A stretch of 64,000 bases of DNA, taken from assembly GCA_009801085.1 (NCBI GenBank), contig VNWV01000001.1, positions 5,084,001 through 5,148,000 on the forward strand, given 5' to 3'. Each line of letters opens with the position of its first letter. Position 1 is the first letter of the stretch. Shown here piece after piece: positions 1-64,000 of the stretch. A program made the position numbers and the translations under genes. The notes under the pieces are model-generated. The model saw only the letters and a list, made by a program, of their open reading frames with translations. It had not been told where the DNA came from and made no database searches. Source of the DNA: Lasiodiplodia sp. COLG20 (Eukaryota; Ascomycota; Dothideomycetes; Botryosphaeriales; Botryosphaeriaceae).

Positions 1-185
1 GAAATGGTCTCAATCTCGCAACTTCCAGCACCATTTTCATCTGTTCGATTCTCTTGCTACTCTGGATGGTTGCAGACAATAAGAAGCGGGACCACCGTGA
101 TGTTGATGCTGAACTGGCTGGTTTGGATCAGAAGACTATCCAGGACTTGGACTGGCGCCATCCTGCGTTCAGGTGGAGGCTGTAA
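1..185 (+). CDS. C-terminal end of a Dal5/allantoate-permease-type MFS transporter (partial)
   Basis: Reading from base 3, 60 codons end at the TAA at 183-185. The translation holds part of a last membrane helix (ICSILLLLWMVADNKKRD) and then a short cytoplasmic tail with ELAGLDQKTIQDLDW followed by RHPAFRWRL. This ending (a D-rich stretch, ELAG.., then DLDW+H/NP.FR) is typical of fungal allantoate/tartrate/nicotinate-type permeases of the anion:cation symporter MFS family. Those proteins are about 500 residues with 12 helices and sit in the plasma membrane, so only about the last 12 % is present; the rest lies left of the window. Substrate cannot be told from the tail. An ATG-initiated ORF in another frame (4-258) overlaps it and is a shadow. 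Confidence 0.75.
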   Translation, partial: NGLNLATSSTIFICSILLLLWMVADNKKRDHRDVDAELAGLDQKTIQDLDWRHPAFRWRL

Positions 186-1015
186 TGGCTCTCTTTTTGA
201 GCTGCTCTTTTGCATGACTTTCTTCACACATGGATACTCAGGTAGATATTATTGTTAGCGACTTGGTGTTAGATGATGGTGTTGGTACTGGATCTGGAAT
301 TGGGCGAGGAGTGCTGAGCCGGGCGCTAGGAGTACAATTGGTTGCAGAAGATCGGAAAGGGTGCTGCACTTTTCATACTTAGGCAGTTGGAGAGTATATG
401 TAATTTTGCATTTTCAAACGTACAATTACATCCAGACATTTGGATTCAACTGCCTACGTGAGTGGATATCTGTCTCGAGCGGAAAAGTTTGGGAGATGTC
501 AAATTCTTTTATTACCCCCCTGCAAGAGGGCAGCTAACTTCTAGAGAAAGGGTCCGGATTTGGAGCTTTGGGGCCCATGTCGGAGCTGAGGCAGGGTAAT
601 TGCGCAATCGCAGGGTCGAGGATAGCACTCGTCAAGCCTTACAGCCCTTGCTTGTTTTGTCAAGCCCGCATCACCAGGTCCCCCGCATTTCAGCCTTGGC
701 TAGGATTTACATTATCTTATCTTGATATATGGACTTATTCGGCTATCCCGAGAGTCATGTCTAAAGTTTATCCCAGTCAAAGCGCTGGTGGTTGTGCAGC
801 TCCGGGAGTGGCGCGTGTCTAGACGATCAACCCTCGGGAATGCCGAGACGTGCGTACTGAGATGTGCAGTCCCGAATAACGCTAGCTGCATTACGCAGAT
901 CAGTCTTAAATTTCACTTTATCTTCGGATTGATAACCGTGGGTTACAGCAACGTTGTCCGCAAGTGTTGTGCAGATACCGACCCATTTCTTGGCGACACT
1001 GTTGCGGCATCACCA
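186..1015. other. Gene-free stretch after the permease
   Basis: No coding region with splice logic or recognisable motif. It should hold the permease 3' UTR. Bases about 382-452 contain a degraded inverted repeat (GGCAGTTGGA ... TCAACTGCC), with ATCCAGACATT in its right arm, related to the arms of the MITE family described elsewhere in the window. The rest shows nothing recognisable. Confidence 0.5.
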
Positions 1016-1019
1016 TTCA

Positions 1020-1217
1020 GGGGTACCACAGCCCAAAGCTAGCGTAAAGAATAGCAAGGCCCAGGTATAACTCCGACTCAGCCTTTGATTTTCTTTTTCC
1101 CTTTTTTTTTTTAATAAAAAAAAACATATGCGGGTAGCTGAAGTTGTCGTCTGGATGTGTATGTGAAACTCAACCACCCATGACAATGCTAGCGTTAGGC
1201 TGTGATGCTCCTCTGCA
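1020..1217. mobile_element. MITE-like element, copy 1 (degenerate)
   Basis: The left end (ACCACAGCC..AAGCTAGCG near 1024-1044) is matched by the inverted right end (GCTAGCGTTAGGCTGTGATG near 1188-1207). The interior has a pyrimidine/A-rich tract and the paired arms TAGCTGAAGTTGTCGTCTGG and ACTCAACCACCC around 1134-1180. The same order (terminal repeat, T/A tract, central hairpin, terminal repeat) recurs at 6550, 9511 and 57913. No protein is encoded, so it would be a non-autonomous DNA element. Confidence 0.55.
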
Positions 1218-1416
1218 ACTCCAATTTTATATGGCAATAATACCCTATCACTTCACCAGTGCGATCAAATTTCAAGAATATTTCAATTGCAGAAGACGAA
1301 AATATCTACAAGTAACGATCATGAAGAAGGCCGTTAAAGGCGCCTGTGTTCCCCCATCTGTATGGGAACTTCGAGCCCATCCCAGGCAACCCGGCCTGCA
1401 AAGACTCCCAGCGCAC

Positions 1417-2034
1417 CTATTTGCAGTAGATCTCACCCTTGTTGTAGGTGCAGTAGGCGTTGTTGTGCATAGCAGCGAAGTTGATGTAGCCACCATCGCC
1501 CTGGGGCTTGAAGCGGGCATCGGGGCTGCACATGCGTCAGTGATTACAACTTTCAGCATTGCGAACGGTGAACTTACCCTTGCATGAAGAAGCAATCGTA
1601 GTCGGTGTTGAGAAGGCCGGAAGAGATCTTGACAGAGGCCAGCTCAGTGACCTGCTTCGGCTTGGAAACGGAGTAGCCCATGTTCTGCATATCGTCAGTC
1701 GTGTGCTGAGATCAGAAATTAAGGGGTTACTGACGTAGCAGATAGCAGCGACCCTGTTGTTGGGCCTGCGAGCCCACATTTCGGCGACGGTCTTCTTGGT
1801 GAACTGCTCGCGCACCTGCTCCCAAGTGTTGAGGGCAGGCAGGATGTTGTTGATGGAACCGACAGCCACACCGGACGCGGTGCCGACAATTGCAGTCACG
1901 ACAGCACCGCTGATGATACCAGCAGTGATGGGGTCGATGCGCTTCTCGAGGGCGGCGTGCTCGTCGTTCTTGGGGGCGGGAGCTGCGGCAGCAAGGCCGG
2001 CGACGAGGGCAACCATGGCGGTATTGAACTTCAT
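1417..2034 (-). CDS. Small secreted protein with Kex2-type site (3 exons, 171 aa)
   Basis: Exons 2034-1735, 1684-1578 and 1525-1417, with introns of 50 nt (GTCAGT..CAG, branch CTGAC) and 52 nt (GTAAGT..CAG). The first 18-20 residues (MKFNTAMVALVAGLAAAAPA) are a signal peptide; a short propeptide ends at LEKR, a Kex2-like site. The mature part starts with a hydrophobic Gly/Ala/Val-rich segment (AGIISGAVVTAIVGTASGVA). After a Trp/charged middle it carries AAICYNMGYSV, TDYDCFFM, GDGGYINF and a final YCTYNKGEIYC, giving four mature-region Cys that could form two disulfides. The pattern resembles a widespread family of uncharacterised fungal small secreted proteins; role unknown (effector-like is inference). 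A TATA box lies about 110 bp upstream. MITE copy 1 lies 200 bp beyond its stop. Confidence 0.75.
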
Positions 2035-2143
2035 TTTGCTGGAATTGTGTGGGTAACCGGGTGGTTGATAGTGTGGATTGTGGTGGAGGATTGGAAGATT
2101 GGAGATGCTGTTGATGGTTCCTGTAGCCTACTGCTGGTCGAGC

Positions 2144-2152
2144 TTTATATAT
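2144..2152 (-). promoter_or_regulatory. TATA box for the small secreted protein
   Basis: Read on the minus strand this is ATATATAAA, about 110 bp before the ATG at 2034. It is the only strong TATA-like string in the upstream region, and the position suits a 70-80 nt leader. Confidence 0.5.
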
Positions 2153-4326
2153 CATCCAGAAGACCTTCCACACAGTCAGGAGATGTGATTACAGCTGCAA
2201 TGCTGCCCACACGAGTCGGTGGTGCGTGTCATGGGAGAGACGTTTGATGACACGAGGACTTCTTAGCGCTTGGTGTTCGTAGTCCGTCGCTATCGCCAAG
2301 ATGCTACTGAACAGCTGGTAAAGCACTGACGTATCGTATCCCCAGCGCACGGTTCGTGTTGGTGCAAATGCAGGTACAGCTGGCGGCGTTTTCCACTGTG
2401 GGGTGCTCCAGGTTCGACTACCGCGAACTGCCGGAACCTGCGTTTCAAAGGGACCAAACCGTTGGGAGCTTGTTCATGTATGGCTCCGGACTCTTTACGA
2501 GGCGTTCTGAAGGACAATGGCTATACGGACGCAAAGACGGGGAACACTAGCTCAAGAAGCCGCGCCTAGAAATCTTCCCACTCAAAGGAATCTACGAAAT
2601 TACTACGTATGTACGCCAGTCTCTCGTGGCATTTCCTCATGTTCCGTTATCTTTTGTGGTATTGGCCCTCTCGGCGGTTACCATGATTTCACCGAAGCTC
2701 TTTGGGAAACTCCGGTGGCAAGTGTCATAGAAGCCCGCCAAGGATTTCATGATGCGGCTCGTGCCATTCGCTTGAACAAGCGTGGTTAGCATCGAAAGAG
2801 AGCCCTACAAACTACATTAAACTCGTTTCCGCCAAGCTGATTGGAATACTCAGCGTTGGTCTGATTGTAACGTAAACTCCTACAGAATTGCAACATAGAC
2901 AGAGCACGTGTGTCTCCTTAACAGATTGTTGCTGCGATGGAAGCCAGCCGAGTTAACGACGTGACCAGAGGCCTTTAATTTGTTCCACCTTGGCGGTCCT
3001 GTGGTTTGCAGCAACTTGATATCTATCTTGAAGCCTGTGCACAGCTCAGACACTCAACAGCTACATGTAATGCGTTTCGCTATCTAAGAATACCTGCAGC
3101 TACACATCAGATGAGCCAATGAGATGACGCGGACGGCTCGAAACATTAGTGCTCTTGGCCTCAACACCACGCCAAGCTTTCATGACTCCGCCGCCCTACA
3201 ATCTCATGACGTCGATGAGCGGCACAGTGCTTCAGCCTCATGACAGCCTCTCGTCAGCGGCACAGCTTCGAGACGGGCAACTCCTTCCTAATCGGGAGAT
3301 GGGCGGCAGAGCGGCGTTCCGTATATGCGGGCCGACTCGGGATGGCTGATCAGGCTGACCCCTACATACTCGTGCGCCTTGCCGCAGCCGGTTGAGTCGA
3401 ATCACCGTGCACATCGATAGTTTAAGGTTATATACGAGCACACCGTGTTGGTGCTGCTGTGCGAAAGCTAAATGATCATCGACTTTGAATCATGACAGTT
3501 CCCTTCGACCAGTCGCACCACAGCATCCGGGGAAGCTGGTGGTCCGGGGAATTCGTATTTCTCCATTGAGCTTCGGAGTTGATAAGGCGCGACAAGCCCC
3601 AACCCAAGTCCCTGGGCTTGGCTCCTTCAGCCATCAACGCCTGATGGGTGAGCAACATGGCTGAGAACTGGTTTGAAACAGGACTTTCTAAAAATTCTTT
3701 GGATCAACTACCGTCGAGTGGTGCACTGTTTCTGCCATTGAGCCCAGCAGGGCGCGCAGCGACAATGCATCATTGCTTTGGCAAGGCGCACTTTGACTCG
3801 CGCGGCTGATCTGGAACATGCATTCAAATTGGGCTATGCACGACACATGCGAGGCTGCTAGACAATGTTCGGTGAGCCCAAAGTAGAAAGGCTGTAGCCT
3901 AGTAATTTGCAAGGCGGAGGCGGACCAGGCGGACTTGCCTGCTTCAGCTATATAAATGAGTCTCCTTAAAGACTTTCGAACCTTGACCCGATCTTTCTTC
4001 ATCATGAAAGCGACATGGCTTCCTGCTCAATACTTATTGGGCTCGAAGGAAACGCTTGCTTTTTGCAATGAAAGATCGAAGTGGTTTGCAAAGAGTTGCA
4101 GCCGGGATTCAAGTGCGAGGAGGACAATTCTAGACAGGCCTTGTGGCAATTTCATGGTAGAAAATCGATTCACGTCATTTAATCTACTTATAGATACCAA
4201 CTCTGGTGTCTACACCAAGCTTTCAACAATTTCTCACCTGCACCACCTGTTCCGTAGCACAGTGAAAGGCCCCCAGGATGAAGAGGAGGGAGGAAAGGGG
4301 GATACGGAAATAGGAAAGCTGCAATA
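2153..4326. other. Gene-free stretch of about 2.2 kb
   Basis: Only short, mutually overlapping ORFs with no motif, signal peptide or consistent splice joins. Bases 3950-3960 hold a CTATATAAA-type string that could be a TATA box, but no convincing gene follows it. I see nothing else in it. Confidence 0.45.
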
Positions 4327-5049
4327 TCATGCTGTCCACTCTCTTTTCTCGGCACTGACTGCCTCTCCATCATTGACGAATGATTTTTGAGCGAGGTCGT
4401 TACTCGGGTGTGCACATGCAACAGCATTTTCAACATGCGACATCAACCCCGCAAGACTTAGACGCTCCCCGGTGTCCCCATTGTGTTTTTCCCGGTGCAA
4501 GTGAATTCCAGAGGTTGGCCACCAAGGCTTTGGCTCATATCTGCAGTAGCAGCAAGACCAAGCGGTGCTGCAACAGAGGCAAACCATCACTCCAAATTGG
4601 AGCGGAACGAAAAGGATTGTTTGCAAATCAAAGCCGAGAAAGAGGCCTGATAATGCGCTCACAACCAACGCAACCGCTAGGAGATGGTCGCGCCACGGGA
4701 TGTGCCGATTCAGACAGTGGAGAAAAATCGCCGCAACCATGTAAATGAACCCCGCAGGCCACTTAGCATGAGCGATCAAGGGCGAAATGGCCGAATTGGA
4801 AAAACGGGTGGTTCCCACGGTCGTAATAGGCGTTGGGGAGTCGGTGTCCATGCCGAGTGTCGCAGAGATGGACATCCTCTCAAATTCGGTAATTGCCATC
4901 ATTATGCTCGAGAGCAGCATCAACATTGCTGTACAAACTCGAATGATGGTGTTGTTTGAATATGTGCGGTGGCGTTTGAGGAGTTGGAGAACTCCATCTT
5001 CGTCATTCATGGTGTGCTGGGAGGTATTTGCATTAGCCGCCGCAGTCAA
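4327..5049 (-). CDS. Four-helix membrane protein of unknown function (240 aa)
   Basis: Single uninterrupted frame. Hydrophobic segments lie near residues 34-58 (IIRVCTAMLMLLSSIMMAIT), 98-113 (AGFIYMVAAIFLHCL), 122-140 (HLLAVALVVSALSGLFLGF) and 143-166 (QTILFVPLQFGVMVCLCC), so a four-pass membrane protein is likely. The N-terminus is polar with Asn/Thr. The tail after residue 170 is hydrophilic, with a Cys-rich start (CLCCSTAWSCCYC). No family recognised. It is transcribed away from a second small four-helix protein at 5715-6351, with 665 bp between them, which supports both being real. A spliced variant with a different C-terminus cannot be excluded. Confidence 0.5.
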   Translation of the reverse strand: MTAAANANTSQHTMNDEDGVLQLLKRHRTYSNNTIIRVCTAMLMLLSSIMMAITEFERMSISATLGMDTDSPTPITTVGTTRFSNSAISPLIAHAKWPAGFIYMVAAIFLHCLNRHIPWRDHLLAVALVVSALSGLFLGFDLQTILFVPLQFGVMVCLCCSTAWSCCYCRYEPKPWWPTSGIHLHREKHNGDTGERLSLAGLMSHVENAVACAHPSNDLAQKSFVNDGEAVSAEKREWTA

Positions 5050-5714
5050 TGCAGAGTATGGAATGAGGCACCTACAACTATCGAACCATAGAAAGCGTTA
5101 GGTGAGAGAAGAATTATTTTGGAAATTTTATGTAGAAGAGGCACGCTGAGGGACTTCAAAGAACCTCAGATGGTGGCTTTATGGCAGTGAAGCAGTTGGT
5201 GAATTGTTTGTTGGTGTTAGGGATAGCGGCAGTTGGTGAGAGATCGAGGTTCTCACTTGGGTTATAAAGTCAAGGTGGGTGTGACTGTGCGAGGCGGTGT
5301 TGGTTTTTGAAGGCCGCCCCCAAAGGGTCAACACCACCAGCGGCAAGGTAGGCCCTGTTGTGGCGTGGGAGGGGAAAAAAAGGTGGTAAGGCAGACAGAG
5401 CCCGTCCGACGAGGCAGTTTTCAATGCGGGGTTTCTTTTCCGAAGGAAAGGCTGGCATCCAGCCTTGTCATGCAAGCACTGCGCCACCTCAAAGATACCA
5501 AATTATGCAGCCTGTCAGTATCAGCCTTGAAGCATTGATGAAGAAAAATGGCGCAGCAAGGCAGTATTCGATGCTAGCGGCTGGTGCAACTGGCTTTAGA
5601 GAAGATCATCCGAGGACCTTTGGGCCATTCCACAGTGACACACCGCACACCAGTAGCTCTCTTAAGTTATACTTCACCCGAGCAATATCCTTTCAGTCTT
5701 TCTCCGTCTAGCGC
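5050..5714. other. Divergent intergenic region between two membrane-protein genes
   Basis: This 665-bp stretch should carry both promoters. I see no clear TATA box close to either start codon and no credible gene; the overlapping short ORFs on both strands are low-complexity or lack any motif. Confidence 0.4.
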
Positions 5715-6351
5715 ATGGCCACTAAATTCCCCGATAAACGCAGTACTTCGTTATCCTCAAGTGTCCCCGAGGACTCTCTCTTGTCCGTGCACACGTCTTT
5801 GAAGCAGTCTCCGAAGATTGAGACGGTTCATAGACGCTGCGTGAACGGTTCGTTTCTACAGTTGGTAGTCGAAATTGTGCGGTATGCGGCGACTTCAATA
5901 GTCGGGGCCCTCGTGGCCATGACTAGCGTGGTGTGGGTTGCTTTGAGAAACGAGGCGACAATTTCCGTTCGCCTTTGTTGGTTGTGAGTACTGAGTGTCG
6001 CTTCTGCCTCATCGATACTAACCTACAACTCCCATAGCTTCTTCAGCCAGTGGGCTGCTCTGACGATGCTATACATGATCATGTATTGCATTCGACTTTC
6101 ACACGCTAAGCTGTGAGTGCCCTATTGAGCCCTTTTCTTTTCTCGGTAGTAACACCTGCAGGTATATACTGGCAACATTACTGCTTGCAGGATTCTCCGC
6201 TATGCTTCTGTCGGCACAACAGCATCCAGGGTTAAGCGGTTTCGCGGTGGTAACATCAGCTCCGCCTTGTATCTCATTTGGCGCATTCCTCGCCTCGTTC
6301 ATTTTCCCGCAAAGGCGGCGGCACCGGCGTCTTTCAGCAACCGAAGGATGA
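5715..6351 (+). CDS. Four-helix membrane protein of unknown function (3 exons, 177 aa)
   Basis: The gene appears only after splicing: exons 5715-5983, 6038-6112 and 6162-6351, with introns of 54 nt (GTGAGT, branch ACTAAC, ends ATAG) and 49 nt (GTGAGT, branch GTAAC, ends GCAG). Both introns split the codon after base 2 and the joined frame runs to TGA at 6349. Residues 1-48 are polar and Ser-rich. Hydrophobic segments follow: IVRYAATSIVGALVAMTSVV, then FFFSQWAALTMLYMIMYCI, YILATLLLAGFSAMLL and FAVVTSAPPCISFGAFLASF. It ends in a basic tail (PQRRRHRRLSATEG). Length and topology resemble the divergent neighbour at 4327-5049, but I see no sequence similarity. Function unknown. Confidence 0.65.
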
Positions 6352-6549
6352 CGCAAAAACTCAAAGACGGCTCTTCGTTTGGATTCTGAGCGGCCGTTTG
6401 ATCTTTGATGGTTTCGTGTCGTGTCATTAAAAAGGCGAGGCTGACGGGAGCGGGGTAGAAGATCATCGAGGCACGCAAGGATGCGGCGCTTGCACACTGA
6501 TTGGCCAATCATGCATGAGATCGTTGCACATATACACAGTATAGACAGC

Positions 6550-6764
6550 TACTGTAGCAGAAGGCTAGTGCGGCTCGATATTTTGCTCGTGTAATAGGCA
6601 GTTAAAGCTACCATCCGAACGCGAATGTCGAATTAACAATTATACATTCACATCGGCACAACAGCTTCAACCACCCACATATGTCAAATGCTGAGACATA
6701 GTGGCCTCTTGTTCTACGGACCCTGCTATTCTTCGCGTTAGCCTTTGGCTGTAATATCTGTGTA
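6550..6764. mobile_element. MITE-like element, copy 2
   Basis: Flanked by TA at 6550-6551 and 6763-6764, length 215 bp. The left end TACTGTAGCAGAAGGCTAGTG faces the inverted right end TACACAGATATTACAGCC..GGCTAACG. A central imperfect hairpin (AGCTACCATCCGAACGCGAA ... TTCACATCGG..AGCTTC) lies at about 6605-6675. The TA flanks suggest a Tc1/mariner-type origin. No coding capacity. Confidence 0.6.
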
Positions 6765-7490
6765 GTCGGGCTTTCAATATACTTATGTCGGTACGGAAAC
6801 TTCACAGATCCGAAGTCGCTTAACTGTAAATATGACCCTTGTCCTTGTGGACGTGAGTCTGCTATGGATGGAAAATACACAATGCCTTTTCAGAGAAGAA
6901 CATCTATATTTATTTTTAGGTTGTCTCGAGTTTGTCTATGCAATTTTGTTTTCCTTCGTACCGGTTTCTCCGAACGAAACATCCTTGGAAGATGGTCTTT
7001 ACAATTTTTCCTTGCGGTTCCTTTCCTGAGTGCATATGTATTTCTTATACGTGTGTAAACATAGCCTACGTATGAAGTATAGGGAACCTGGTGGGTTTGG
7101 GTGAAAGGGGAACCAGGCTGGGTGGAAAGCTCAGACCCAAGACGGCTAAAAATAAACCAAGGTGCGGGGTAGGCTGGTGAGACAATAAAAACCTGTTCCG
7201 GTCAGTCCCACACCTGGTCGGTGAAGTTTAATGCGTGTGGGATGTCCGCAAGTCTCCCACCGGACCATATACAACGCCTCGCGGTCCTATTGGTGGGTTC
7301 CACTGGGGTAAAAGGTACGCCTTGGCAACTTCGCTCTGGCCTTCCGGTCTCGGCAATTCCTATACCCCGAATACTCTGTCGCGGTGGATCGGTCTTATTG
7401 CCGATGTTTGTTAATGTAAAAAGGCGCCGGGTAATGGGGTAATGTGACCTCGTTCGTACTTGAGAAGTCCATCATGTCTTGGCCCGGGCC
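6765..7490. other. Intergenic region upstream of the GH43 gene
   Basis: No coding region recognised. Around 7085-7160 it has runs of G-rich sequence (GGGAACC, GGGGAACC, GGGTTTGGG) of the kind seen in promoters, but I cannot assign factors. It should contain the GH43 control region. Confidence 0.4.
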
Positions 7491-7497
7491 TATATAT
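7491..7497 (+). promoter_or_regulatory. TATA box of the GH43 gene
   Basis: TATATAT lies 63 bp before the chosen ATG at 7560 and only 12 bp after an upstream in-frame ATG at 7479. This position favours the downstream ATG, because transcripts starting 25-40 bp beyond the TATA box would lack the upstream one. Confidence 0.65.
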
Positions 7498-7559
7498 TGT
7501 GGAGATTGCGGTACCTTGCAGCATCCAGCACCTGGCTCATCCTACCGGTAACAATCGCC

Positions 7560-9128
7560 ATGGCAAGCAACAGTTTCACCAAGAGGGCCGTCATGCTCCT
7601 GGGCGGCGCGGCGGCCGTGGCCGTGGCCGACTTCACCAACCCCGTCCTTTGGGAGGATCTTGCGGACCTCGACATCTTCCGGGTAGACGATACCTTCTAC
7701 TACTCGGCTTCGACAATGGCGTATTCGCCTGGCGCGCCCATCCTGCGCTCGTACGATCTCGCCAACTGGGAGTTCATCGGCCACAGCGTCCCCACGCTGG
7801 ATTTTGGAGACGCATACGATCTCAACGGCGGCCAGGCATACGTGCAAGGCATTTGGGCGTCGTTCTGCAACTATCGGCCCTCGAATAAGCTGTTCTACTG
7901 GGGCGGTTGCATCCGGTCGGACCTCAAGACCCACATCTACACAGCTTCCGACCCATCCGGAGAATGGAGCAAGCACGCCGTCATTGACAACTGCTATTAC
8001 GATGCCGGCCTTTTGGTGGACGATGACGACACGATGTACGTTGCTTACGGAAGCACGAACATCAGCGTTGCCCAGCTGTCGGCGGATGGCACCACCCAAG
8101 TCAGCACCCAGGTTGTCTACGAATCACCTTCGAACCCGGGCTACATCGAAGGAGCACGCTTCTACAAGATTAATGGGCGCTACGTTATCTTCCTAACGAG
8201 ACCCCCAGACGCAGAGTATGTGTTGGTGTCGAATGATGGGCCATTCGGTCCTTACGAGGGGAGGTACCTGGTGGACCGCGTCGGCGCCCCCGTAGCCAGC
8301 GCCGGGGCTCCTCACCAAGGCGGAATCGTCGACACGCCCAACGGAGACTGGTACTACATGTCCTTCATCGACGCGTACCCGGGCGGCCGCATGCCCGTCC
8401 TTGCACCCATCACTTTCGACGACGAAGGCTGGCCGACGGTCGAGCTGGTCAACGGCGCCTGGGGCGAGACGTACCCTTCGCCCAACGTGCCTACGCCGCC
8501 GCGGGAAGTCGAGTCTCCGGTGGGCATCGACACCTTCTCGGGTTCGTCGCTGAGCCACCAGTGGGAGTGGAACCACAACCCGGACAACACCAAATGGTCC
8601 CTTGACGGAGGCCTGAGGCTGCAGACGGCCACAGTGACCGACGACTTGTACGCCGCCCGCAACACCCTGACCCACAGGATCATCGGTCCCGCTTCCTCCG
8701 GCACCATCGTCCTAGACTTCTCGTCCATGGCCGACGGCGACCGCGCGGGCCTGTCCCTCTTCCGCGACCAGTCCGCCTGGATCGGCATCGTCAAGGACGC
8801 CGGTGCCACCAGGCTGGCCGTGTGGGACGACATCACCATGGACTCGAGCTGGAACACCAACAGCACCGGCTCCGAGGCCGCGACCGCCGACATCTCCGGC
8901 ACCAAGGTCTACCTGAGAGTCGAGGCCGACATCGCTCCCGCCGGCACCAAGCAGGGCGTCTTCTCGTACAGCACCGACGGGGAGACCTTCACTACTCTGG
9001 GCCCCGTCTTCACCATGAACACGGCCTGGCAGTACTTCATCGGCTACCGCTTTGGCATCTTCAACTTCGCTACGCAGGCTCTTGGCGGCTCTGTGCTCGT
9101 TGAGTCATTCGAGATGCAGTTGGTTTGA
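7560..9128 (+). CDS. Secreted GH43 glycosidase, beta-xylosidase/arabinofuranosidase type (522 aa)
   Basis: Five-bladed propeller GH43 hydrolase of arabinose/xylose-containing plant cell-wall polymers. The start at 7560 (AATCGCCATGG context) puts a signal peptide (TKRAVMLLGGAAAVAVA) at the N-terminus. The catalytic triad is visible: base Asp36 in WEDLADLDIFRVDDTFYY, pKa-modulating Asp148 in CYYDAGLLVDDDDTMY, and acid Glu197 in NPGYIEGARFYKINGRY. APHQGGIVDTPNGDWYYMSF is the fourth-blade motif. From about residue 330 a second domain begins, resembling the GH43 C-terminal concanavalin-like beta-sandwich (DTFSGSSLSHQWEWNHNPDN, then GLRLQTA, and later WIGIVKDAGATRLAVW). No introns. Substrate cannot be fixed from sequence; this two-domain form is most often an exo-acting xylosidase/arabinofuranosidase. 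Confidence 0.93.
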   Translation: MASNSFTKRAVMLLGGAAAVAVADFTNPVLWEDLADLDIFRVDDTFYYSASTMAYSPGAPILRSYDLANWEFIGHSVPTLDFGDAYDLNGGQAYVQGIWASFCNYRPSNKLFYWGGCIRSDLKTHIYTASDPSGEWSKHAVIDNCYYDAGLLVDDDDTMYVAYGSTNISVAQLSADGTTQVSTQVVYESPSNPGYIEGARFYKINGRYVIFLTRPPDAEYVLVSNDGPFGPYEGRYLVDRVGAPVASAGAPHQGGIVDTPNGDWYYMSFIDAYPGGRMPVLAPITFDDEGWPTVELVNGAWGETYPSPNVPTPPREVESPVGIDTFSGSSLSHQWEWNHNPDNTKWSLDGGLRLQTATVTDDLYAARNTLTHRIIGPASSGTIVLDFSSMADGDRAGLSLFRDQSAWIGIVKDAGATRLAVWDDITMDSSWNTNSTGSEAATADISGTKVYLRVEADIAPAGTKQGVFSYSTDGETFTTLGPVFTMNTAWQYFIGYRFGIFNFATQALGGSVLVESFEMQLV

Positions 9129-9159
9129 TGTGTTTAGCGGGGCATTGTTCTTTTCTTTA

Positions 9160-9228
9160 CGCAGGTAGTTGAAGTAAATATTTGGACGTAGAAGTGTACA
9201 AATGCATCCAGACATGACTTCCGCAAAT
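9160..9228. repeat. Arms-only relative of the MITE hairpin
   Basis: Contains GTAGTTGAAGTAAATATTTG..GACG and, 20-30 bp on, AAATGCATCCAGACATGACT. The same pair of arms with the same GACGT and ATCCAGACATT blocks occurs at 22648-22735 and, more decayed, at 382-452. This defines a second, more degenerate subfamily. Confidence 0.5.
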
Positions 9229-9510
9229 TTGACTCCCCAACCTCGAGAATTTGACATCCTAGAAATATCGTCTACAGTACAATATGGCGGAACGGGATCC
9301 GTCATGGTCGAATGCATGAATGATGGTGGAGGAAACCAACTATCTGCCTGAGGCATGTTGATACTCAGGCATCCAGAACCTCAGGCATCCAGACCCGTCC
9401 TGTGATAGCTGTTGGTTGGGTGATTTCGTTAGTAGTGAGGTTGTTTGGAAAGTTCACAGTGCTCTTTGGGAGCGCTTAAGATCTCTGTAATTCAGACGTG
9501 AAAAGAGAGA

Positions 9511-9782
9511 TACAGAGGGGTGCTGCAGCCGATAGCTAGCGCGAAGAATGGTAGGACCTTAGAACACAGCGTAAGTATGCCTCAGTTGTTCTTCTTCTTC
9601 TCTCTCTTTTTTTTTTTTTTTGTCACAAAGAAAAAAGACATGTATGGGCAGTTGAAGCTATCGTCCGGACGTGAATGTATAATTATTAATTCGACATTCG
9701 CGTCCGGATGATAGCTTCAAATACCCATGGTATGAGCGAAAAATAAATTCACGCCAGCCGTAGGCTGCAATATCCCTCTGTG
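9511..9782. mobile_element. MITE-like element, copy 3 (best preserved)
   Basis: The left end TACAGAGGGGTGCTGCAGCC and the inverted right end (CACAGAGGGATATTGCAGCC on the minus strand) form terminal inverted repeats. GCTAGCGCGAAGAA and its inverted partner lie just inside. At the centre, AGTTGAAGCTATCGTCCGGA (9651-9670) pairs with TCCGGATGATAGCTTCAAAT (9703-9722), giving a hairpin with a 15-nt A/T loop. A T-tract of about 17 lies at 9607-9621. No coding capacity. Confidence 0.7.
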
Positions 9783-10110
9783 AGTTCTCGAGTGAGGGTC
9801 AAATTTGTAGGCACATTCAACTATCAATCAACGCAAGTGTGCTAGACTTAATGTCTTGAAAAGCATGAATTTTTGTAACTCGGGTCCGCAGCAGAATTCA
9901 GACAATACACACTCTGGTGTATTGCGGCCTTTCCAACAACTCCAATGCTCATGGTCTATTGAATGGGCAATTGCGTAAGAACCAGTGAATTGATTGACAC
10001 ATCTTTGATCGGTTGTGGAAAATTCGCAGAAAAAAAAGACCTACTGAGCACCTGGATATCCCCGAACGCCAATGCAAATGCCCATTTTTTCGCAGCGACA
10101 ACGCCAGGAC
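9783..10110. other. Intergenic, GH43 / KRR1
   Basis: A+T-richer spacer between the convergent GH43 and KRR1 genes. It should hold the KRR1 3' UTR. I see no gene or RNA in it. Confidence 0.4.
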
Positions 10111-11187
<1,077 letters not shown>

Positions 11188-11688
11188 TTTGGCAAGTTGC
11201 ACGGCGGTTGACGACGGCGGCTCAGGTCGTGGCCGCTCGAGAAACTTTTGGAACGCGCCGGCCGGAGGCGGTGGCAGAACCCACAAACACGCCATCCCCG
11301 TTTTGGAAACGCATCCGACGCTCGCCAAAAACTACTCTAGTCTTCACTTGACACTGCATAGAATAGATGTCTCTGTGTTTCACCGACACAGACAGACTGA
11401 CTTCACCCATCCTAATTGCTGGACGACCGTCGTTCTCTCGATCTTGTCTTTCCATCTTTTCCCTTCGCCCAAGATTACTTGATCTGCTGTCACGTCATCA
11501 ATGCGGTAGAAAATGAAGATCGATTTGAATGCCTAGCATGTCTTACTTGCACCATCTCCTTGCTTCTTCGGGCCGTGCATACCGCTGTCTTACCTAGCAC
11601 GACCGCTACAATCCATCTCAATGCTCGACCCGGGAACAAGAGCGTGATTGGATAGCTCTGGCATTTCTCAACTTCCACGTTCTCCCTT
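11188..11688. other. Intergenic, KRR1 promoter and reductase 3' end
   Basis: Both flanking genes are on the minus strand: KRR1 begins at 11187 and the aldo-keto reductase ends at 11689. The stretch therefore holds the KRR1 promoter and the reductase 3' UTR. No TATA box is obvious, as is common for ribosome-biogenesis genes. Overlapping ORFs on both strands show no motif. Confidence 0.4.
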
Positions 11689-12744
11689 TTACTCGTCCAT
11701 ATCCTCGCCGTCTCCAATCATGTGCTTGAAATCGCCTAGAATAGTATTCCAGGTGTCATCTTTCGTCTTACTCCACTCCTGGACCTTCTTGATGCCCTCC
11801 AGGTCTTCCTTCATCCTATCGACATTGGTGGTGCCATTCAAGACGACGACATCCACGGCCATGACCAGGGCATACAGTGCAACCTCAGCACTGACTTTGG
11901 CAAATTGAGCTAGCATGAATACAGGTGTCGACTGTAGCAGCTGCGGATTGCCCGTCAGCGTCCAGAAGCTCTCATAGACGATGCCATTCTCGCGGCAGAA
12001 TTCGCGGAGAGACGCGTCGTAGCCGGTCGCCGCATAGAAGCGGTTCTGCACCACGGCGGGCTTGACCGTCGAGCTCCGATAGAGCACCTCGAGGATGGGT
12101 TGCGACACGTTCGAAATACCTAGATGGCGGATCTTGTGCGGCACGTACGTCTCCAGCGTCCTCCACGCTTCAAGCGTCTGCCGGATGTTGGGCAGCGGAG
12201 AGTGGAGCAGCAAGCAGTCGATGTACGAAGCTTCGGAGCCGCTCTCGTCGTCAGTCGGGCGCAAGTTCAGCAGCGATGACTTGACCGAGGTGTGCACCTG
12301 GGTGGCGATGGGATCCTCGGGTGAGTAGGGCATGTTGTTCAAGTCTTGGCCGGCTGGCGATGTAAATTTTGTTTGGACCTTGTGGGCTGCATTAGGTGTG
12401 TCAACTCGGGCTCCCTGGCTCTAAGCGCATACATAGATCTGCTCTCTGGCGAGGCCGTTCGCCTTGAGGGCATCGCGAATGCCGGCGCCGACGAGATGCT
12501 CTTGATAGTGGCGCGGCTGGGCGGCCGTGTCGACAGCCACGAAGCCAGCGGCCAAAGCGTCGGCGACAAGCTTCGCCGAGGCATCCTTTTTCCAGGCGGT
12601 GCCGTAGATGAAGGCGGGACTGCCAATGGCGTGCAGGATGGCACTGGCGGGGCGTGCGGGCGACATGACGCGGACTTGGGGGAGCGTGGTGTTTTGGGCG
12701 GGAAGACAGGCAGCGGCAGATGAGATCATTTCCCGCACGGACAC
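11689..12744 (-). CDS. Aldo/keto reductase (2 exons, 333 aa)
   Basis: Exon 1 12744-12433, 54-nt intron 12432-12379 (GTATGC, branch CTAAT, ends CAAG), exon 2 12378-11689. NAD(P)H-dependent TIM-barrel oxidoreductase. The tetrad is present: Asp72 and Tyr80 in VAVDTAAQPRHYQEHLVGAG, Lys108 in IYVQTKFTSPAGQ, His163 in IDCLLLHSP. Further AKR motifs are HLGISNVS and the substrate-side VVQNRFYAATGYD. The C-terminal ILNGTTNVDRMKEDL-like cofactor segment reads VVVLNGTTNVDRMKEDLEGI. The joining exon sequence (QTKFTSPAGQDLNNMPYSP) fits fungal members closely. The first 27 residues are low-complexity; Met27 (MSPARPASAILHAI) is an alternative start. Substrate unknown. Confidence 0.9.
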
Positions 12745-13481
12745 AGAGGCGGCCGAGCCTCACAGCCCCTTTGATCGCCCCTTCCGGCCCACTGCCACGC
12801 GCAACGCTCAGGTGCCCCTCCACGTGCTGGGCATGGTCCTGGCTCCTTCTCGAGCCCCCGCTTGCACCGTCACTACATGCGCCCTCGACCAACGTTGATT
12901 ACTAGATTGCTGATCATCATAGGACCCTGTTTCGAATCTCTCGCTCTCGTGCTCTCAAATGACTATTAAACTTCGGCTCCTCCAGCTCTATCAGTCTCTA
13001 CATCTGCTCTTTTGGCGTCGGTTCCCTCTTCTGGACTTCTGCGTGCCTTCTGTATACCCATCTCCTTGCAGCTTCCCTTGTTCTGACCCGCAGCTTCAAC
13101 GACGTTTCCATTTTCCAGCCACGTATTTCACAGAACGTCATCCGATATCTCCAGGCTCCGTCTTTTTGCTGCTAGTGCCAACATGTACGTGTCACAAGCC
13201 AGAGTCGATGGCTTCACTGGATCACCAACTCTCTGGATGGCGCTTTGTTCCCTTCGTGCGCTAACGACTTCCTGCTGGCGTGCAGATCCACTGTGGTCAC
13301 ACACATAGAGAGACACATGTCGCTGTCGGTCAGGTATACAAAGACGTCGCCTGTCGTCCGACAATGGACATCTGCTCGGCAGCTCCCCACAATACCTGGC
13401 TCTTTCAGCCCCGCAGAAGAAGCCTACCAAGATAACCAAAGCGTGTTCAATCCCCTCAACAGCCCGCCCGCCTGCATCAAG
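12745..13481. other. Intergenic with pyrimidine-rich leader
   Basis: Divergent region between the reductase and the 37-residue Cys-rich protein. The part from about 12930 to 13150 is rich in CT blocks (TCTCGCTCTCGTGCTC, CTCCAGCTCTATCAGTC), typical of filamentous-fungal leaders just upstream of transcription starts. This suggests a long 5' UTR for the small gene. No further gene seen. Confidence 0.4.
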
Positions 13482-13595
13482 ATGCCGTGGGTGTGCTGTA
13501 GCTGCGACTCAACCTGGGACGGCGGCAGCCCCTCCAACTGGTGTAATTCATGCGGTCACTCCACGAACGGATGTATGAATTGCTTCGCGTATTGA
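13482..13595 (+). CDS. 37-residue Cys-rich zinc-finger-like microprotein
   Basis: The ATG at 13482 (ATCAAGATGCC context) opens MPWVCCSCDSTWDGG and then SPSNWCNSCGHSTNGC, ending in MNCFAY. The spacing CCxC...WC-x2-C-GH-x5-C-x2-C gives paired Cys that could bind one or two zinc ions, resembling RanBP2-type fingers. Short proteins of this Cys/Trp pattern are, to my knowledge, common and uncharacterised in Pezizomycotina. The frame is open upstream to 13245, but the upstream part is not protein-like (low-complexity leader), so the later start is preferred. A longer 116-aa product from 13245 remains possible. Function unknown; a nucleic-acid or protein-binding finger is inference. Confidence 0.55.
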   Translation: MPWVCCSCDSTWDGGSPSNWCNSCGHSTNGCMNCFAY

Positions 13596-13913
13596 GAGAG
13601 TCGCCTCAAATTGGCAGGCAGCGCCACCAGTTTCGAAACGTACCATAGCGTTTCTAGACGATTAATTAATATTCCTATTTTCATCGTCAATTTCCTGCCG
13701 CACGCTGGCCGACGGAACTGCTGCATACTTAAAAGCATGTAAATAGCCTAACAACCATGTCTTTCGGGGCGGAGAAGTAGGACGTTGTCGCGGCGGTGCG
13801 ACAAATCCGACTTTGAGCCTTGTCAATCTCCGATCATCACGCACATCCGCGCCACCTTAATCACCACCCAACCCCGAATCCGAGTCCGTCCACGCATCAT
13901 CAGACAATCAGCC
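13596..13913. other. Intergenic, microprotein / hydrolase
   Basis: This holds the 3' UTR of the microprotein gene and the promoter of the hydrolase. The 5' leader just before 13914 is CA-rich (ACCACCCAACCCCGAATCCG). No gene seen. Confidence 0.4.
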
Positions 13914-14954
13914 ATGCCCGACGCTGACGATGCATCCCAACCGCTGCTCTCGCCCAACCCCCTGCCGTCGCCGCCGATCCGCTTCCCCCGAAACCTGGCC
14001 GACTTCTGCGCCACCTGGACCCTGAAAGCCATCGTGCGCGTCTACACCACCCTGCTCCATCTGCTGTCCTTCCTGGGCTTACGACCACGCCCGTCGCTTA
14101 CCAAAACCTATCCATGCGCCCCGCACTCCCCTGTCCGCATCTTCCTCCCCCCCTCTTCCGCCGATGGCTCACCCCCTCCTCTCCTGATCTCGGTCCACGG
14201 CGGCGGCTTCGCCCTGTGCGCTCCCGTCGTCGATGATTCCGACGCTCTCCATTACGTCCGCAACCACCGCATCGCCGTGGCCAATATCGGCTACCGCCTC
14301 GCCCCGCGCTCCCGCTTCCCCAACCAGGTCCACGACGTCGTCGCGCTGGTCGAAGCGATCCTGGATGACGCAGCTCTGCCCGTCGACCGCTCTCGCGTCG
14401 CCATCTCCGGCTACTCCGCAGGCGGCAACTTGTGTCTCGCGGCCTGCCAGCTGCGAGGTCTGGCCGAGACTGGCCGCATCAAGGGAGCCGTGTCCTTCTA
14501 TCCCGTTACCGACTTCTCGCTGGACCACGCAGACAGGGTGGCACGTGCCCAAAGCATAGCGAGAAATGCGCCTAACCAGAATTTCGGATGGGTGCGCTGG
14601 AGTTACGTGCGTGAGGGTCAGGACTTGCGCGATCCTTTAATCAGCCCCATGTTTGCCCAGAGATCAAAGCTGCCCAAGAAAATCTGTCTGATCGGCTGCG
14701 AGCTGGATATGCTCTGCGATGAGGCCGAGCGGATGGCTGAGAAATTGGCTGCTGAAGAGGGTGAGGGTGTGAAGATGGCAGAAGGAGAGGCTGGTTGGCG
14801 CACGAAGAATGTGAGATGGGAGAAAGTGCTGAGACAGCCTCATGGGTTCAATCAATTTGTGAATTTCGGGGAGACGAGGAGAGTTGCAGAGAGGCGGACG
14901 GAGCAAATGCATGCAGAGGTCGCAAAGTGGCTACACGAAGAAGTCTTTGCTTGA
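13914..14954 (+). CDS. HSL-family alpha/beta hydrolase (esterase/lipase, 346 aa)
   Basis: Abhydrolase_3 / hormone-sensitive-lipase-type esterase. The oxyanion-hole motif HGGGFAL is at residues 95-101. It is followed by NIGYRLAPRSRFPNQ at about 124-138 (the usual YRLAPE..FP motif, with Arg for Glu) and the nucleophile elbow GYSAGGN with Ser168. The acid is probably the Asp in IGCELDMLCDEAERM and the base His in RQPHGFNQF near the C-terminus. A segment at 36-56 (LKAIVRVYTTLLHLLSFLGL) is hydrophobic and may anchor the protein in a membrane. The start at 13914 (AATCAGCCATGC) is preferred over the in-frame ATG at 13785, whose extra 43 residues look untranslated. No intron. Substrate unknown. Confidence 0.9.
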   Translation: MPDADDASQPLLSPNPLPSPPIRFPRNLADFCATWTLKAIVRVYTTLLHLLSFLGLRPRPSLTKTYPCAPHSPVRIFLPPSSADGSPPPLLISVHGGGFALCAPVVDDSDALHYVRNHRIAVANIGYRLAPRSRFPNQVHDVVALVEAILDDAALPVDRSRVAISGYSAGGNLCLAACQLRGLAETGRIKGAVSFYPVTDFSLDHADRVARAQSIARNAPNQNFGWVRWSYVREGQDLRDPLISPMFAQRSKLPKKICLIGCELDMLCDEAERMAEKLAAEEGEGVKMAEGEAGWRTKNVRWEKVLRQPHGFNQFVNFGETRRVAERRTEQMHAEVAKWLHEEVFA

Positions 14955-15338
14955 AGAAGATGGCTGTACCTTGTCCTTTACCAGGAACCCCGACTGTAAG
15001 AGATTGGCCTCAAGGCGTAAAAGATGGCATTACACGACTAGAAGATCTGAAGAATACGATAGAGCGAGATTGCCTTCCTTCGGCAACTGATATGGTACTT
15101 TCTTGAAGAGCACGGAATATGCTTAGTGTCTTGGATCACGACTTAGAGAGGACGCACTGGACTTTGATCTTGCAATTCCGGGTACTCGAAACCAAATTCA
15201 CTTCTGTAACGCAATCCGGTGGGGGAAAAACGTGGTGGGGCAGTGGGCACGGATCTGGCCCGGCGTCCGGCCCTTCTCGCTACACGCACACAGACATAAT
15301 CGCTCCACTCCAGCGCCCTCCCCATCACAAAAACACAA
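14955..15338. other. Intergenic before tRNA-Pro
   Basis: Hydrolase 3' UTR and tRNA upstream flank. No motif or gene recognised. Confidence 0.4.
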
Positions 15339-15481
15339 GGTCTTGTGGTCTAGTGGTATGATTCTCGCTTAGGGCGAACCCTGAGTAGCTTGCGAGAGGC
15401 CCCGCGTTCGGTAAGTTCATCTGTTCGAATCCAAATTCCAGTATCAACAACTAACAGCTCCCCAGATCCGCGGCAAGACCC
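15339..15481 (+). tRNA. tRNA-Pro(AGG) with two introns, one a GT-AG insertion in the T loop
   Basis: Exon parts 15339-15374, 15391-15410 and 15466-15481. Acceptor GGTCTTG (15339-15345) pairs perfectly with CAAGACC (15474-15480). The D arm is GTCTAGTGGTATGAT. Anticodon stem CTCGC/GCGAG encloses TT-AGG-G-T. Intron 1 (15375-15390, 16 nt) sits at the standard 37/38 site and contains CCCT, which can pair with AGGG of the anticodon region, as in normal nuclear tRNA introns. T stem CCGCG (15402-15406) pairs with CGCGG (15469-15473), but the T loop TTCG|ATC is interrupted at 57/58 by a 55-nt insertion (15411-15465). The insertion starts GTAAGT, has CTAAC at 15451-15455 and ends CCCCAG. Removing exactly GT..AG restores a 7-nt TTCGATC loop with the invariant T54, T55, C56 and A58. 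A Pol III T-tract follows. Alternatives: a pseudogene with a recent insertion. Confidence 0.85.
15411..15465 (+). other. Spliceosomal-type intron-like insertion inside the tRNA-Pro T loop
   Basis: 55 nt with a consensus GTAAGT donor, CTAAC branch-like site 10 nt before the acceptor, and CAG end: every signal used by the mRNA introns in this window, and of similar length (48-64 nt). It contains TGTTCGAATCC at 15422-15432, a good match to the Pol III B box, while the tRNA's own B box is split by the insertion. I see no bulge-helix-bulge structure at its ends that would make it a tRNA-endonuclease intron. Confidence 0.7.
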
Positions 15482-15492
15482 AATAAGCTTTC

Positions 15493-15505
15493 TTTTTTTT
15501 TTTTT
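15493..15505 (+). terminator. RNA polymerase III terminator of tRNA-Pro
   Basis: A run of 13 T begins 12 nt after the discriminator base, preceded by TTTC. This is the normal Pol III stop and argues that the tRNA transcript extends through the T-loop insertion to the true 3' acceptor strand. Confidence 0.8.
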
Positions 15506-15825
15506 GCTCATACTCACTCAGCACCCATGCTATTAAGTCGTGCTGACATGCTCATTGTTTTGTCATGCCTCGTGGCTGGCCGTTGGTGTGTAGTTTCGTG
15601 GACATGGCAGCAAGCGAGTCGGACTACCCAAGTACGGAAATTCGCTTACGTCGATGCTCACTCCAAGGATCGTCCTCCAGCCTCACTGCAACTCTCTGCA
15701 CATGATGACACCGGGAATCTTATGGGAGAATGCTTTTTGGTTGAAAGAGACTCAACAATGTCTTGAACTATGACTCAACATCACGCACATCGTAAGTCAT
15801 GAAGGGCTTCTAAGCACACTCATCA
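15506..15825. other. Intergenic, tRNA-Pro / medium-chain reductase
   Basis: Holds the 3' UTR of the minus-strand reductase. A short plus-strand ORF here (15527-15766) has a hydrophobic start but no family signature or splice support; I do not annotate it. Confidence 0.4.
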
Positions 15826-16857
15826 TCAAACCTGAAGTACCAGCTTCACACCACTCACGCCAGCCTTCAATTCGTCCAACGCAGCCTGCACAGAGTTCAA
15901 CCCCCCTTCAACAACCTTGACCTTAGGACTCGGGACAAACTCCTTAGCCTCCAGCTTCTTCTTGAGCCAGACGTTAAAGGCGAAATGGAAGAAGTCAGAC
16001 AGCTTGTCGGTATCGGTTGGTCCCATAACGAACTTGAGCTCCACCCCCTCCATCTTGGGCGACTCCGGGGTGAGGGGCGGCGCGGACGCGAGCTTCGCTC
16101 CGTTGGGATTCAACTCCTTCAGGATCCGCAGGCAGTTGTCGAGCGCTCCAACAGCGTCGAAGCCGAGCTCGAGCGTGACGCCGTCGTCCCTCGCCGCCTT
16201 GACGATGTCCTCCACCACCGTTTCGTCTCGATAATCGAACAGCCTCTTGGCTCCCAGCGCCTTCAAGTACTCGTGGTGCTTCGCGCTGGCCGTGGCGTAG
16301 ACGGAGAACCCCATCATGTTGGCGAGCTGAATCATTGCGGTGCCGATGCTGCTCGCTCCGCCCCAGATCAGGAGGGCCTGCTTGTCGGCGGGCGTGTAGG
16401 CCGTGTCACGCGGCACGCCGAGCGTGTACATGCCGCTCCAAGCGGTCCCCACGGCCATGGGCAGCGTGCTGCCCTCGTCGAAGCTGACGTGGTCCGGCAG
16501 CGCGACGGCGTTGGCCGCCGGGACGAGGACGCGCGTCTGGAACGCTCCGTAGTCTGCGAGGCCCTGCGTGAAGAAGCAGGGAGCGAAGGCGGCGATGCGT
16601 GTCCCGGCCTTGGGCGCGTCGGAAGTGACTGCAGAGCCGGCGGCGATGACGGTGCCAGAGATGTCGGACCCGAGCACCGTCGGGTAACCGTTGCTGAGCA
16701 TGAATCCGGAAGCCTGCTGCTTCCAGTCCAATGGGTTCACTGCGATCGATTTCACGTCGATCAAGAGATCCGAGGGACCGGGCGTGGGTGTAGGGCGGCT
16801 CTCGACCTTGATGGCAGAGCCCTTGGCAGGGAGAACAGCAGCAAGGTGAGTAGACAT
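15826..16857 (-). CDS. Medium-chain (zinc-less) reductase, ToxD/enoyl-reductase-like (343 aa)
   Basis: MDR superfamily NADPH oxidoreductase. The N-terminal GroES-like domain has SDLLIDVKSIAVNPLDWKQQ and YPTVLGSDISGTVIAAGS. The Rossmann domain has LLIWGGASSIGTAMIQLA at about residues 165-182 (the usual GASSxxG dinucleotide loop) and then VYATASAKHHEYLKALGAKR. The C-terminus is IVEGGL-like (VKVVEGGLNSVQAALDELKA). No zinc-ligand cluster is present. Such proteins are often annotated as trans-enoyl reductases; here no polyketide synthase lies nearby, so a free-standing quinone- or enone-reductase role is more likely (inference). No introns. TATA box at 16931-16938. Confidence 0.9.
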   Translation of the reverse strand: MSTHLAAVLPAKGSAIKVESRPTPTPGPSDLLIDVKSIAVNPLDWKQQASGFMLSNGYPTVLGSDISGTVIAAGSAVTSDAPKAGTRIAAFAPCFFTQGLADYGAFQTRVLVPAANAVALPDHVSFDEGSTLPMAVGTAWSGMYTLGVPRDTAYTPADKQALLIWGGASSIGTAMIQLANMMGFSVYATASAKHHEYLKALGAKRLFDYRDETVVEDIVKAARDDGVTLELGFDAVGALDNCLRILKELNPNGAKLASAPPLTPESPKMEGVELKFVMGPTDTDKLSDFFHFAFNVWLKKKLEAKEFVPSPKVKVVEGGLNSVQAALDELKAGVSGVKLVLQV

Positions 16858-16930
16858 GATGAATGTCGTTTGAATTGAGTGTCTTGGAGTGTTTGGGAAG
16901 TGTCGTTTTGGAACATTGGTATCAAGGGGA

Positions 16931-16938
16931 TTTTATAG
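16931..16938 (-). promoter_or_regulatory. TATA box of the medium-chain reductase
   Basis: CTATAAAA on the minus strand, about 75 bp before the ATG at 16857; a normal fungal spacing. Confidence 0.6.
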
Positions 16939-17119
16939 TTCATCAAAACCACTGATCTGGATGCATTCGGCTTGTCTTAAGCCCGGTGTTCGGCCAATTC
17001 GTGGACTCGGTCTTTCGCACCATTTCCGCCGCTGACGAGCTTGATCTCTCAAAACGAACATTTCGCTCTAGCGCGTAAGCGCAACGGCTCAGCTGTTGCA
17101 TCAGGTGGAGCAGAATCCA

Positions 17120-17167
17120 CTAACTCCGCCTGGGGTTCCTAACTCCGCATCGAACTGCTAACTCCGC
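17120..17167. repeat. Three copies of CTAACTCCGC at exactly 19-bp spacing
   Basis: The 10-mer starts at 17120, 17139 and 17158. The interleaving bases differ (CTGGGGTTC, ATCGAACTG), so this is a phased motif array and not a plain tandem duplication. Such sub-terminal motif arrays are typical of the ends of hAT- or MULE-type DNA transposons, and no internal element body is visible, so a solo end is the likeliest reading. Confidence 0.6.
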
Positions 17168-17284
17168 ACTATTTTCTGCGTTAGGCTGTAAGCCTATCAG
17201 TCCATACAGAAACTATGCCTCATCATGAAGAATAACGTGGACGGTGGAGACTATTGTTCGGAGATTGATTTGGAGTTCACAGTT

Positions 17285-17385
17285 CTACATTTACGTCCGG
17301 ACGATAGCTTCAACTACTCATGAAGAAAAAAAAAAATCATGCTAGCTTTTCGCTACAATATCCCTTTGTAACCAGGCCATTGCTT
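17285..17385. repeat. Right half of the MITE (fragment)
   Basis: CTACATTTACGTCCGGACGA, TAGCTTCAACTACTCATG, an A-run, then GCTAGC..CGCTACAATATCCCTTTGTA: this is the right arm and right terminal repeat of the family seen at 9511-9782. The left half is missing or unrecognisable. Confidence 0.6.
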
Positions 17386-17557
17386 TTTTCTTTGTCTTTG
17401 ACAAGCCCGCGCCTATCGCTTCCAATTGTTTTGGTGAGGCGATGATTTCGATTAATTGTAGAACATCCCTGGCCCCGTCAAAAGTCACGGTGCTGAATGG
17501 CAGCGGAACTGTTTGATGGTGGAAGGGTCAAACGAGTATTATTACTTTTACCGATCT

Positions 17558-19230
17558 CTAGTTCTCTCTAGTGTCTACTACCTCGACTTGATTCTGCACA
17601 CCGCCTTTGTCTACCGCCACGCTCCTTTCAGACACGGTCTCAGGAACCGCATTGTCCCCATCAAATATCAACGCAATGCGCTCAAGTGTCATGCCCTTGG
17701 TCTCGGGATAACAGAAATATGCCGTCACTCCGTAGAGGACGAGCACAACTACGAAAACGATATAGTATCGCCATCCGATTGCGTCAAGCGCGATTGGGTT
17801 CACGAAAGTGTTGAAGAAGATTGCAATGACCGTCGCGTACCAAGTGACGGCATTTCCTCTCGCTCGCAGGGCAAAGCCCCAACATTCGGTGGGATATGAG
17901 GTGAGCAGGGGTGTCAACGCGATATCGTACCTGATCCTGTTAGCATGCGTATTTGGTCTCTGGAAAATGATCACTCACCCTGCATAGAAGACAAACAGGA
18001 AGCAGACATTTGCGAGACCGATTGATCCCGTGCCTGTTTTTTCGAATGCTGCCGAGAGGCCGGTGATGACAATGTATGCGACAAGCATGATACCAGCTGA
18101 GGATAAGAAGAGCGATCGCCTACCCACGCGATCGATGGAAACGGCGGCAAGCACTGAAAAGAGCAAATTCCAGATCTGCATGCATCCGGAGATGAGGAGC
18201 TGGTCTGTAGTGTCCTTTATACCCGAGGCCGAGAGCACCAAGGCCAGGTAGTATGAGACGACGCCGTTACCCGACCATTGCGCAAAGATGCCCAGAGTGA
18301 TGCTGATGAACAAGCGGTGGCGGTTTCCTGGCGTCTTGATCATATCTGCGTAAGAAGACGTGTCTAGGGCCTGCTGCTCGCTCTTGATCGCTTCTTCGAT
18401 CGTAGCGAGTTCGTGGGCCACGAGAGCAGACGATTCGTCTCCGCCGCCGTGGCAGGCCGTCAAAATGCTCCTAGCTTCGTCGGTTCTGCCCATCGAGATC
18501 AGCCACCTGGGGCTTTCGGGAACAGAGATCAGACCGGGTGTTGCCAGAGCGGGAAGCGCAATCTGGAGCAGCGACGGAAGGCGCCAGCTCCAGGAGGAAT
18601 CCATGGTGCGAGTACCAAAGCACACCCAGGCAGCAACGATGCTACCAGCATGCCAACCGCAGTTGTAGAGGGCGTTGACAATGCCGCGGTGGGTGGGATA
18701 GGCGATTTCGTTGATGAGGACGGGAATGCAAGCGCCGAACCAAGAACCTGCTACGCCTATGAAGAAGCGAGCGGCAACAAAGGCAGCGGTATTGTGAGCG
18801 GCGGTTTGAAGAACGGTTCCCAGGATGAGAAACAGGACTCCAGCATAGACGCCGGGCTTGCGACCGTATTTGTTGGCGACAAAGGCAGCCGCTGGGAAGC
18901 AAACACCGACGCCCAGCCAGTAGACGGCGTTTATAAAGCCAAGCCAGGCTCCAGTCGGGTGGCTCATGAATTCATTCCATTGTGTCAGGGCTTGGAGACT
19001 GTTCATTAACGTGCCGTCGAAGCCGTTGGCCGATGCTACAGAGGCTTAGTCGGGCAGAAGACGAAGGTTGAATGCGTTAGCGTACAAAACATCAAGATGG
19101 AGCCAATGCTGAGATTGAGCTTTAGCAAGTGACGTTGTTTCCACCATGGTCGGTTGTTTTTCGGAAGGACGGCGGCGAGCTCATTGTCAACGGAGCGTTG
19201 GGCGCCAGCATCAGATGCGGTCATGCCCAT
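17558..19230 (-). CDS. MFS sugar transporter (3 exons, 524 aa)
   Basis: Exons 19230-19086, 19035-17979 and 17930-17558; introns of 50 nt (GTACGC..CTGTAG) and 48 nt (GTGAGT, branch CTAAC, ends TCAG). Joins give ILMFSSANGFDGTLMNSLQA and VFYAGYDIALTPLLTSYPTE, both typical of fungal lactose/hexose permease-like proteins. Sugar-porter signatures are all present: NKYGRKPG after helix 2, PESPRWLISMGR after helix 6, DRVGRRSLFL after helix 8, and PETKGMTLERI at the end of helix 12. Twelve membrane helices are expected, with a hydrophilic N-terminus containing PWWKQRHLL and a polar C-terminal tail. Plasma-membrane proton symporter; substrate cannot be named. TATA box 72 bp upstream. Confidence 0.93.
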
Positions 19231-19301
19231 GATGGAAAAGAGTCGTAAAGGCGGAGGAAAGGAGCAAGAAGCCTGGGTCCCAGAGTGCCATGACTAGGTG
19301 G

Positions 19302-19310
19302 TTTTATAAG
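19302..19310 (-). promoter_or_regulatory. TATA box of the sugar transporter
   Basis: CTTATAAAA on the minus strand, about 72 bp before the ATG at 19230. Confidence 0.6.
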
Positions 19311-22011
19311 GCGCAGCGATGGCCGGAACCCCAGGCCGGTGTCTGGGGAGATGGGGGCGGTGTGGGGCAGCTGCACTGAGCAGAAATGGGGACCGACGAA
19401 GATCTTAAGAGTAAGAGTGCGCGTTGCGCGAACGGGTAGAACCGCGTGGCACGCCGTTTCGGCACGACTTTTGATGCCGTTGACTGATTGTTCAGCATCG
19501 AAAGCCGTCTTGAAGCAATTGGTCGTCGTGAGAAGGCATTGGCAAGCAGCGTGTGGCATTGCTGTTATTGCGCCGCGGATCCTGTCCCTCCAGAGACATG
19601 TAAGGCTCGAAATCCCAGTGGTACCAGAAACACTTTTCAGTCGCCTCCTTTTTCTCGGTGGGGCATGACTCGGCGAGCAAGCTGGGCACTGTAAAGTCGC
19701 ACGGTTCGGCTCCACCTGATGCTGTCGCTATACGTGCGCCATGGACCGCTGCGCTGTGACATGTTGTCGGAAACGTCGGATTTGCTGCTGTATCGGAGAC
19801 GGTAGGGCGTCCGACCCCTCACGGCTATACCCCTCATTGTTTTGCCCAGAATGCGGGTGATCCGATGGGATACTATGCTGTCGGCTCTTTCTACCAGCTC
19901 CAGCAACTCGCTCGTCGATGCCTCCCACGCTTGACTCCTACCCTGAACATAGAATGTTTTGGTTACGTCAACGTACCATTAATCGCTCTGCGGCAGCGAT
20001 CTAGGTTCGTCTTCCGTCGTGGCTGAGGTCCGCCCCCCCCCGAGGTGGCGCCGATGGGCGCCGATGGCCCTTGTCTTGTGCGTGCACCCTTCCTGTTTGA
20101 GTAATTTTTGCTTGCTCGACGGACAAATGAGGCGTCGCTTTGCACGCTTCGATGCTCGCTTGACACTCTATCACCTGTCATAACGTCGATTCAGCAGCCT
20201 ATCAGCACATCGAATGACATGGCCTTTCTCAGCAAACTCCACCATACCAAGACCCTGTGTGAAAAGGAGCTTCTCTTTTGACAAGATACTTACGGACCAC
20301 TGTGATTTGCGTCAGTATCACCGTTCCGACAACCAATTGGTTTCGACGAGTCTCCTCTGGGCTTATGACTTTTCGCACTGGCGATATTAAAGTCATTGAC
20401 CTAAAACATCATCAAAGGTGGGATCGCCTTGTTGGATAGGAGTGCATTGCAAAAGTAAGATGAGAAGCGAGGTGGCGTTGTTGCTTCCTGTCAGCTTTTG
20501 GTTCGTCCGCTCAATTCCTTGGCCAGCCACATGCACGAACAAAGCTTGAAAGTAAAAATTCTCTGCAGAGCATGGAAGGGCACTGCGGGTATGACGGGTG
20601 GCGTGATGGTCCGTGTGGCGGTGTAGCTGTAAAGCACCACTTGGCCGAAGTCTTCCGTCTTGGAAGGCCTGGATGCATCTTTGACACCCTCAAAGGTTGA
20701 AGCGTTGTCTCTCCTGGCTCTGGTCCGGTCAATGCGTCTTCTCTTCGCCGCTCTTTCAACAGCACACGGACCTTCAAAAAAGACGTGGCGCTATCATCAC
20801 CAATGCCCGTGCTTCCGAACTTCGGTTGCTGCTAGACATTCCGACAGTTATTGCCGGGTCGAATGCCAAAGTCCATGTCCTTGCAAGTGTCTCGTTTGCA
20901 CTTGAGTGAACTTACAATTTGCACGCATATAGCCCAGGACCACTGAGTTCAACTAGTAGCCTTTATCGCCATAACTTAGATCAGTTCTTCTCTGGCTCTG
21001 ATATCGGCATATCCACTTCGAACCCTGTGCGGATCCTCGTTTCGAGGACGTGGCAAACTGAACAACGGACAAGGCCGGACTGCTGTGCATTCTGCCATGA
21101 GTACCTAGTTGAAGCAATTATCAGGACGTAAATGGGGAATTGAAAACTCTACATTGACATCCAAACGATAGCTTCGACTACTCACATATGTTGCTTTTTT
21201 TTTTACAAAGGAAATTGCTGGGGAATAGTTACCCTTGTTCTCGGACCCTACTGTTCTTCCCACTAGCCTTCAGCTCCAACACTCATTTATAGATTGACTG
21301 GATACAGGGTCATTACGACCCGACATTATAGATTTCCATCTTGACGTAATCCTGAAAGAAGTCGGAGCAGATATGCCCTGATGTACGTCAAACTCCATCT
21401 TTACTGCGTACCATTCAAAATCGTTCCCTTGATTCTGCGAGACATCAGCATGATAACACATGATCTTCTCAAGATGGTTAGACCCGGAGCCAGGACGGCA
21501 GAAGAGCCCTCGCTGAAGCCATGAAATAGGATCAAAAGTTCAAATTTGGTGATGAAGATCTGCACAGGAGTATAAAGGGCTGCGGTCGGACAATATGAGA
21601 GAAAATATTTCCTGGAATTGGTGCGAGTCTTTAATCGCTATAGTTGTCAGTGTTAAATTTCCATTCCCTGTGGATAGATCTCCAAGGCCGCTGTGGGTGT
21701 GTAGCAGCTGTATGTTTCACCATTCAGGTAGAACATCCGCGAGAGAGCCAATCTCCACATGAACTGAGCCCCTCTTGTGAGCAAAAGTAACTTAGTGAAC
21801 AGCCCCTCTCCAAATGGTGTTCCTACGACATGAACACACAAGACCCGTGTAAAACTGCAGAGCCTCGTGGTGTCAGGAAACGACTATTTCCTGCGCCAGC
21901 CGTTTCGGGTGAAGGTCCTGGCTCGAGGGTTCAACTAGCCCCAAACCTGCATGGCTGGAGTTGAAAGACTGAGTAAAAGAGAATGACCGTGCCCCTGCAA
22001 GGGACAACAGC
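19311..22011. other. Gene-poor stretch of 2.7 kb
   Basis: Short ORFs on both strands lack motifs, signal peptides or splice joins. A MITE fragment lies at 21120-21290. Otherwise I see nothing recognisable. Confidence 0.45.
21120..21290. repeat. MITE fragment (degenerate)
   Basis: CTACATTGACATCCAAACGA and TAGCTTCGACTACTCACATATG match the right central arm, followed by a 10-11 nt T-run, then CTTGTTCTCGGACCCTACTG and TTCTTCCCACTAGCC, which match the right flank of copies 2 and 57913-58124. The left part (GGACGTAAATGGGG) is decayed. Confidence 0.55.
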
Positions 22012-22016
22012 AAAAA
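22012..22016 (-). terminator. Pol III terminator of tRNA-Arg
   Basis: TTTTT on the minus strand, five bases after the end of the tRNA. Confidence 0.6.
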
Positions 22017-22020
22017 GAAG

Positions 22021-22092
22021 TGACCACACCAGGGGTCGAACCTGGAATCTCTTGATTCGTAGTCAAGCGCCTTGCCATTGGGCCATGCGGCC
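22021..22092 (-). tRNA. tRNA-Arg(ACG), no intron
   Basis: On the minus strand the acceptor GGCCGCA pairs with TGTGGTC, with A as discriminator (22021). The D arm is GGCCCAATGGCAAGGCG-like, the anticodon arm CTTGACTACGAATCAAG has anticodon ACG, and the T arm CCAGG-TTCGACC-CCTGG is complete. All four helices form and the B box GGTTCGACCCC is intact. It is a useful internal contrast to the interrupted tRNA-Pro at 15339. Confidence 0.95.
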
Positions 22093-23594
22093 AGTACAAC
22101 CTGAAGATGGTTGTTAACTGAGCGACCAAGCGGTGATGCTTGGCTGCTGTTGAAGAGGAAAGTGCACTTGGGACTTATGTACTCATTTCCAGCGGGAAAC
22201 CGGTGGGTCTTGAAAAAGAACACTCGCGGGTGTTGTTGGTGTGGGCGAAGCGATGGATCCGGGCTCTCGCTGAAATTTTTCGAGCCGAGAAAGTACCGGC
22301 ACCAGTTGAGGAATCGAGATCTGACCGTGAAAGCTAGCGCGGACTGCCGCATGTAGATTTGGGTGTCGTTTTCAGTTGGCTTCGAAGTATGCAGTTAGTT
22401 TGTCCAGGTCGCAATACGGTGGAGCTGATTCGAGGATTGGCACAAACGCATATGCTCAAACTCGAAGTCCAGCAAGCAACGATCGTCGACCTTACTGTAA
22501 GTCTCTTCCTCTGAAGGTGGCAGGTTGCTGGTATACTGTGTAGTCTTCGGATAAGTTCTTCTTGGGGTTCGAGCAGCCTGGTACAGCGGGTTGAGAAGAT
22601 CCGAACCTGAACCACCCGTACCGCCAAGGACACTGCGGTCTTCCTACATGGTTAGTTGAAGTAGGTGTCCGGACGTGAACGCGAGGTTCAAACCACTACA
22701 AATACATCCAGACATTAGAATCAGCTACCCCTGAACTCAAGGTGTGGTCGGTTTGGCAAGGTCCATTCGTTTTGCAAGCAGCTGTGCTGGTTGTCCGTTG
22801 GAAAGAGATCGAAGATGAAATACGGAATAAAGGTGTCCGGTACTCTTTCTCTTCAACAAGGAGCAGTGCAGCGTGAAGCAGTCTTAGGAATGACGCGACC
22901 GAATGCGACAACTGTCCAGCGGTGAGCAAGTCCAGGCGCTCTTTCTTGGCGAAATTGCCGGCCAGGCTTACGAATAGCGGGCATTTCTGGATTAAAGACG
23001 ACACTGAAGGCTTTCTCGGGTGACGTGGCACGCGTCGTATTCGATCGCAGCAATGGCTGGCGTAAACAGTGATGTGGATTGAAGGTCCAGAAACATGTCC
23101 AGTCTGCATCATCTTCAAAGCTACTTACTGTTATATCCGGGCAGTCGCGATGTGCGCCATTGAGAAACATGCCGCCGCACGTGGACAGATGGTCCTCGAG
23201 CGATTGGGGGTCCTGGGCGCATTAAGGCGTGGATCCAACGAGTTCCGGGGGACAAACATGGTCGGCAAGCCCGTCGTGGATCCAGCAGACTGGCGTACCG
23301 TCGCATTTCCTGGAGAAGAAGCGGGACAAAGCACAGGCGGCGGGGACAAGCGGATTCGGAGAGCGTCCAGGTGGATTTCAGAGGCGGCAGGGCGGTGACA
23401 CACGGGTGGAGGACAGGGTGTCAGGTAGAGAGAGTGGTGTTTGGAAGCTCGGGCCTGCGGGGGCAGATGCGACCTTGCCTCTTCCAGGGTCAAGCAACAG
23501 CCCGACTCACATGCGTAGGCAATCGCAACGTCCCTCAAACCCTCCGCTAGCAACCATCCATTTCTCCCAAGCCACTCCGTCATCCACCGTAGCC
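22093..23594. other. Intergenic upstream of the BAR-protein gene
   Basis: Contains the repeat at 22648-22735 and then about 850 bp that should hold the BAR-gene promoter. ORFs on both strands (including a 217-codon minus-strand frame at 23131-23784 that runs into the BAR gene) have no motif and are treated as chance frames. Confidence 0.45.
22648..22735. repeat. Arms-only relative of the MITE hairpin
   Basis: GGTTAGTTGAAGTAGGTGTC plus CGGACGTGAACG, then ACAAATACATCCAGACATTA and ATCAGCTACCCC. Same subfamily as 9160-9228. Confidence 0.55.
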
Positions 23595-24923
23595 ATGGAC
23601 AAGTTTCAGGCCTTTGGCAAGAACTTTTCGTACGTCCTTTCCCGCCCGCAGTCTCTGCCCGACCGCGCCCCGGCCTATCCACCCTCGCGTTGCGCCGCTG
23701 CCTATCCGTCCACTCTCCGCTGACCATCGCAGTGCCTCTTTCACTCCCTTTGCTGCTCGCACCCAGCAGTATGTCAAGGAGCAATTGGGCCAGGCTGAGG
23801 ACAAGGTAACCGCCTCCGCCACGCTCCGCCGCCGCGCAAACTCGCTGACCCGCGCCGCCCTCCGCAGACCCAGCTTCCCCCCGACTACATTGAGCTCGAG
23901 AAGCGCGTCGATGCTCTGAAGCAGGTCCACCAGAAGATGCTGCAGGTCACGTACGTCTGCTGACGTTCCGCCCTCGCTGCTCCGCTGACCCCCACCAGCT
24001 CCCAGTACACCAACGAGGCTTACGATTATCCCACCAACATCCGCGAGTCCTTCAACGACCTTGGCCGCACTGTGTCTGAGAAGGTCACCTTGCTCTCTTC
24101 CGCCACCTCTCCTGCCGAGGCCCAGGCTGCCCTGACCGCCCCGCCCTCGGCCAAGCCGCAGCCCAAGACCTTCAGCCACGCAATCGCTCGCGCCTCCCTC
24201 AACAGCTCCACCCTCCTCAGCCAGGACCACGGCAGCTCATCCGACGATCCGCTCGCTACCGCTCTCGAGAAGTATGCCGTCTCTATGGAGAAGGTCGGCG
24301 AGGCTCGTCTCGCCCAGGACGCCCAGATTCAGAGCCGCTTCCTCGCCGGCTGGAGCACGACCCTCAACACGAACATTATGTTTGCTACCCGTGCCCGCAA
24401 GGCTGTTGAGAATGCTCGTCTGAGCCTGGATGCCACCAAGGCCAAGGCCAAGGGCGGTGCATTCCCTCTGCCTGGCGTAAAGAAGGACGGTGATGAGGAG
24501 CACATTTCGGAGGAGGCCCGCGCCCAGATTGAGCAGGCCGAGGATGAGTTTGTTGGCCAGACCGAGGAGGCCGTGGGCGTTATGAAAAACGTGAGGTTTA
24601 AATTATCCTGATTGAAAGCATGGCCGTGCTGACAAGAATTCCCCGATATGCAGGTACTGGACACGCCCGAGCCTCTCCGTAACCTTGCCGACCTCATCGC
24701 CGCCCAGTTGGAGTACCACAAGAGGGCCTACGAAATTTTGAGCGAGCTGGCTCCCGTGGTTGATCAGTTGCAGGTCGAGCAGGAGGTGCGTCCCCGCGAT
24801 TGATCGTGCTTTGACTCGTACATATGCTCTGTTCCTACTTCGCTGCAGCTTTACGAGTCCACAAGTCTAACCTCAGATCGTGACTAATAGGCAAGCTACC
24901 GCAAGAGCCGCGAGGGTGCGTGA
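23595..24923 (+). CDS. GVP36: BAR-domain protein, GVP36-like (6 exons, 315 aa)
   Basis: Exons 23595-23629, 23733-23805, 23868-23950, 23999-24590, 24654-24785 and 24891-24923 (introns 103, 62, 48, 63 and 105 nt). The joined product starts MDKFQAFGKNFSASFTPFAA, continues TQLPPDYIELEKRVDALKQV and YTNEAYDYPTNIRESFNDLG, and ends LEYHKRAYEILSELAPVVDQ then QEASYRKSREGA. Long amphipathic helices with heptad character span nearly the whole protein, as in membrane-curving BAR domains; the middle (about 110-150) is Ala/Pro/Ser-rich. In yeast Gvp36 is a Golgi/endosome-associated BAR protein acting in endocytosis and vacuole organisation. The last intron has an unusual 3' end (TGACTAATAG), chosen because it restores the expected YRKSRE ending. 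Several introns near the start are typical of this family. Confidence 0.88.
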
Positions 24924-27122
24924 GGCATTCGATAGGCTTGCTCCTCCGATTGCTCTCAGGTTGGACTGAGCTTTTCCGCTCTACAACCGCTCAGAACTGG
25001 ATAGATTCTTCACCCGCTAGACTGGCCTCAGCGGACGGAAACCCGGATACGTTCTGGAATGGTCGCTGGCGTGATGGAAGGGGAGACCTTGCTTCTGAGC
25101 AGATACCCCCGCTAGGCGACACGTTCATCATTTTTTGTATAGCGTTGTTTTTCACTTCACCAGTGGACAGCGATCCAAAACTGAAACTTTGCTGACCTGA
25201 CGCCTGCACTTTGATGGTTGCGTGACACTCGTGTGTTCTTCTTGATCTCGGATATGATATACGCGTATTCGTGTTCGGCCAGATAGCACAATCCTCCTTT
25301 AGCAAATCCGACCACGTTGGCCCATCACTTAAAATTTGATCGATGTGCAACCGCACAGACAAGGTGTGCTTAATTCAACCTCCCGCTGCCTGTTCGGCGG
25401 GCATGACATGACCACATCAACAGATCCTCATCAAACAGCATGCCCTTCCTCCACACGTACCAATCATTCGGGAGAAGCGTCTGTGTGCTCAATGCGCCTG
25501 GTTTTGGAAATAGCGAAATAAGGAGTGGCCATCGCTGTGGCTTTACTGCGGAGGAGGGGGCTGAGGAGACCAAAATAGCATAACGAAATAAGATCGACGC
25601 TTGTAGGACGTGCGGCTGCGTGTCCCTCCACCCTGCCCCCCGTGCAAGGCGCACCGGAGGCACCATATCCCGCAACCTAAATGGAGATAGGTGTCCCTGA
25701 CGTCAGGTCGAACATATCCGTGCTCTTCCGCTGTTATGCCTCTAGCTGAACGATGTGCAACCCTTTTTCCTTTTTTCACTTTCTTCCCCCCCGGTGCGTT
25801 CAGGGGCCGTATACCGCGTCTAGCACTTCGTTGCCCTTCATATCTGTCTACAGTATACCCATTTCGCATACAAAGCTGCGGATCGACATACGGCCATTTA
25901 ACTGCTAACGCGATAGCATGAGGCTAAACTGTTCAATTTTACTGCCTTTGAGGGGATACGAAGGAACGGTCGGCCCGTCGGCTTGCTGCGGCTTTCCCGC
26001 TCGTCCACGTTTTTTTGGTCTGGAGAAGGGTTTTTGAACATCGATGCGCAGGCAATCTCGAAGCAATGTAGCTCTCAAGATCGACAAGTAACCAGTGCCC
26101 TGGGATCAAAGAAACAGACTGTTCAGGCCACGTGCTTTTTTCTTGCACTTGACCAATCACGTCGAGGGAAAAACTGGCAGAGAAATTTGTTCATAAAACG
26201 CTTGTTCATGATTGCGCAGTTTTGATTCTTTGAAGTCTGAGCTACAAATGAAATAACCCAAGGAAATGTTAAAATGGTTTTAGTAATACAGTTGTCGAGA
26301 ATTTTTGCTCGCGTGTTTTTCCTCCCAAGACTGAACCAACAAAACGCCTTGGTCCGAATCCCAAATGACCTTTTAGGATTGCATGCGCCCATAATTGGTT
26401 GCCCCAATTGCGTAACTCCAAAATCCCCATTCTTTTCGGCCGTGTGAATAAGTGCCTGCTCGCTTCTTTTCTTTTTTGCCAACACAAAGGAAAAAAAAAA
26501 AAAAGCTGAAGAACTCCTGATCCGCTGAACTCCAAAAATACTCAGAAGAACAAGTAAATCGAAGCATATGCGCGAATTAGACAAGAGTAATGATAACGGG
26601 GCGGGTTTGAGAAAGGACAAGAGTTTACAAAAGGATATTGACCATGTTACATCGAAAAAGAGAAGGCTGAAGTTGATAAGAAAAATGGTAACTCTAGGAG
26701 AGCCATCACTCATCAGTATCAAGGGTGGCGTGCGCGGCACAGCCCGTAGGATCAATATCCAATATCGTTGGTCCAGTCCAAATGCGGAAGGTACGATGAT
26801 TGTGCCGCCGGCTATTTCTCGAATCGCAAAGTGGGTCGTTCTCAGGCCAGGACCCAACTTTGTTTTTCCAGTAGGAAGGTCATCCGAAGAAAGAGCGACT
26901 CGCACATGGTGGAGTTGCCTCATTTCTTCCGTTCTCGACCCACATGTAACGCCGGTCATATGGATATTTTTCGTCAAGAGCTTATCTTGACACGAGCTGC
27001 GATCGGAGGGTGGTAAAAGGGTCACCGACTAGGGCCGTGGCTAGGCCGATAGGGGACTCTTGCAGCCTTGATGCAACGCCCCCCTCCTCACAAACTTGGA
27101 TTGCTGGGTATTGATCCCACAC
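24924..27122. other. Gene-free stretch of 2.2 kb between convergent genes
   Basis: Holds the 3' UTRs of the BAR protein and the Zn2Cys6 regulator. The 26123-27025 minus-strand frame (300 codons) includes an F/A-rich low-complexity block from an A-run at 26489-26504 and has no recognisable domain; I do not accept it. From about 26100 to 26700 the DNA is A+T-richer than its surroundings. Confidence 0.45.
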
Positions 27123-29524
27123 TCAGTGGTCTGAGAATTGAGTGCCCTGAGGGCTGTAGCTCCACCCGTAGTCCGGACTATTCTCGTAGATCATGGCATC
27201 GCCGGCGCCGAAGTCCATGCTGGCAAGCTCCTCGCCAGTAGCGCCGAGGTTGAAAGAGGCAGTCGCAGCCGCGACAGATGCTGAATCATGGCTGGCACTG
27301 CTGCCTTTGCGGTCCTTGACGCTGAGGTTTTCAAAGATTCCGCGCATCTCACGGAGGTCCTGTCTGTTCTGGTCCTTTGGGAAGGTAGCGCGTTCCTCGA
27401 TGAAGCCACGGATCTGGGAGACGATTTCTGGCATGCCTTCGTTGTTTGGTAGCCACCAATACGACACGTCCACATTCCAGGCCTGGCCCAAACCCGCACG
27501 CATGCTCGATGGGTAGATGTATCCTTGGGACTCCACCTTGGCGAACTTGCGCCTGCCCCACGTAATGTGTCTTTCGTCCCTAGGAAGATGGACGACGCCC
27601 ATTCCGAGGGCGGCACTAGCCTCGATGATAATTCCAGGCGGGCTGTTGGGGTACATTTCGAGCGACTCGAACATCTTGCAGATATCATAAGCCATCTTCT
27701 GCACCTCCGGAGTCGGCTCCTTTTCGAAGACGTTGCATAGCTGCATCTTGAACATGAGAGCGATGGCCCAATAGTCGATGAAAACGATGTTCATGGGGAA
27801 CAGCTCATCGCCGTACATGAACTGAGGATCGTACGGATCCACAACATCGTCAGCATCGCGTGGGGAGGACCCGTCGAAACTCGTAATGTGTTTTGTCGCG
27901 TCCGTGAGGGCGGGATCAAGCTGCTCGAGCCATTCGTCGATTCTCTTGTCCAAAGCCATGCATTCGGCGGCGAAAACCTCATCGCTAATCTGGCCTTTCG
28001 CCTTCCTGGAGAACAAACTCGATGAGTCATTGGCGAATAGCCTGCACAAAGATAACCTCTCGTCAAACTTGCAGCCCACATCGTGAGGCTTATCGCGTGT
28101 CTGTTGGGTATAATAGTCGGTGCAGGCCAGAAACCAATCGCGTGCGAGTACTGTTTCATATCCGGACAGGATGCCGCCCATGAGGTCGAAGCGTTGATAC
28201 CAGGTGATGATCCTGCGGAGGGTCTCGTTTTGCATAATTGTTTGAGGCGTGTACATGGACGTGATGATTTCGTACGCGGCTCTTTGATGACCAATAAGGC
28301 TCACCCAATCGCCCAGGTATTCCTATACGGTTCTGTGAGTAAAAAAATGATGGGAGTGGGACCAGGGAATGCAAACCTCGATTGTTGCCAGCTGCAGAAT
28401 GGTGAGAAGAGTGGCAGGCGTCCGCCTCTGGTTGCGTTGCAGCGACATGCGGAGCAGCTGGACGGACCGGTTGTAGTAGCTCAGAAAGTCCGCAATCCTC
28501 CCATTCGGTCTTGCCAACGTGTGGTGGTACGCGGCGAAACCGACAACGGCGTAGAGGAGGTGGTCATTATGCACGGCAATCTCGAGCAAAGTCGTGCGCA
28601 TGAAATCGGCTCCGTCATACTTCAGGCAGTAGTGGTGGCATGTGATGTTGTTTCGGAACCAGTCGAGATAGTAGCGGACGTCGGACGGAAGTTCAGCCCA
28701 GGTGCGTTCCATGGGGGACTTGCGCAGGTTTGATCGACTCGATGTCCGGGATGGCACAGGCCGTGGCTGGGCATGGGGAATTGTGCTTGATCCTTCCGTA
28801 GAGGGAGACGGACTCTTGCCGTGTGTCAGCGAGGGCGTATTGGATGGCTCTCGACTGAGACGGCTTGCGTTCGAAACACTGGTCTGGTGGCTGGCTCCAT
28901 CACCGGGCTCATCCTCATCGGGAATCGAAGGCAACGGCGCCTTTCCTTCGACATCGTCGTCGTCGGCGGACGAATTGCTCTGGGGCGAGGAGCCTTTGGT
29001 CTTGCTACGGCTGGACTTATTTGCTACGGCGGGCTCCGGATAGACGCACTCTCGGTTTCCTTTGCGGCATCCTGCATGGGTGGGCGTCATTAGCAGGGCG
29101 CCACCAAACGGGGCGGAAGATGCATACTTTCACAAATTGGGTGAGTCTCATCACACTGGCGCAGCACGCATGTCAGCCATCTCGGACGATGAAAATGAAA
29201 TGGGTTTTGAAGTCCTACCTTGACTCGTCTGTTTCTGCAAGTGTAGCAACCGCTCCGAGTCCTGCGGTGTTTCACATGCTCGGCGCCAGGAGCGGGCCTC
29301 CGGCGGGCCCTGGAGGAGCCCTGGGCTGGTAGCATTGTCCGGCTGGGGTCGTCAAGGTCGGCGTAGTTCTGGCGGAGGTTCTCGGATGAAAGCGTCTGGA
29401 AAGGCTGCAGGCCGTGGGCGAAGCTGGGCGGAGGATAGCTGTTTTCCATATGCATCATCGGCCGCTGGGGATTGATGGTGAAGTATGGCGGCATGCCGGG
29501 CATGTTGTTGAAGTGGTTGGCCAT
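27123..29524 (-). CDS. Zn2Cys6 transcription factor (4 exons, 742 aa)
   Basis: Exons 29524-29219, 29155-29128, 29071-28377 and 28322-27123; introns 63, 56 and 54 nt. The tiny 28-nt exon 2 completes the binuclear cluster: HRRTRSGCYTCRNRRVKCDE plus THPICERCRKGNRECVYPEP, giving Cys-x2-Cys-x6-Cys-x5-Cys-x2-Cys-x6-Cys from about residue 93 to 120. The basic KHRR before it and a long Ser/Pro/Glu-rich linker (130-230) follow the usual plan. From about residue 240 (ERTWAELPSDVRYYLDWFRN) a helical regulatory domain of the Fungal_trans_2 (DUF3468) type runs to about 660. Nuclear DNA-binding regulator; targets unknown. The last exon join (ATIEEYLGDWVSLIGHQRAA) uses a GTTTGC donor, which is weak. About 7.2 kb without genes lies upstream. 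Confidence 0.92.
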
Positions 29525-32500
29525 GGCTCGAGAGACGGAGGGCGAGATGGAGATGGAGAGCGAGGGACCGTGGAGTGGTGGCGGGGGATTGTCGTCACAA
29601 CGTGACCAGCGGCATCCGGCGCAGAGCAGTCGATGGTGGGCGAGATGTTGACGATGCTGTCGAAGTGTCGTGGCGGATGGAAGAGAGCGGTTCCTTGCCA
29701 GACCCCTCCAGTGTTGGATCGCGGGACGTAATTATGTACCGGCAAGGCGTGTAGAGCTAAGATTAGTGAGGGCCAGGGACGGACGGGCAATCAGTACTGG
29801 CGGGCGGGCTGGCACTGCAGCCCTGCAGCAGTAGCCAGCTCGACCACGGCCGTAAGCGTTGATGCGCGCTCTGATGATGAGCAGCCGTCCGTACTCGTAC
29901 CTGAGCAGCGGGCGTGGGCCCTGCACGCGCTGGGAGCCTTGGGTGGATATTGGATATTGTGGTGCAGGGGAGGGCACTTCGGACAGAGGCCGGGCGTTGC
30001 CGTTTCCGCGCGAGGCCTGCAAATCCTTGGAGCCGTTCAGCACTCTGGCGTTGACAGCAGCGCCGCCCCGCCTTGCCAGGCTTCGAGAACGGCCCCAGCC
30101 CACGCCCTCGCCTTTTTTCGCCGTTCTCATGCGTCAACGCCCGGCACCCTGGGCGCGCATCGCAGCTAGGGGCCGGCACTTGCTCCTGCCCTCCGCCCTC
30201 TGCGCTGCCCGCCTCTGCTGAGCGCGCCCCCGCTGCAGGATCACCACCTCCACCACCGCCGCGGGGCCGCCAGAGCGGCCTCGGCGGCGCGGGCACAGAC
30301 GCAGACAGCAGCGCGGGCACCGACGCAGGCCCCGGGGCTGGGCAGGCAGCGCAGCTGGGCAGCTGGGCAGCTCGCAGGCGGCGCGGCGGACGTGCCCTGA
30401 CCCGGGCTGCTGGCGTATCGTTGCTCTATCGCGGCGCCATCAAGTCGAGACAGGCGGCGGATGAAGGGTGCAGTGCTGGACGGCGGCAAATCTGGGAGGC
30501 GGGCGGGCCAGCAGGCGCCCGGGCGGGCTCTGGCTGCACCGATTCGGCAGCGAGCCCGCTGCATAAACAGCGCCGACGGCCGTGAAGAGCAAATGCGCCG
30601 AGGCCACCAGCGGTAGCGTGCCAGCGCGCGAGCTTCTGGAGCAGCGCAGCCAGGGCGGAACCAGAGCATTATCATCGCTGCGGCCAGGACGCCCTCCTCG
30701 CAGCGCGCTGCAGGGCCGCTGACGGCCGCTGCGGGCTGGCGGGCGCCTGACGGCGGCGACGCGGGCTGTCGGCGTGCGGTGAACGGCGCGCGCGGGCCAC
30801 GGCCACGAGGCGGCGGCGTGGAGAGGTGCTGCTGAGGCTTGAGGCCGGTGGATGTGCGGGCAGGGGCTCAGGCAGGGGCTCCGCCCAAAGCCAAGACGAA
30901 CCATGTTTCGACGACGGCTGCTCTCGCTGCCCGGTGATATCATGCCAAAGGGCCGGACAATCTCGAATTGCTCGGAGATTCAGTCAATGCAGCGCAGATC
31001 TGCAGCATGGAAGCCTCCTCGCCGCCCGCGCCGTGCTCCTGGCCGCCGTGCTGGGACATGCGTGTTCGCGCGCGCTCAGCGTGCTCCGGCGGGCGCGCTG
31101 CAGGCGGTAGGCGCGGTGTGCTGGGCCGGCGTGGGCGGAGACGGCGTGCGTGGGTTCTGCAGCCAACGGTCAAACGCTGTCGCGGATCTGCGTTTCAGCA
31201 GTCAGATCCATGACGGCTGCACGCAACTGCATCCGGGCGCCGCGCTGGAGACGGGCTCCTTGCTCGACCACGTGCGGGCGCAGGCTTCTCCCTGCAATTA
31301 GCAGACGAGTCGCGCGGCCGGCAAATGCCTGGCTCGGGGTCCCCTGCGGAGGCTGGGGGCTATACCTGGGCGTCTAAGATCGCGCGGCCCAGGGATTTGT
31401 ATAGGGAACAACCTTAATGCTGCTGACTCGGCCAATATTGAGAGACGTGCGCGCAACGTTCAGCGGCCGGAGATGTCGGGAGCCCGGCGAAGGCCTCCAG
31501 GCACCTCTCAGATCCCCACCACAGATCCACCGCCAGCCTGCCATCACTCCCGCACCACCACGCCGGATCGCAGGGTTCAGCGCTCACCATGGGCCGACAG
31601 CCTGCCGCATCCGGCTACTCTTAACGAGTTCTCTCCACCACAATCTGGCAGCCAATACTTGCGCCCGCCTGACCGCGCGCCTGGGACCAAGCCGCAGCAC
31701 GCACGCCTTCCGCTGCCATCCGCACAGATGCCCTGCATGTGAGCAGAGCTAAACGGAAGCAATACGGCGAGACTACTGCCTGCTGCCCGTCCCGACCGAC
31801 AGGAGTCGGCTGGCGAATGGCGCGCCGCGAGCACCCCCCGCCTGGCGCAACACTTGCTCCTCCAGCCGCTTGCCCGTCCGGGACGCGCGCGCCTGTCACA
31901 TTATTGCACCACCAGCGTCGTCCGCAATCCTCCAGCCCGCCCCATGCGGAAGGTCTCCGCCTGCAGCATCAGCCGCCCGCTCGTCAGCAGATGGCTTCAC
32001 GACGACGCAGGCCCGCGGCCTCATGAAACCCTAGGCGGGACACGCGCCAAAGAAGACCAACGCGACGTTGATCCGCTGGCCCACTGCCACTCCTCGATTG
32101 CCCGATCACGGCCCGCTGATCAGACCGCACACGTCGCCAGATTCGCGGCGTCAGCGCTTTGGCAAGCCGCCCATAGGCCGCTAGCCCGTCTCCTGGATGG
32201 AATGTGATTGATGGAGCTTTGTTCTTCCCGCTCCCGAGCACAAGCAAGCAAGAAGCAAATGCTCGACAGGGGGAACCTCGTCGCCGATTCTCGCTCGTCA
32301 GCGGGAACAGGCCGCTGACGCCAGAACGCCCCCTGCGGCCACCGATCTCCATCGTGCCCCTAAATTTCTCCTTTGCAAACACACGCACGACAACTTTTTC
32401 CTCCAGTCCGCCAAGCCCCCCGGTCCGCGTGCTCTCGGGCTTGCTGCAGTCTTCCCCACTGAAGGATCCCCCCGATCATGCCACCGCAATCCCGCCAAGC

Positions 32501-35500
32501 TCCAGCGCTGCGGCCCTTCGCCGCCGCCACACCGACCCTGCTTCTTGTTCCACATGGCTCGTGCTGCTCTAAATATTTCTCTGCGCTTCGTCTAGAAGAA
32601 CCAAGGTGGTCCGAACAAACGTCTTTCCCGCCGCACTGACGCCCCCGACGGGGAGGCGAGTGTACCTGCACATCATTGAGATGCATCACATCTCTGCCCG
32701 CCTCAGTGTCGCTTGACGCTGCAGGACTGACACAAATGCTCCATGCTCGGCGAGGTCCTGGACGTAATACCCCCGCTCGGCAAAAGTCCTGAGGAGCATT
32801 GACGCTTCACGATGCTCTCTGCCCGGCGAGATTGGCTGTCACCGCCTGTTTACCTTCTGGAGTTGCTGTCAGGAGAGCCGGCGCCCGGTCCGAGCTGGCT
32901 TTCGCTCTTAGCTCGCGGGAGCCAAGCCAAAGGGGGGTGAGGACGATGCGCGCTCGGATGGACGAGCGGAAGCAAAGATGATCAATATAACCCAACGTTA
33001 TGCGAACGACGTTACGTGTCACTAGAACCACCATCACCACCTCTAAGCCTCGTCCGACGCGGCCGCCCGTCCAAAGCAAGATGAGATGGACGTTCACTTT
33101 GCGATGCTGTCGGGGACTCGGAAATAATATATCAAGAGCCGTTGTCGGACAATTCGGGTTCGGATTCGGCGAGGGCGAAAACGAAAAAAGACGGCCAGCT
33201 AACTCGAAGACTTGACAAAAGACGGTTCTGAACAGGAAAGCCAGCCGGCATCGCGGTGGCGGAAGGCCCAACCGGGGAAGATCCAACGGCGGACGGCAAT
33301 CTAATGTCGCATCCATTGCTGAGCGCGGAAATGCTTTCCTGGTGGCATGCCTCTTGTTGCACTTTCGCAGTCATAGCGCGCCCCAAGCCGCCTTTCACAT
33401 GCAAAACGGCCGGCAGTTTTGCGCTGCCCGTGTATACCGCATCGGGCCCAACAACCTGACTGACTGACCCAATCAACCCAGGGACAGCCCACGGCTCGTG
33501 CAGGCGCAGAAGTTGGCGTTTCCGTCCCGTCGCATGGCCATGTTGTTGGATTTCTGCGCAGCGTGGTCCGGGCACGATGATGAGGAGGGATGCCAGGGGC
33601 AGCGAAGATTGCGGTGTTTATGCTGCCCCCCGGCGGTCCCCCACCCCCTCTTTTGCCTGATCGGGGAAGCAGCGGACCACGCCGCAATGTTGTCATGTGT
33701 TGCGCAACGCAAGCAGGCTGGCAATTCAGGACTGATCATATTGCTTGCACCCAGGAACCGGCACGCCGGTTGTTTCCGCGTCATCAGTCGTCTTCAACGG
33801 GAGGCTGGCGACCAACCATCTCGCAGCCCGCGCGCCCGTCAGCCAGGATGCGTCGAAGACGCTGAAGAAATTACGGAAAATGCATAGCCCCATGACCCGG
33901 CATGCACGAAAACTTAAACCTACGCGGACCAGCGTGCTCCGTGGTAGCTGCGCTACATCCAAAACGCGGCGACTCGCTGAAGCGCGCGCGTGTCCAGACG
34001 TGTGCGCTGAGACGCAGGCGGGCGCGCGACTCAGCGACAGCTAAAAAATCAAAGACTGCCGCGGCAAATCCAAATGGCGCACACTGTGCGATTGCCACTT
34101 GCGGGAAAGCGCCAGGAACGGGGCAAGCACTGGCCCTGCGGCTGTTGCCGCGCGGGCTGGGTAGGTAGTTTTTCTGTCTGCCATCGGATTTGCGCCTGTT
34201 GCGCGAGTTGGTAAGCCGGCCCGTCGAACTAGGCATCGTGGCAGCAGTGGGCAGACGGACCGGGGGGCGCAGAGCCGTCTGCCGTTGCGCATCTCCGCCT
34301 AATGCCGGTCACCAGCCAGCCAGCCACCCACACGACCTCACCTGCTCCTCCGCACGCAGGCACCTGTCAGAACGGTAGCGTCCGCGCACCGGTGTGTTCC
34401 CAGATCTGGGCCCCACTGCAGCGAGCAGAGCGAGCTCGAGCCCGGCGCGGGCACGCAAGCCAGTCGCAAGGCGAAAGTGCCGGTACCGATGGCTTCTGTT
34501 CTTTTTTAGTCGCATCCTTCCCGCCACGCTCGGGCCCCGAGCCATCGGAGATCACGTTCTGCTAGCACTGCTAGCCAGGACCCAACCCGCTGCGTACGTA
34601 TCAGAAGCACTAGCACGCCCGGAGCCTGACGATCTCTATGAGCAGCCTGAGCGCCCGAGCGCCTTCTGACGTGCCGTTCTCTCGGGAGGGATCAAGCACG
34701 CCTCAGCGGGGCTTGTATATCCCGTGCCTGCAGCGTGCATCACCCTTCACTGCCGACTCGCAATGACGTTCTTGGCTCCTCCGCTAGCGGCTGGCTATCG
34801 TGCTGGTGGCTTGCGCTGCACGTTTCTCCGGACGCCATCTCCAACCTACTACTGTCCCCTAGCCTTAGCGGCCTTCTAACATCCTTCAGCCTCCTTTGCA
34901 GCCCCAACCCTGCCTAGGCCCCGTAGCGCGACCGCCGTTCTCACAACAGCACCTCCACACACTCCGCCTCGCTCTCTGAAACAAATTCTCCGAGATGAGC
35001 CAACGGAGCCTCCGGCCGCCCGCCACCGGCCCAGCCCCGCTGAAAGAAGGCTGAAGAATTTCTCCCGGAAGCCTCATTGCATCATGGTGGGGGAGAAAAC
35101 TTTGAGCCCCTTACGGCGCCCTCCGATGCAATATGACCGGCCGCTTCAGGCACACTCTAAATTTCTGATGCAGCCCTCGTGCCTCTACTCTCCGACGGCA
35201 TCCGTGGCGGTGCACTTTCCCGTTCGGGTCACAGTGCTTCGGAGATGGGGGACACGGCATGTGCCAGCCCAGCTGAAGAGTTGACTGACTCTTGCCGTGA
35301 TCCTTCGTTCCATGACTGCTCGTTGGGCATCGAGCGCACGAGAGAAACACGTATTGTCCGGAGTGTGCAGCGCCCCCTTCCAAGAGCTCCGACCGCGATA
35401 TCGATTTTCCTAAAGTCGATAGCGGATACGGGGCTCATATGTCTTCACCTTTCCAGGCAGGCAACAATCAATCTATAGTGGTGCGTTGTACCATGCGCCG

Positions 35501-36713
35501 TGGTCTGTGCTTGTTGCCTGTTTCGGCGACAAAAGACGAAACGCCAACATCATACGAGCTCGGTGGTACGCCTTCAGTCCAAAGCGTCTCCGTCCATGGC
35601 AAAACGACGTAATGAGAATGCTAGGTAAGACAACCTCGTCGAACGATCCAGTTTCGTCCGCTGTTTTGTGTCCGCGACGTCATTCTCATATGTTTGAACA
35701 CGTCACACGCCGAAGCATCATCATTTTAGACCGGAGCTTTTACGCCGTTCATGCTTCCCCTTCGAGGGAACCCGTGTGATATTAAAAACCTCTGCTCCTT
35801 TGTACTAACTAGTGTGAATCGTAAGGTGGGCAGACCTAATCCAGGGGCACTCAACTGGAGATACACTCGTACAGCCTCGCAACAGTAGCCGGGACAGAAG
35901 GAGAACTCTAAACACTTGTCCAGAGGCGACGAATATGACATGACGTCAAGCCAACCAGTACGAATGCTCTAAAAATCTCCCCTGGCCGCTCGCTGTTGCA
36001 GCTGTTCTCCCTTTTATTTTTTCCGTGCGAATCTCGAGGGTCTCAGATCGCACATCTGCTACGACTTGTCGCTGACCTTGCCTGCCAATTCGGCAATAAG
36101 AAATTAAAGAAAAGTAAGAGAAGTCATCAAATCATCCACAAAAAAGAAGAAGAAACAAGGAGACGGGGTAAATGGCGCAGAAAGATGACTTCTGCGGCTG
36201 CCTGACCATAGTAAACCAAAAACCAGCCGTGACGTTAATAGCAGTGATAATGATGACGGGGGCCCTTCGACGTGAAAATGCGCCAACTCCTGAGCGATCG
36301 CTATGACATGAGATCAACAACTATTAGTCCCGACCCTGTGTGCGCGCGCTGTGCTTCGCCTGCTGTGTAGACTGAACGAGTGTTGCCTGTGACGACCAAA
36401 CCAATATGCCTGAAGCGCCGTGCTTGACAAAAATCCTGAGTGAGAGAAAACAGAGGGCAAAAATCAAAGGAGGAAAAGGGGAAAAAGATAGCCTCTCCAT
36501 CAATCAATGCATAAATGCACTGAATACGCCTGCACGCCTTGCAATCCGAACAAGAATGAGCATACCTGGATTTCAAGACCAACAAGGGATGGCCATTCCA
36601 GATCTGATAAAGCGTCAACGTGAGAAAAAGTTACGTTATAAGGTCTTCCGTCGAATGCACCTGCTGTTACGCTTTGATGCTTTTCAGCGTGGGTACAGTA
36701 GGTCACTGGAAGA
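29525..36713. other. GC-rich, gene-free region of 7.2 kb
   Basis: It runs from the start codon of the Zn2Cys6 gene to the 3' end of the RING gene. The part 29.8-34.9 kb is very rich in GC/CpG, with long ORFs in all frames that are Arg/Ala/Pro-rich on both strands, the signature of GC-driven chance frames. I found no conserved domain, signal peptide, splice-consistent gene, tRNA or 5S rRNA. From 35 kb rightwards composition becomes ordinary. An extended promoter and/or long non-coding leader for the regulator is the simplest reading. Confidence 0.5.
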
Positions 36714-38914
36714 TCATGCGACTGCAGGCATTTCGGGTGTCGCAGGGGTGGCCGTCCGTTTTTCATGCTCCTCTACACCCTGCCCTCTACAGAGCGGGCA
36801 CGAATTCCGTCCAGTTGTAAGCCACTGTTCATCAATATTAGTATTTATACGTGTGTAGAGCTGTTGGCACTTACCTGATCAATGCACTCCCGGTGAAAAA
36901 GGTGTCCGCATTGTATCAATTTGCGAGCCTCCTCGCTTTCTTGATATTCACTTAGGCAGACGAGGCAACGCTGATCCGCTGTGATGGCAATAATCTCCTC
37001 GTCTTCAACAGCAGCCGCGATCAGCCCACCGGATTCTATATCAGCCTCAGCAGCCTCACGGACTATGTAGAGACCACCTGCAGACGAGACGTCCGATTCA
37101 CTAGCAACCGGAGGTTTGGCAGGGCCGAGAAGCGTTGAAAGTAACATCATGTCTTCGTAAGTAGGAGTGTCAGTGAAGAGGCTCGGCGTGGTAAGGATAG
37201 GATGGTTTTCCGGATAGCTGCCACCAAGCACGTAAATGATCCAGCTTCGAGGCCCCTCGCCTGGTGCATGATCGGGTTCTACAACACCGTTACGTCGAGC
37301 AGAGCCAGCGCCGAATCTCGTATGGTCAGACTCGCTCAACCGACGCTGACGAGCAGTTCTCAGCTGGTGAAGAGACCGCGGCTCTTCGGGAGGAGACTCC
37401 AGCCCGGAGCTTCCTCTGATGGGAGACCGCACATAACTTCCACGTCTTGACGATTCTGCAAAGGGCAATGTCGAAGCGTCTGAAGGTGGAGTAAATGTGG
37501 GCGTCGTCCTCCCAGACGAAAAGGCAGACATGCCTGCGGGGGTAGATGGTGGAGGTCGAGGACCGAGAGTCGTATCTGAAAGGGTTGAAAATGGACGTGG
37601 ACGCTCCGATGGCGAAATACGCTGATGTCGTTGGTTGTCGTAGGCTGATGGGAACGTGTTGATGCCTCCCATTGAGGCACGGCGTCGATGGCTAAATCTA
37701 GTTCCATTCTGAGGTTGTCGTAGGATGCCATCAATGCTAGGTTCAGAACCGGAAGCGACCGGAGCAGGGAAACTCGAAAGAGCATCTAAGAATGGGGGAA
37801 TGTTGTCGTCATGCTGGGCAGCTCCAGCGGTGTTGGGATTGATAGAGCGAATGCCAACTATAATGATAGGGACCATACGGCTCTCCGAGCCATCCTCGTC
37901 TGCGCGCTGCGCACCAGAAGCTTCATCCGAGTCATCCTGACTGCCGTGAGACATGGGTGCCGTGTTTTCGCGCCTCGTAGCCGTGGAAGAGCCGAACCTA
38001 AACATACGGAAAAAGTTCAATGGCGCTGGTGGTCCGGACTCATCCGGATCCACGTCCATGCCCGCCGTGTGACCACGGAGGGCAGAGGCTATGCGGCCAT
38101 TCTGGAGGGACTGAAGGAAACCATCGAACGTGCCATCCTCGTCCCCACCCACGAAGTTGCGAGCCTCGGCACCGGCTCGGTGGTCTTCGCCCATGAGAGT
38201 GGCTGCGGTGGCGGCTGCCGCTACGGATAGAAGACGGGACAGCATGGCCGCGTTGTCCTCGTTCTGATTTAGGGGGGACCTCCGCCGCCGCAGCGAGTTT
38301 CTCACGTTTCTGCTACTTCTTTCTGGCACCACGCTGCCGGCTACTCGATCAAGGATGCTGTTCGAGTGCTGAAGACTTGTCGGACGCTCGGGCTCCGCAT
38401 CCTGCTCCCGCGACTGTAGTGGGCCTTGCAACAATGAGTCCGTCTCAGGGGACTCGGGGGCCAAGTCATCGAGATTGAGAGCACCGGCAAGCTCGGGCAT
38501 CTGCAAACGGGGAAGTGGCGAGCCTGGAGAATCCGATGCCGAGGACGAAGGCTGTGTAGGCGACCAGAACGGCGAAGAGAAGCGGCGGGTGTTCGTGCGT
38601 GCGGGACGGTCGCGGGAGCGGGAGGACGAGCGTGGGCGGCTGAGGATACTTGATATCGACGACTGAGCGCGGCTCAGCCTGGAGCGGCGGCGCAATACAG
38701 CTTCGGGCGCTTGAGACGAGCCAGCATCTGGGCGGCCGGAGCGGAGGCGGGTGAAGGACAGAAAATTGTGGGCGGAAGAGCGAGAGGTGGGCTGCGATTC
38801 GGGTGTTGAGGAGCCATCGGCGACGTGGGAGATACGGCGCGGTGTCGGTGAGTGCTGACTGCTCCGCCGCCGCTCGGCGGGAGCGGACACACCGCGCGAG
38901 CTGCTCTGGCCCAT
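36714..38914 (-). CDS. RING-H2 finger protein with N-myristoylation signal (2 exons, 716 aa)
   Basis: Exon 1 38914-36875, 50-nt intron 36874-36825 (GTAAGT, branch CTAAT, ends ACAG), exon 2 36824-36714. The intron falls inside the RING: CLVCLSEYQESEEARKLIQC, GHLFHRECIDQ, then WLTTGRNSCPLCRG, giving the full C-x2-C..C-x-H-x2-H-x2-C..C-x2-C set near residues 645-690. Without the splice the finger would lack its last two Cys. Probable E3 ubiquitin ligase. The first residues MGQSSSRGVS fit an N-myristoyl site (Gly2, Ser6). Residues 20-560 are Ser/Arg/Pro-rich and disordered, with islands such as FDGFLQSLQNGRIASALRGH and VPIIIVGIRSI; a helical segment before the RING (PRSWIIYVLGGSYPENHPIL) is the only other ordered part. 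Divergent from the Rrn11-like gene. Confidence 0.9.
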
Positions 38915-39200
38915 GGTGGTGCGGGAGACGCGGAGGCCCGATCGCTGGGAGCGGGCGAGGTATGGGTGGTGGTGGAGCGGGAGGTCGGGGTTGTGTCGGA
39001 AACGAAGGCAAGGCTCGTGGAGAGACGCAGCTGGGTGGGTTCAAGCATGCGGCGGTGATGACTAGCTGGCTGGCGTCGGCCATGACTTCCCGTGACAGCG
39101 GCATGCCAATCTGTCAGCGTGGCCGCCGGGCCCGGGCGTAGCGGCGAGGCGAGGCGAGTGACGAAGCTGCTGCTGGCACCTACCACTCCACGAATCCGCC
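38915..39200. promoter_or_regulatory. Bidirectional promoter, RING protein / Rrn11-like factor
   Basis: Only 286 bp separate the two divergent ATGs, so both core promoters must lie here. GC-rich with no TATA-like string. I cannot assign factor sites. Confidence 0.5.
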
Positions 39201-40571
39201 ATGCCGCAAGCGCCCCCATTTGCTGGCCCACGCAAGCGGGACGCCCGCCATCAGAGCCTGCGCGCTCGCCAGCATGGCCAGACCCGCAAGCGCAAGCGTG
39301 ACGACGCTGACGAGCCAGAAGACGTTTCCGACCACGCAAGCTCTTCCGCCGGAAACGATGCTCCTTCGACAAGGCCGCCCTCCTCCGCCATCAACACACT
39401 CACCGCTGCACAAGCCCACCAGTTCCGCGTTGCTGGCCATGATCCCGAGCTCCCTCTCCCCAAACCTCCCTTCCCGCATGCGCCGGCCTCGGTCAAGCAC
39501 ACCCTCCACGGTGAGCGCCAGCGCCCATTGAGCAAAAACGCAAGCCGCGAGCACAAATTTACGCCCGCCGAGCTACACCGCGAGTTGGCCGCGCTCAACC
39601 CTCCACTGTACGCCTCGCACCTCTCTTCCGCCGCACGTCTCCCCCAGACTCGCGCCAAACGCCGCTCTCGAGGACCCAGCCCGCAGGGGCCTCGCCTCCC
39701 CGAGTTGGAATCGGATGAAGGCAATCATTGGCGACATCGCTTAGTCCATGAGAAACTCGCCATCATGCATCGATGTCTTTTGCAGGGTGACTACCACCGT
39801 GCAGGCCTCGTGTGGAAGGTGATATTGCAAACGGGACGAGGTGCTATGAAGGTGGACGACAGAGTCTACGCAAGATGGGGGGTCACAGCTGAGATGCATC
39901 TAAATACCTCGAAAGCCAGTGACGATAGTCAGTCAGATATTCCCTCCGCGACTTTAGACGATGCGACCTTCACAGAAGAAGGCTTTAAGGCCGCCCGTCT
40001 CTATTATGAACGACTGATACTTGACCATCCATTTCAACAGAGTAACCCGAAGGCCACCAGCGCTCTGACGTTTTATCCGGCAATGTTCAGCCTATGGCTT
40101 TACGAGATATCTCAAGCTTCCCGAGTCGCAATGGCTGCAGCTGAAAAGTCCGACTCGGATGATGAAGACACTGGATCTGAAGTGACGTCGGACTCTGGAT
40201 CTCCAAAGCGGCACGCCTCAGCACGCGAAACCCGGATTTTGGCCGTTAGAACCGACGAACTTCGCCGTGCCCGAGAGATCGCGGCTCGGCTCGATGATCT
40301 GCTGTCATCTCCACATTTTGACAAGCGTCCCGAACTTCTGCATCTACGCGGCATGATTGCCGTTTGGAACGGTGACCTCATCGCTCAGATTCATCAGTCC
40401 GAAAGGATAATAGATGGCCATAGACCCTCTGAAGATGACTCCGAGATGCACGCCGATGTCGACAGAGAAGAGCACATAAGTAAGGCCAAAGAACTATTTC
40501 AGCTTGCCAAGGCCTGTGGTGGTCGTCTGAGCGAGGGGGCAATTCAAGTTTTGGGCATTGAGGATGACTGA
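39201..40571 (+). CDS. RRN11: RNA polymerase I initiation factor, Rrn11-like (456 aa)
   Basis: Single exon. Residues 1-150 are basic, Ala/Pro-rich and disordered (RKRKRDDADEPEDVSDHASS). From about 172 the conserved region begins: NHWRHRLVHEKLAIMHRCLL then QGDYHRAGLVWKVILQ, a TPR-like helical repeat typical of the fungal Rrn11 / RNA_pol_I_TF family. It is followed by FKAARLYYERLILDHPFQQ, LTFYPAMFSLWLYEI, an acidic spacer (EKSDSDDEDTGSEV) and ARLDDLLSSPHFDKRPELLH. Rrn11 is part of core factor, which recruits Pol I to the rDNA promoter in the nucleolus. Assignment rests on motif memory, so moderate confidence. The neighbours KRR1 and TOP2 are also nuclear, but gene order gives no functional link. 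Confidence 0.72.
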   Translation: MPQAPPFAGPRKRDARHQSLRARQHGQTRKRKRDDADEPEDVSDHASSSAGNDAPSTRPPSSAINTLTAAQAHQFRVAGHDPELPLPKPPFPHAPASVKHTLHGERQRPLSKNASREHKFTPAELHRELAALNPPLYASHLSSAARLPQTRAKRRSRGPSPQGPRLPELESDEGNHWRHRLVHEKLAIMHRCLLQGDYHRAGLVWKVILQTGRGAMKVDDRVYARWGVTAEMHLNTSKASDDSQSDIPSATLDDATFTEEGFKAARLYYERLILDHPFQQSNPKATSALTFYPAMFSLWLYEISQASRVAMAAAEKSDSDDEDTGSEVTSDSGSPKRHASARETRILAVRTDELRRAREIAARLDDLLSSPHFDKRPELLHLRGMIAVWNGDLIAQIHQSERIIDGHRPSEDDSEMHADVDREEHISKAKELFQLAKACGGRLSEGAIQVLGIEDD

Positions 40572-41769
40572 ATATACCCATGCTCCCTTGCAACGCAGAA
40601 AAGGGCTGGACTATTGCTAGGTTTACGTTCCTTTCTCGCTGGCTCAAACTCTGGACATCAAATACAGTGAATCGGGTAGTGGGGGCCCACTCACAACTGA
40701 TCAATATTAACACAAACGCATGCCCCGCGGCAGATAGCATCATTAGTCGGCCGAGAAGCGCCCTGGATGTGTTGGCGTTTCAACACCCACTATCAGCTAC
40801 ATACCGTCTCATGACCATGGTCCTGTCCACGAATGAAAGTTATAGTCAGTGTCTCATCTGACCGGATGACACAAAATTCGTCAGCTGCAGACTCCTGCGG
40901 AGGCTCATCCAACCGATAAGCATTGTGCTGATATGCGGGGTGATAGCCCAAGCCGGTCTTGTTCCGCTCTTGCACGTCGATTCTTAGCCACGAGATAAAA
41001 CAGTGGACCAATGACAATGGTCACATTGGGGGCTCCCACGTGTAGGCTTTCGCGCTAATGGGATCAAAGAGAAACGTGTCCAAGCTCAATTGCCCCTCGC
41101 GGATAATGACTAGTAGAAAGAATAGAATTTTTTGTTGAACTGCTACACCCTTCTGAACGGGAAACCTAATTGATAATTTGCTGGATCCGGTTGCTACCGA
41201 CCAAGGTAAGGCTTACAATAAGAAAAGTTCTACGCAGAATTACCAGGTGAGAGGGATTGTCGATTGTTGACGACATACTGGATACACCATAGAGCAAACC
41301 GCCGCCAAAGTGCATTGAGAATCTTACCTGAAGTGATGCATGTTTCGATGCATCAAATTTTTATTGAAGCCACACGTTGCCAAGGGGTTTCACCTACAAG
41401 ACACTGTAGACCATAGTTTCGTGAGGCGTTCTGCTTATTGTGCGCCTTAGGCATTAAGGCACAAAGCGTCAGTGCGCGGAGGTCAGGCGGTGAGTTTCTG
41501 CCGCTGCCTGTAAACAAACAGAGCGAGCGTGTCCCGGTCGCGACACACTGTCTCACCTTGCAGCTCTGCAAACCCCCAGGCGCCAGCCTTAGATACCGTA
41601 CGCTTCGCCTCACTTTCGCCGCTCATTCAGTCACTCGCGCTCTCATCTTCATTGCGGTGAGGTTGGCAGCACACCAGGGTGTTTGCGGCGCGACACCCTC
41701 AATTCGCGGTCGCAGAGATCCTTTTTCTTTTCTCTTTCTTCTCCAGATACCCCTTGTGATTATCCCACA
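40572..41769. other. Intergenic, Rrn11-like / TOP2
   Basis: 1.2 kb holding the Rrn11 3' UTR and the TOP2 promoter. Bases 41720-41745 are pyrimidine-rich (TCTTTTCTCTTTCTTCTCC), marking the TOP2 leader. No gene seen. Confidence 0.4.
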
Positions 41770-44700
41770 ATGTCTTCCGAAGACGAGTCGCCCTTCGAAG
41801 TCTCCGACGGCTCCGACTTCGAGGCTGAGCCAGTCACGAAGAAGGCAGCCGCGAAGCCGCCAACCACCAAGAAAGCTGCGGCTCCGAAACGCGCGCCGAA
41901 GAAGAAGAACGAGCCGCTACAACCCGTCCACAACGATAGCTTCATCCGCCACGACGAAGACACCATCATGAGCGACGCATCGCCACCGCCTGCGAAGGCG
42001 CCCAAGGCCGCGCCAGGCAGCTCGACCGACAAGTACCAAAAACTCACTCAGCTTGAGCACATCATCAAACGCCCGGACACCTACATTGGCTCCGTAGAGC
42101 GGGACATGAAGCACATGTGGGTTTTCAACACCGCAACCGAGTCCATGGAAATGCGCGAAGTCAGTTTCGTGCCTGGTCTCTACAAGATCTTCGACGAGAT
42201 TCTCGTCAATGCCGCCGACAACAAGCAGAACGATAAGAACATGAACGAGATCAAGGTCAGGATCGATCGCGTCTCGGGGGAAATCAGTGTCAGAAACAAC
42301 GGCAAGGGTATCCCTATCGAAGTCCACAGCGTATGTATCCCCCCATGCCATGATACGGCATCTACTGACGCCCCATACAGAGGGAGGGCATCTACATCCC
42401 GGAGCTGATCTTCGGTCACCTACTCACGTCGTCCAACTACGATGACAACCAGCAGAAGGTCACGGGTGGACGAAACGGGTATGGAGCGAAGCTTTGCAAC
42501 ATTTTCAGCACAGAGTTCTCCCTGGAAACGGCCGATTCTCGCGTTGGGAAGAAATACAAGCAAACATGGACGGAAAACATGGGAAAGTGTGGCAAGGCTA
42601 AGATCACGTCACACAAGGGGGACGACTATACCATGGTTACCTTCAAGCCCGACTTCGCCAAGTTTGGTATGGACGGCATGGACGATGACTTTGAGGCTCT
42701 AGCCAAGCGCCGTGTCTACGATCTTGCGGGCACGTGCAAGGGCATCAAAGTATATCTCAACGGCGAGCGTATCAAGATCCGAACCTTCAAGGACTACATG
42801 AAGATGTACACCAAAGCGATCAAGTCTGAACAGGTCGCCAGCGGCGCCGGTAGCGAGGTGGAGAAGGAAGTTATCCTCACCGATAATCCGGACGAGAGAT
42901 GGGAAATCGGCTTCGCTGTGTCCGACGGTTCGTTCCAGCAAGTTTCGTTCGTGAACTCCATTGCGACGACGTCCGGTGGCACACACGTCGGCTACATCGC
43001 AGATCAAATCGTCAACAAGCTTACGGACATCATCAAGAAGAAGAATAAGGGCGGCTTCCAGTTGAAGCCCCAGCACCTGAAAAATCACATCTTCCTCTTC
43101 GTCAACTGTCAGATTGTCAATCCGGCCTTTACCTCACAAACGAAGGAGCAGATGACCACAAAGGTCAGCCAATTCGGAAGCAAGTGCTCGGTTTCGGACA
43201 ATTTCTTGAAGGCCATCGCCAAGACCGAGGTTGTGAACAACATTCTGCATTTTGCCCAGCAGAAAGCGGATCAAGTGTTGAAAAAGTCGGACGGCGGAAA
43301 GAGGATGCGCATGAACCACTCCAAGTTGACGGATGCGAACAGGGCTGGCACGAAGGATGGCTACAAATGCACCCTAATTCTGACAGAAGGTGACTCGGCC
43401 AGTTTGCTCGCCTTGGCTGGACGTGCGACCGTCGACCCAGACTTGTTCGGGGTTTTCCCTCTTCGTGGAAAGATGCTCAACGTCCGTGACGCCTCTATTG
43501 ATCAGATTTCCAAGAACCAGGAGATCCAAAATATCAAGAAGTTCATCGGTCTTCAACACAAGAAAGAGTACACCGATACTAAGAGCCTTCGTTATGGACA
43601 CATCATGATCATGACCGATCAGGATCATGATGGCAGTCACATTAAAGGTCTGCTCATCAACTTCCTGCAGGTTCAGTTCCCCAGTCTGCTCAAGATCGAA
43701 GGTTTCCTACTGGAGTTCATCACCCCAATCGTCAAGGTCTGGAAGGGCGACCCCAAGCATCCGAAACAGCTCAAGTCCTTCTTCACGATGCCAGAGTACG
43801 AAGAGTGGAAGAGGGATCCCGCGCACCAGAAGGGTTGGGATCACAAGTACTTCAAGGGTTTGGGTACTAGCAAGCCTGAAGACGCTGTCGAGTACTTCCA
43901 GGACCTGGACAAACACTTGAAGGAATTCCACACAATGAAGGACCAAGAGGCGGAACTCATCGATCTTGCTTTCTCAAAGAAGAAGGCCGACGCTCGGAAG
44001 GAATGGTTGCGTAACTTCGTCCCTGGAACTTACCTGGACATGACAGCTTCTAAGATCTCGTACGAGGACTTCGTCAACAAGGAGTTGATTCTCTTCAGCA
44101 TGGTTGACAATCTTCGGTCCATTCCCTCGGTCATCGACGGTTTCAAGCCCGGTCAACGCAAAGTCCTGTATACTTGTTTCAAGAGGAACCTTAAAAGGGA
44201 CATGAAGGTCAACGAACTCGCAGGTTTCGTAGGAGGATTGACGAACTACGCATACGGCGATGCCTCCCTTCAGCAAACGATCGTCGGCCTCGCACAGAAC
44301 TTTGTCGGTTCCAACAACATCAGCCTCCTGGAGCCCAGCGGCAACTTTGGTTCTCGCATCCAAGGTGGTAATGATGCTGCCAGCGCTCGTTACATTTACA
44401 CGAGACTGTCTCCTATCGCTCGCCGCATCTTCCATGTGGCGGACGAGCCGCTCCTCGAGCATGATCAGGACGATGGAAAGCCGATCGAGCCGACGATGTA
44501 TGTGCCGATCCTTCCGATGATTCTTGTCAACGGTGCAGATGGTATCGGCACGGGTTGGAGTTCTTCGATTCCCAACTACAATCCCAAGGAGATTGTCGAG
44601 AACCTGAAGCGCAGGATGGTCGGAAGCTGCAAGGACGACATGGAGCGCATGAAGCCTTGGTTCAAGAACTGGGATGGTGTGATCGAGGATATGGGAGGCG

Positions 44701-47075
44701 ACCGCTACAAATTCACGGGCAAAATCACGCAGACAGGCGACCTCGAAGTGGAGATTTCGGAACTTCCGATTCGTGTCTGGACCCAAGATTTCAAGGACAA
44801 GCTCGAGGATATCATCAAGGGTGAAAAGTCTCCGTCTTTTATCAAAGACTACAACGAGTACCACACGCTGACAAAGGTCCGTTTCGTCATTAAAATGTCG
44901 GACCAGAAGACGATGGCCACGGCTCTTGAGATGGGCTTGGAGGAGCGTTTCAAACTCTACAAGACCATGGCGACTACTAACCTCGTTGCATTCGATCACG
45001 AAGGCCGCATCCACAAGTACGCCACCGAGCTGGACATATTGGAGGAGTTCTACATTCATCGACTCAAATACTATGAGAAGCGCAAGCAGAACTTGCTCGA
45101 TGAGATGCAGAGGGATCTTGAGAAGCTGAGCAACCAATCGCGATTCATCAAGATGATCATCGATGGTAAGCTGGTGGTGGCGAAGAAGAAGAAGATCGCT
45201 CTGGTTGCGGAGCTCAAGAAGCTAGGCTTCAAGCCTATTCCTAAGAACGAAGCGAAGAGGCAGGGCGAGGAGGAGGAGTTCTTGGAAGAGGATGAAGATT
45301 CCGATGAGCCCGGCGCAAATGATTACGATTATTTGCTAGGAATGGCTATCTGGTCTCTCACGCAGGAACGTGTCGAGAAGCTCCTCAGACAAATCGGCGA
45401 CAAGGAACTCGAGATCGACGTTCTCATCAAAAAGTCGCCCAAGGACCTCTGGACTGAAGACCTGGATGCTTTCGTCGAGGAGTATGACAATCTCCTTGCC
45501 TACGAAGCGAGCGAGGAGAAGAAAGCGCGCAACACCAAGGGGCGCCGTGCGTCGGCTAAGCTCCGCATCGGCGCAGGCAAAGGCGCTAAGAAGCGCAAGG
45601 CCGACGATAGCGATGCAATGAGCGACGGGGATTTCGAGATGAAGCCGAAGAAGAAGGCTGCGCCGAAGCAGAACAGTGGTCTTACGAGTTACTTCTCAAA
45701 GTACACTGACAACGCAGCGAACAAGGCCAAGGACTCCGAGAAGGAAAAGGCCACCGAGCCGAAAGCCAAGGCAGCGCAGCCGAAGAAGACGAATCTTCTT
45801 TCGAGCTACATGGCCAAGCATGGAAAGGCCAGCGACAAGGACGACTTGGATTCAGCCATGGATATTGATGACACTCCAAGTGCTGCGGATGGAGACAGAT
45901 CGGAGGACCAAGCAACGGTACGTCATTCACCACAGAGCTTCGATGCAGGTGAGGGGACACTAACATTGCCACAGACTGTTTCAGCGGCATCAAGGAACAA
46001 GGCTGTTACTGGCACGAAAGCTGCAGCCAAGACAAAGAAGGCGAAGAGCTCCGAAGACGACAGCGAAGATGACCATTTCACGGATGCTCCCTCAAAGCCT
46101 GCAGCAAAAGCCTCGAAGCCTGCCGCTAAGTCTAAGAAGACCGTCGTCCTTAGTGAGGACGAAGAAGACGAGTTTGACGAGCCGCCTCCGAAGCCGAAGG
46201 CTAAGGCTGCCACTACCGCGAAGCCTACCGGAAAGGCTAAGAAGACGGCGGTCATCGAAGAGAGTGATGATGATGATGATGACCTAGATGTGGCTCCAGC
46301 AAAGCCAAAGTCCAAGGCTACAGCGAGCTCGAAGGCCCCCTCAAAAGCCAAGAAGACGGCTGTCAGCGACGATAGTGACGATGAAGACGTCTTTGCAGCT
46401 GTAGCCAAGGAGACGAAGGCTGAGGCAACGCGCAAGCCCCGCGCTGCAGCGGCAAAGAAGGCTACGTACGTCCTGTCAGACTCGGATAGCGACGAAGAGA
46501 TGGCCGACGATGGTCTTGGCGATGTCAGCAACTTAGTCAAGGGTATCGGGGGACCGTCAGGAGCTTCAAGCCGTCAGCTCTTCTCTGCATCGAAGGCGCG
46601 GAGCAAGGGTCCTGGTCTTTCCACTGTTGCAGTTGGCAGGACTAGACCCTCTCTCGAAGATTCCGACCATGACGAATCTCAGACCGATTACACGCTTCTT
46701 GCGCCGCAGATGTCGCCGCAGAGACAGATTCCACGCACTGCCAACGAGACAATCCTCTCGGACGACGAAGTCGATGCGGAAGATGAAACTCCAGCGAGGC
46801 CTACGGCCAAGCCGCGTGGTAGGCCTGTGGGCAGCAAGAACACGGCGGCGAAGCCGAAGGCCAGTGCTGCGAAGGCGGCACCCAAGACGGTGCAGAAGGC
46901 TGCCGAGAAGCCCAAGACGCTGAGCCCGGCTGCAAAGGCGTATGCCAGGGGACGTCCGGCCCGGGCCGCGGCTACCAAGAAGTACACGATCGAGGAGGAC
47001 GACGATGAAGATGAGGATGGCTCAGAGGCCAGCGAAGCCAGCGAGGATGACTTCGATGACGATGACAGCGAGTAG
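41770..47075 (+). CDS. TOP2: DNA topoisomerase II (3 exons, 1732 aa)
   Basis: Exons 41770-42330, 42381-45917 and 45975-47075. Intron 1 is 50 nt (GTATGT..ATACAG). Intron 2 (45918-45974, 57 nt, GTACGT, CTAAC, CACAG) is a multiple of three and open, so an unspliced form would add 19 residues. Order: acidic N-terminus; GHKL ATPase with DEILVNAADNKQND, the NNGKGIP Mg/ATP motif and VTGGRNGYGAKLCNIFS; transducer with SFVNSIATTSGGTH; TOPRIM with LTEGDSASLL (Glu about 523) and MTDQDHDGSH (about 598-607); winged helix with the catalytic Tyr about 858 in ASARYIYTRLSPIARRIF. From about residue 1280 a long Lys/Ala/Asp/Glu tail with repeated SDDSDDED-type acidic blocks, typical of fungal Top2 C-terminal domains (nuclear localisation, phosphorylation). 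Essential nuclear ATP-dependent decatenase, homodimer. The upstream in-frame ATG at 41683 gives 29 non-conserved residues and is not used. Confidence 0.98.
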
Positions 47076-47626
47076 ACGTAGGATTTTGTGCTTTCAGAAG
47101 GCATGACTATAGGTTCGTTCTTTGGAGTTCTGCGGGTCAGGAGACTACAGAGTGGCGTTGCTGGAAAACGAGACACGGCCGGGACCGAGACGAGCGGATA
47201 CAATCATTTTCTTTCTCCGAGCACGAGATTTTAGCTCCAGAAATTCACGATGCTCTTTCTAGAATCTGTTGTCTGAAGTGAAGTTAAAGCTGCATGAGAG
47301 AATGCTCGAACGGACTTAAGGTCGGGCCGGTTGCGCCGAATGCGGCATCTTCCGCGGGTTTGTGCCTCGTGCTGCTGCTCCATCTCCATCTCCATCCGCT
47401 GCCCTTGTGCAGACCGCCCTGACGGCCCTTGTCCCCTTGTTCAATTGCGCTGCCTCTCGACTGCAGCCTATCTATTTTGCTTTCGCGCCCCTCTGCGCGC
47501 TCGCGTATTTTCTCCTTCTACTGTGCTGTTAACACAGTGCCGCCTCGGTCAATAACAAGCACAGCTTACTACGGCGCCCTTTGCGCCTGACCTCGACGGC
47601 CAAGTTCATACAAACCCCAGCGCGCC
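47076..47626. other. Intergenic, TOP2 / Sds3-like
   Basis: 551 bp with the TOP2 3' UTR and the next promoter. CT-rich blocks (CTGCTCCATCTCCATCTCC, 47380-47400) and TTTTCTCCTTCTACTG precede the next start. No gene seen. Confidence 0.4.
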
Positions 47627-49327
47627 ATGGCACGAACCCGTAGCATGTCGCCGCCTGGCGATATTCCGTTTGGACATTCGGCGACCTCTCCTCCTCCGTT
47701 GCCGCTTTCGAAGCGCGACAAACGACGGACCATGCTATCGGAAAAGCTCAACGACATGTTCACGTCCTTTTCAGAGAACCGCGACCAGCACTATCGCGCG
47801 CAGATCCAGGCCGTGCAGACTGACATGGCCTTGATCATGCGTGCCGACCCATACCAGAACAAGCCGCTGGACGATACTGGAGACGAGGTGGCTGATGCCA
47901 TCCATGGCACAACTGGCTCTCAGCCGCCTCAGCCCGGAACTGCCACTGGCGACTACGTCGCTCAGGTCGGTCGCTTCTACAGCAAGTTTGTCAACGATGC
48001 AAATGATGCCCTGGAGACGCGCGATATCGCCCTGACCATGCTCTGGGTATGCCATTTTCGCACGCTACCTATAACAACCCGCTAACATTTGCTGTAGAAT
48101 AAGTACCAGGCCAGTATGCGCGAGCTCGAGCAATCGCATTCTTACAAGGTTCGACTCGCCCAAGAAGAACACCGCCATCTCGCAAACACACTTCGCGAGC
48201 GACTGGTCGCAAGCGTGAAGCAGCGGCAAGCACGACTGCTGAAGGAAAAGGAACAACTGGATATCGCAGACAGCAATGCTCTGCTGCTACACCCCAACCA
48301 GTTCAGCATTACAAATCCTGCGTCTCCCGGAGGTCCAGCTAGCAACCGAAAGACTAGGCATACTCGTCATCGCGTCGGCGATCCGGACGACATGGTCAGC
48401 ACTGCTATGGCAACCGAGAAGTCGCGCAAGAGGAAAGCTGCCTTTGAGGATGCTGACAGCGGCTCGCCAGGTCCCTCGGGACGCAATGCTGACCTAGGTT
48501 TCGCATCTCCATTCCGTGATGCGAAGGCGAAGACGATGCACACGCAGTTCGAGGCACCGGCCTACTCGATCGACCGCCTATTCACGGATAAGGAGCTCGC
48601 CATGACCATGAATACCGCTGCGGTCGCTACGACACACTTCTTTAACAAGCTAAGGGTGCAGGAGCAAAACAATCACAATGGCTCGACCAACGGTGCTAAC
48701 GGTGCCCACCATGGCGGGACTGATGGCGGCGACGATTCGGGCACCGCCACGGCCAACGAGGGCGAGGCTGAGGGAGATGAGGACACGGCGACCCCCGCTG
48801 CACCCGAGATGGAGCGCACCCAGTCACATCATGCGACTCGTGGATCGACGCGCAACAACCCGCTGGCAGATCTTGCCCTGGCTGCCGAACGGACTGGCAC
48901 ACTTCCATTTGCCAGTGTCGCCCCGGTTATTCTGCCAGCCAACGTTGGCAGCAAGGCCAATGCATCAGCGCCGACTCCTCCCGGTCTTTCAAATGCAGAG
49001 GTTGACAGCGACTTCATCATCATGGCCCGACCATCAGACGGCAACGATGATATCAACGAGAAACTTCTGCAAACTGCGTGCGGCCCACTCCAAGCCAGAG
49101 AGTATCAATATCAGCCAAGCAATCTGCGCAACGATCACAGCGTAAACGGCACAGGCGCGCTTGCGCCACACATGGACCTCAGTGGTGTGTCGATCAGCGC
49201 GGCAAACAGCGATAGCGGCATGGGTGGCGTACCGATGAGCAGACACGGTAATGGTAGCTCGATAGGCGGCGTCGGTATGCGGCGAACCGGCAGCGGCATG
49301 GGCAGGGGCAAAGGCCGTGCAGCTTGA
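47627..49327 (+). CDS. Sds3-like histone deacetylase complex subunit (2 exons, 549 aa)
   Basis: Exon 1 47627-48046, 51-nt intron 48047-48097 (GTATGC, branch CTAAC, ends TGTAG), exon 2 48098-49327. The Sds3-like region spans about residues 26-210: SKRDKRRTMLSEKLNDMFTS, then HYRAQIQAVQTDMALIMRAD and ALTMLWNKYQASMRELEQSH, then LANTLRERLVASVKQRQARL. The helices are long and charged and should form coiled coils. After that come basic stretches (KSRKRKAAFED), a conserved-looking APAYSIDRLFTDKELAMTMN, and a Gly/Ser-rich tail ending in GRGKGRAA. Members of the family (yeast Sds3, Dep1) scaffold the Rpd3L deacetylase complex in the nucleus. Whether this is the Sds3 or Dep1 counterpart is unclear. Confidence 0.8.
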
Positions 49328-50245
49328 TAGTCGGCGCCGCGTTGTCACACCTCTGGCGCTTCATGATACCCGGTTGCGGTCGCTATTGCATTTCATCTGC
49401 GGTTTGGAGTTTGGGTCGCGTTCAGCTGGATTTGGTGCATGGATATCTAGTATACAAGAGTTCGTTGACCAGAGATCGGTCAAAGTCCAGTCATCTCCAA
49501 ATTCGTAAGCCACTGCTCTTTGCACATTTCATTGTGGTAACTGTTCATCCACTTACAGCCGAGCAGGGCTGACCTGGCTCTTCATACTTGCCTTTTTCGG
49601 CAAGTTTTGCTCGGCTATGAGCCGAAACCGGGACTCGGGGGCTAGGCCGGTGTTTTACTTTATTGTTTCCTTTCCTTGGTGCTTCCTCTGCATATATTTA
49701 AAACCCGGCCGACCTAGGGTTTGATGATGGAGAAGAGCATTTCTTTCATTACATATACGCTTTCCATGTTTGTACAATTTTTGGTCACTGAATCATCTTG
49801 TATGGAGAGGTAAAGCGGGACGCCTTCTGCAGAAGTCTACATGGACGTGATCCCGGGAAATGCCCAGATCGTTCAGCACGCGAATATTATCGAGGAGACA
49901 TGATCGTGTAGTTAAGTGTATTGCTTGCTACGAGAGTCGAACAGCTCGGGGCTCCCTCTGTCCATGGTCATGAGCTGCACGTGCCGAGGAGCAACGCCAG
50001 ACATTACCATATTCACAGCTCGCAAGGTCCGGTGCTCATTGGGCCCCTACTTCACTTTTTTTGAACAAAGTCGCTGGCTGACGTTGGCTTGACGCACAGT
50101 GACGCAAGTATAACCACATTTAACCTCACCAACGAAAGACACAACCAACACCATTCAGCTTACAGTCGGGTTGCATTGCCAAAAGCATCTAACATCACCC
50201 AATCCAACAAAACACAATTCACATCGGAAAAAGAAGAACACAAAA
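49328..50245. other. Intergenic with two small hairpins and a TATA-like block
   Basis: No coding region recognised. Two adjacent perfect 6-bp hairpins lie at 49587-49604 (CTTGCC/GGCAAG) and 49611-49625 (TCGGCT/AGCCGA). About 70 bp later is ATATATTTAAAACCC (49692-49706), which reads as a promoter-like A/T block without a gene behind it. CA-rich leader sequence precedes the next ATG. Confidence 0.4.
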
Positions 50246-51529
50246 ATGGGGAGACCAACAATCCACGCCAACGAGCTGGCCAAGATCACCACAGCCATGC
50301 AGCGCGTCTACAGGTACCCGGTCCCCGATGCCGCCGCCGCCACCACCGCCCCGGCGACCACACCATGGACACCGCCCCCGGCCTCGGCGGGCCACCGCGG
50401 CCGCTACCTCTGGACAGATGCCTTCGGGGTGCTCAACTTTTTGACTTTGCACCACCACCACGACGCTGCTCCCCGATGCAATACAAACACCAACGCCAAC
50501 ACCGACATCGGAAATGGGAGCGGCGGCGGAGCCACGACCACGACGGCGCCCTACCTCAACTACGCCACCGCGCTCGCGCAGGCCGTACACGACACGCTCG
50601 GCCGTACGCGCGACGGCTCGGCGCGGCTGCCGGGCGCGACGGACGCGGACCCGACGGGCGGCGGGCTGCGCATCGGCAAGGAAGAGGCGGAGGGGCCGGA
50701 TGGCGACGGCCAGTACCACCACTACCTGACGCTCTGGATGTACGCGCTGAACCGGCTGGCCGTGGCGTGGCGCGGGGTGGAGCGAGGAGCGGGGGAGGAG
50801 GAGCGGGGCGGCCAGGAGGAAGAGGAGGCGCGCAGGTGGAACGGCTACGCGGTCAGGCTGATGCAGGTGATACACCCGGCCTTCGTGCACGACAGGGCGA
50901 GCGGGCGGCCGCGCATGTACTGGAAGGTCAGCGTCGACCTGAAGAGGCCGCTGGTCTTGTCAGAGGGGAATCTGGATCCGGTGGACGGGCTGGTCGTGTG
51001 CAAGTTGCTGAGGGAGTTCGAGGGCGAAGACGTGCTGGGGGATGAGATGCGCGACTACGAGAAGATCGTGGCGACCAAGTGGAAGAACTACGCCAGCACC
51101 GATCCGCTGGATCTGGGCATGACGCTGTGGACGGCGCATCACTATGCGGGGAAGGAACAGTGGGCCACGGCGTTCGCGGACAAGGCGAAGAAGGATTTGA
51201 AGGTGCTCGTTGACTGTGGCTATTTCGAGGCTGGCATCAAGAGGAGGCTGGCTTTCCGAGAATTTGGAACGGTTCTGGGCATTCGCTGTGCACTCCACGA
51301 GGAGCCGGGTTGGGATATGGAGGCTGAAAAGATAGTCGCGACCTGGGAAGATGCGGGTGTCGTTCCTGAACCGAAAGACAAGGCAACGGGGAATGCCAAT
51401 GCATCCGCCGACCTTGCGCCCATTACTCTAGTGATGTATGCAGCTGCACTTGACCCTGGAGGTAAGTTCTTGCTCTCCGCCTTGTAAACTGCATCTGATC
51501 GTCTCGAAGCTTTCAAGCGAACCCCGTAG
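50246..51529 (+). CDS. Conserved fungal protein of unknown function (2 exons, 411 aa)
   Basis: Exon 1 50246-51461, 48-nt intron 51462-51509 (GTAAGT..CGAAG), exon 2 51510-51529, which adds only AFKRTP and the stop. The start at 50246 gives MGRPTIHANELAKITTAMQR. Visible islands: RGRYLWTDAFGVLNFLTL, HHYLTLWMYALNRLAVAW, GRPRMYWKVSVDLKRPLVLS, PLDLGMTLWTAHHY and AGIKRRLAFREFGTVLGIRC. The aromatic (W/Y) helices suggest an alpha/alpha-toroid (six-hairpin-glycosidase-like) fold, but I do not see a catalytic signature. A His/Asn/Thr low-complexity insert (HHHHDAAPRCNTNTNANTD) and an E-rich insert (EEERGGQEEEEARR) interrupt it. I have seen similar proteins in other ascomycetes only as hypotheticals. Confidence 0.75.
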
Positions 51530-54187
51530 CACGCCCCCGGATTTGCGTAGCGTCCTCCAGGTTTCGATGACGGACGCAGCACCGTTGCAATGTAGGTAGA
51601 AGCCGAAAGCATGGGGTAGATGCTGCTCAGGCTCCCAACGGTGGCTAGAACACTGAAGAACCTTTGACGATCTCATAACGTCAAATCGGGATCTAACCTT
51701 GGTGTTGACGATCCGAATTTGTGTTGATGATTTACAAAATAGCTACCACAACAGCCGTTCAGGCGACCGAATTATCTCAGGTGAACCTTTAATGAGAGCT
51801 CTAATCATGAGATTCACTTATCAAAATTTGTCGGGAGGTATTCGGATTCAATTCGATCATCTGTTGATTTTTTTTGATATCGAACGCTGTGTTATTCTGA
51901 GGTAAACATGGGCTCGGTCAAAATTACAATGAGCTGAGCTGTCAAAATTACATTCAAGCATACATCGTACGCGGCTCATCAATTTTCCTTGGCATGGCGA
52001 CACCTCGTACCCGGCAAAGCTGTGAACTTTAATTAGAGTGGGCCCATTATCGACAGCTATAGTGGATGCCTCGCCAAGATTTACAAAGCAAGATTGTAGA
52101 TTCATCAGTAACGCGTACGCATGCGAAGATGCGTTCAGCGGATGTCCCTGTCCACATGGCAGCCCAAATGAGCACTCTGCTAAGCGGAGGCTTAACCGCA
52201 GTCTCGACCGGGCCGAGCAGGCAAGGGGCGGGCTCCTGACAATGAGGCAGCCGCAAGCCAAGAGGTTCGAGTAGGGTTCTGATACAGGAGTAATGCTGGG
52301 AGAAGGAGCGTAGGCCGGCAAAGCGGCGCAGTGGGCTCCGAGTCGTGCACGTTATAGTTCGAAAGAGCCGCGAAGCGAGGCAGAGCACGGAAGTCGCCTC
52401 AGCCTGAAACGTATGCGATGCTTGCCTGACCGGCACGTCGGTCCAAATGGGTCGAAGCCGGTTTGTTCTGCTACCTGCAAGTGTCGGCGCACGGGAGTCA
52501 GTAGAAGGGGGGTGGAGGCGAGTTCTTGTCAAGGCCCCACAAGAAGGAATATCGACGGCGTCGAAGAAGGCGGAAGAGAGCCTTGGCAGGCGTCCTTGCT
52601 CCCTGTGGCTGTGCGGTAGGTGATGCCGAGTTAAGCGGTCAGAGGAGGTCGTGGTATGGGGAACACGTCCTCCGCATGTGTGCAGCCCCTGAGCCGCAAG
52701 ACGGCAGCCCGTGTCACTGATCGAAGCATTGTGATGGACAGAGAGACCCCACGGCGCGATGCTCAGCGATCGACGTCACAAGCAACAGCGGTTCGCGGGG
52801 GAAAAAAGGGCGGTCCCCTTTCTCGTAGCCACGCGGGACGCATCAGGCGACGTGCCGAGCGCAGGGCAGCGCAGGCGCAGAAGTGGTGCGCGCGCTTGGT
52901 CCATCTTGGTCCATCCTTTAAATAGCGTGCTCAGATCCATCACCCAATCCCCGGGGCGGATGGCATGGCCGCCCGGGGCGCTTGCTGCCAGGCCGGAGAA
53001 GGCAAGCTGGCCTGCAGCTTGCGGGATGACGGGAGGCTGTGAGTGGACGGGGGCGCTGATGAGGTGGCGGGCCAGGAGGGCGGATGGGAGTGATGTGGAT
53101 GGCGCGCGGGCTCGACGCCGCGGGCACTCGTGCTCGACCCCGAACCGTGGCCTCGTAACGTCGCCGACTGCCAAGAGGGAAGGCGTGTGCGGGAGCAGAG
53201 CAGAGCAACCCGTTGGTGGCAAGGCTCTCTGCCCACCGTGTGCGGCATGCCGAATCCCGGGCCATAATTAGCAGCTGAGCGACCGGAGCGATGGGTGGAT
53301 TTTGAGCCGCGCGCACGCGCTGTTGGACGCGGAGATTGATAGAAGGCGCGCGGGCCTCGCGCGACCACAATGCACTTCCCCCTTTGGGACGCCGCGGGAT
53401 GACTCGCGCGGCTCAATGCGAGGGCGATCGCCGGTGTTTAATTTGCACGCAGAGAGCGTGATGATGCGACGCGCGAAGCATCACGGCGGCCAGATTAAGG
53501 TTGCCCGGCGGTCTGCCGCCTGCCGCGAGGCTTGTCTCGCCAGGCGCGTCGTGAAACACGAGCAACCACAAACAAACAGAAACACCATCGTCGCCATCAC
53601 CGTCTGCTGACCAGCACAGTCAGCTTCGGTGCCGCCGACGGTGCGACGTCGCCGCCACGCCACCAGATGAGAACGGGTGGAGTGCAGTCGTCAGCAGCCT
53701 ACGTCTCTACTACACCTGCCAAGCCGGCAACCAGCGTGCGTCGTACGAATGGCTTGACGAGAGCCGCCACCGCGGATCAGATCCACTGCAGATAGACGTG
53801 CCGATTGCACGATAAGATGCACGGTGAAATGAATGCTATTGACCGCAGGCACGCTGCGGCTGTATACTACTACCAAGCCTGGCACTTCCCGCCGTGCCCT
53901 AAGAACAGGTGTATCAGGTTTCGAAGAGAATAAAAAGAGTCATGGCATCGTGACAGAAGAAGATGAAGTGATATCGCCTCCCATTGTTCCGCAAACGCTT
54001 CTACCCAGTTAAATGGCCTCTATTGACAACATGTGAAGCTCCGCGCCCGGATTCGGGTCCGGAGTCAAGAATGCGAATTGTTTTGCTCCACCAGCCCGTA
54101 AAACCGTGTCGCGCGTGGTGAGAGCGAGAATTGAATCCACAGAAAATGCAATTGAACTAATCCACACAACCAAATCCCCTCCTAAAT
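51530..54187. other. Gene-free stretch of 2.7 kb
   Basis: 51.7-52.0 kb is A+T-rich; 52.5-53.8 kb is GC-rich with overlapping Arg/Ala-rich chance frames on both strands. No gene, tRNA or 5S rRNA recognised. The last few hundred bases hold the 3' UTR of the minus-strand BYS1-type gene. Confidence 0.45.
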
Positions 54188-55048
54188 TTACTTGCGGTAG
54201 TGGGGGTGGCCGTGGTGACGGTGCTCGCGCCTGTGGTGCGCGTGAGGCTCGGGCGAGCGCTTGGCCCACTGGGTGACGACGGCAGTGGCGTACTCGGTGA
54301 CGACCTCGGTGATGATGTTCTCCTCCTCCTCAACAGCCGCGGCCTTGACGTCGCCGACAAAGCTCTCGGCCTGAATCTGCGCGACGGGGGTCGACGTGAC
54401 GAGAGTCGTGGGGATCTGGGTCGACGAGGCGGCGTAGGTCGGGGTGGACGTGACCTCGAAGCTGGTGGACGAGTACGAGGTGAAGGCGGTCGAGGAAGAC
54501 TCCTCGGTCGAGATCTCGACGGACGAGGACGAGCCATCCTTGCCGCAGAGGTAGAGGGTGGTGTCCTTGGAGGACTCGGTGCCGTGGGTGGCCTTGTCAT
54601 CGTTCCAGAGGTTGTAGACGGCGTCGCAAAGGGCCGTCAGGGGACCGCAGTCGACCGGGGTATCGGCCTCGAGGTAGAAGCCGCCGACGTAGAAGGGGCA
54701 GGCATCGCCCTTGCAGTTGACGTTGGAGATGTCGTACCAGAGGTCAGGCTCACCCGAGGAGCTGTAAGTGTACTCGTACTGGGTGATGGCACCCTCGCAC
54801 GAGTCGGTGGTGCTGAGCTTGATCGAAACACCACCATTGCTGGCGCTGCCGTCGCCGACCATGTGGTACTCCTCAGACCACTGGCCACCGGCCTTGAGGG
54901 AATCGGGGCCGAGCTGGCCACGCTCGGTATCGGCAGTCCAGACGTTGACGGCGCTGTCGCAGTTGTTGATGACGATGGCCTTGCCAACGGCCATGACCGA
55001 AGGAAGGGCGGCGAGCAGGGCCGCAGAGACAGAGACGGACTTCTGCAT
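54188..55048 (-). CDS. BYS1-type (thaumatin-like) secreted protein with His-rich tail (286 aa)
   Basis: Single exon. Signal peptide MQKSVSVSAALLAALPSVMA. Residues 21-165 match the Bys1 / thaumatin-like family: GKAIVINNCDSAVNVWTADT, LKAGGQWSEEYHM, GVSIKLSTTDSC, EPDLWYDISNVNCKGDACPF, CGPLTALCDAVYNLWNDD, with eight or so Cys for disulfides. Residues 175-235 are Ser/Thr-rich and likely O-mannosylated. After VTEYATAVVTQWAKR, a Kex2-like site, comes a very basic His-rich end (HAHHRREHRHHGHPHY). Extracellular or cell-wall protein; family known from the Blastomyces yeast-phase-specific gene, molecular role unclear. An antisense open frame of similar length is a codon-bias shadow. Confidence 0.9.
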   Translation of the reverse strand: MQKSVSVSAALLAALPSVMAVGKAIVINNCDSAVNVWTADTERGQLGPDSLKAGGQWSEEYHMVGDGSASNGGVSIKLSTTDSCEGAITQYEYTYSSSGEPDLWYDISNVNCKGDACPFYVGGFYLEADTPVDCGPLTALCDAVYNLWNDDKATHGTESSKDTTLYLCGKDGSSSSVEISTEESSSTAFTSYSSTSFEVTSTPTYAASSTQIPTTLVTSTPVAQIQAESFVGDVKAAAVEEEENIITEVVTEYATAVVTQWAKRSPEPHAHHRREHRHHGHPHYRK

Positions 55049-56515
55049 GGTTAGGTTGATAAATTGGTTCGAAGTGGTGAAGGATTGAAAGTTAAGGTGG
55101 CTGCGTCTTTGAGAGAATGTGTTGCCGGGAGCCTTGGAAAGTAGCTAGAGAGCCAAAAGAGTGTGTGCAAGACCCAGCTTGGAGCAAGAAGACAGCAACG
55201 TGGAGACGGGTGAGGGCCGAGTGAGAGATGGGCGGTGCGCGGTTTATGAAATAACAAGGAAGCGGACGTCTTTGCGCTAGCATAGGGGTCGAGCGGCGCC
55301 GGCGAATAACGCGGGCTAGCGGGCAGGCTCAAAATTGAGCATCGCCGACGGCCATGGGTGGAGGTCTGGTGGCTGGCGCGGGCCAATGGGGGCGCATGCG
55401 TGCCTGGAGCGCCGCTCGGGCTTCTTGTTCGAGCTGCACGCTGACTGGGCCCCCTGACAAGCGCCCGGTCTGTGAGGAGGCCTCATTTCAGCTTTTTTGC
55501 AAAGGCCTGCGCGGCCTCGGCCTGCCCAAGAGCAGCTGGTGCCTACGCTGCCGCAATGCGTGCGTATGCCAGAGCCCAGCGCCCACGCGATCGTCCCGCC
55601 CCATGCGTGCGCCCAGCATCCCAAGACGCAACGGCTCTCCGCCGAGGCCTGACGATCGACAGGCACCGCTGGCCCGCGCCCAGGAGCGCGAGCTGGCGCT
55701 TCTCACACCGCGCGGCCAGCGCAGCAAAGCCACCGCGCAGTACGAATAGGATGCAGTCAGCGCCGGCGGTGCGACGCTGGCAGCTGACAAGAGCATCGGC
55801 CCGGGGCGGGTGCGGTGCAGCTCCGGCGCGGCGACGACGTGGATGTGATGGGGCTGCATCTTGAAGGCAATAAGGGTGGAGCATGTTCCGATGGACAGCG
55901 GTTCCATTGGCGGCTGGGTATCGATAGGGTAATCCTGTCATGTATCTGCAAATCTGGAGACAGAGTTTGGTGGAGCGGCAGGGCTGGCGGCAGCGGACGA
56001 CAAGCCGGCCAAGGCTGCCGGCAGCTCCAACGGCGCGCATCGATTCGTGCCATTTCTGCCAGGCACAGAGATCCGATTCGCCCTCGCGGCGGGAGAGAAC
56101 AACGCAGACTTTTCACCAGGGCCGTCCTTGGTTCGGCAAGGCCCGATCAGACCCACGCCCACGACGCCTCCAAGCTGAGAAAGCTCCGGGTCCAGAAGCG
56201 GTCTTTGGGTCCATTTGCCGACGCTGGACGGGGAGGAGAGGCTGCATGGGTGGCGGGCAGAAGGCCAGAGATCATGAGACGGGACGAGATGCGCTCGCAT
56301 GGCACGGCATCTTGGTTGAAACAGCCAGGTGCGCCGTAAGAAACAGCAGGCGTGCCAATCAGCGCGAGACATGCATCGCGCGACGTTGTCGCGGGGATGG
56401 TGCGGGTGTTGAGATGCATGGCGTTGAACAGCGGTGCGGCAAGGCTGCGGCATTGGCTGCACGTGAGCGGCAGTGACATCACTGGGCGCCAGCTCCGGCG
56501 GGACAAGCCACCACC
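55049..56515. other. Divergent intergenic region, BYS1-type / SDR
   Basis: 1.5 kb, GC-rich, holding both promoters. No TATA-like box is obvious close to either gene; overlapping Arg/Ala/Pro-rich frames on both strands are not credible genes. Confidence 0.4.
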
Positions 56516-57641
56516 ATGCTCTTCAACCCCGTCGCCCACCTCCCCACCTTCAACCCGCTGGCCCTACTTCGGATGGCCGGTGCCATGACGTCCCACGCCT
56601 TCAGCCTCTCCGAGACGCCCGATCTCGCCGGCAGAGTTGTCGTGGTCACCGGCGGCTCCGCTGGCATCGGCCGCGAATTCTGCGCTCAGCTGCTTCTGCA
56701 CGGCGTCGCCAAGATATATGTCCTCGCCCGCTCCGAACCCAGGTTTGCCGAGGCCAGGGCCGAGTGGTCGCAGAAGCACGCCCTGGCCGACAGCGACCTG
56801 GCTGCGCGCGTCGACTTCATTCGCTGCGACCTGACTGACGTGGAGGCCGTGCAGCGCGCTGCCCGCTCGCTGTCGGAGCGCCTCGATAGGCTCGACATCC
56901 TCATCCTGAATGGTACCTGCTGTTTTCATTTCTTCTGTCTGCATGCAGTCAGCACACCGCGACTAATGCCGCTCAGCCGCCCTTCCTCTGTCACCCGACT
57001 ACCAGCTCTCGCCCCAGGGCGTCGAGCTTCAATTCGCTGCCAACCACCTCGGCCATTTTGTCCTGACCAATCTGCTGCTTCCGCTCGTTGAAAAAACTGC
57101 CTCCGAGCATGGCCAAGCCCGCATCCTGACCGTCTCGTCATCGCTGCATCTGGCATGCCAGGAACTGAGCCTGCCGCTCCTCACATCCCCCACTCCTATC
57201 AAGTCTCCTGCCGCCCTGGACAGCTTCTGGAGGTATGCACGCACCAAGCTTGCGAACATCCTCTTCACTCGTGAGCTGGCCCGCCGCCTCGATAACATGG
57301 GTCTCTCCAACGTTTACGTGAACTCATTCTTCCCGGGTAACATCCCCACCGACGCCTGGGATTCTTGGAAAGACCTATTCGGCACTTTGGTCGGCACAAC
57401 AGCCAAGAGCGTCCTCCAGCACGTTAGCCACACGCCCGAAGATGCCGCAGCCACGGCCATGTACCTGGCCGCAAGCCCGGATGTTGTGTCCAAGGGCCTG
57501 AAGGGAAAATATTTTGTCCCCATCGGACAAGAAGAGGAGACCAGCACTATTGCAAATGACAAGGATCTGCAGAAGAATCTTTGGTACTGGAGCGACAGCA
57601 AAGTTGCCGAGACCTTGGGCAAAGGCTGGCAGAATGCGTGA
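56516..57641 (+). CDS. Short-chain dehydrogenase/reductase, retinol-dehydrogenase-like (2 exons, 353 aa)
   Basis: Exon 1 56516-56912, 64-nt intron 56913-56976 (GTACCT, branch CTAAT, ends CTCAG), exon 2 56977-57641. Rossmann-fold NAD(P) oxidoreductase: VVVVTGGSAGIGREF with TGGSAGIG at 45-52, the acidic DFIRCDLTDVEAV at the adenine site, LDILILNAA across the intron, ANHLGHFVLTNLLLPL, active-site Ser in ILTVSSSLH, and YARTK for the Tyr/Lys pair. PGNIPTDAWDSW follows the usual PG.V.T turn. The C-terminal 80 residues (EDAAATAMYLAASP, GKYFVPIGQEEE) fit the RDH13/WWOX-like fungal group. A short hydrophobic N-terminus (FNPVAHLPTFNPLALLRMAG) may anchor it to membrane. Met20 or Met24 are alternative starts. 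Substrate unknown. Confidence 0.9.
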
Positions 57642-57912
57642 ACGACTTCATGACATAATATCAATGAACTAACCTGCGTTAAGATCTCTTTAGAGCGTTT
57701 CTGAATCGCACTGTCTCAAGTACTTAGTCGTTATTGCAGGAATTTATCAAGTGCGCTCTTTGAATCCAGCAGTGAACGTTTTGTGAGGCTCCGAGGACCC
57801 ACCTTTCCCTAACACTTAGCTCAACATCTATATGAGTCACAAGCGTAACGTTCGCTCTTTGCTGTCACCTTGTCCCTTGCATGTAAGAGCGAGTGTCATG
57901 CTTCTGCCTAAC
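57642..57912. other. SDR 3' flank
   Basis: A+T-rich spacer between the SDR stop and the MITE copy. Nothing recognised. Confidence 0.4.
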
Positions 57913-58124
57913 TATGAGAAGGGGTATTGCAGCCTTTTTTCTTTTCGCTCATGTCATGGGTAGTTGAAGCTATCGTCTGGACGAGGATGTCGAATTAAAA
58001 AATCTACATGCACGTCCGGACGATAGCTTCAACTACCCGTATTGTTAGAATATTTCTGATGCATAGTTACACTTTGTTCTTGGGGCCCGCTGCTCTTCCC
58101 ACTGGCCTTTGAAATACCTGTGTA
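57913..58124. mobile_element. MITE-like element, copy 4 (strongest central hairpin)
   Basis: Flanked by TA at 57913-57914 and 58123-58124, 212 bp. The central arms 57958-57990 (GGGTAGTTGAAGCTATCGTC...) and 58006-58038 pair over 33 nt with three mismatches around a 15-nt loop. Outer ends GGGGTATTGCAGCC (left) and GGCCTTTGAAATACCTGTG (right) are imperfect terminal repeats. The block GTTCTTGGGGCCCGCTGCTC then TTCCCACTGGCC at 58076-58108 matches the same place in copy 2 and at 21240. No coding capacity. Confidence 0.7.
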
Positions 58125-61100
58125 TCATGGGAGCGAAACACATGACAGCATGCAGATGATGGTCGAGCAGATACAGAAGCCAATGAAGCACCAGAACGCA
58201 TTCGTCCATATCAGGCATCCCGAACCATTCTATCTATCACGTGGACATTGGCCCTGGTACATATTGTGGGTACAAACCAGGAATCACCGCCAAGCTTATG
58301 GGATCTCGCGCCCTACTTTAGTATGCGTAACTAAGTAGCGCAATCCCAACGTCTCTCCTACCTAGAAATTCATCGGTTTCTTGCCCACCCTGCCGCATCA
58401 TCGATGGCATGCATTGATTACTGAGAGATTTAAGGTAGAGGCTAAGAGGTGCACATGCTGCAGTCCCCCATCACAACATCATGCAGGTTACCGTCTATAC
58501 AGCTTCAGGCGTCAAAACTACGGAGAGCCGTTTCAAGCCTTTATCGATATGGCTCATCTTTAATGCCGTAAGACGGTACACAAGCACGTACATGAAAGCA
58601 GAATACCGGCCTAATGCCGGTGCTCTTGTGATTGCACCCGTCATTCGCTCTTTGGAGTGGCCAAAGCCTTAGAGCCAGCCAATACTCTAACTACATTTCC
58701 ACCTGTGCAAAGCCCCGTGTTCTAGAGCCTGCATAGTGTAAACCGTGTATAGAGCTGAGGAGACGTGCGTCTAATGCCAAGCAGTGACGGTCAGTTGGCA
58801 TGTTGCAGATGCATGCGTGAGCCCGGGTAAGTACCAAGGTGACCGGTAGCAGCATCCACACAAATCAAATTGGAATTTCAGCAAGAATCCCTGAAGACCC
58901 TGCAAGCGTATTGCCTTCCGAGTGGCAGACTTTAATTATAGCATGAGTTTTCCAAGAGTACATGGGCTGATTCGACGCCACCAGGCCGGTAAAGCTGGCT
59001 TATAGCGTTAAGCTAGGTCGAAACTAGTCGCATCTCGGATCTTGGTGCTTGGAGATCAAGCACTATGCTGCACTATTGGCTGTGGCAGTGCGCGCGGATC
59101 GGGAGTGTAACGGTCCATCACTTTTTCACGCAGAGAAGCCTCATGCGTGTCGCGGATGAGGCGGTTGCACTATCAGAACAGCGGCACGCAAGCTCCAACG
59201 ATCTGCAACGTACATGGGCGCCCATCCTCCCAGCTCCTAGCGAAACGCGGTCTCACGCGGACACTGTTGCTCCCCGGAGTGGCACCCGGTCCCCACCGAA
59301 CCCTTCGCGCCCCTTCGAGTTTCAAGGACCTTCAGTCTTTTTCGTGTTGCGGATGCTGTGACACCAGGCCGCGCCGCCCGTCCGCTCGCGCACCCGCCAA
59401 AAGTTGCACGCTGCTCTTCCCGATGGCCGTCGCTTTTTACTTTTCTTCAGGGCTTGGCCCCGCGGGTCGAACTGCTGCTGTGCGACGACGACCACTACGA
59501 TGGCGTGAGCTCCAAGACGCATGCAGCAACTGTCTCTCGACATCCATCATCCAGGATGAATGAACTCGAAAAAAAAAAAGGCCGTTGGGGTGGAGAGAAG
59601 ATCTCGGGCAACGAGAGTTGTCGATCTCCACCAGACGGCGACCCGGACGAATGCCTTCTTTTCTCCACCCAAACAGCTGCGGCACCGCCAGCCGAGAATG
59701 CCACGCTCCCTGTAGAACTATTCCCTTCTAGTAGTCGGCCGCTAGTTCCTCGTTGTTCCGCCCCGCAAGGATGGGGCTGGGTCTGTGCAATCTATACCGC
59801 CTCGGGCTACAAAGGTGGCAGTGATGTGTTTGACCACGCTGTCGGTGCCCGAGCTACTTCAGATAGGGACAAGAAGCAACACGTGCGGTGGATATGTCAT
59901 CCGCCTGGAGAAAAAAACATTCGTGGATGACCTAAGATATCATACGGCGATAGGCCCATGATGTCCACTTTATTTCCTCTTTCAAACGGTAGGGGATAGA
60001 AACATTGCTTTTTCCAGCTCGTATTGAGATATGACATGTCTCTTCTTTTCTTTTTCCTTTCGCCCTCGGCAGCCGCGAAGCCCAGAAACGCGGACTGCGA
60101 GAGCAGTTGTGATAAACCTGCCTTAACCGCAAACGGGCGTTCTCGGTCAAGCATGGGCTTAGTGGGTACCCCCAGTTCAAGTCCAGATTTCGTTTTGCTC
60201 TGACAAGCGATACCAGCCCGGTTCCGCGGCGGGGATGGTCTCTCTGGTTGAGGCTGGGCGCTCGCCAGCGTTCTGGACTCTTGCTGCGGCTACAGCGGGT
60301 AGCAGGCAGAAAAAAAAAAGGAACAATCCACAACTGCCATCCATGCATAGTGCGAATCGGAAATCTCGGGGACATCGGGCTGGCTCCACACGCCGATAGG
60401 TTGATTGCGTGACTTTTTCTCGCTGTACGACATGTAGCTTTTCTGCATTCTGACTTTTAGAAAGCAACAAATCATCAACAGTAGTGTCGGTCGACGCAGG
60501 GTTGTTGCGTGCCGTACCTGCTGCTCTCTGCGCTCTGGCTGGGTACTTGGTCGTCAAGGTGCGTCAGCCGGTGAGTTTCATAAGGCGCCACTCCGCTATG
60601 ATCAGCCCAAGCGTACCTGGCTCAGGCAATCCGGAAACGTTCCCGTGAAACATTCCCGACGGCGTGTCGTGATGCCTTGTCCGGCAAGAGATTGCCAGTA
60701 TAAGCTTTTATGGAGTCGTCGCATGGTCATCCCAATCTCCACAATCAATAAGAGCGAGCTATGTATCAGGTGGTGGTTTCCTACTCGCCGCAACCCACTC
60801 CTTGCAATCGCTCCAACCATGTCAGAATGCCTGGCGCAGACCGGCCATGACGTCAGTCCAAAGATGCGGTGTGCATGGGTGAGTGCAAATAATGCTACAC
60901 GTATAGGCGAACGAAGTGAAGCAGGCATCGCACATGCACATCACGCAAATGACAAGGTGTTGAGAGCCGCAGTTGGCGCGCGCCGCAGGAGCAAATCGTG
61001 GATGCAAAAGATTTTTTTTTTCTTTTTTACGTATCAATCATGTTCCATTTCCGCCGCCGAGGGCAGAAAGGAGCAAGCGAAGAGCACGCTATAGCCTCCA

Positions 61101-61158
61101 CCCGAAGCTCCTGGAATGCTAGTGTGGGATAGGGATATGTATGGATACGCGCGGGAGC
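58125..61158. other. Gene-free stretch of 3.0 kb
   Basis: Short frames on both strands only, several interrupted by A- or T-runs (59569-59579, 60309-60318, 61009-61026). No domain, splice-consistent gene, tRNA or 5S rRNA recognised. Confidence 0.45.
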
Positions 61159-61946
61159 CTAAGCACGCTTGCCGTTGATGGCCTTGAGCTCGACATCGCT
61201 GCCAGGGCGTTAGAAAAAAAAATATTGGAGGAGCTTGCGCAGGACAGGGAACGTACAAGACGAGATCGGCGTTGGGCGGAATGTGGCCGGGAAAGCCGCT
61301 AAGAAAGAAATGGGTTGTCAGCACCGCCACTCTGGTTGCAACGATCGGGAGAAGCTTGGGGCATCAGCAGGCCGTAAGAAGGGCCGCGGGTGCGGATTGG
61401 GAGCCGACAACCGCGCGTTCCTGAATTCGCACAGGGGGGACAGGGAAGGTTGGACAGAAGACGGGAGGAAAACGCACTTGGCACCGTATCCATAGTCGCT
61501 GGTCTCTGGTTAGCTGCGTCATTGGGCGTTTGCTCGGGCCAGGAACATACCTCGAGATGGTCAGGGTGGCCTTCTCGCCTAACGACATGCCCTCGCTGCC
61601 GCCCGCGCCGATGATGCCGTCGTCCCAGCCTGGATCCAATTGGGTCAGCGTGTGTGCTCGCGGCGCAAGGGGGCCGCTTCGCAGGAGACGGACCTCTGAT
61701 GACGCGGCCAATTCCGATCTTGACGTTGAAGTCGCCGCGGCCGATGGACGAGTCGAACCTGGTGGCAATTGGCATCAGCCCTGAGGAGGTGGATGCAGGG
61801 TCACGGCGGGGCTCTCACTTCTTCCCCTTGGTGTCGGGGGCGCCGGCGTCGAAGAGGTAGCCGGTGTACTCAATGGTGACGTCGTCGCCGGCGCGCGGCC
61901 TGTCGACGCCGTTGCCGGGAGCCAGGGTCTGCTTTGTGACAGTCAT
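61159..61946 (-). CDS. FPR1: FKBP12-type peptidyl-prolyl isomerase (6 exons, 124 aa)
   Basis: Exons 61946-61819, 61758-61694, 61629-61551, 61498-61478, 61298-61257 and 61198-61159; introns 60, 64, 52, 179 and 58 nt. The longest open frames cover only parts, so the gene is easily missed. Protein in order: MTVTKQTLAPGNGVDRPRAG, DDVTIEYTGYLFDAGAPD, KKFDSSIGRGDFNVKIGIGR, VIRGWDDGIIGAG, GMSLGEKATLTISSDYGYGA, NGFPGHIPPNADLVFDVELK, AINGKRA. FK506-pocket residues Tyr (EYTGY), Phe-Asp (KFDSS), Val-Ile (RVIRG), Trp (GWDDG) and Tyr (DYGYG) are kept. It accelerates proline isomerisation and is the cytosolic receptor of FK506/rapamycin. Two loops are longer than in the 107-residue standard FKBP12. TATA box at 62013-62021. 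Confidence 0.93.
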
Positions 61947-62012
61947 TGTTGTGGTGGTTGTGTGGGTGCGTTTGGAAGGAGGTGCGGCGGCGAGGGCGGG
62001 GAGGCGGCGACG

Positions 62013-62021
62013 CTTTTATAT
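62013..62021 (-). promoter_or_regulatory. TATA box of the FKBP gene
   Basis: ATATAAAAG on the minus strand, about 67 bp before the ATG at 61946. Confidence 0.6.
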
Positions 62022-62840
62022 TGGGACGACGGCACTTTGGGCAGCTGGGGCACTGGGGCCCTGGGGCATTGGACTTGGAGCATCACGTCAGGAGGCTGCG
62101 GTGCAATGGTACCATCACGTAGAGGCGAGTCGTGAGTTCTGGTGCCCGCGCTCGCGTGGCGGCCGAATGGGGGCGCTTGGCGGGCGGCGGCGCGCAGAGC
62201 AGCTTGCTGAACGCGGGCGGCCGAATGGCGACAGGCGGAGCTCTGGTGAGCTGTGTGCTTTTTCATCGAAGCGCGGTTGACGAGCGAAAAGCGGGCGCCG
62301 CTTGTGTAACGGCAACGACGCTCTGCAATTGGAGACGTCGGAGCTCTGGCGGCGCAGTGCGCGCCCGCCTGAGAGAACACGCCGGCCACCCTGCGATCTG
62401 CGGGCGAGATCGACCACAGCCCAGCGCACCGCTCGCAGCCCACGTGCGGACAGTGGCAGAGCTGCTGTCTCGTGGCTGGTCCTGCCAACCGCTCTTATCA
62501 ACCGCTGGGGTGCACGCACGCCGCCGCGCCCCATCACACTCAACTCTCCGGAGGCAGCACCCCGCTCTCGGGGCAACCCAGCGCTGCGGTACGGGTCATC
62601 CAATGGCCGGGTCGCCCAATCACTGAAAATGCTCCTACCATGCGCGTGGCTTCGCTGCGGGCCTTGCCGTACTCGCCCCCCTCTGTCTGCCGGGATGCCA
62701 ACCACTGTCATTCGTCCACCCACCAGCTCCCACCGTACATTTGCCCCATCTGGTTCATTACCCACGCGGAAGCTAAGCCCTGCGCGTGCCGCATTCCACC
62801 ACCCCCCGGCCTGCAATTCCCCCCGCCGCCGCAGTCGAAT
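62022..62840. other. Intergenic, FKBP promoter and HIS2 3' UTR
   Basis: GC-rich with chance frames on both strands. No gene seen. Confidence 0.4.
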
Positions 62841-63875
62841 TCACGCGTCGACCTGCGCGAGCCGCCCTGCCACCTCTGACGCAGTCACCCTCGCCAGCGA
62901 GATGCCGGGGAAGCGCGCGTCGCCGCCCTCGCGCCCCGCCTGGAGGAAGAACAGCTCGCGGATGCCGGTGCGCTCGAGGAACTCGGGCAGGCGAGCGTAG
63001 TTGGTGGCGACGTGCTCGACCTGGTGGCTGTCGTCGGACAGCGTGAACCGTCCGCCGAGCCCCAAGAATACCTGACAAGGGTTAGGCCCCTCCAGACGAA
63101 TATCCTGCCTCATACGTACCTCGCAGATCTCGCTCGTCGGGTACGGCTCCAGCAAGCCCTTGCGCAGCCCGGCCGTGTTCAATTCCAGCAAGCCGCCGTA
63201 AGCGGCGATGAATTCCAGATTGCGCTGTATCCTGCGCCAGACTCCTGCCCACTGCCGGAGCTTCCGGTTTGGCTCATCGCTCAGCAGCCGCACCAGGTCA
63301 AAATGCCCGACGATTGGCGGCCGCAGCGCCTGCAGCATCTCGAGCTGCGCGTCGAAGTAGTCCTCGAACAGCCGCTCGTCCGTGCCCCCGGCTCGCGTGC
63401 GCGCCTCGCTGTACATAGCCTTGTCGAAGTCGATGGGCACCGTGTGCATGTGGTGCACCGAGCCGATGAACAGGTCGAACGCATACTTGTCCTGCAGCTT
63501 CGTGATCCACTGCCGCGACTCGGGCTCCCGTATCCACTCTGTTTCCATGCCGATGAGGATCTGGATCTGCGACCGGTACGCCTCGCGCAGCCGCACCGCT
63601 TCGCGGTAGTAATCGTCGAAGAGCTGCGTGAGCCCCGCCGAGTCCAAGGCCTAGACGTGCCCCAATTCCGCGTGTCAGCCTCACCGCCGCCCGCATCTCC
63701 GCGAACCAGACGTACGCACTTCCTCTGGGTAGAGATCTCCATCGCCGCGCGGAATGTGCTCCGTCAGCGCAAACGTGTGGAATCCTTTGGCGATGGCTGC
63801 CTGGACCATCTCCTCAAGCGTGCCCTTGGCATGGGCGCAGAACTGCCCCGAATGGCTGTGGTGGGAGAATGGCAT
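62841..63875 (-). CDS. HIS2: Histidinol-phosphatase, PHP family (3 exons, 305 aa)
   Basis: Exons 63875-63720, 63650-63120 and 63071-62841; introns 69 nt (GTGCGT..TCTAG) and 48 nt (GTACGT, branch CTAAC, ends GTCAG). The second intron is a multiple of three without a stop, so it can be misread as coding. Hydrolyses L-histidinol phosphate to histidinol, the penultimate steps of histidine synthesis, in the cytosol. PHP metal ligands are visible: HSHSGQFCAHA near residue 5, FALTEHIPR, GMETEW (Glu), FIGSVHHMHTVP, PIVGHFDLVR and SDDSHQVEHV near the C-terminus. The order and spacing match fungal HIS2. Start at 63875 (ACCATGCC context) is preferred to the upstream in-frame ATG at 63953, because the His-x-His motif normally lies within the first ten residues. 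Confidence 0.93.
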
Positions 63876-64000
63876 GGTCGAGTCGGTTGCAGGGTTGGAG
63901 TTGAGGAGATTCTGCGCCGAAATGAAGGTGGGGTGCGACCTGTGGTGGGGCACCGTGCAGGAAATCGAGGGGCCTCTTGTAGGGCTGCCGTCTCAAGCTC
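63876..64000. other. Upstream flank of HIS2
   Basis: Short stretch up to the window edge, holding the HIS2 leader. Nothing else can be said. Confidence 0.3.

Follow-up and report, generated by a model that had tools for sequence, protein, structure and literature searches.

The window analyzed here, a stretch of 64,000 nucleotides from the genome of Lasiodiplodia sp. COLG20, contains at 15339-15481, on the forward strand, a tRNA-Pro(AGG) gene (L001) that is divided by two introns. Its 5′ exon, as read from the sequence, extends over 15339-15410 on the same strand as all the other elements of the gene, ends in CGCGTTCG, and includes an intact A box (TGGTCTAGTGG, 15346-15356), recognized from the usual consensus. 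Within this range, an ordinary 16-nt tRNA intron occupies 15375-15390 in the anticodon loop, between positions 37 and 38; ARAGORN places it one base later, and a bulge-helix-bulge can be fitted within two bases. The second intron, of 55 nt, interrupts the T loop between positions 57 and 58 (15411-15465) and is of the mRNA GT-AG type. The signals that the preliminary description had claimed for this segment were all found, with GTAAGT starting at 15411, CAG ending at 15465, and the branch-point motif CTAAC at 15451-15455, whose A, at 15454, is followed by 11 nt of intron. The motif scan also located within the intron a complete B box (GTTCGAATC, 15423-15431), a putative substitute for the B box of the exons, which the intron interrupts. 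The 3′ exon (ATCCGCGGCAAGACCC, 15466-15481), delimited from the sequence and the ARAGORN fold, supplies the rest of the T loop, the T stem, the acceptor stem, and the discriminator C, and a run of 13 T at 15493-15505 is likely to be a Pol III terminator.

The preliminary description had proposed that this tRNA folds only when two segments are taken out. ARAGORN returned nothing for the locus as it stands and, with 15411-15465 removed, a tRNA-Pro(agg) with a 16-nt intron, a product identical to two genes found elsewhere in the genome (L004 and L005). The further claim that the cut must fall exactly at GT and AG stood in one respect only: GT-AG fits the splice signals, but moving both ends of the cut upstream by one base (GG..CA) leaves the joined sequence unchanged, and the exact cutting point can therefore not be read from it. 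The Rfam tRNA model scored 18.5 bits at the locus, under its threshold of 29; since L004, which is uninterrupted, went unreported as well at E ≤ 10, a comparison of scores before and after removal of the insert is uninformative. Minimum-energy folding of L004 recovered the acceptor and T stems but not the cloverleaf as a whole, and that of the window gene did not decide the matter. The sole tRNA of the window reported by ARAGORN and Rfam is an ordinary uninterrupted tRNA-Arg(ACG) at 22020-22092 on the reverse strand.

A DNA search of the assembly (43.5 Mb in 88 contigs) with the whole window gene, which skips common words, gave six places, all tRNA-Pro genes. Five tRNA-Pro(AGG) genes were found in total, and three of them (L001, L002, and L003) have an insert of the same type at the same site, with identical exons and diverged introns. 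The T loop of the other two, L004 and L005, is uninterrupted; they equal the window gene minus 15411-15465 over all 88 bases and retain the 16-nt intron. Copies both with and without the insertion, which the preliminary description had suggested looking for, are therefore present in the same genome, and the intact tRNA-Pro(AGG) copies that it named as one of several joint marks of a pseudogene do exist. The state of L004 and L005 would fit either the ancestral form or a loss through an RNA intermediate first spliced by the spliceosome. L006 is a tRNA-Pro(TGG) with the ordinary intron only. Close to their 3′ ends, the introns of L003 and of a tRNA-Pro(CGG) gene, L076, have a stretch in common, CAACTAACAGTAATT, which suggests that the two introns share an origin or that gene conversion has taken place among Pro isoacceptors. 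Three intron-bearing genes, L073 (CGG), L002 (AGG), and L076 (CGG), lie in less than 12 kb at G000:C1:6224055-6235480, with the tRNA-Pro(TGG) L006 14 kb further on, and this cluster is a possible site of such conversion.

The window gene is one of many. At least 22 complete tRNA genes belonging to nine isoacceptors were found in the 43.5-Mb assembly with GT-AG inserts of 50 to 60 nt at seven different sites. This set was assembled from pattern searches for T-loop GT-AG inserts (38 matches, all but 3 of them included in the reading of flanks) and from inspection of tRNA hits that were weak or unusual, and copies of nine interrupted genes were sought by a DNA search with a joined query (35 matches, only the best candidates being scored). 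The interrupted genes comprise Pro(AGG) (three), Pro(CGG) (two), Ala(AGC) (one), Ala(TGC) (two), Gly(TCC) (one), Arg(CCT) (one), Arg(TCT) (two), initiator Met (four), and Phe(GAA) (six). In standard tRNA numbering, assigned by eye, the inserts lie at 57/58 in eight genes from five isoacceptors, at 24/25 in the four initiator-Met genes, at 30/31 in the six Phe genes, and in one gene each at 55/56, 9/10, 11/12, and 13/14. With the same numbering, none of the 22 falls at 37/38, the site at which most of these genes have an ordinary intron as well. Two tRNA-Ala 3′ halves with T-loop GT-AG inserts, L097 (G000:C78:1782850-1783150) and L129 (G000:C67:1259908-1260093), showed no recognizable 5′ half; they are probably decayed or truncated copies and were excluded from the 22.

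Other searches delimit this inventory. A TTCA variant of the T-loop pattern gave 26 matches, none of which resembled tRNA introns when the matched letters alone were judged. For tRNA-Asp and for tRNA-Glu, a single query sequence and a single pattern each found nothing; the genes may be interrupted too or may simply diverge from the queries. The isoacceptor inventory is incomplete, several isoacceptors having given no match, which may reflect further split genes or mere limits of the search; L004 and L005 are among the ordinary genes that a genome search based on Rfam also failed to report. The Phe junction, when scanned for, matched 18 stretches of bacterial records and none of viral records. 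A dense cluster of tRNA genes on contig G000:C47, one of them with the anticodon TCA, is probably the mitochondrial genome and was kept out of the nuclear picture. The tRNA-Ala(AGC) loci L048, L060, L097, L108, L131, L132, and L133, with and without the T-loop intron, have a similar 3′ flank that could be used to order gain and loss, and the Phe genes (L026, L031, L032, L123, L124, and L125) also have 3′ flanks that are alike, with a possible hairpin (..TTACCAGTC..) just past the tRNA.

As they stand, 14 of the 22 genes were not called by ARAGORN, 7 were assigned to another isotype, and 1 (L062) received the right anticodon with a false 5′ half. After removal of the inserts, the expected isotype was returned for 20 of 22; in the two Pro(CGG) genes the anticodon was wrong (Met) because the intron was misplaced, while pairing by eye gave Pro(CGG). 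Interrupted genes thus escape a standard finder, and for this reason errors may be present in the tRNA counts made for related fungi.

Since the boundaries of the 22 inserts were chosen by us, a blind scan is the more independent test. Each segment of 46 to 71 nt with the form GTNNGY..YTRAY..YAG was removed in turn, with a flank of 110 nt, from 315,816 fetched bases, the window included; overlapping loci were counted twice, and most loci had been preselected, the window alone being unselected. tRNAs spanning the new junction were obtained from 32 of 228 candidates (20 distinct), against 0 of 129 in the reversed sequence, and in the window from 15411-15465 alone. The scan missed 2 of the 22 inserts, that of L152, which lies on two separately fetched stretches, and that of L051, whose 5′ part falls, in our reading, beyond the 110-nt flank.

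The splice signals of the inserts are uniform and match those of U2-type spliceosomal introns. The 5′ splice site is GTAAGT in 8 of the 22, GTAAGC in 6, GTTAGT in 5, and GTTAGC, GTGAGT, and GTATGT in one each, and all end in YAG. The branch motif is CTAAC in 19 and CTGAC, CTAAT, and TTAAC in the remaining three, with 10 to 12 nt behind the A in every case. As a yardstick, we used one mRNA intron of the window, inferred within a topoisomerase II gene at 42331-42380 on the forward strand (50 nt, GTATGT..CTGAC..CAG, 12 nt behind the A), where a tblastn alignment of the L. hormozganensis protein P0001 breaks and a consensus scan gave a single candidate; the signal layout of this one intron and of the tRNA inserts is the same. 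The topoisomerase II encoded there has its L. hormozganensis counterpart as the best among the hits listed, at 96% identity. Alignment of the six Phe genes showed 5′ exons that are 100% identical, GT-AG introns with a mean identity of 56% (40 to 71% pairwise), and upstream flanks (up to 60 nt) with a mean of 23%. All six of these introns agree in GTTAG, in CACTAAC, in the final AG, and in three isolated columns besides, and nowhere else. By contrast, the 37/38 intron of the Phe genes is near-constant in five of the six, L124 differing in the middle part. In the four initiator-Met introns it is also the splice and branch signals that are conserved, apart from some scattered columns.

These data bear on whether the inserts could instead be cut by the tRNA splicing endonuclease, in the manner of archaeal noncanonical introns, their GT-AG appearance being incidental. 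There are precedents, since introns in the D, anticodon, and T arms are described for tRNAs of Cyanidioschyzon merolae (PMC9602550) and noncanonical introns of the endonuclease type for archaea (PMC8450103), and many genes of the COLG20 assembly have ordinary 37/38 introns. However, with a cut shift of up to two bases, a bulge-helix-bulge could be fitted to only 3 of the 22 inserts, against 3.4 ± 1.6 in shuffled sequences, compared with 17 of 28 (shuffled, 5.0 ± 1.9) for the 37/38 introns used as positive control, a set that omits the anticodon introns of the two Pro(CGG) genes. With a shift of one base, the fits were 0 of 22 for the inserts (shuffled, 1.7) and 6 of 28 for the 37/38 introns (shuffled, 2.6), and with no shift there were none in either set. 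As the columns conserved in the introns are, in addition, the splice and branch signals, we regard cleavage by the endonuclease as highly improbable.

The pattern of conservation also argues that the interrupted genes work. The four initiator-Met genes form two pairs, between which double changes keep the acceptor pairs 6-67 and 7-66 and one T-stem pair (by eye), with the covarying acceptor partners sitting on opposite sides of the intron. Such paired changes are as expected for working tRNAs. Among the places found, all the genes for Phe(GAA) (6/6), initiator Met (4/4), Gly(TCC) (1/1), Pro(CGG) (2/2), and Arg(TCT) (2/2) were interrupted, whereas uninterrupted genes were found for Ala(AGC) (L060, L108, and L131 to L133) and Arg(CCT) (L113 and L114). 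The DNA search for copies returned the uninterrupted Ala(AGC) genes and missed L113 and L114, which are somewhat unlike the query, so diverged uninterrupted copies of other isoacceptors could have escaped too. For Phe, a pattern for the uninterrupted anticodon arm matched nowhere in the assembly at zero or one mismatch, and at two mismatches it matched 4 places, against 12 in the reversed control. The assembly may be incomplete, which limits any claim that all copies are interrupted, and outside Phe this claim is weaker. With every Phe(GAA) and initiator-Met gene found being interrupted, removal of the insert should be essential.

The preliminary description had left room for a fresh insertion that killed the window gene, a view that, extended to the whole set, would make these loci tRNA pseudogenes struck by an intron-like element. 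The uninterrupted copies of Pro(AGG) (2/5), Ala(AGC), and Arg(CCT) are what this would lead one to expect, and L097 and L129, without a proper 5′ half, may be genes of that kind. However, exons that are nearly 100% identical beside diverging introns and flanks, the stem-keeping double changes in initiator Met, and the failure to find any uninterrupted Phe, initiator-Met, Gly(TCC), Pro(CGG), or Arg(TCT) gene among the best candidates of the DNA copy search make it extremely improbable. For the window gene itself, the killing insertion finds no support, given identical exons despite diverged introns and the interruption of all the Phe and initiator-Met genes found.

A different question is where the inserts came from; they might derive from a mobile element of the introner type, preferring tRNA targets, that multiplied in a recent burst. 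The use of the 57/58 site in five isoacceptors and the stretch common to the introns of L003 and L076 would agree with it. However, the search with the whole window gene found no intron copies outside tRNA-Pro (six places, common words skipped), and introns at different sites are, by eye, dissimilar beyond their splice signals. We consider such a burst unlikely; it concerns the origin of the inserts and not their function, and is compatible with their being spliceosomal introns.

The promoter elements of the interrupted genes speak to the polymerase that would transcribe them. The B box (consensus GWTCRANNC) sits in the T loop and is consequently split by introns at 55/56 and 57/58. An exact B box is present inside seven of the nine T-loop introns and in none of the 13 introns elsewhere (Fisher p 2e-4), compared with 1.2% of shuffled introns. 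The other two T-loop introns (L003 and L051) have a B box with one mismatch, as do 2 of the 13 at other sites. The letters of the intronic B box of the window gene, GTTCGAATC, recur downstream of the coding region of the U6 gene, for which the assembly gave a single match (L049, G000:C78:1858000-1859000) and which has no intron. The A box is intact in the four initiator-Met genes. In L152, L062, and L064, the three genes whose A box is split, by introns at 9/10, 11/12, or 13/14, no substitute A box was found, the best candidates having one to two mismatches, no better than with shuffled introns. T runs of at least four occur within 40 nt of the gene in 16 of the 22 and at 44 to 46 nt in three Phe genes, that is, behind all 19 genes with enough flank (it is too short in the remaining three Phe genes), which gives indirect support for Pol III transcription.

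Splicing by the spliceosome is usually coupled to Pol II, and the interrupted tRNA genes might accordingly be placed in a Pol II rather than a Pol III setting. Apart from this customary coupling, nothing direct speaks for it. Against it are the substitute B boxes within introns that destroy the exonic one, the intact A boxes in the four initiator-Met genes, and the T runs behind 19 of 19 assessable genes, and we hold a Pol II setting to be very unlikely.

We conclude that, most probably, the interrupted tRNA genes are Pol III genes and their inserts are spliceosomal introns that the spliceosome excises, a promoter element being carried by some of them, and we place the probability of this reading, which comes from sequence comparison, at about 0.9. 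The first option of the preliminary description, a spliceosome acting on a Pol III transcript, is strongly favored by the insert shared at one site by three of the five Pro(AGG) genes and by the 19 further complete genes with inserts; the scale of the interrupted set and the B box within the intron go beyond that description. In the mechanism that we propose, Pol III would transcribe through the GT-AG intron from the A box, with TFIIIC binding the substitute B box within the intron where the exonic one is split. In the nucleus, the GT-AG intron would be excised by the spliceosome; the separate 37/38 intron would be left to the tRNA endonuclease, and the joined tRNA would fold and function. If so, introns that split the B box would survive only when they bring a B box with them. 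It is quite likely that tRNA processing in this fungal lineage cannot do without the spliceosome for Phe, initiator Met, and probably more isoacceptors, and that the B-box-splitting introns double as portable internal promoters.

If this is true, a single Pol III transcript is processed by two unrelated splicing machines, the assignment of nuclear tRNA introns to the tRNA endonuclease no longer holds as a rule, and translation is tied to the spliceosome, so that protein synthesis in COLG20 would depend on the mRNA splicing machinery in a previously unknown way. It would also make testable the action of the spliceosome on Pol III transcripts generally, the handling by TFIIIC of a B box that has moved, and, with paralogues with and without the intron in one genome, the entry of introns into structured RNA genes.

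The preliminary description knew of no fungal nuclear tRNA with GT-AG/CTAAC signals, and our literature search, which covered titles and the openings of abstracts with partial coverage of subscription journals and preprints, likewise found no report of spliceosomal introns in nuclear tRNA genes. Compared with the ordinary nuclear 37/38 introns, those described here differ in position, signals, and pattern of conservation. Introns in tRNA arms beyond 37/38 are a likeness with C. merolae, where atypical introns include those of the D and T arms (PMC9602550), and with archaea, where noncanonical introns have been sought and modeled as bulge-helix-bulge structures (PMC8450103). Unlike the archaeal introns, those of COLG20 have GT-AG ends and a branch motif, and fit a bulge-helix-bulge at chance level. 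A close parallel is the U6 snRNA gene of Schizosaccharomyces, which shares with these genes an mRNA-type intron in a Pol III gene (Pol III being deduced here from sequence) and a B box within the intron. PMC10484740 cites Tani and Ohshima (1989) and Frendewey et al. (1990), the second of which reportedly found, going by its title, that the introns contain a sequence matching the tRNA promoter B box. In COLG20, by contrast, the hosts are many tRNA genes with seven sites, some with a second intron at 37/38, and its own U6 is intronless. The mRNA-type intron of Schizosaccharomyces U6 is described in PMC10484740, and spliceosomal introns in fungal U3 snoRNA genes in PMC5832005, which stated in 2017 that, among small structured RNAs, frequent interruption by an intron was so far known for U3 and U6 alone. 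The U3 case is alike in having a spliceosomal intron in a small structured RNA and unlike in that U3 is not a tRNA. What COLG20 would add to the known pairing of a Pol III gene with a spliceosomal intron is its wide spread among tRNA genes, those of essential isoacceptors included.
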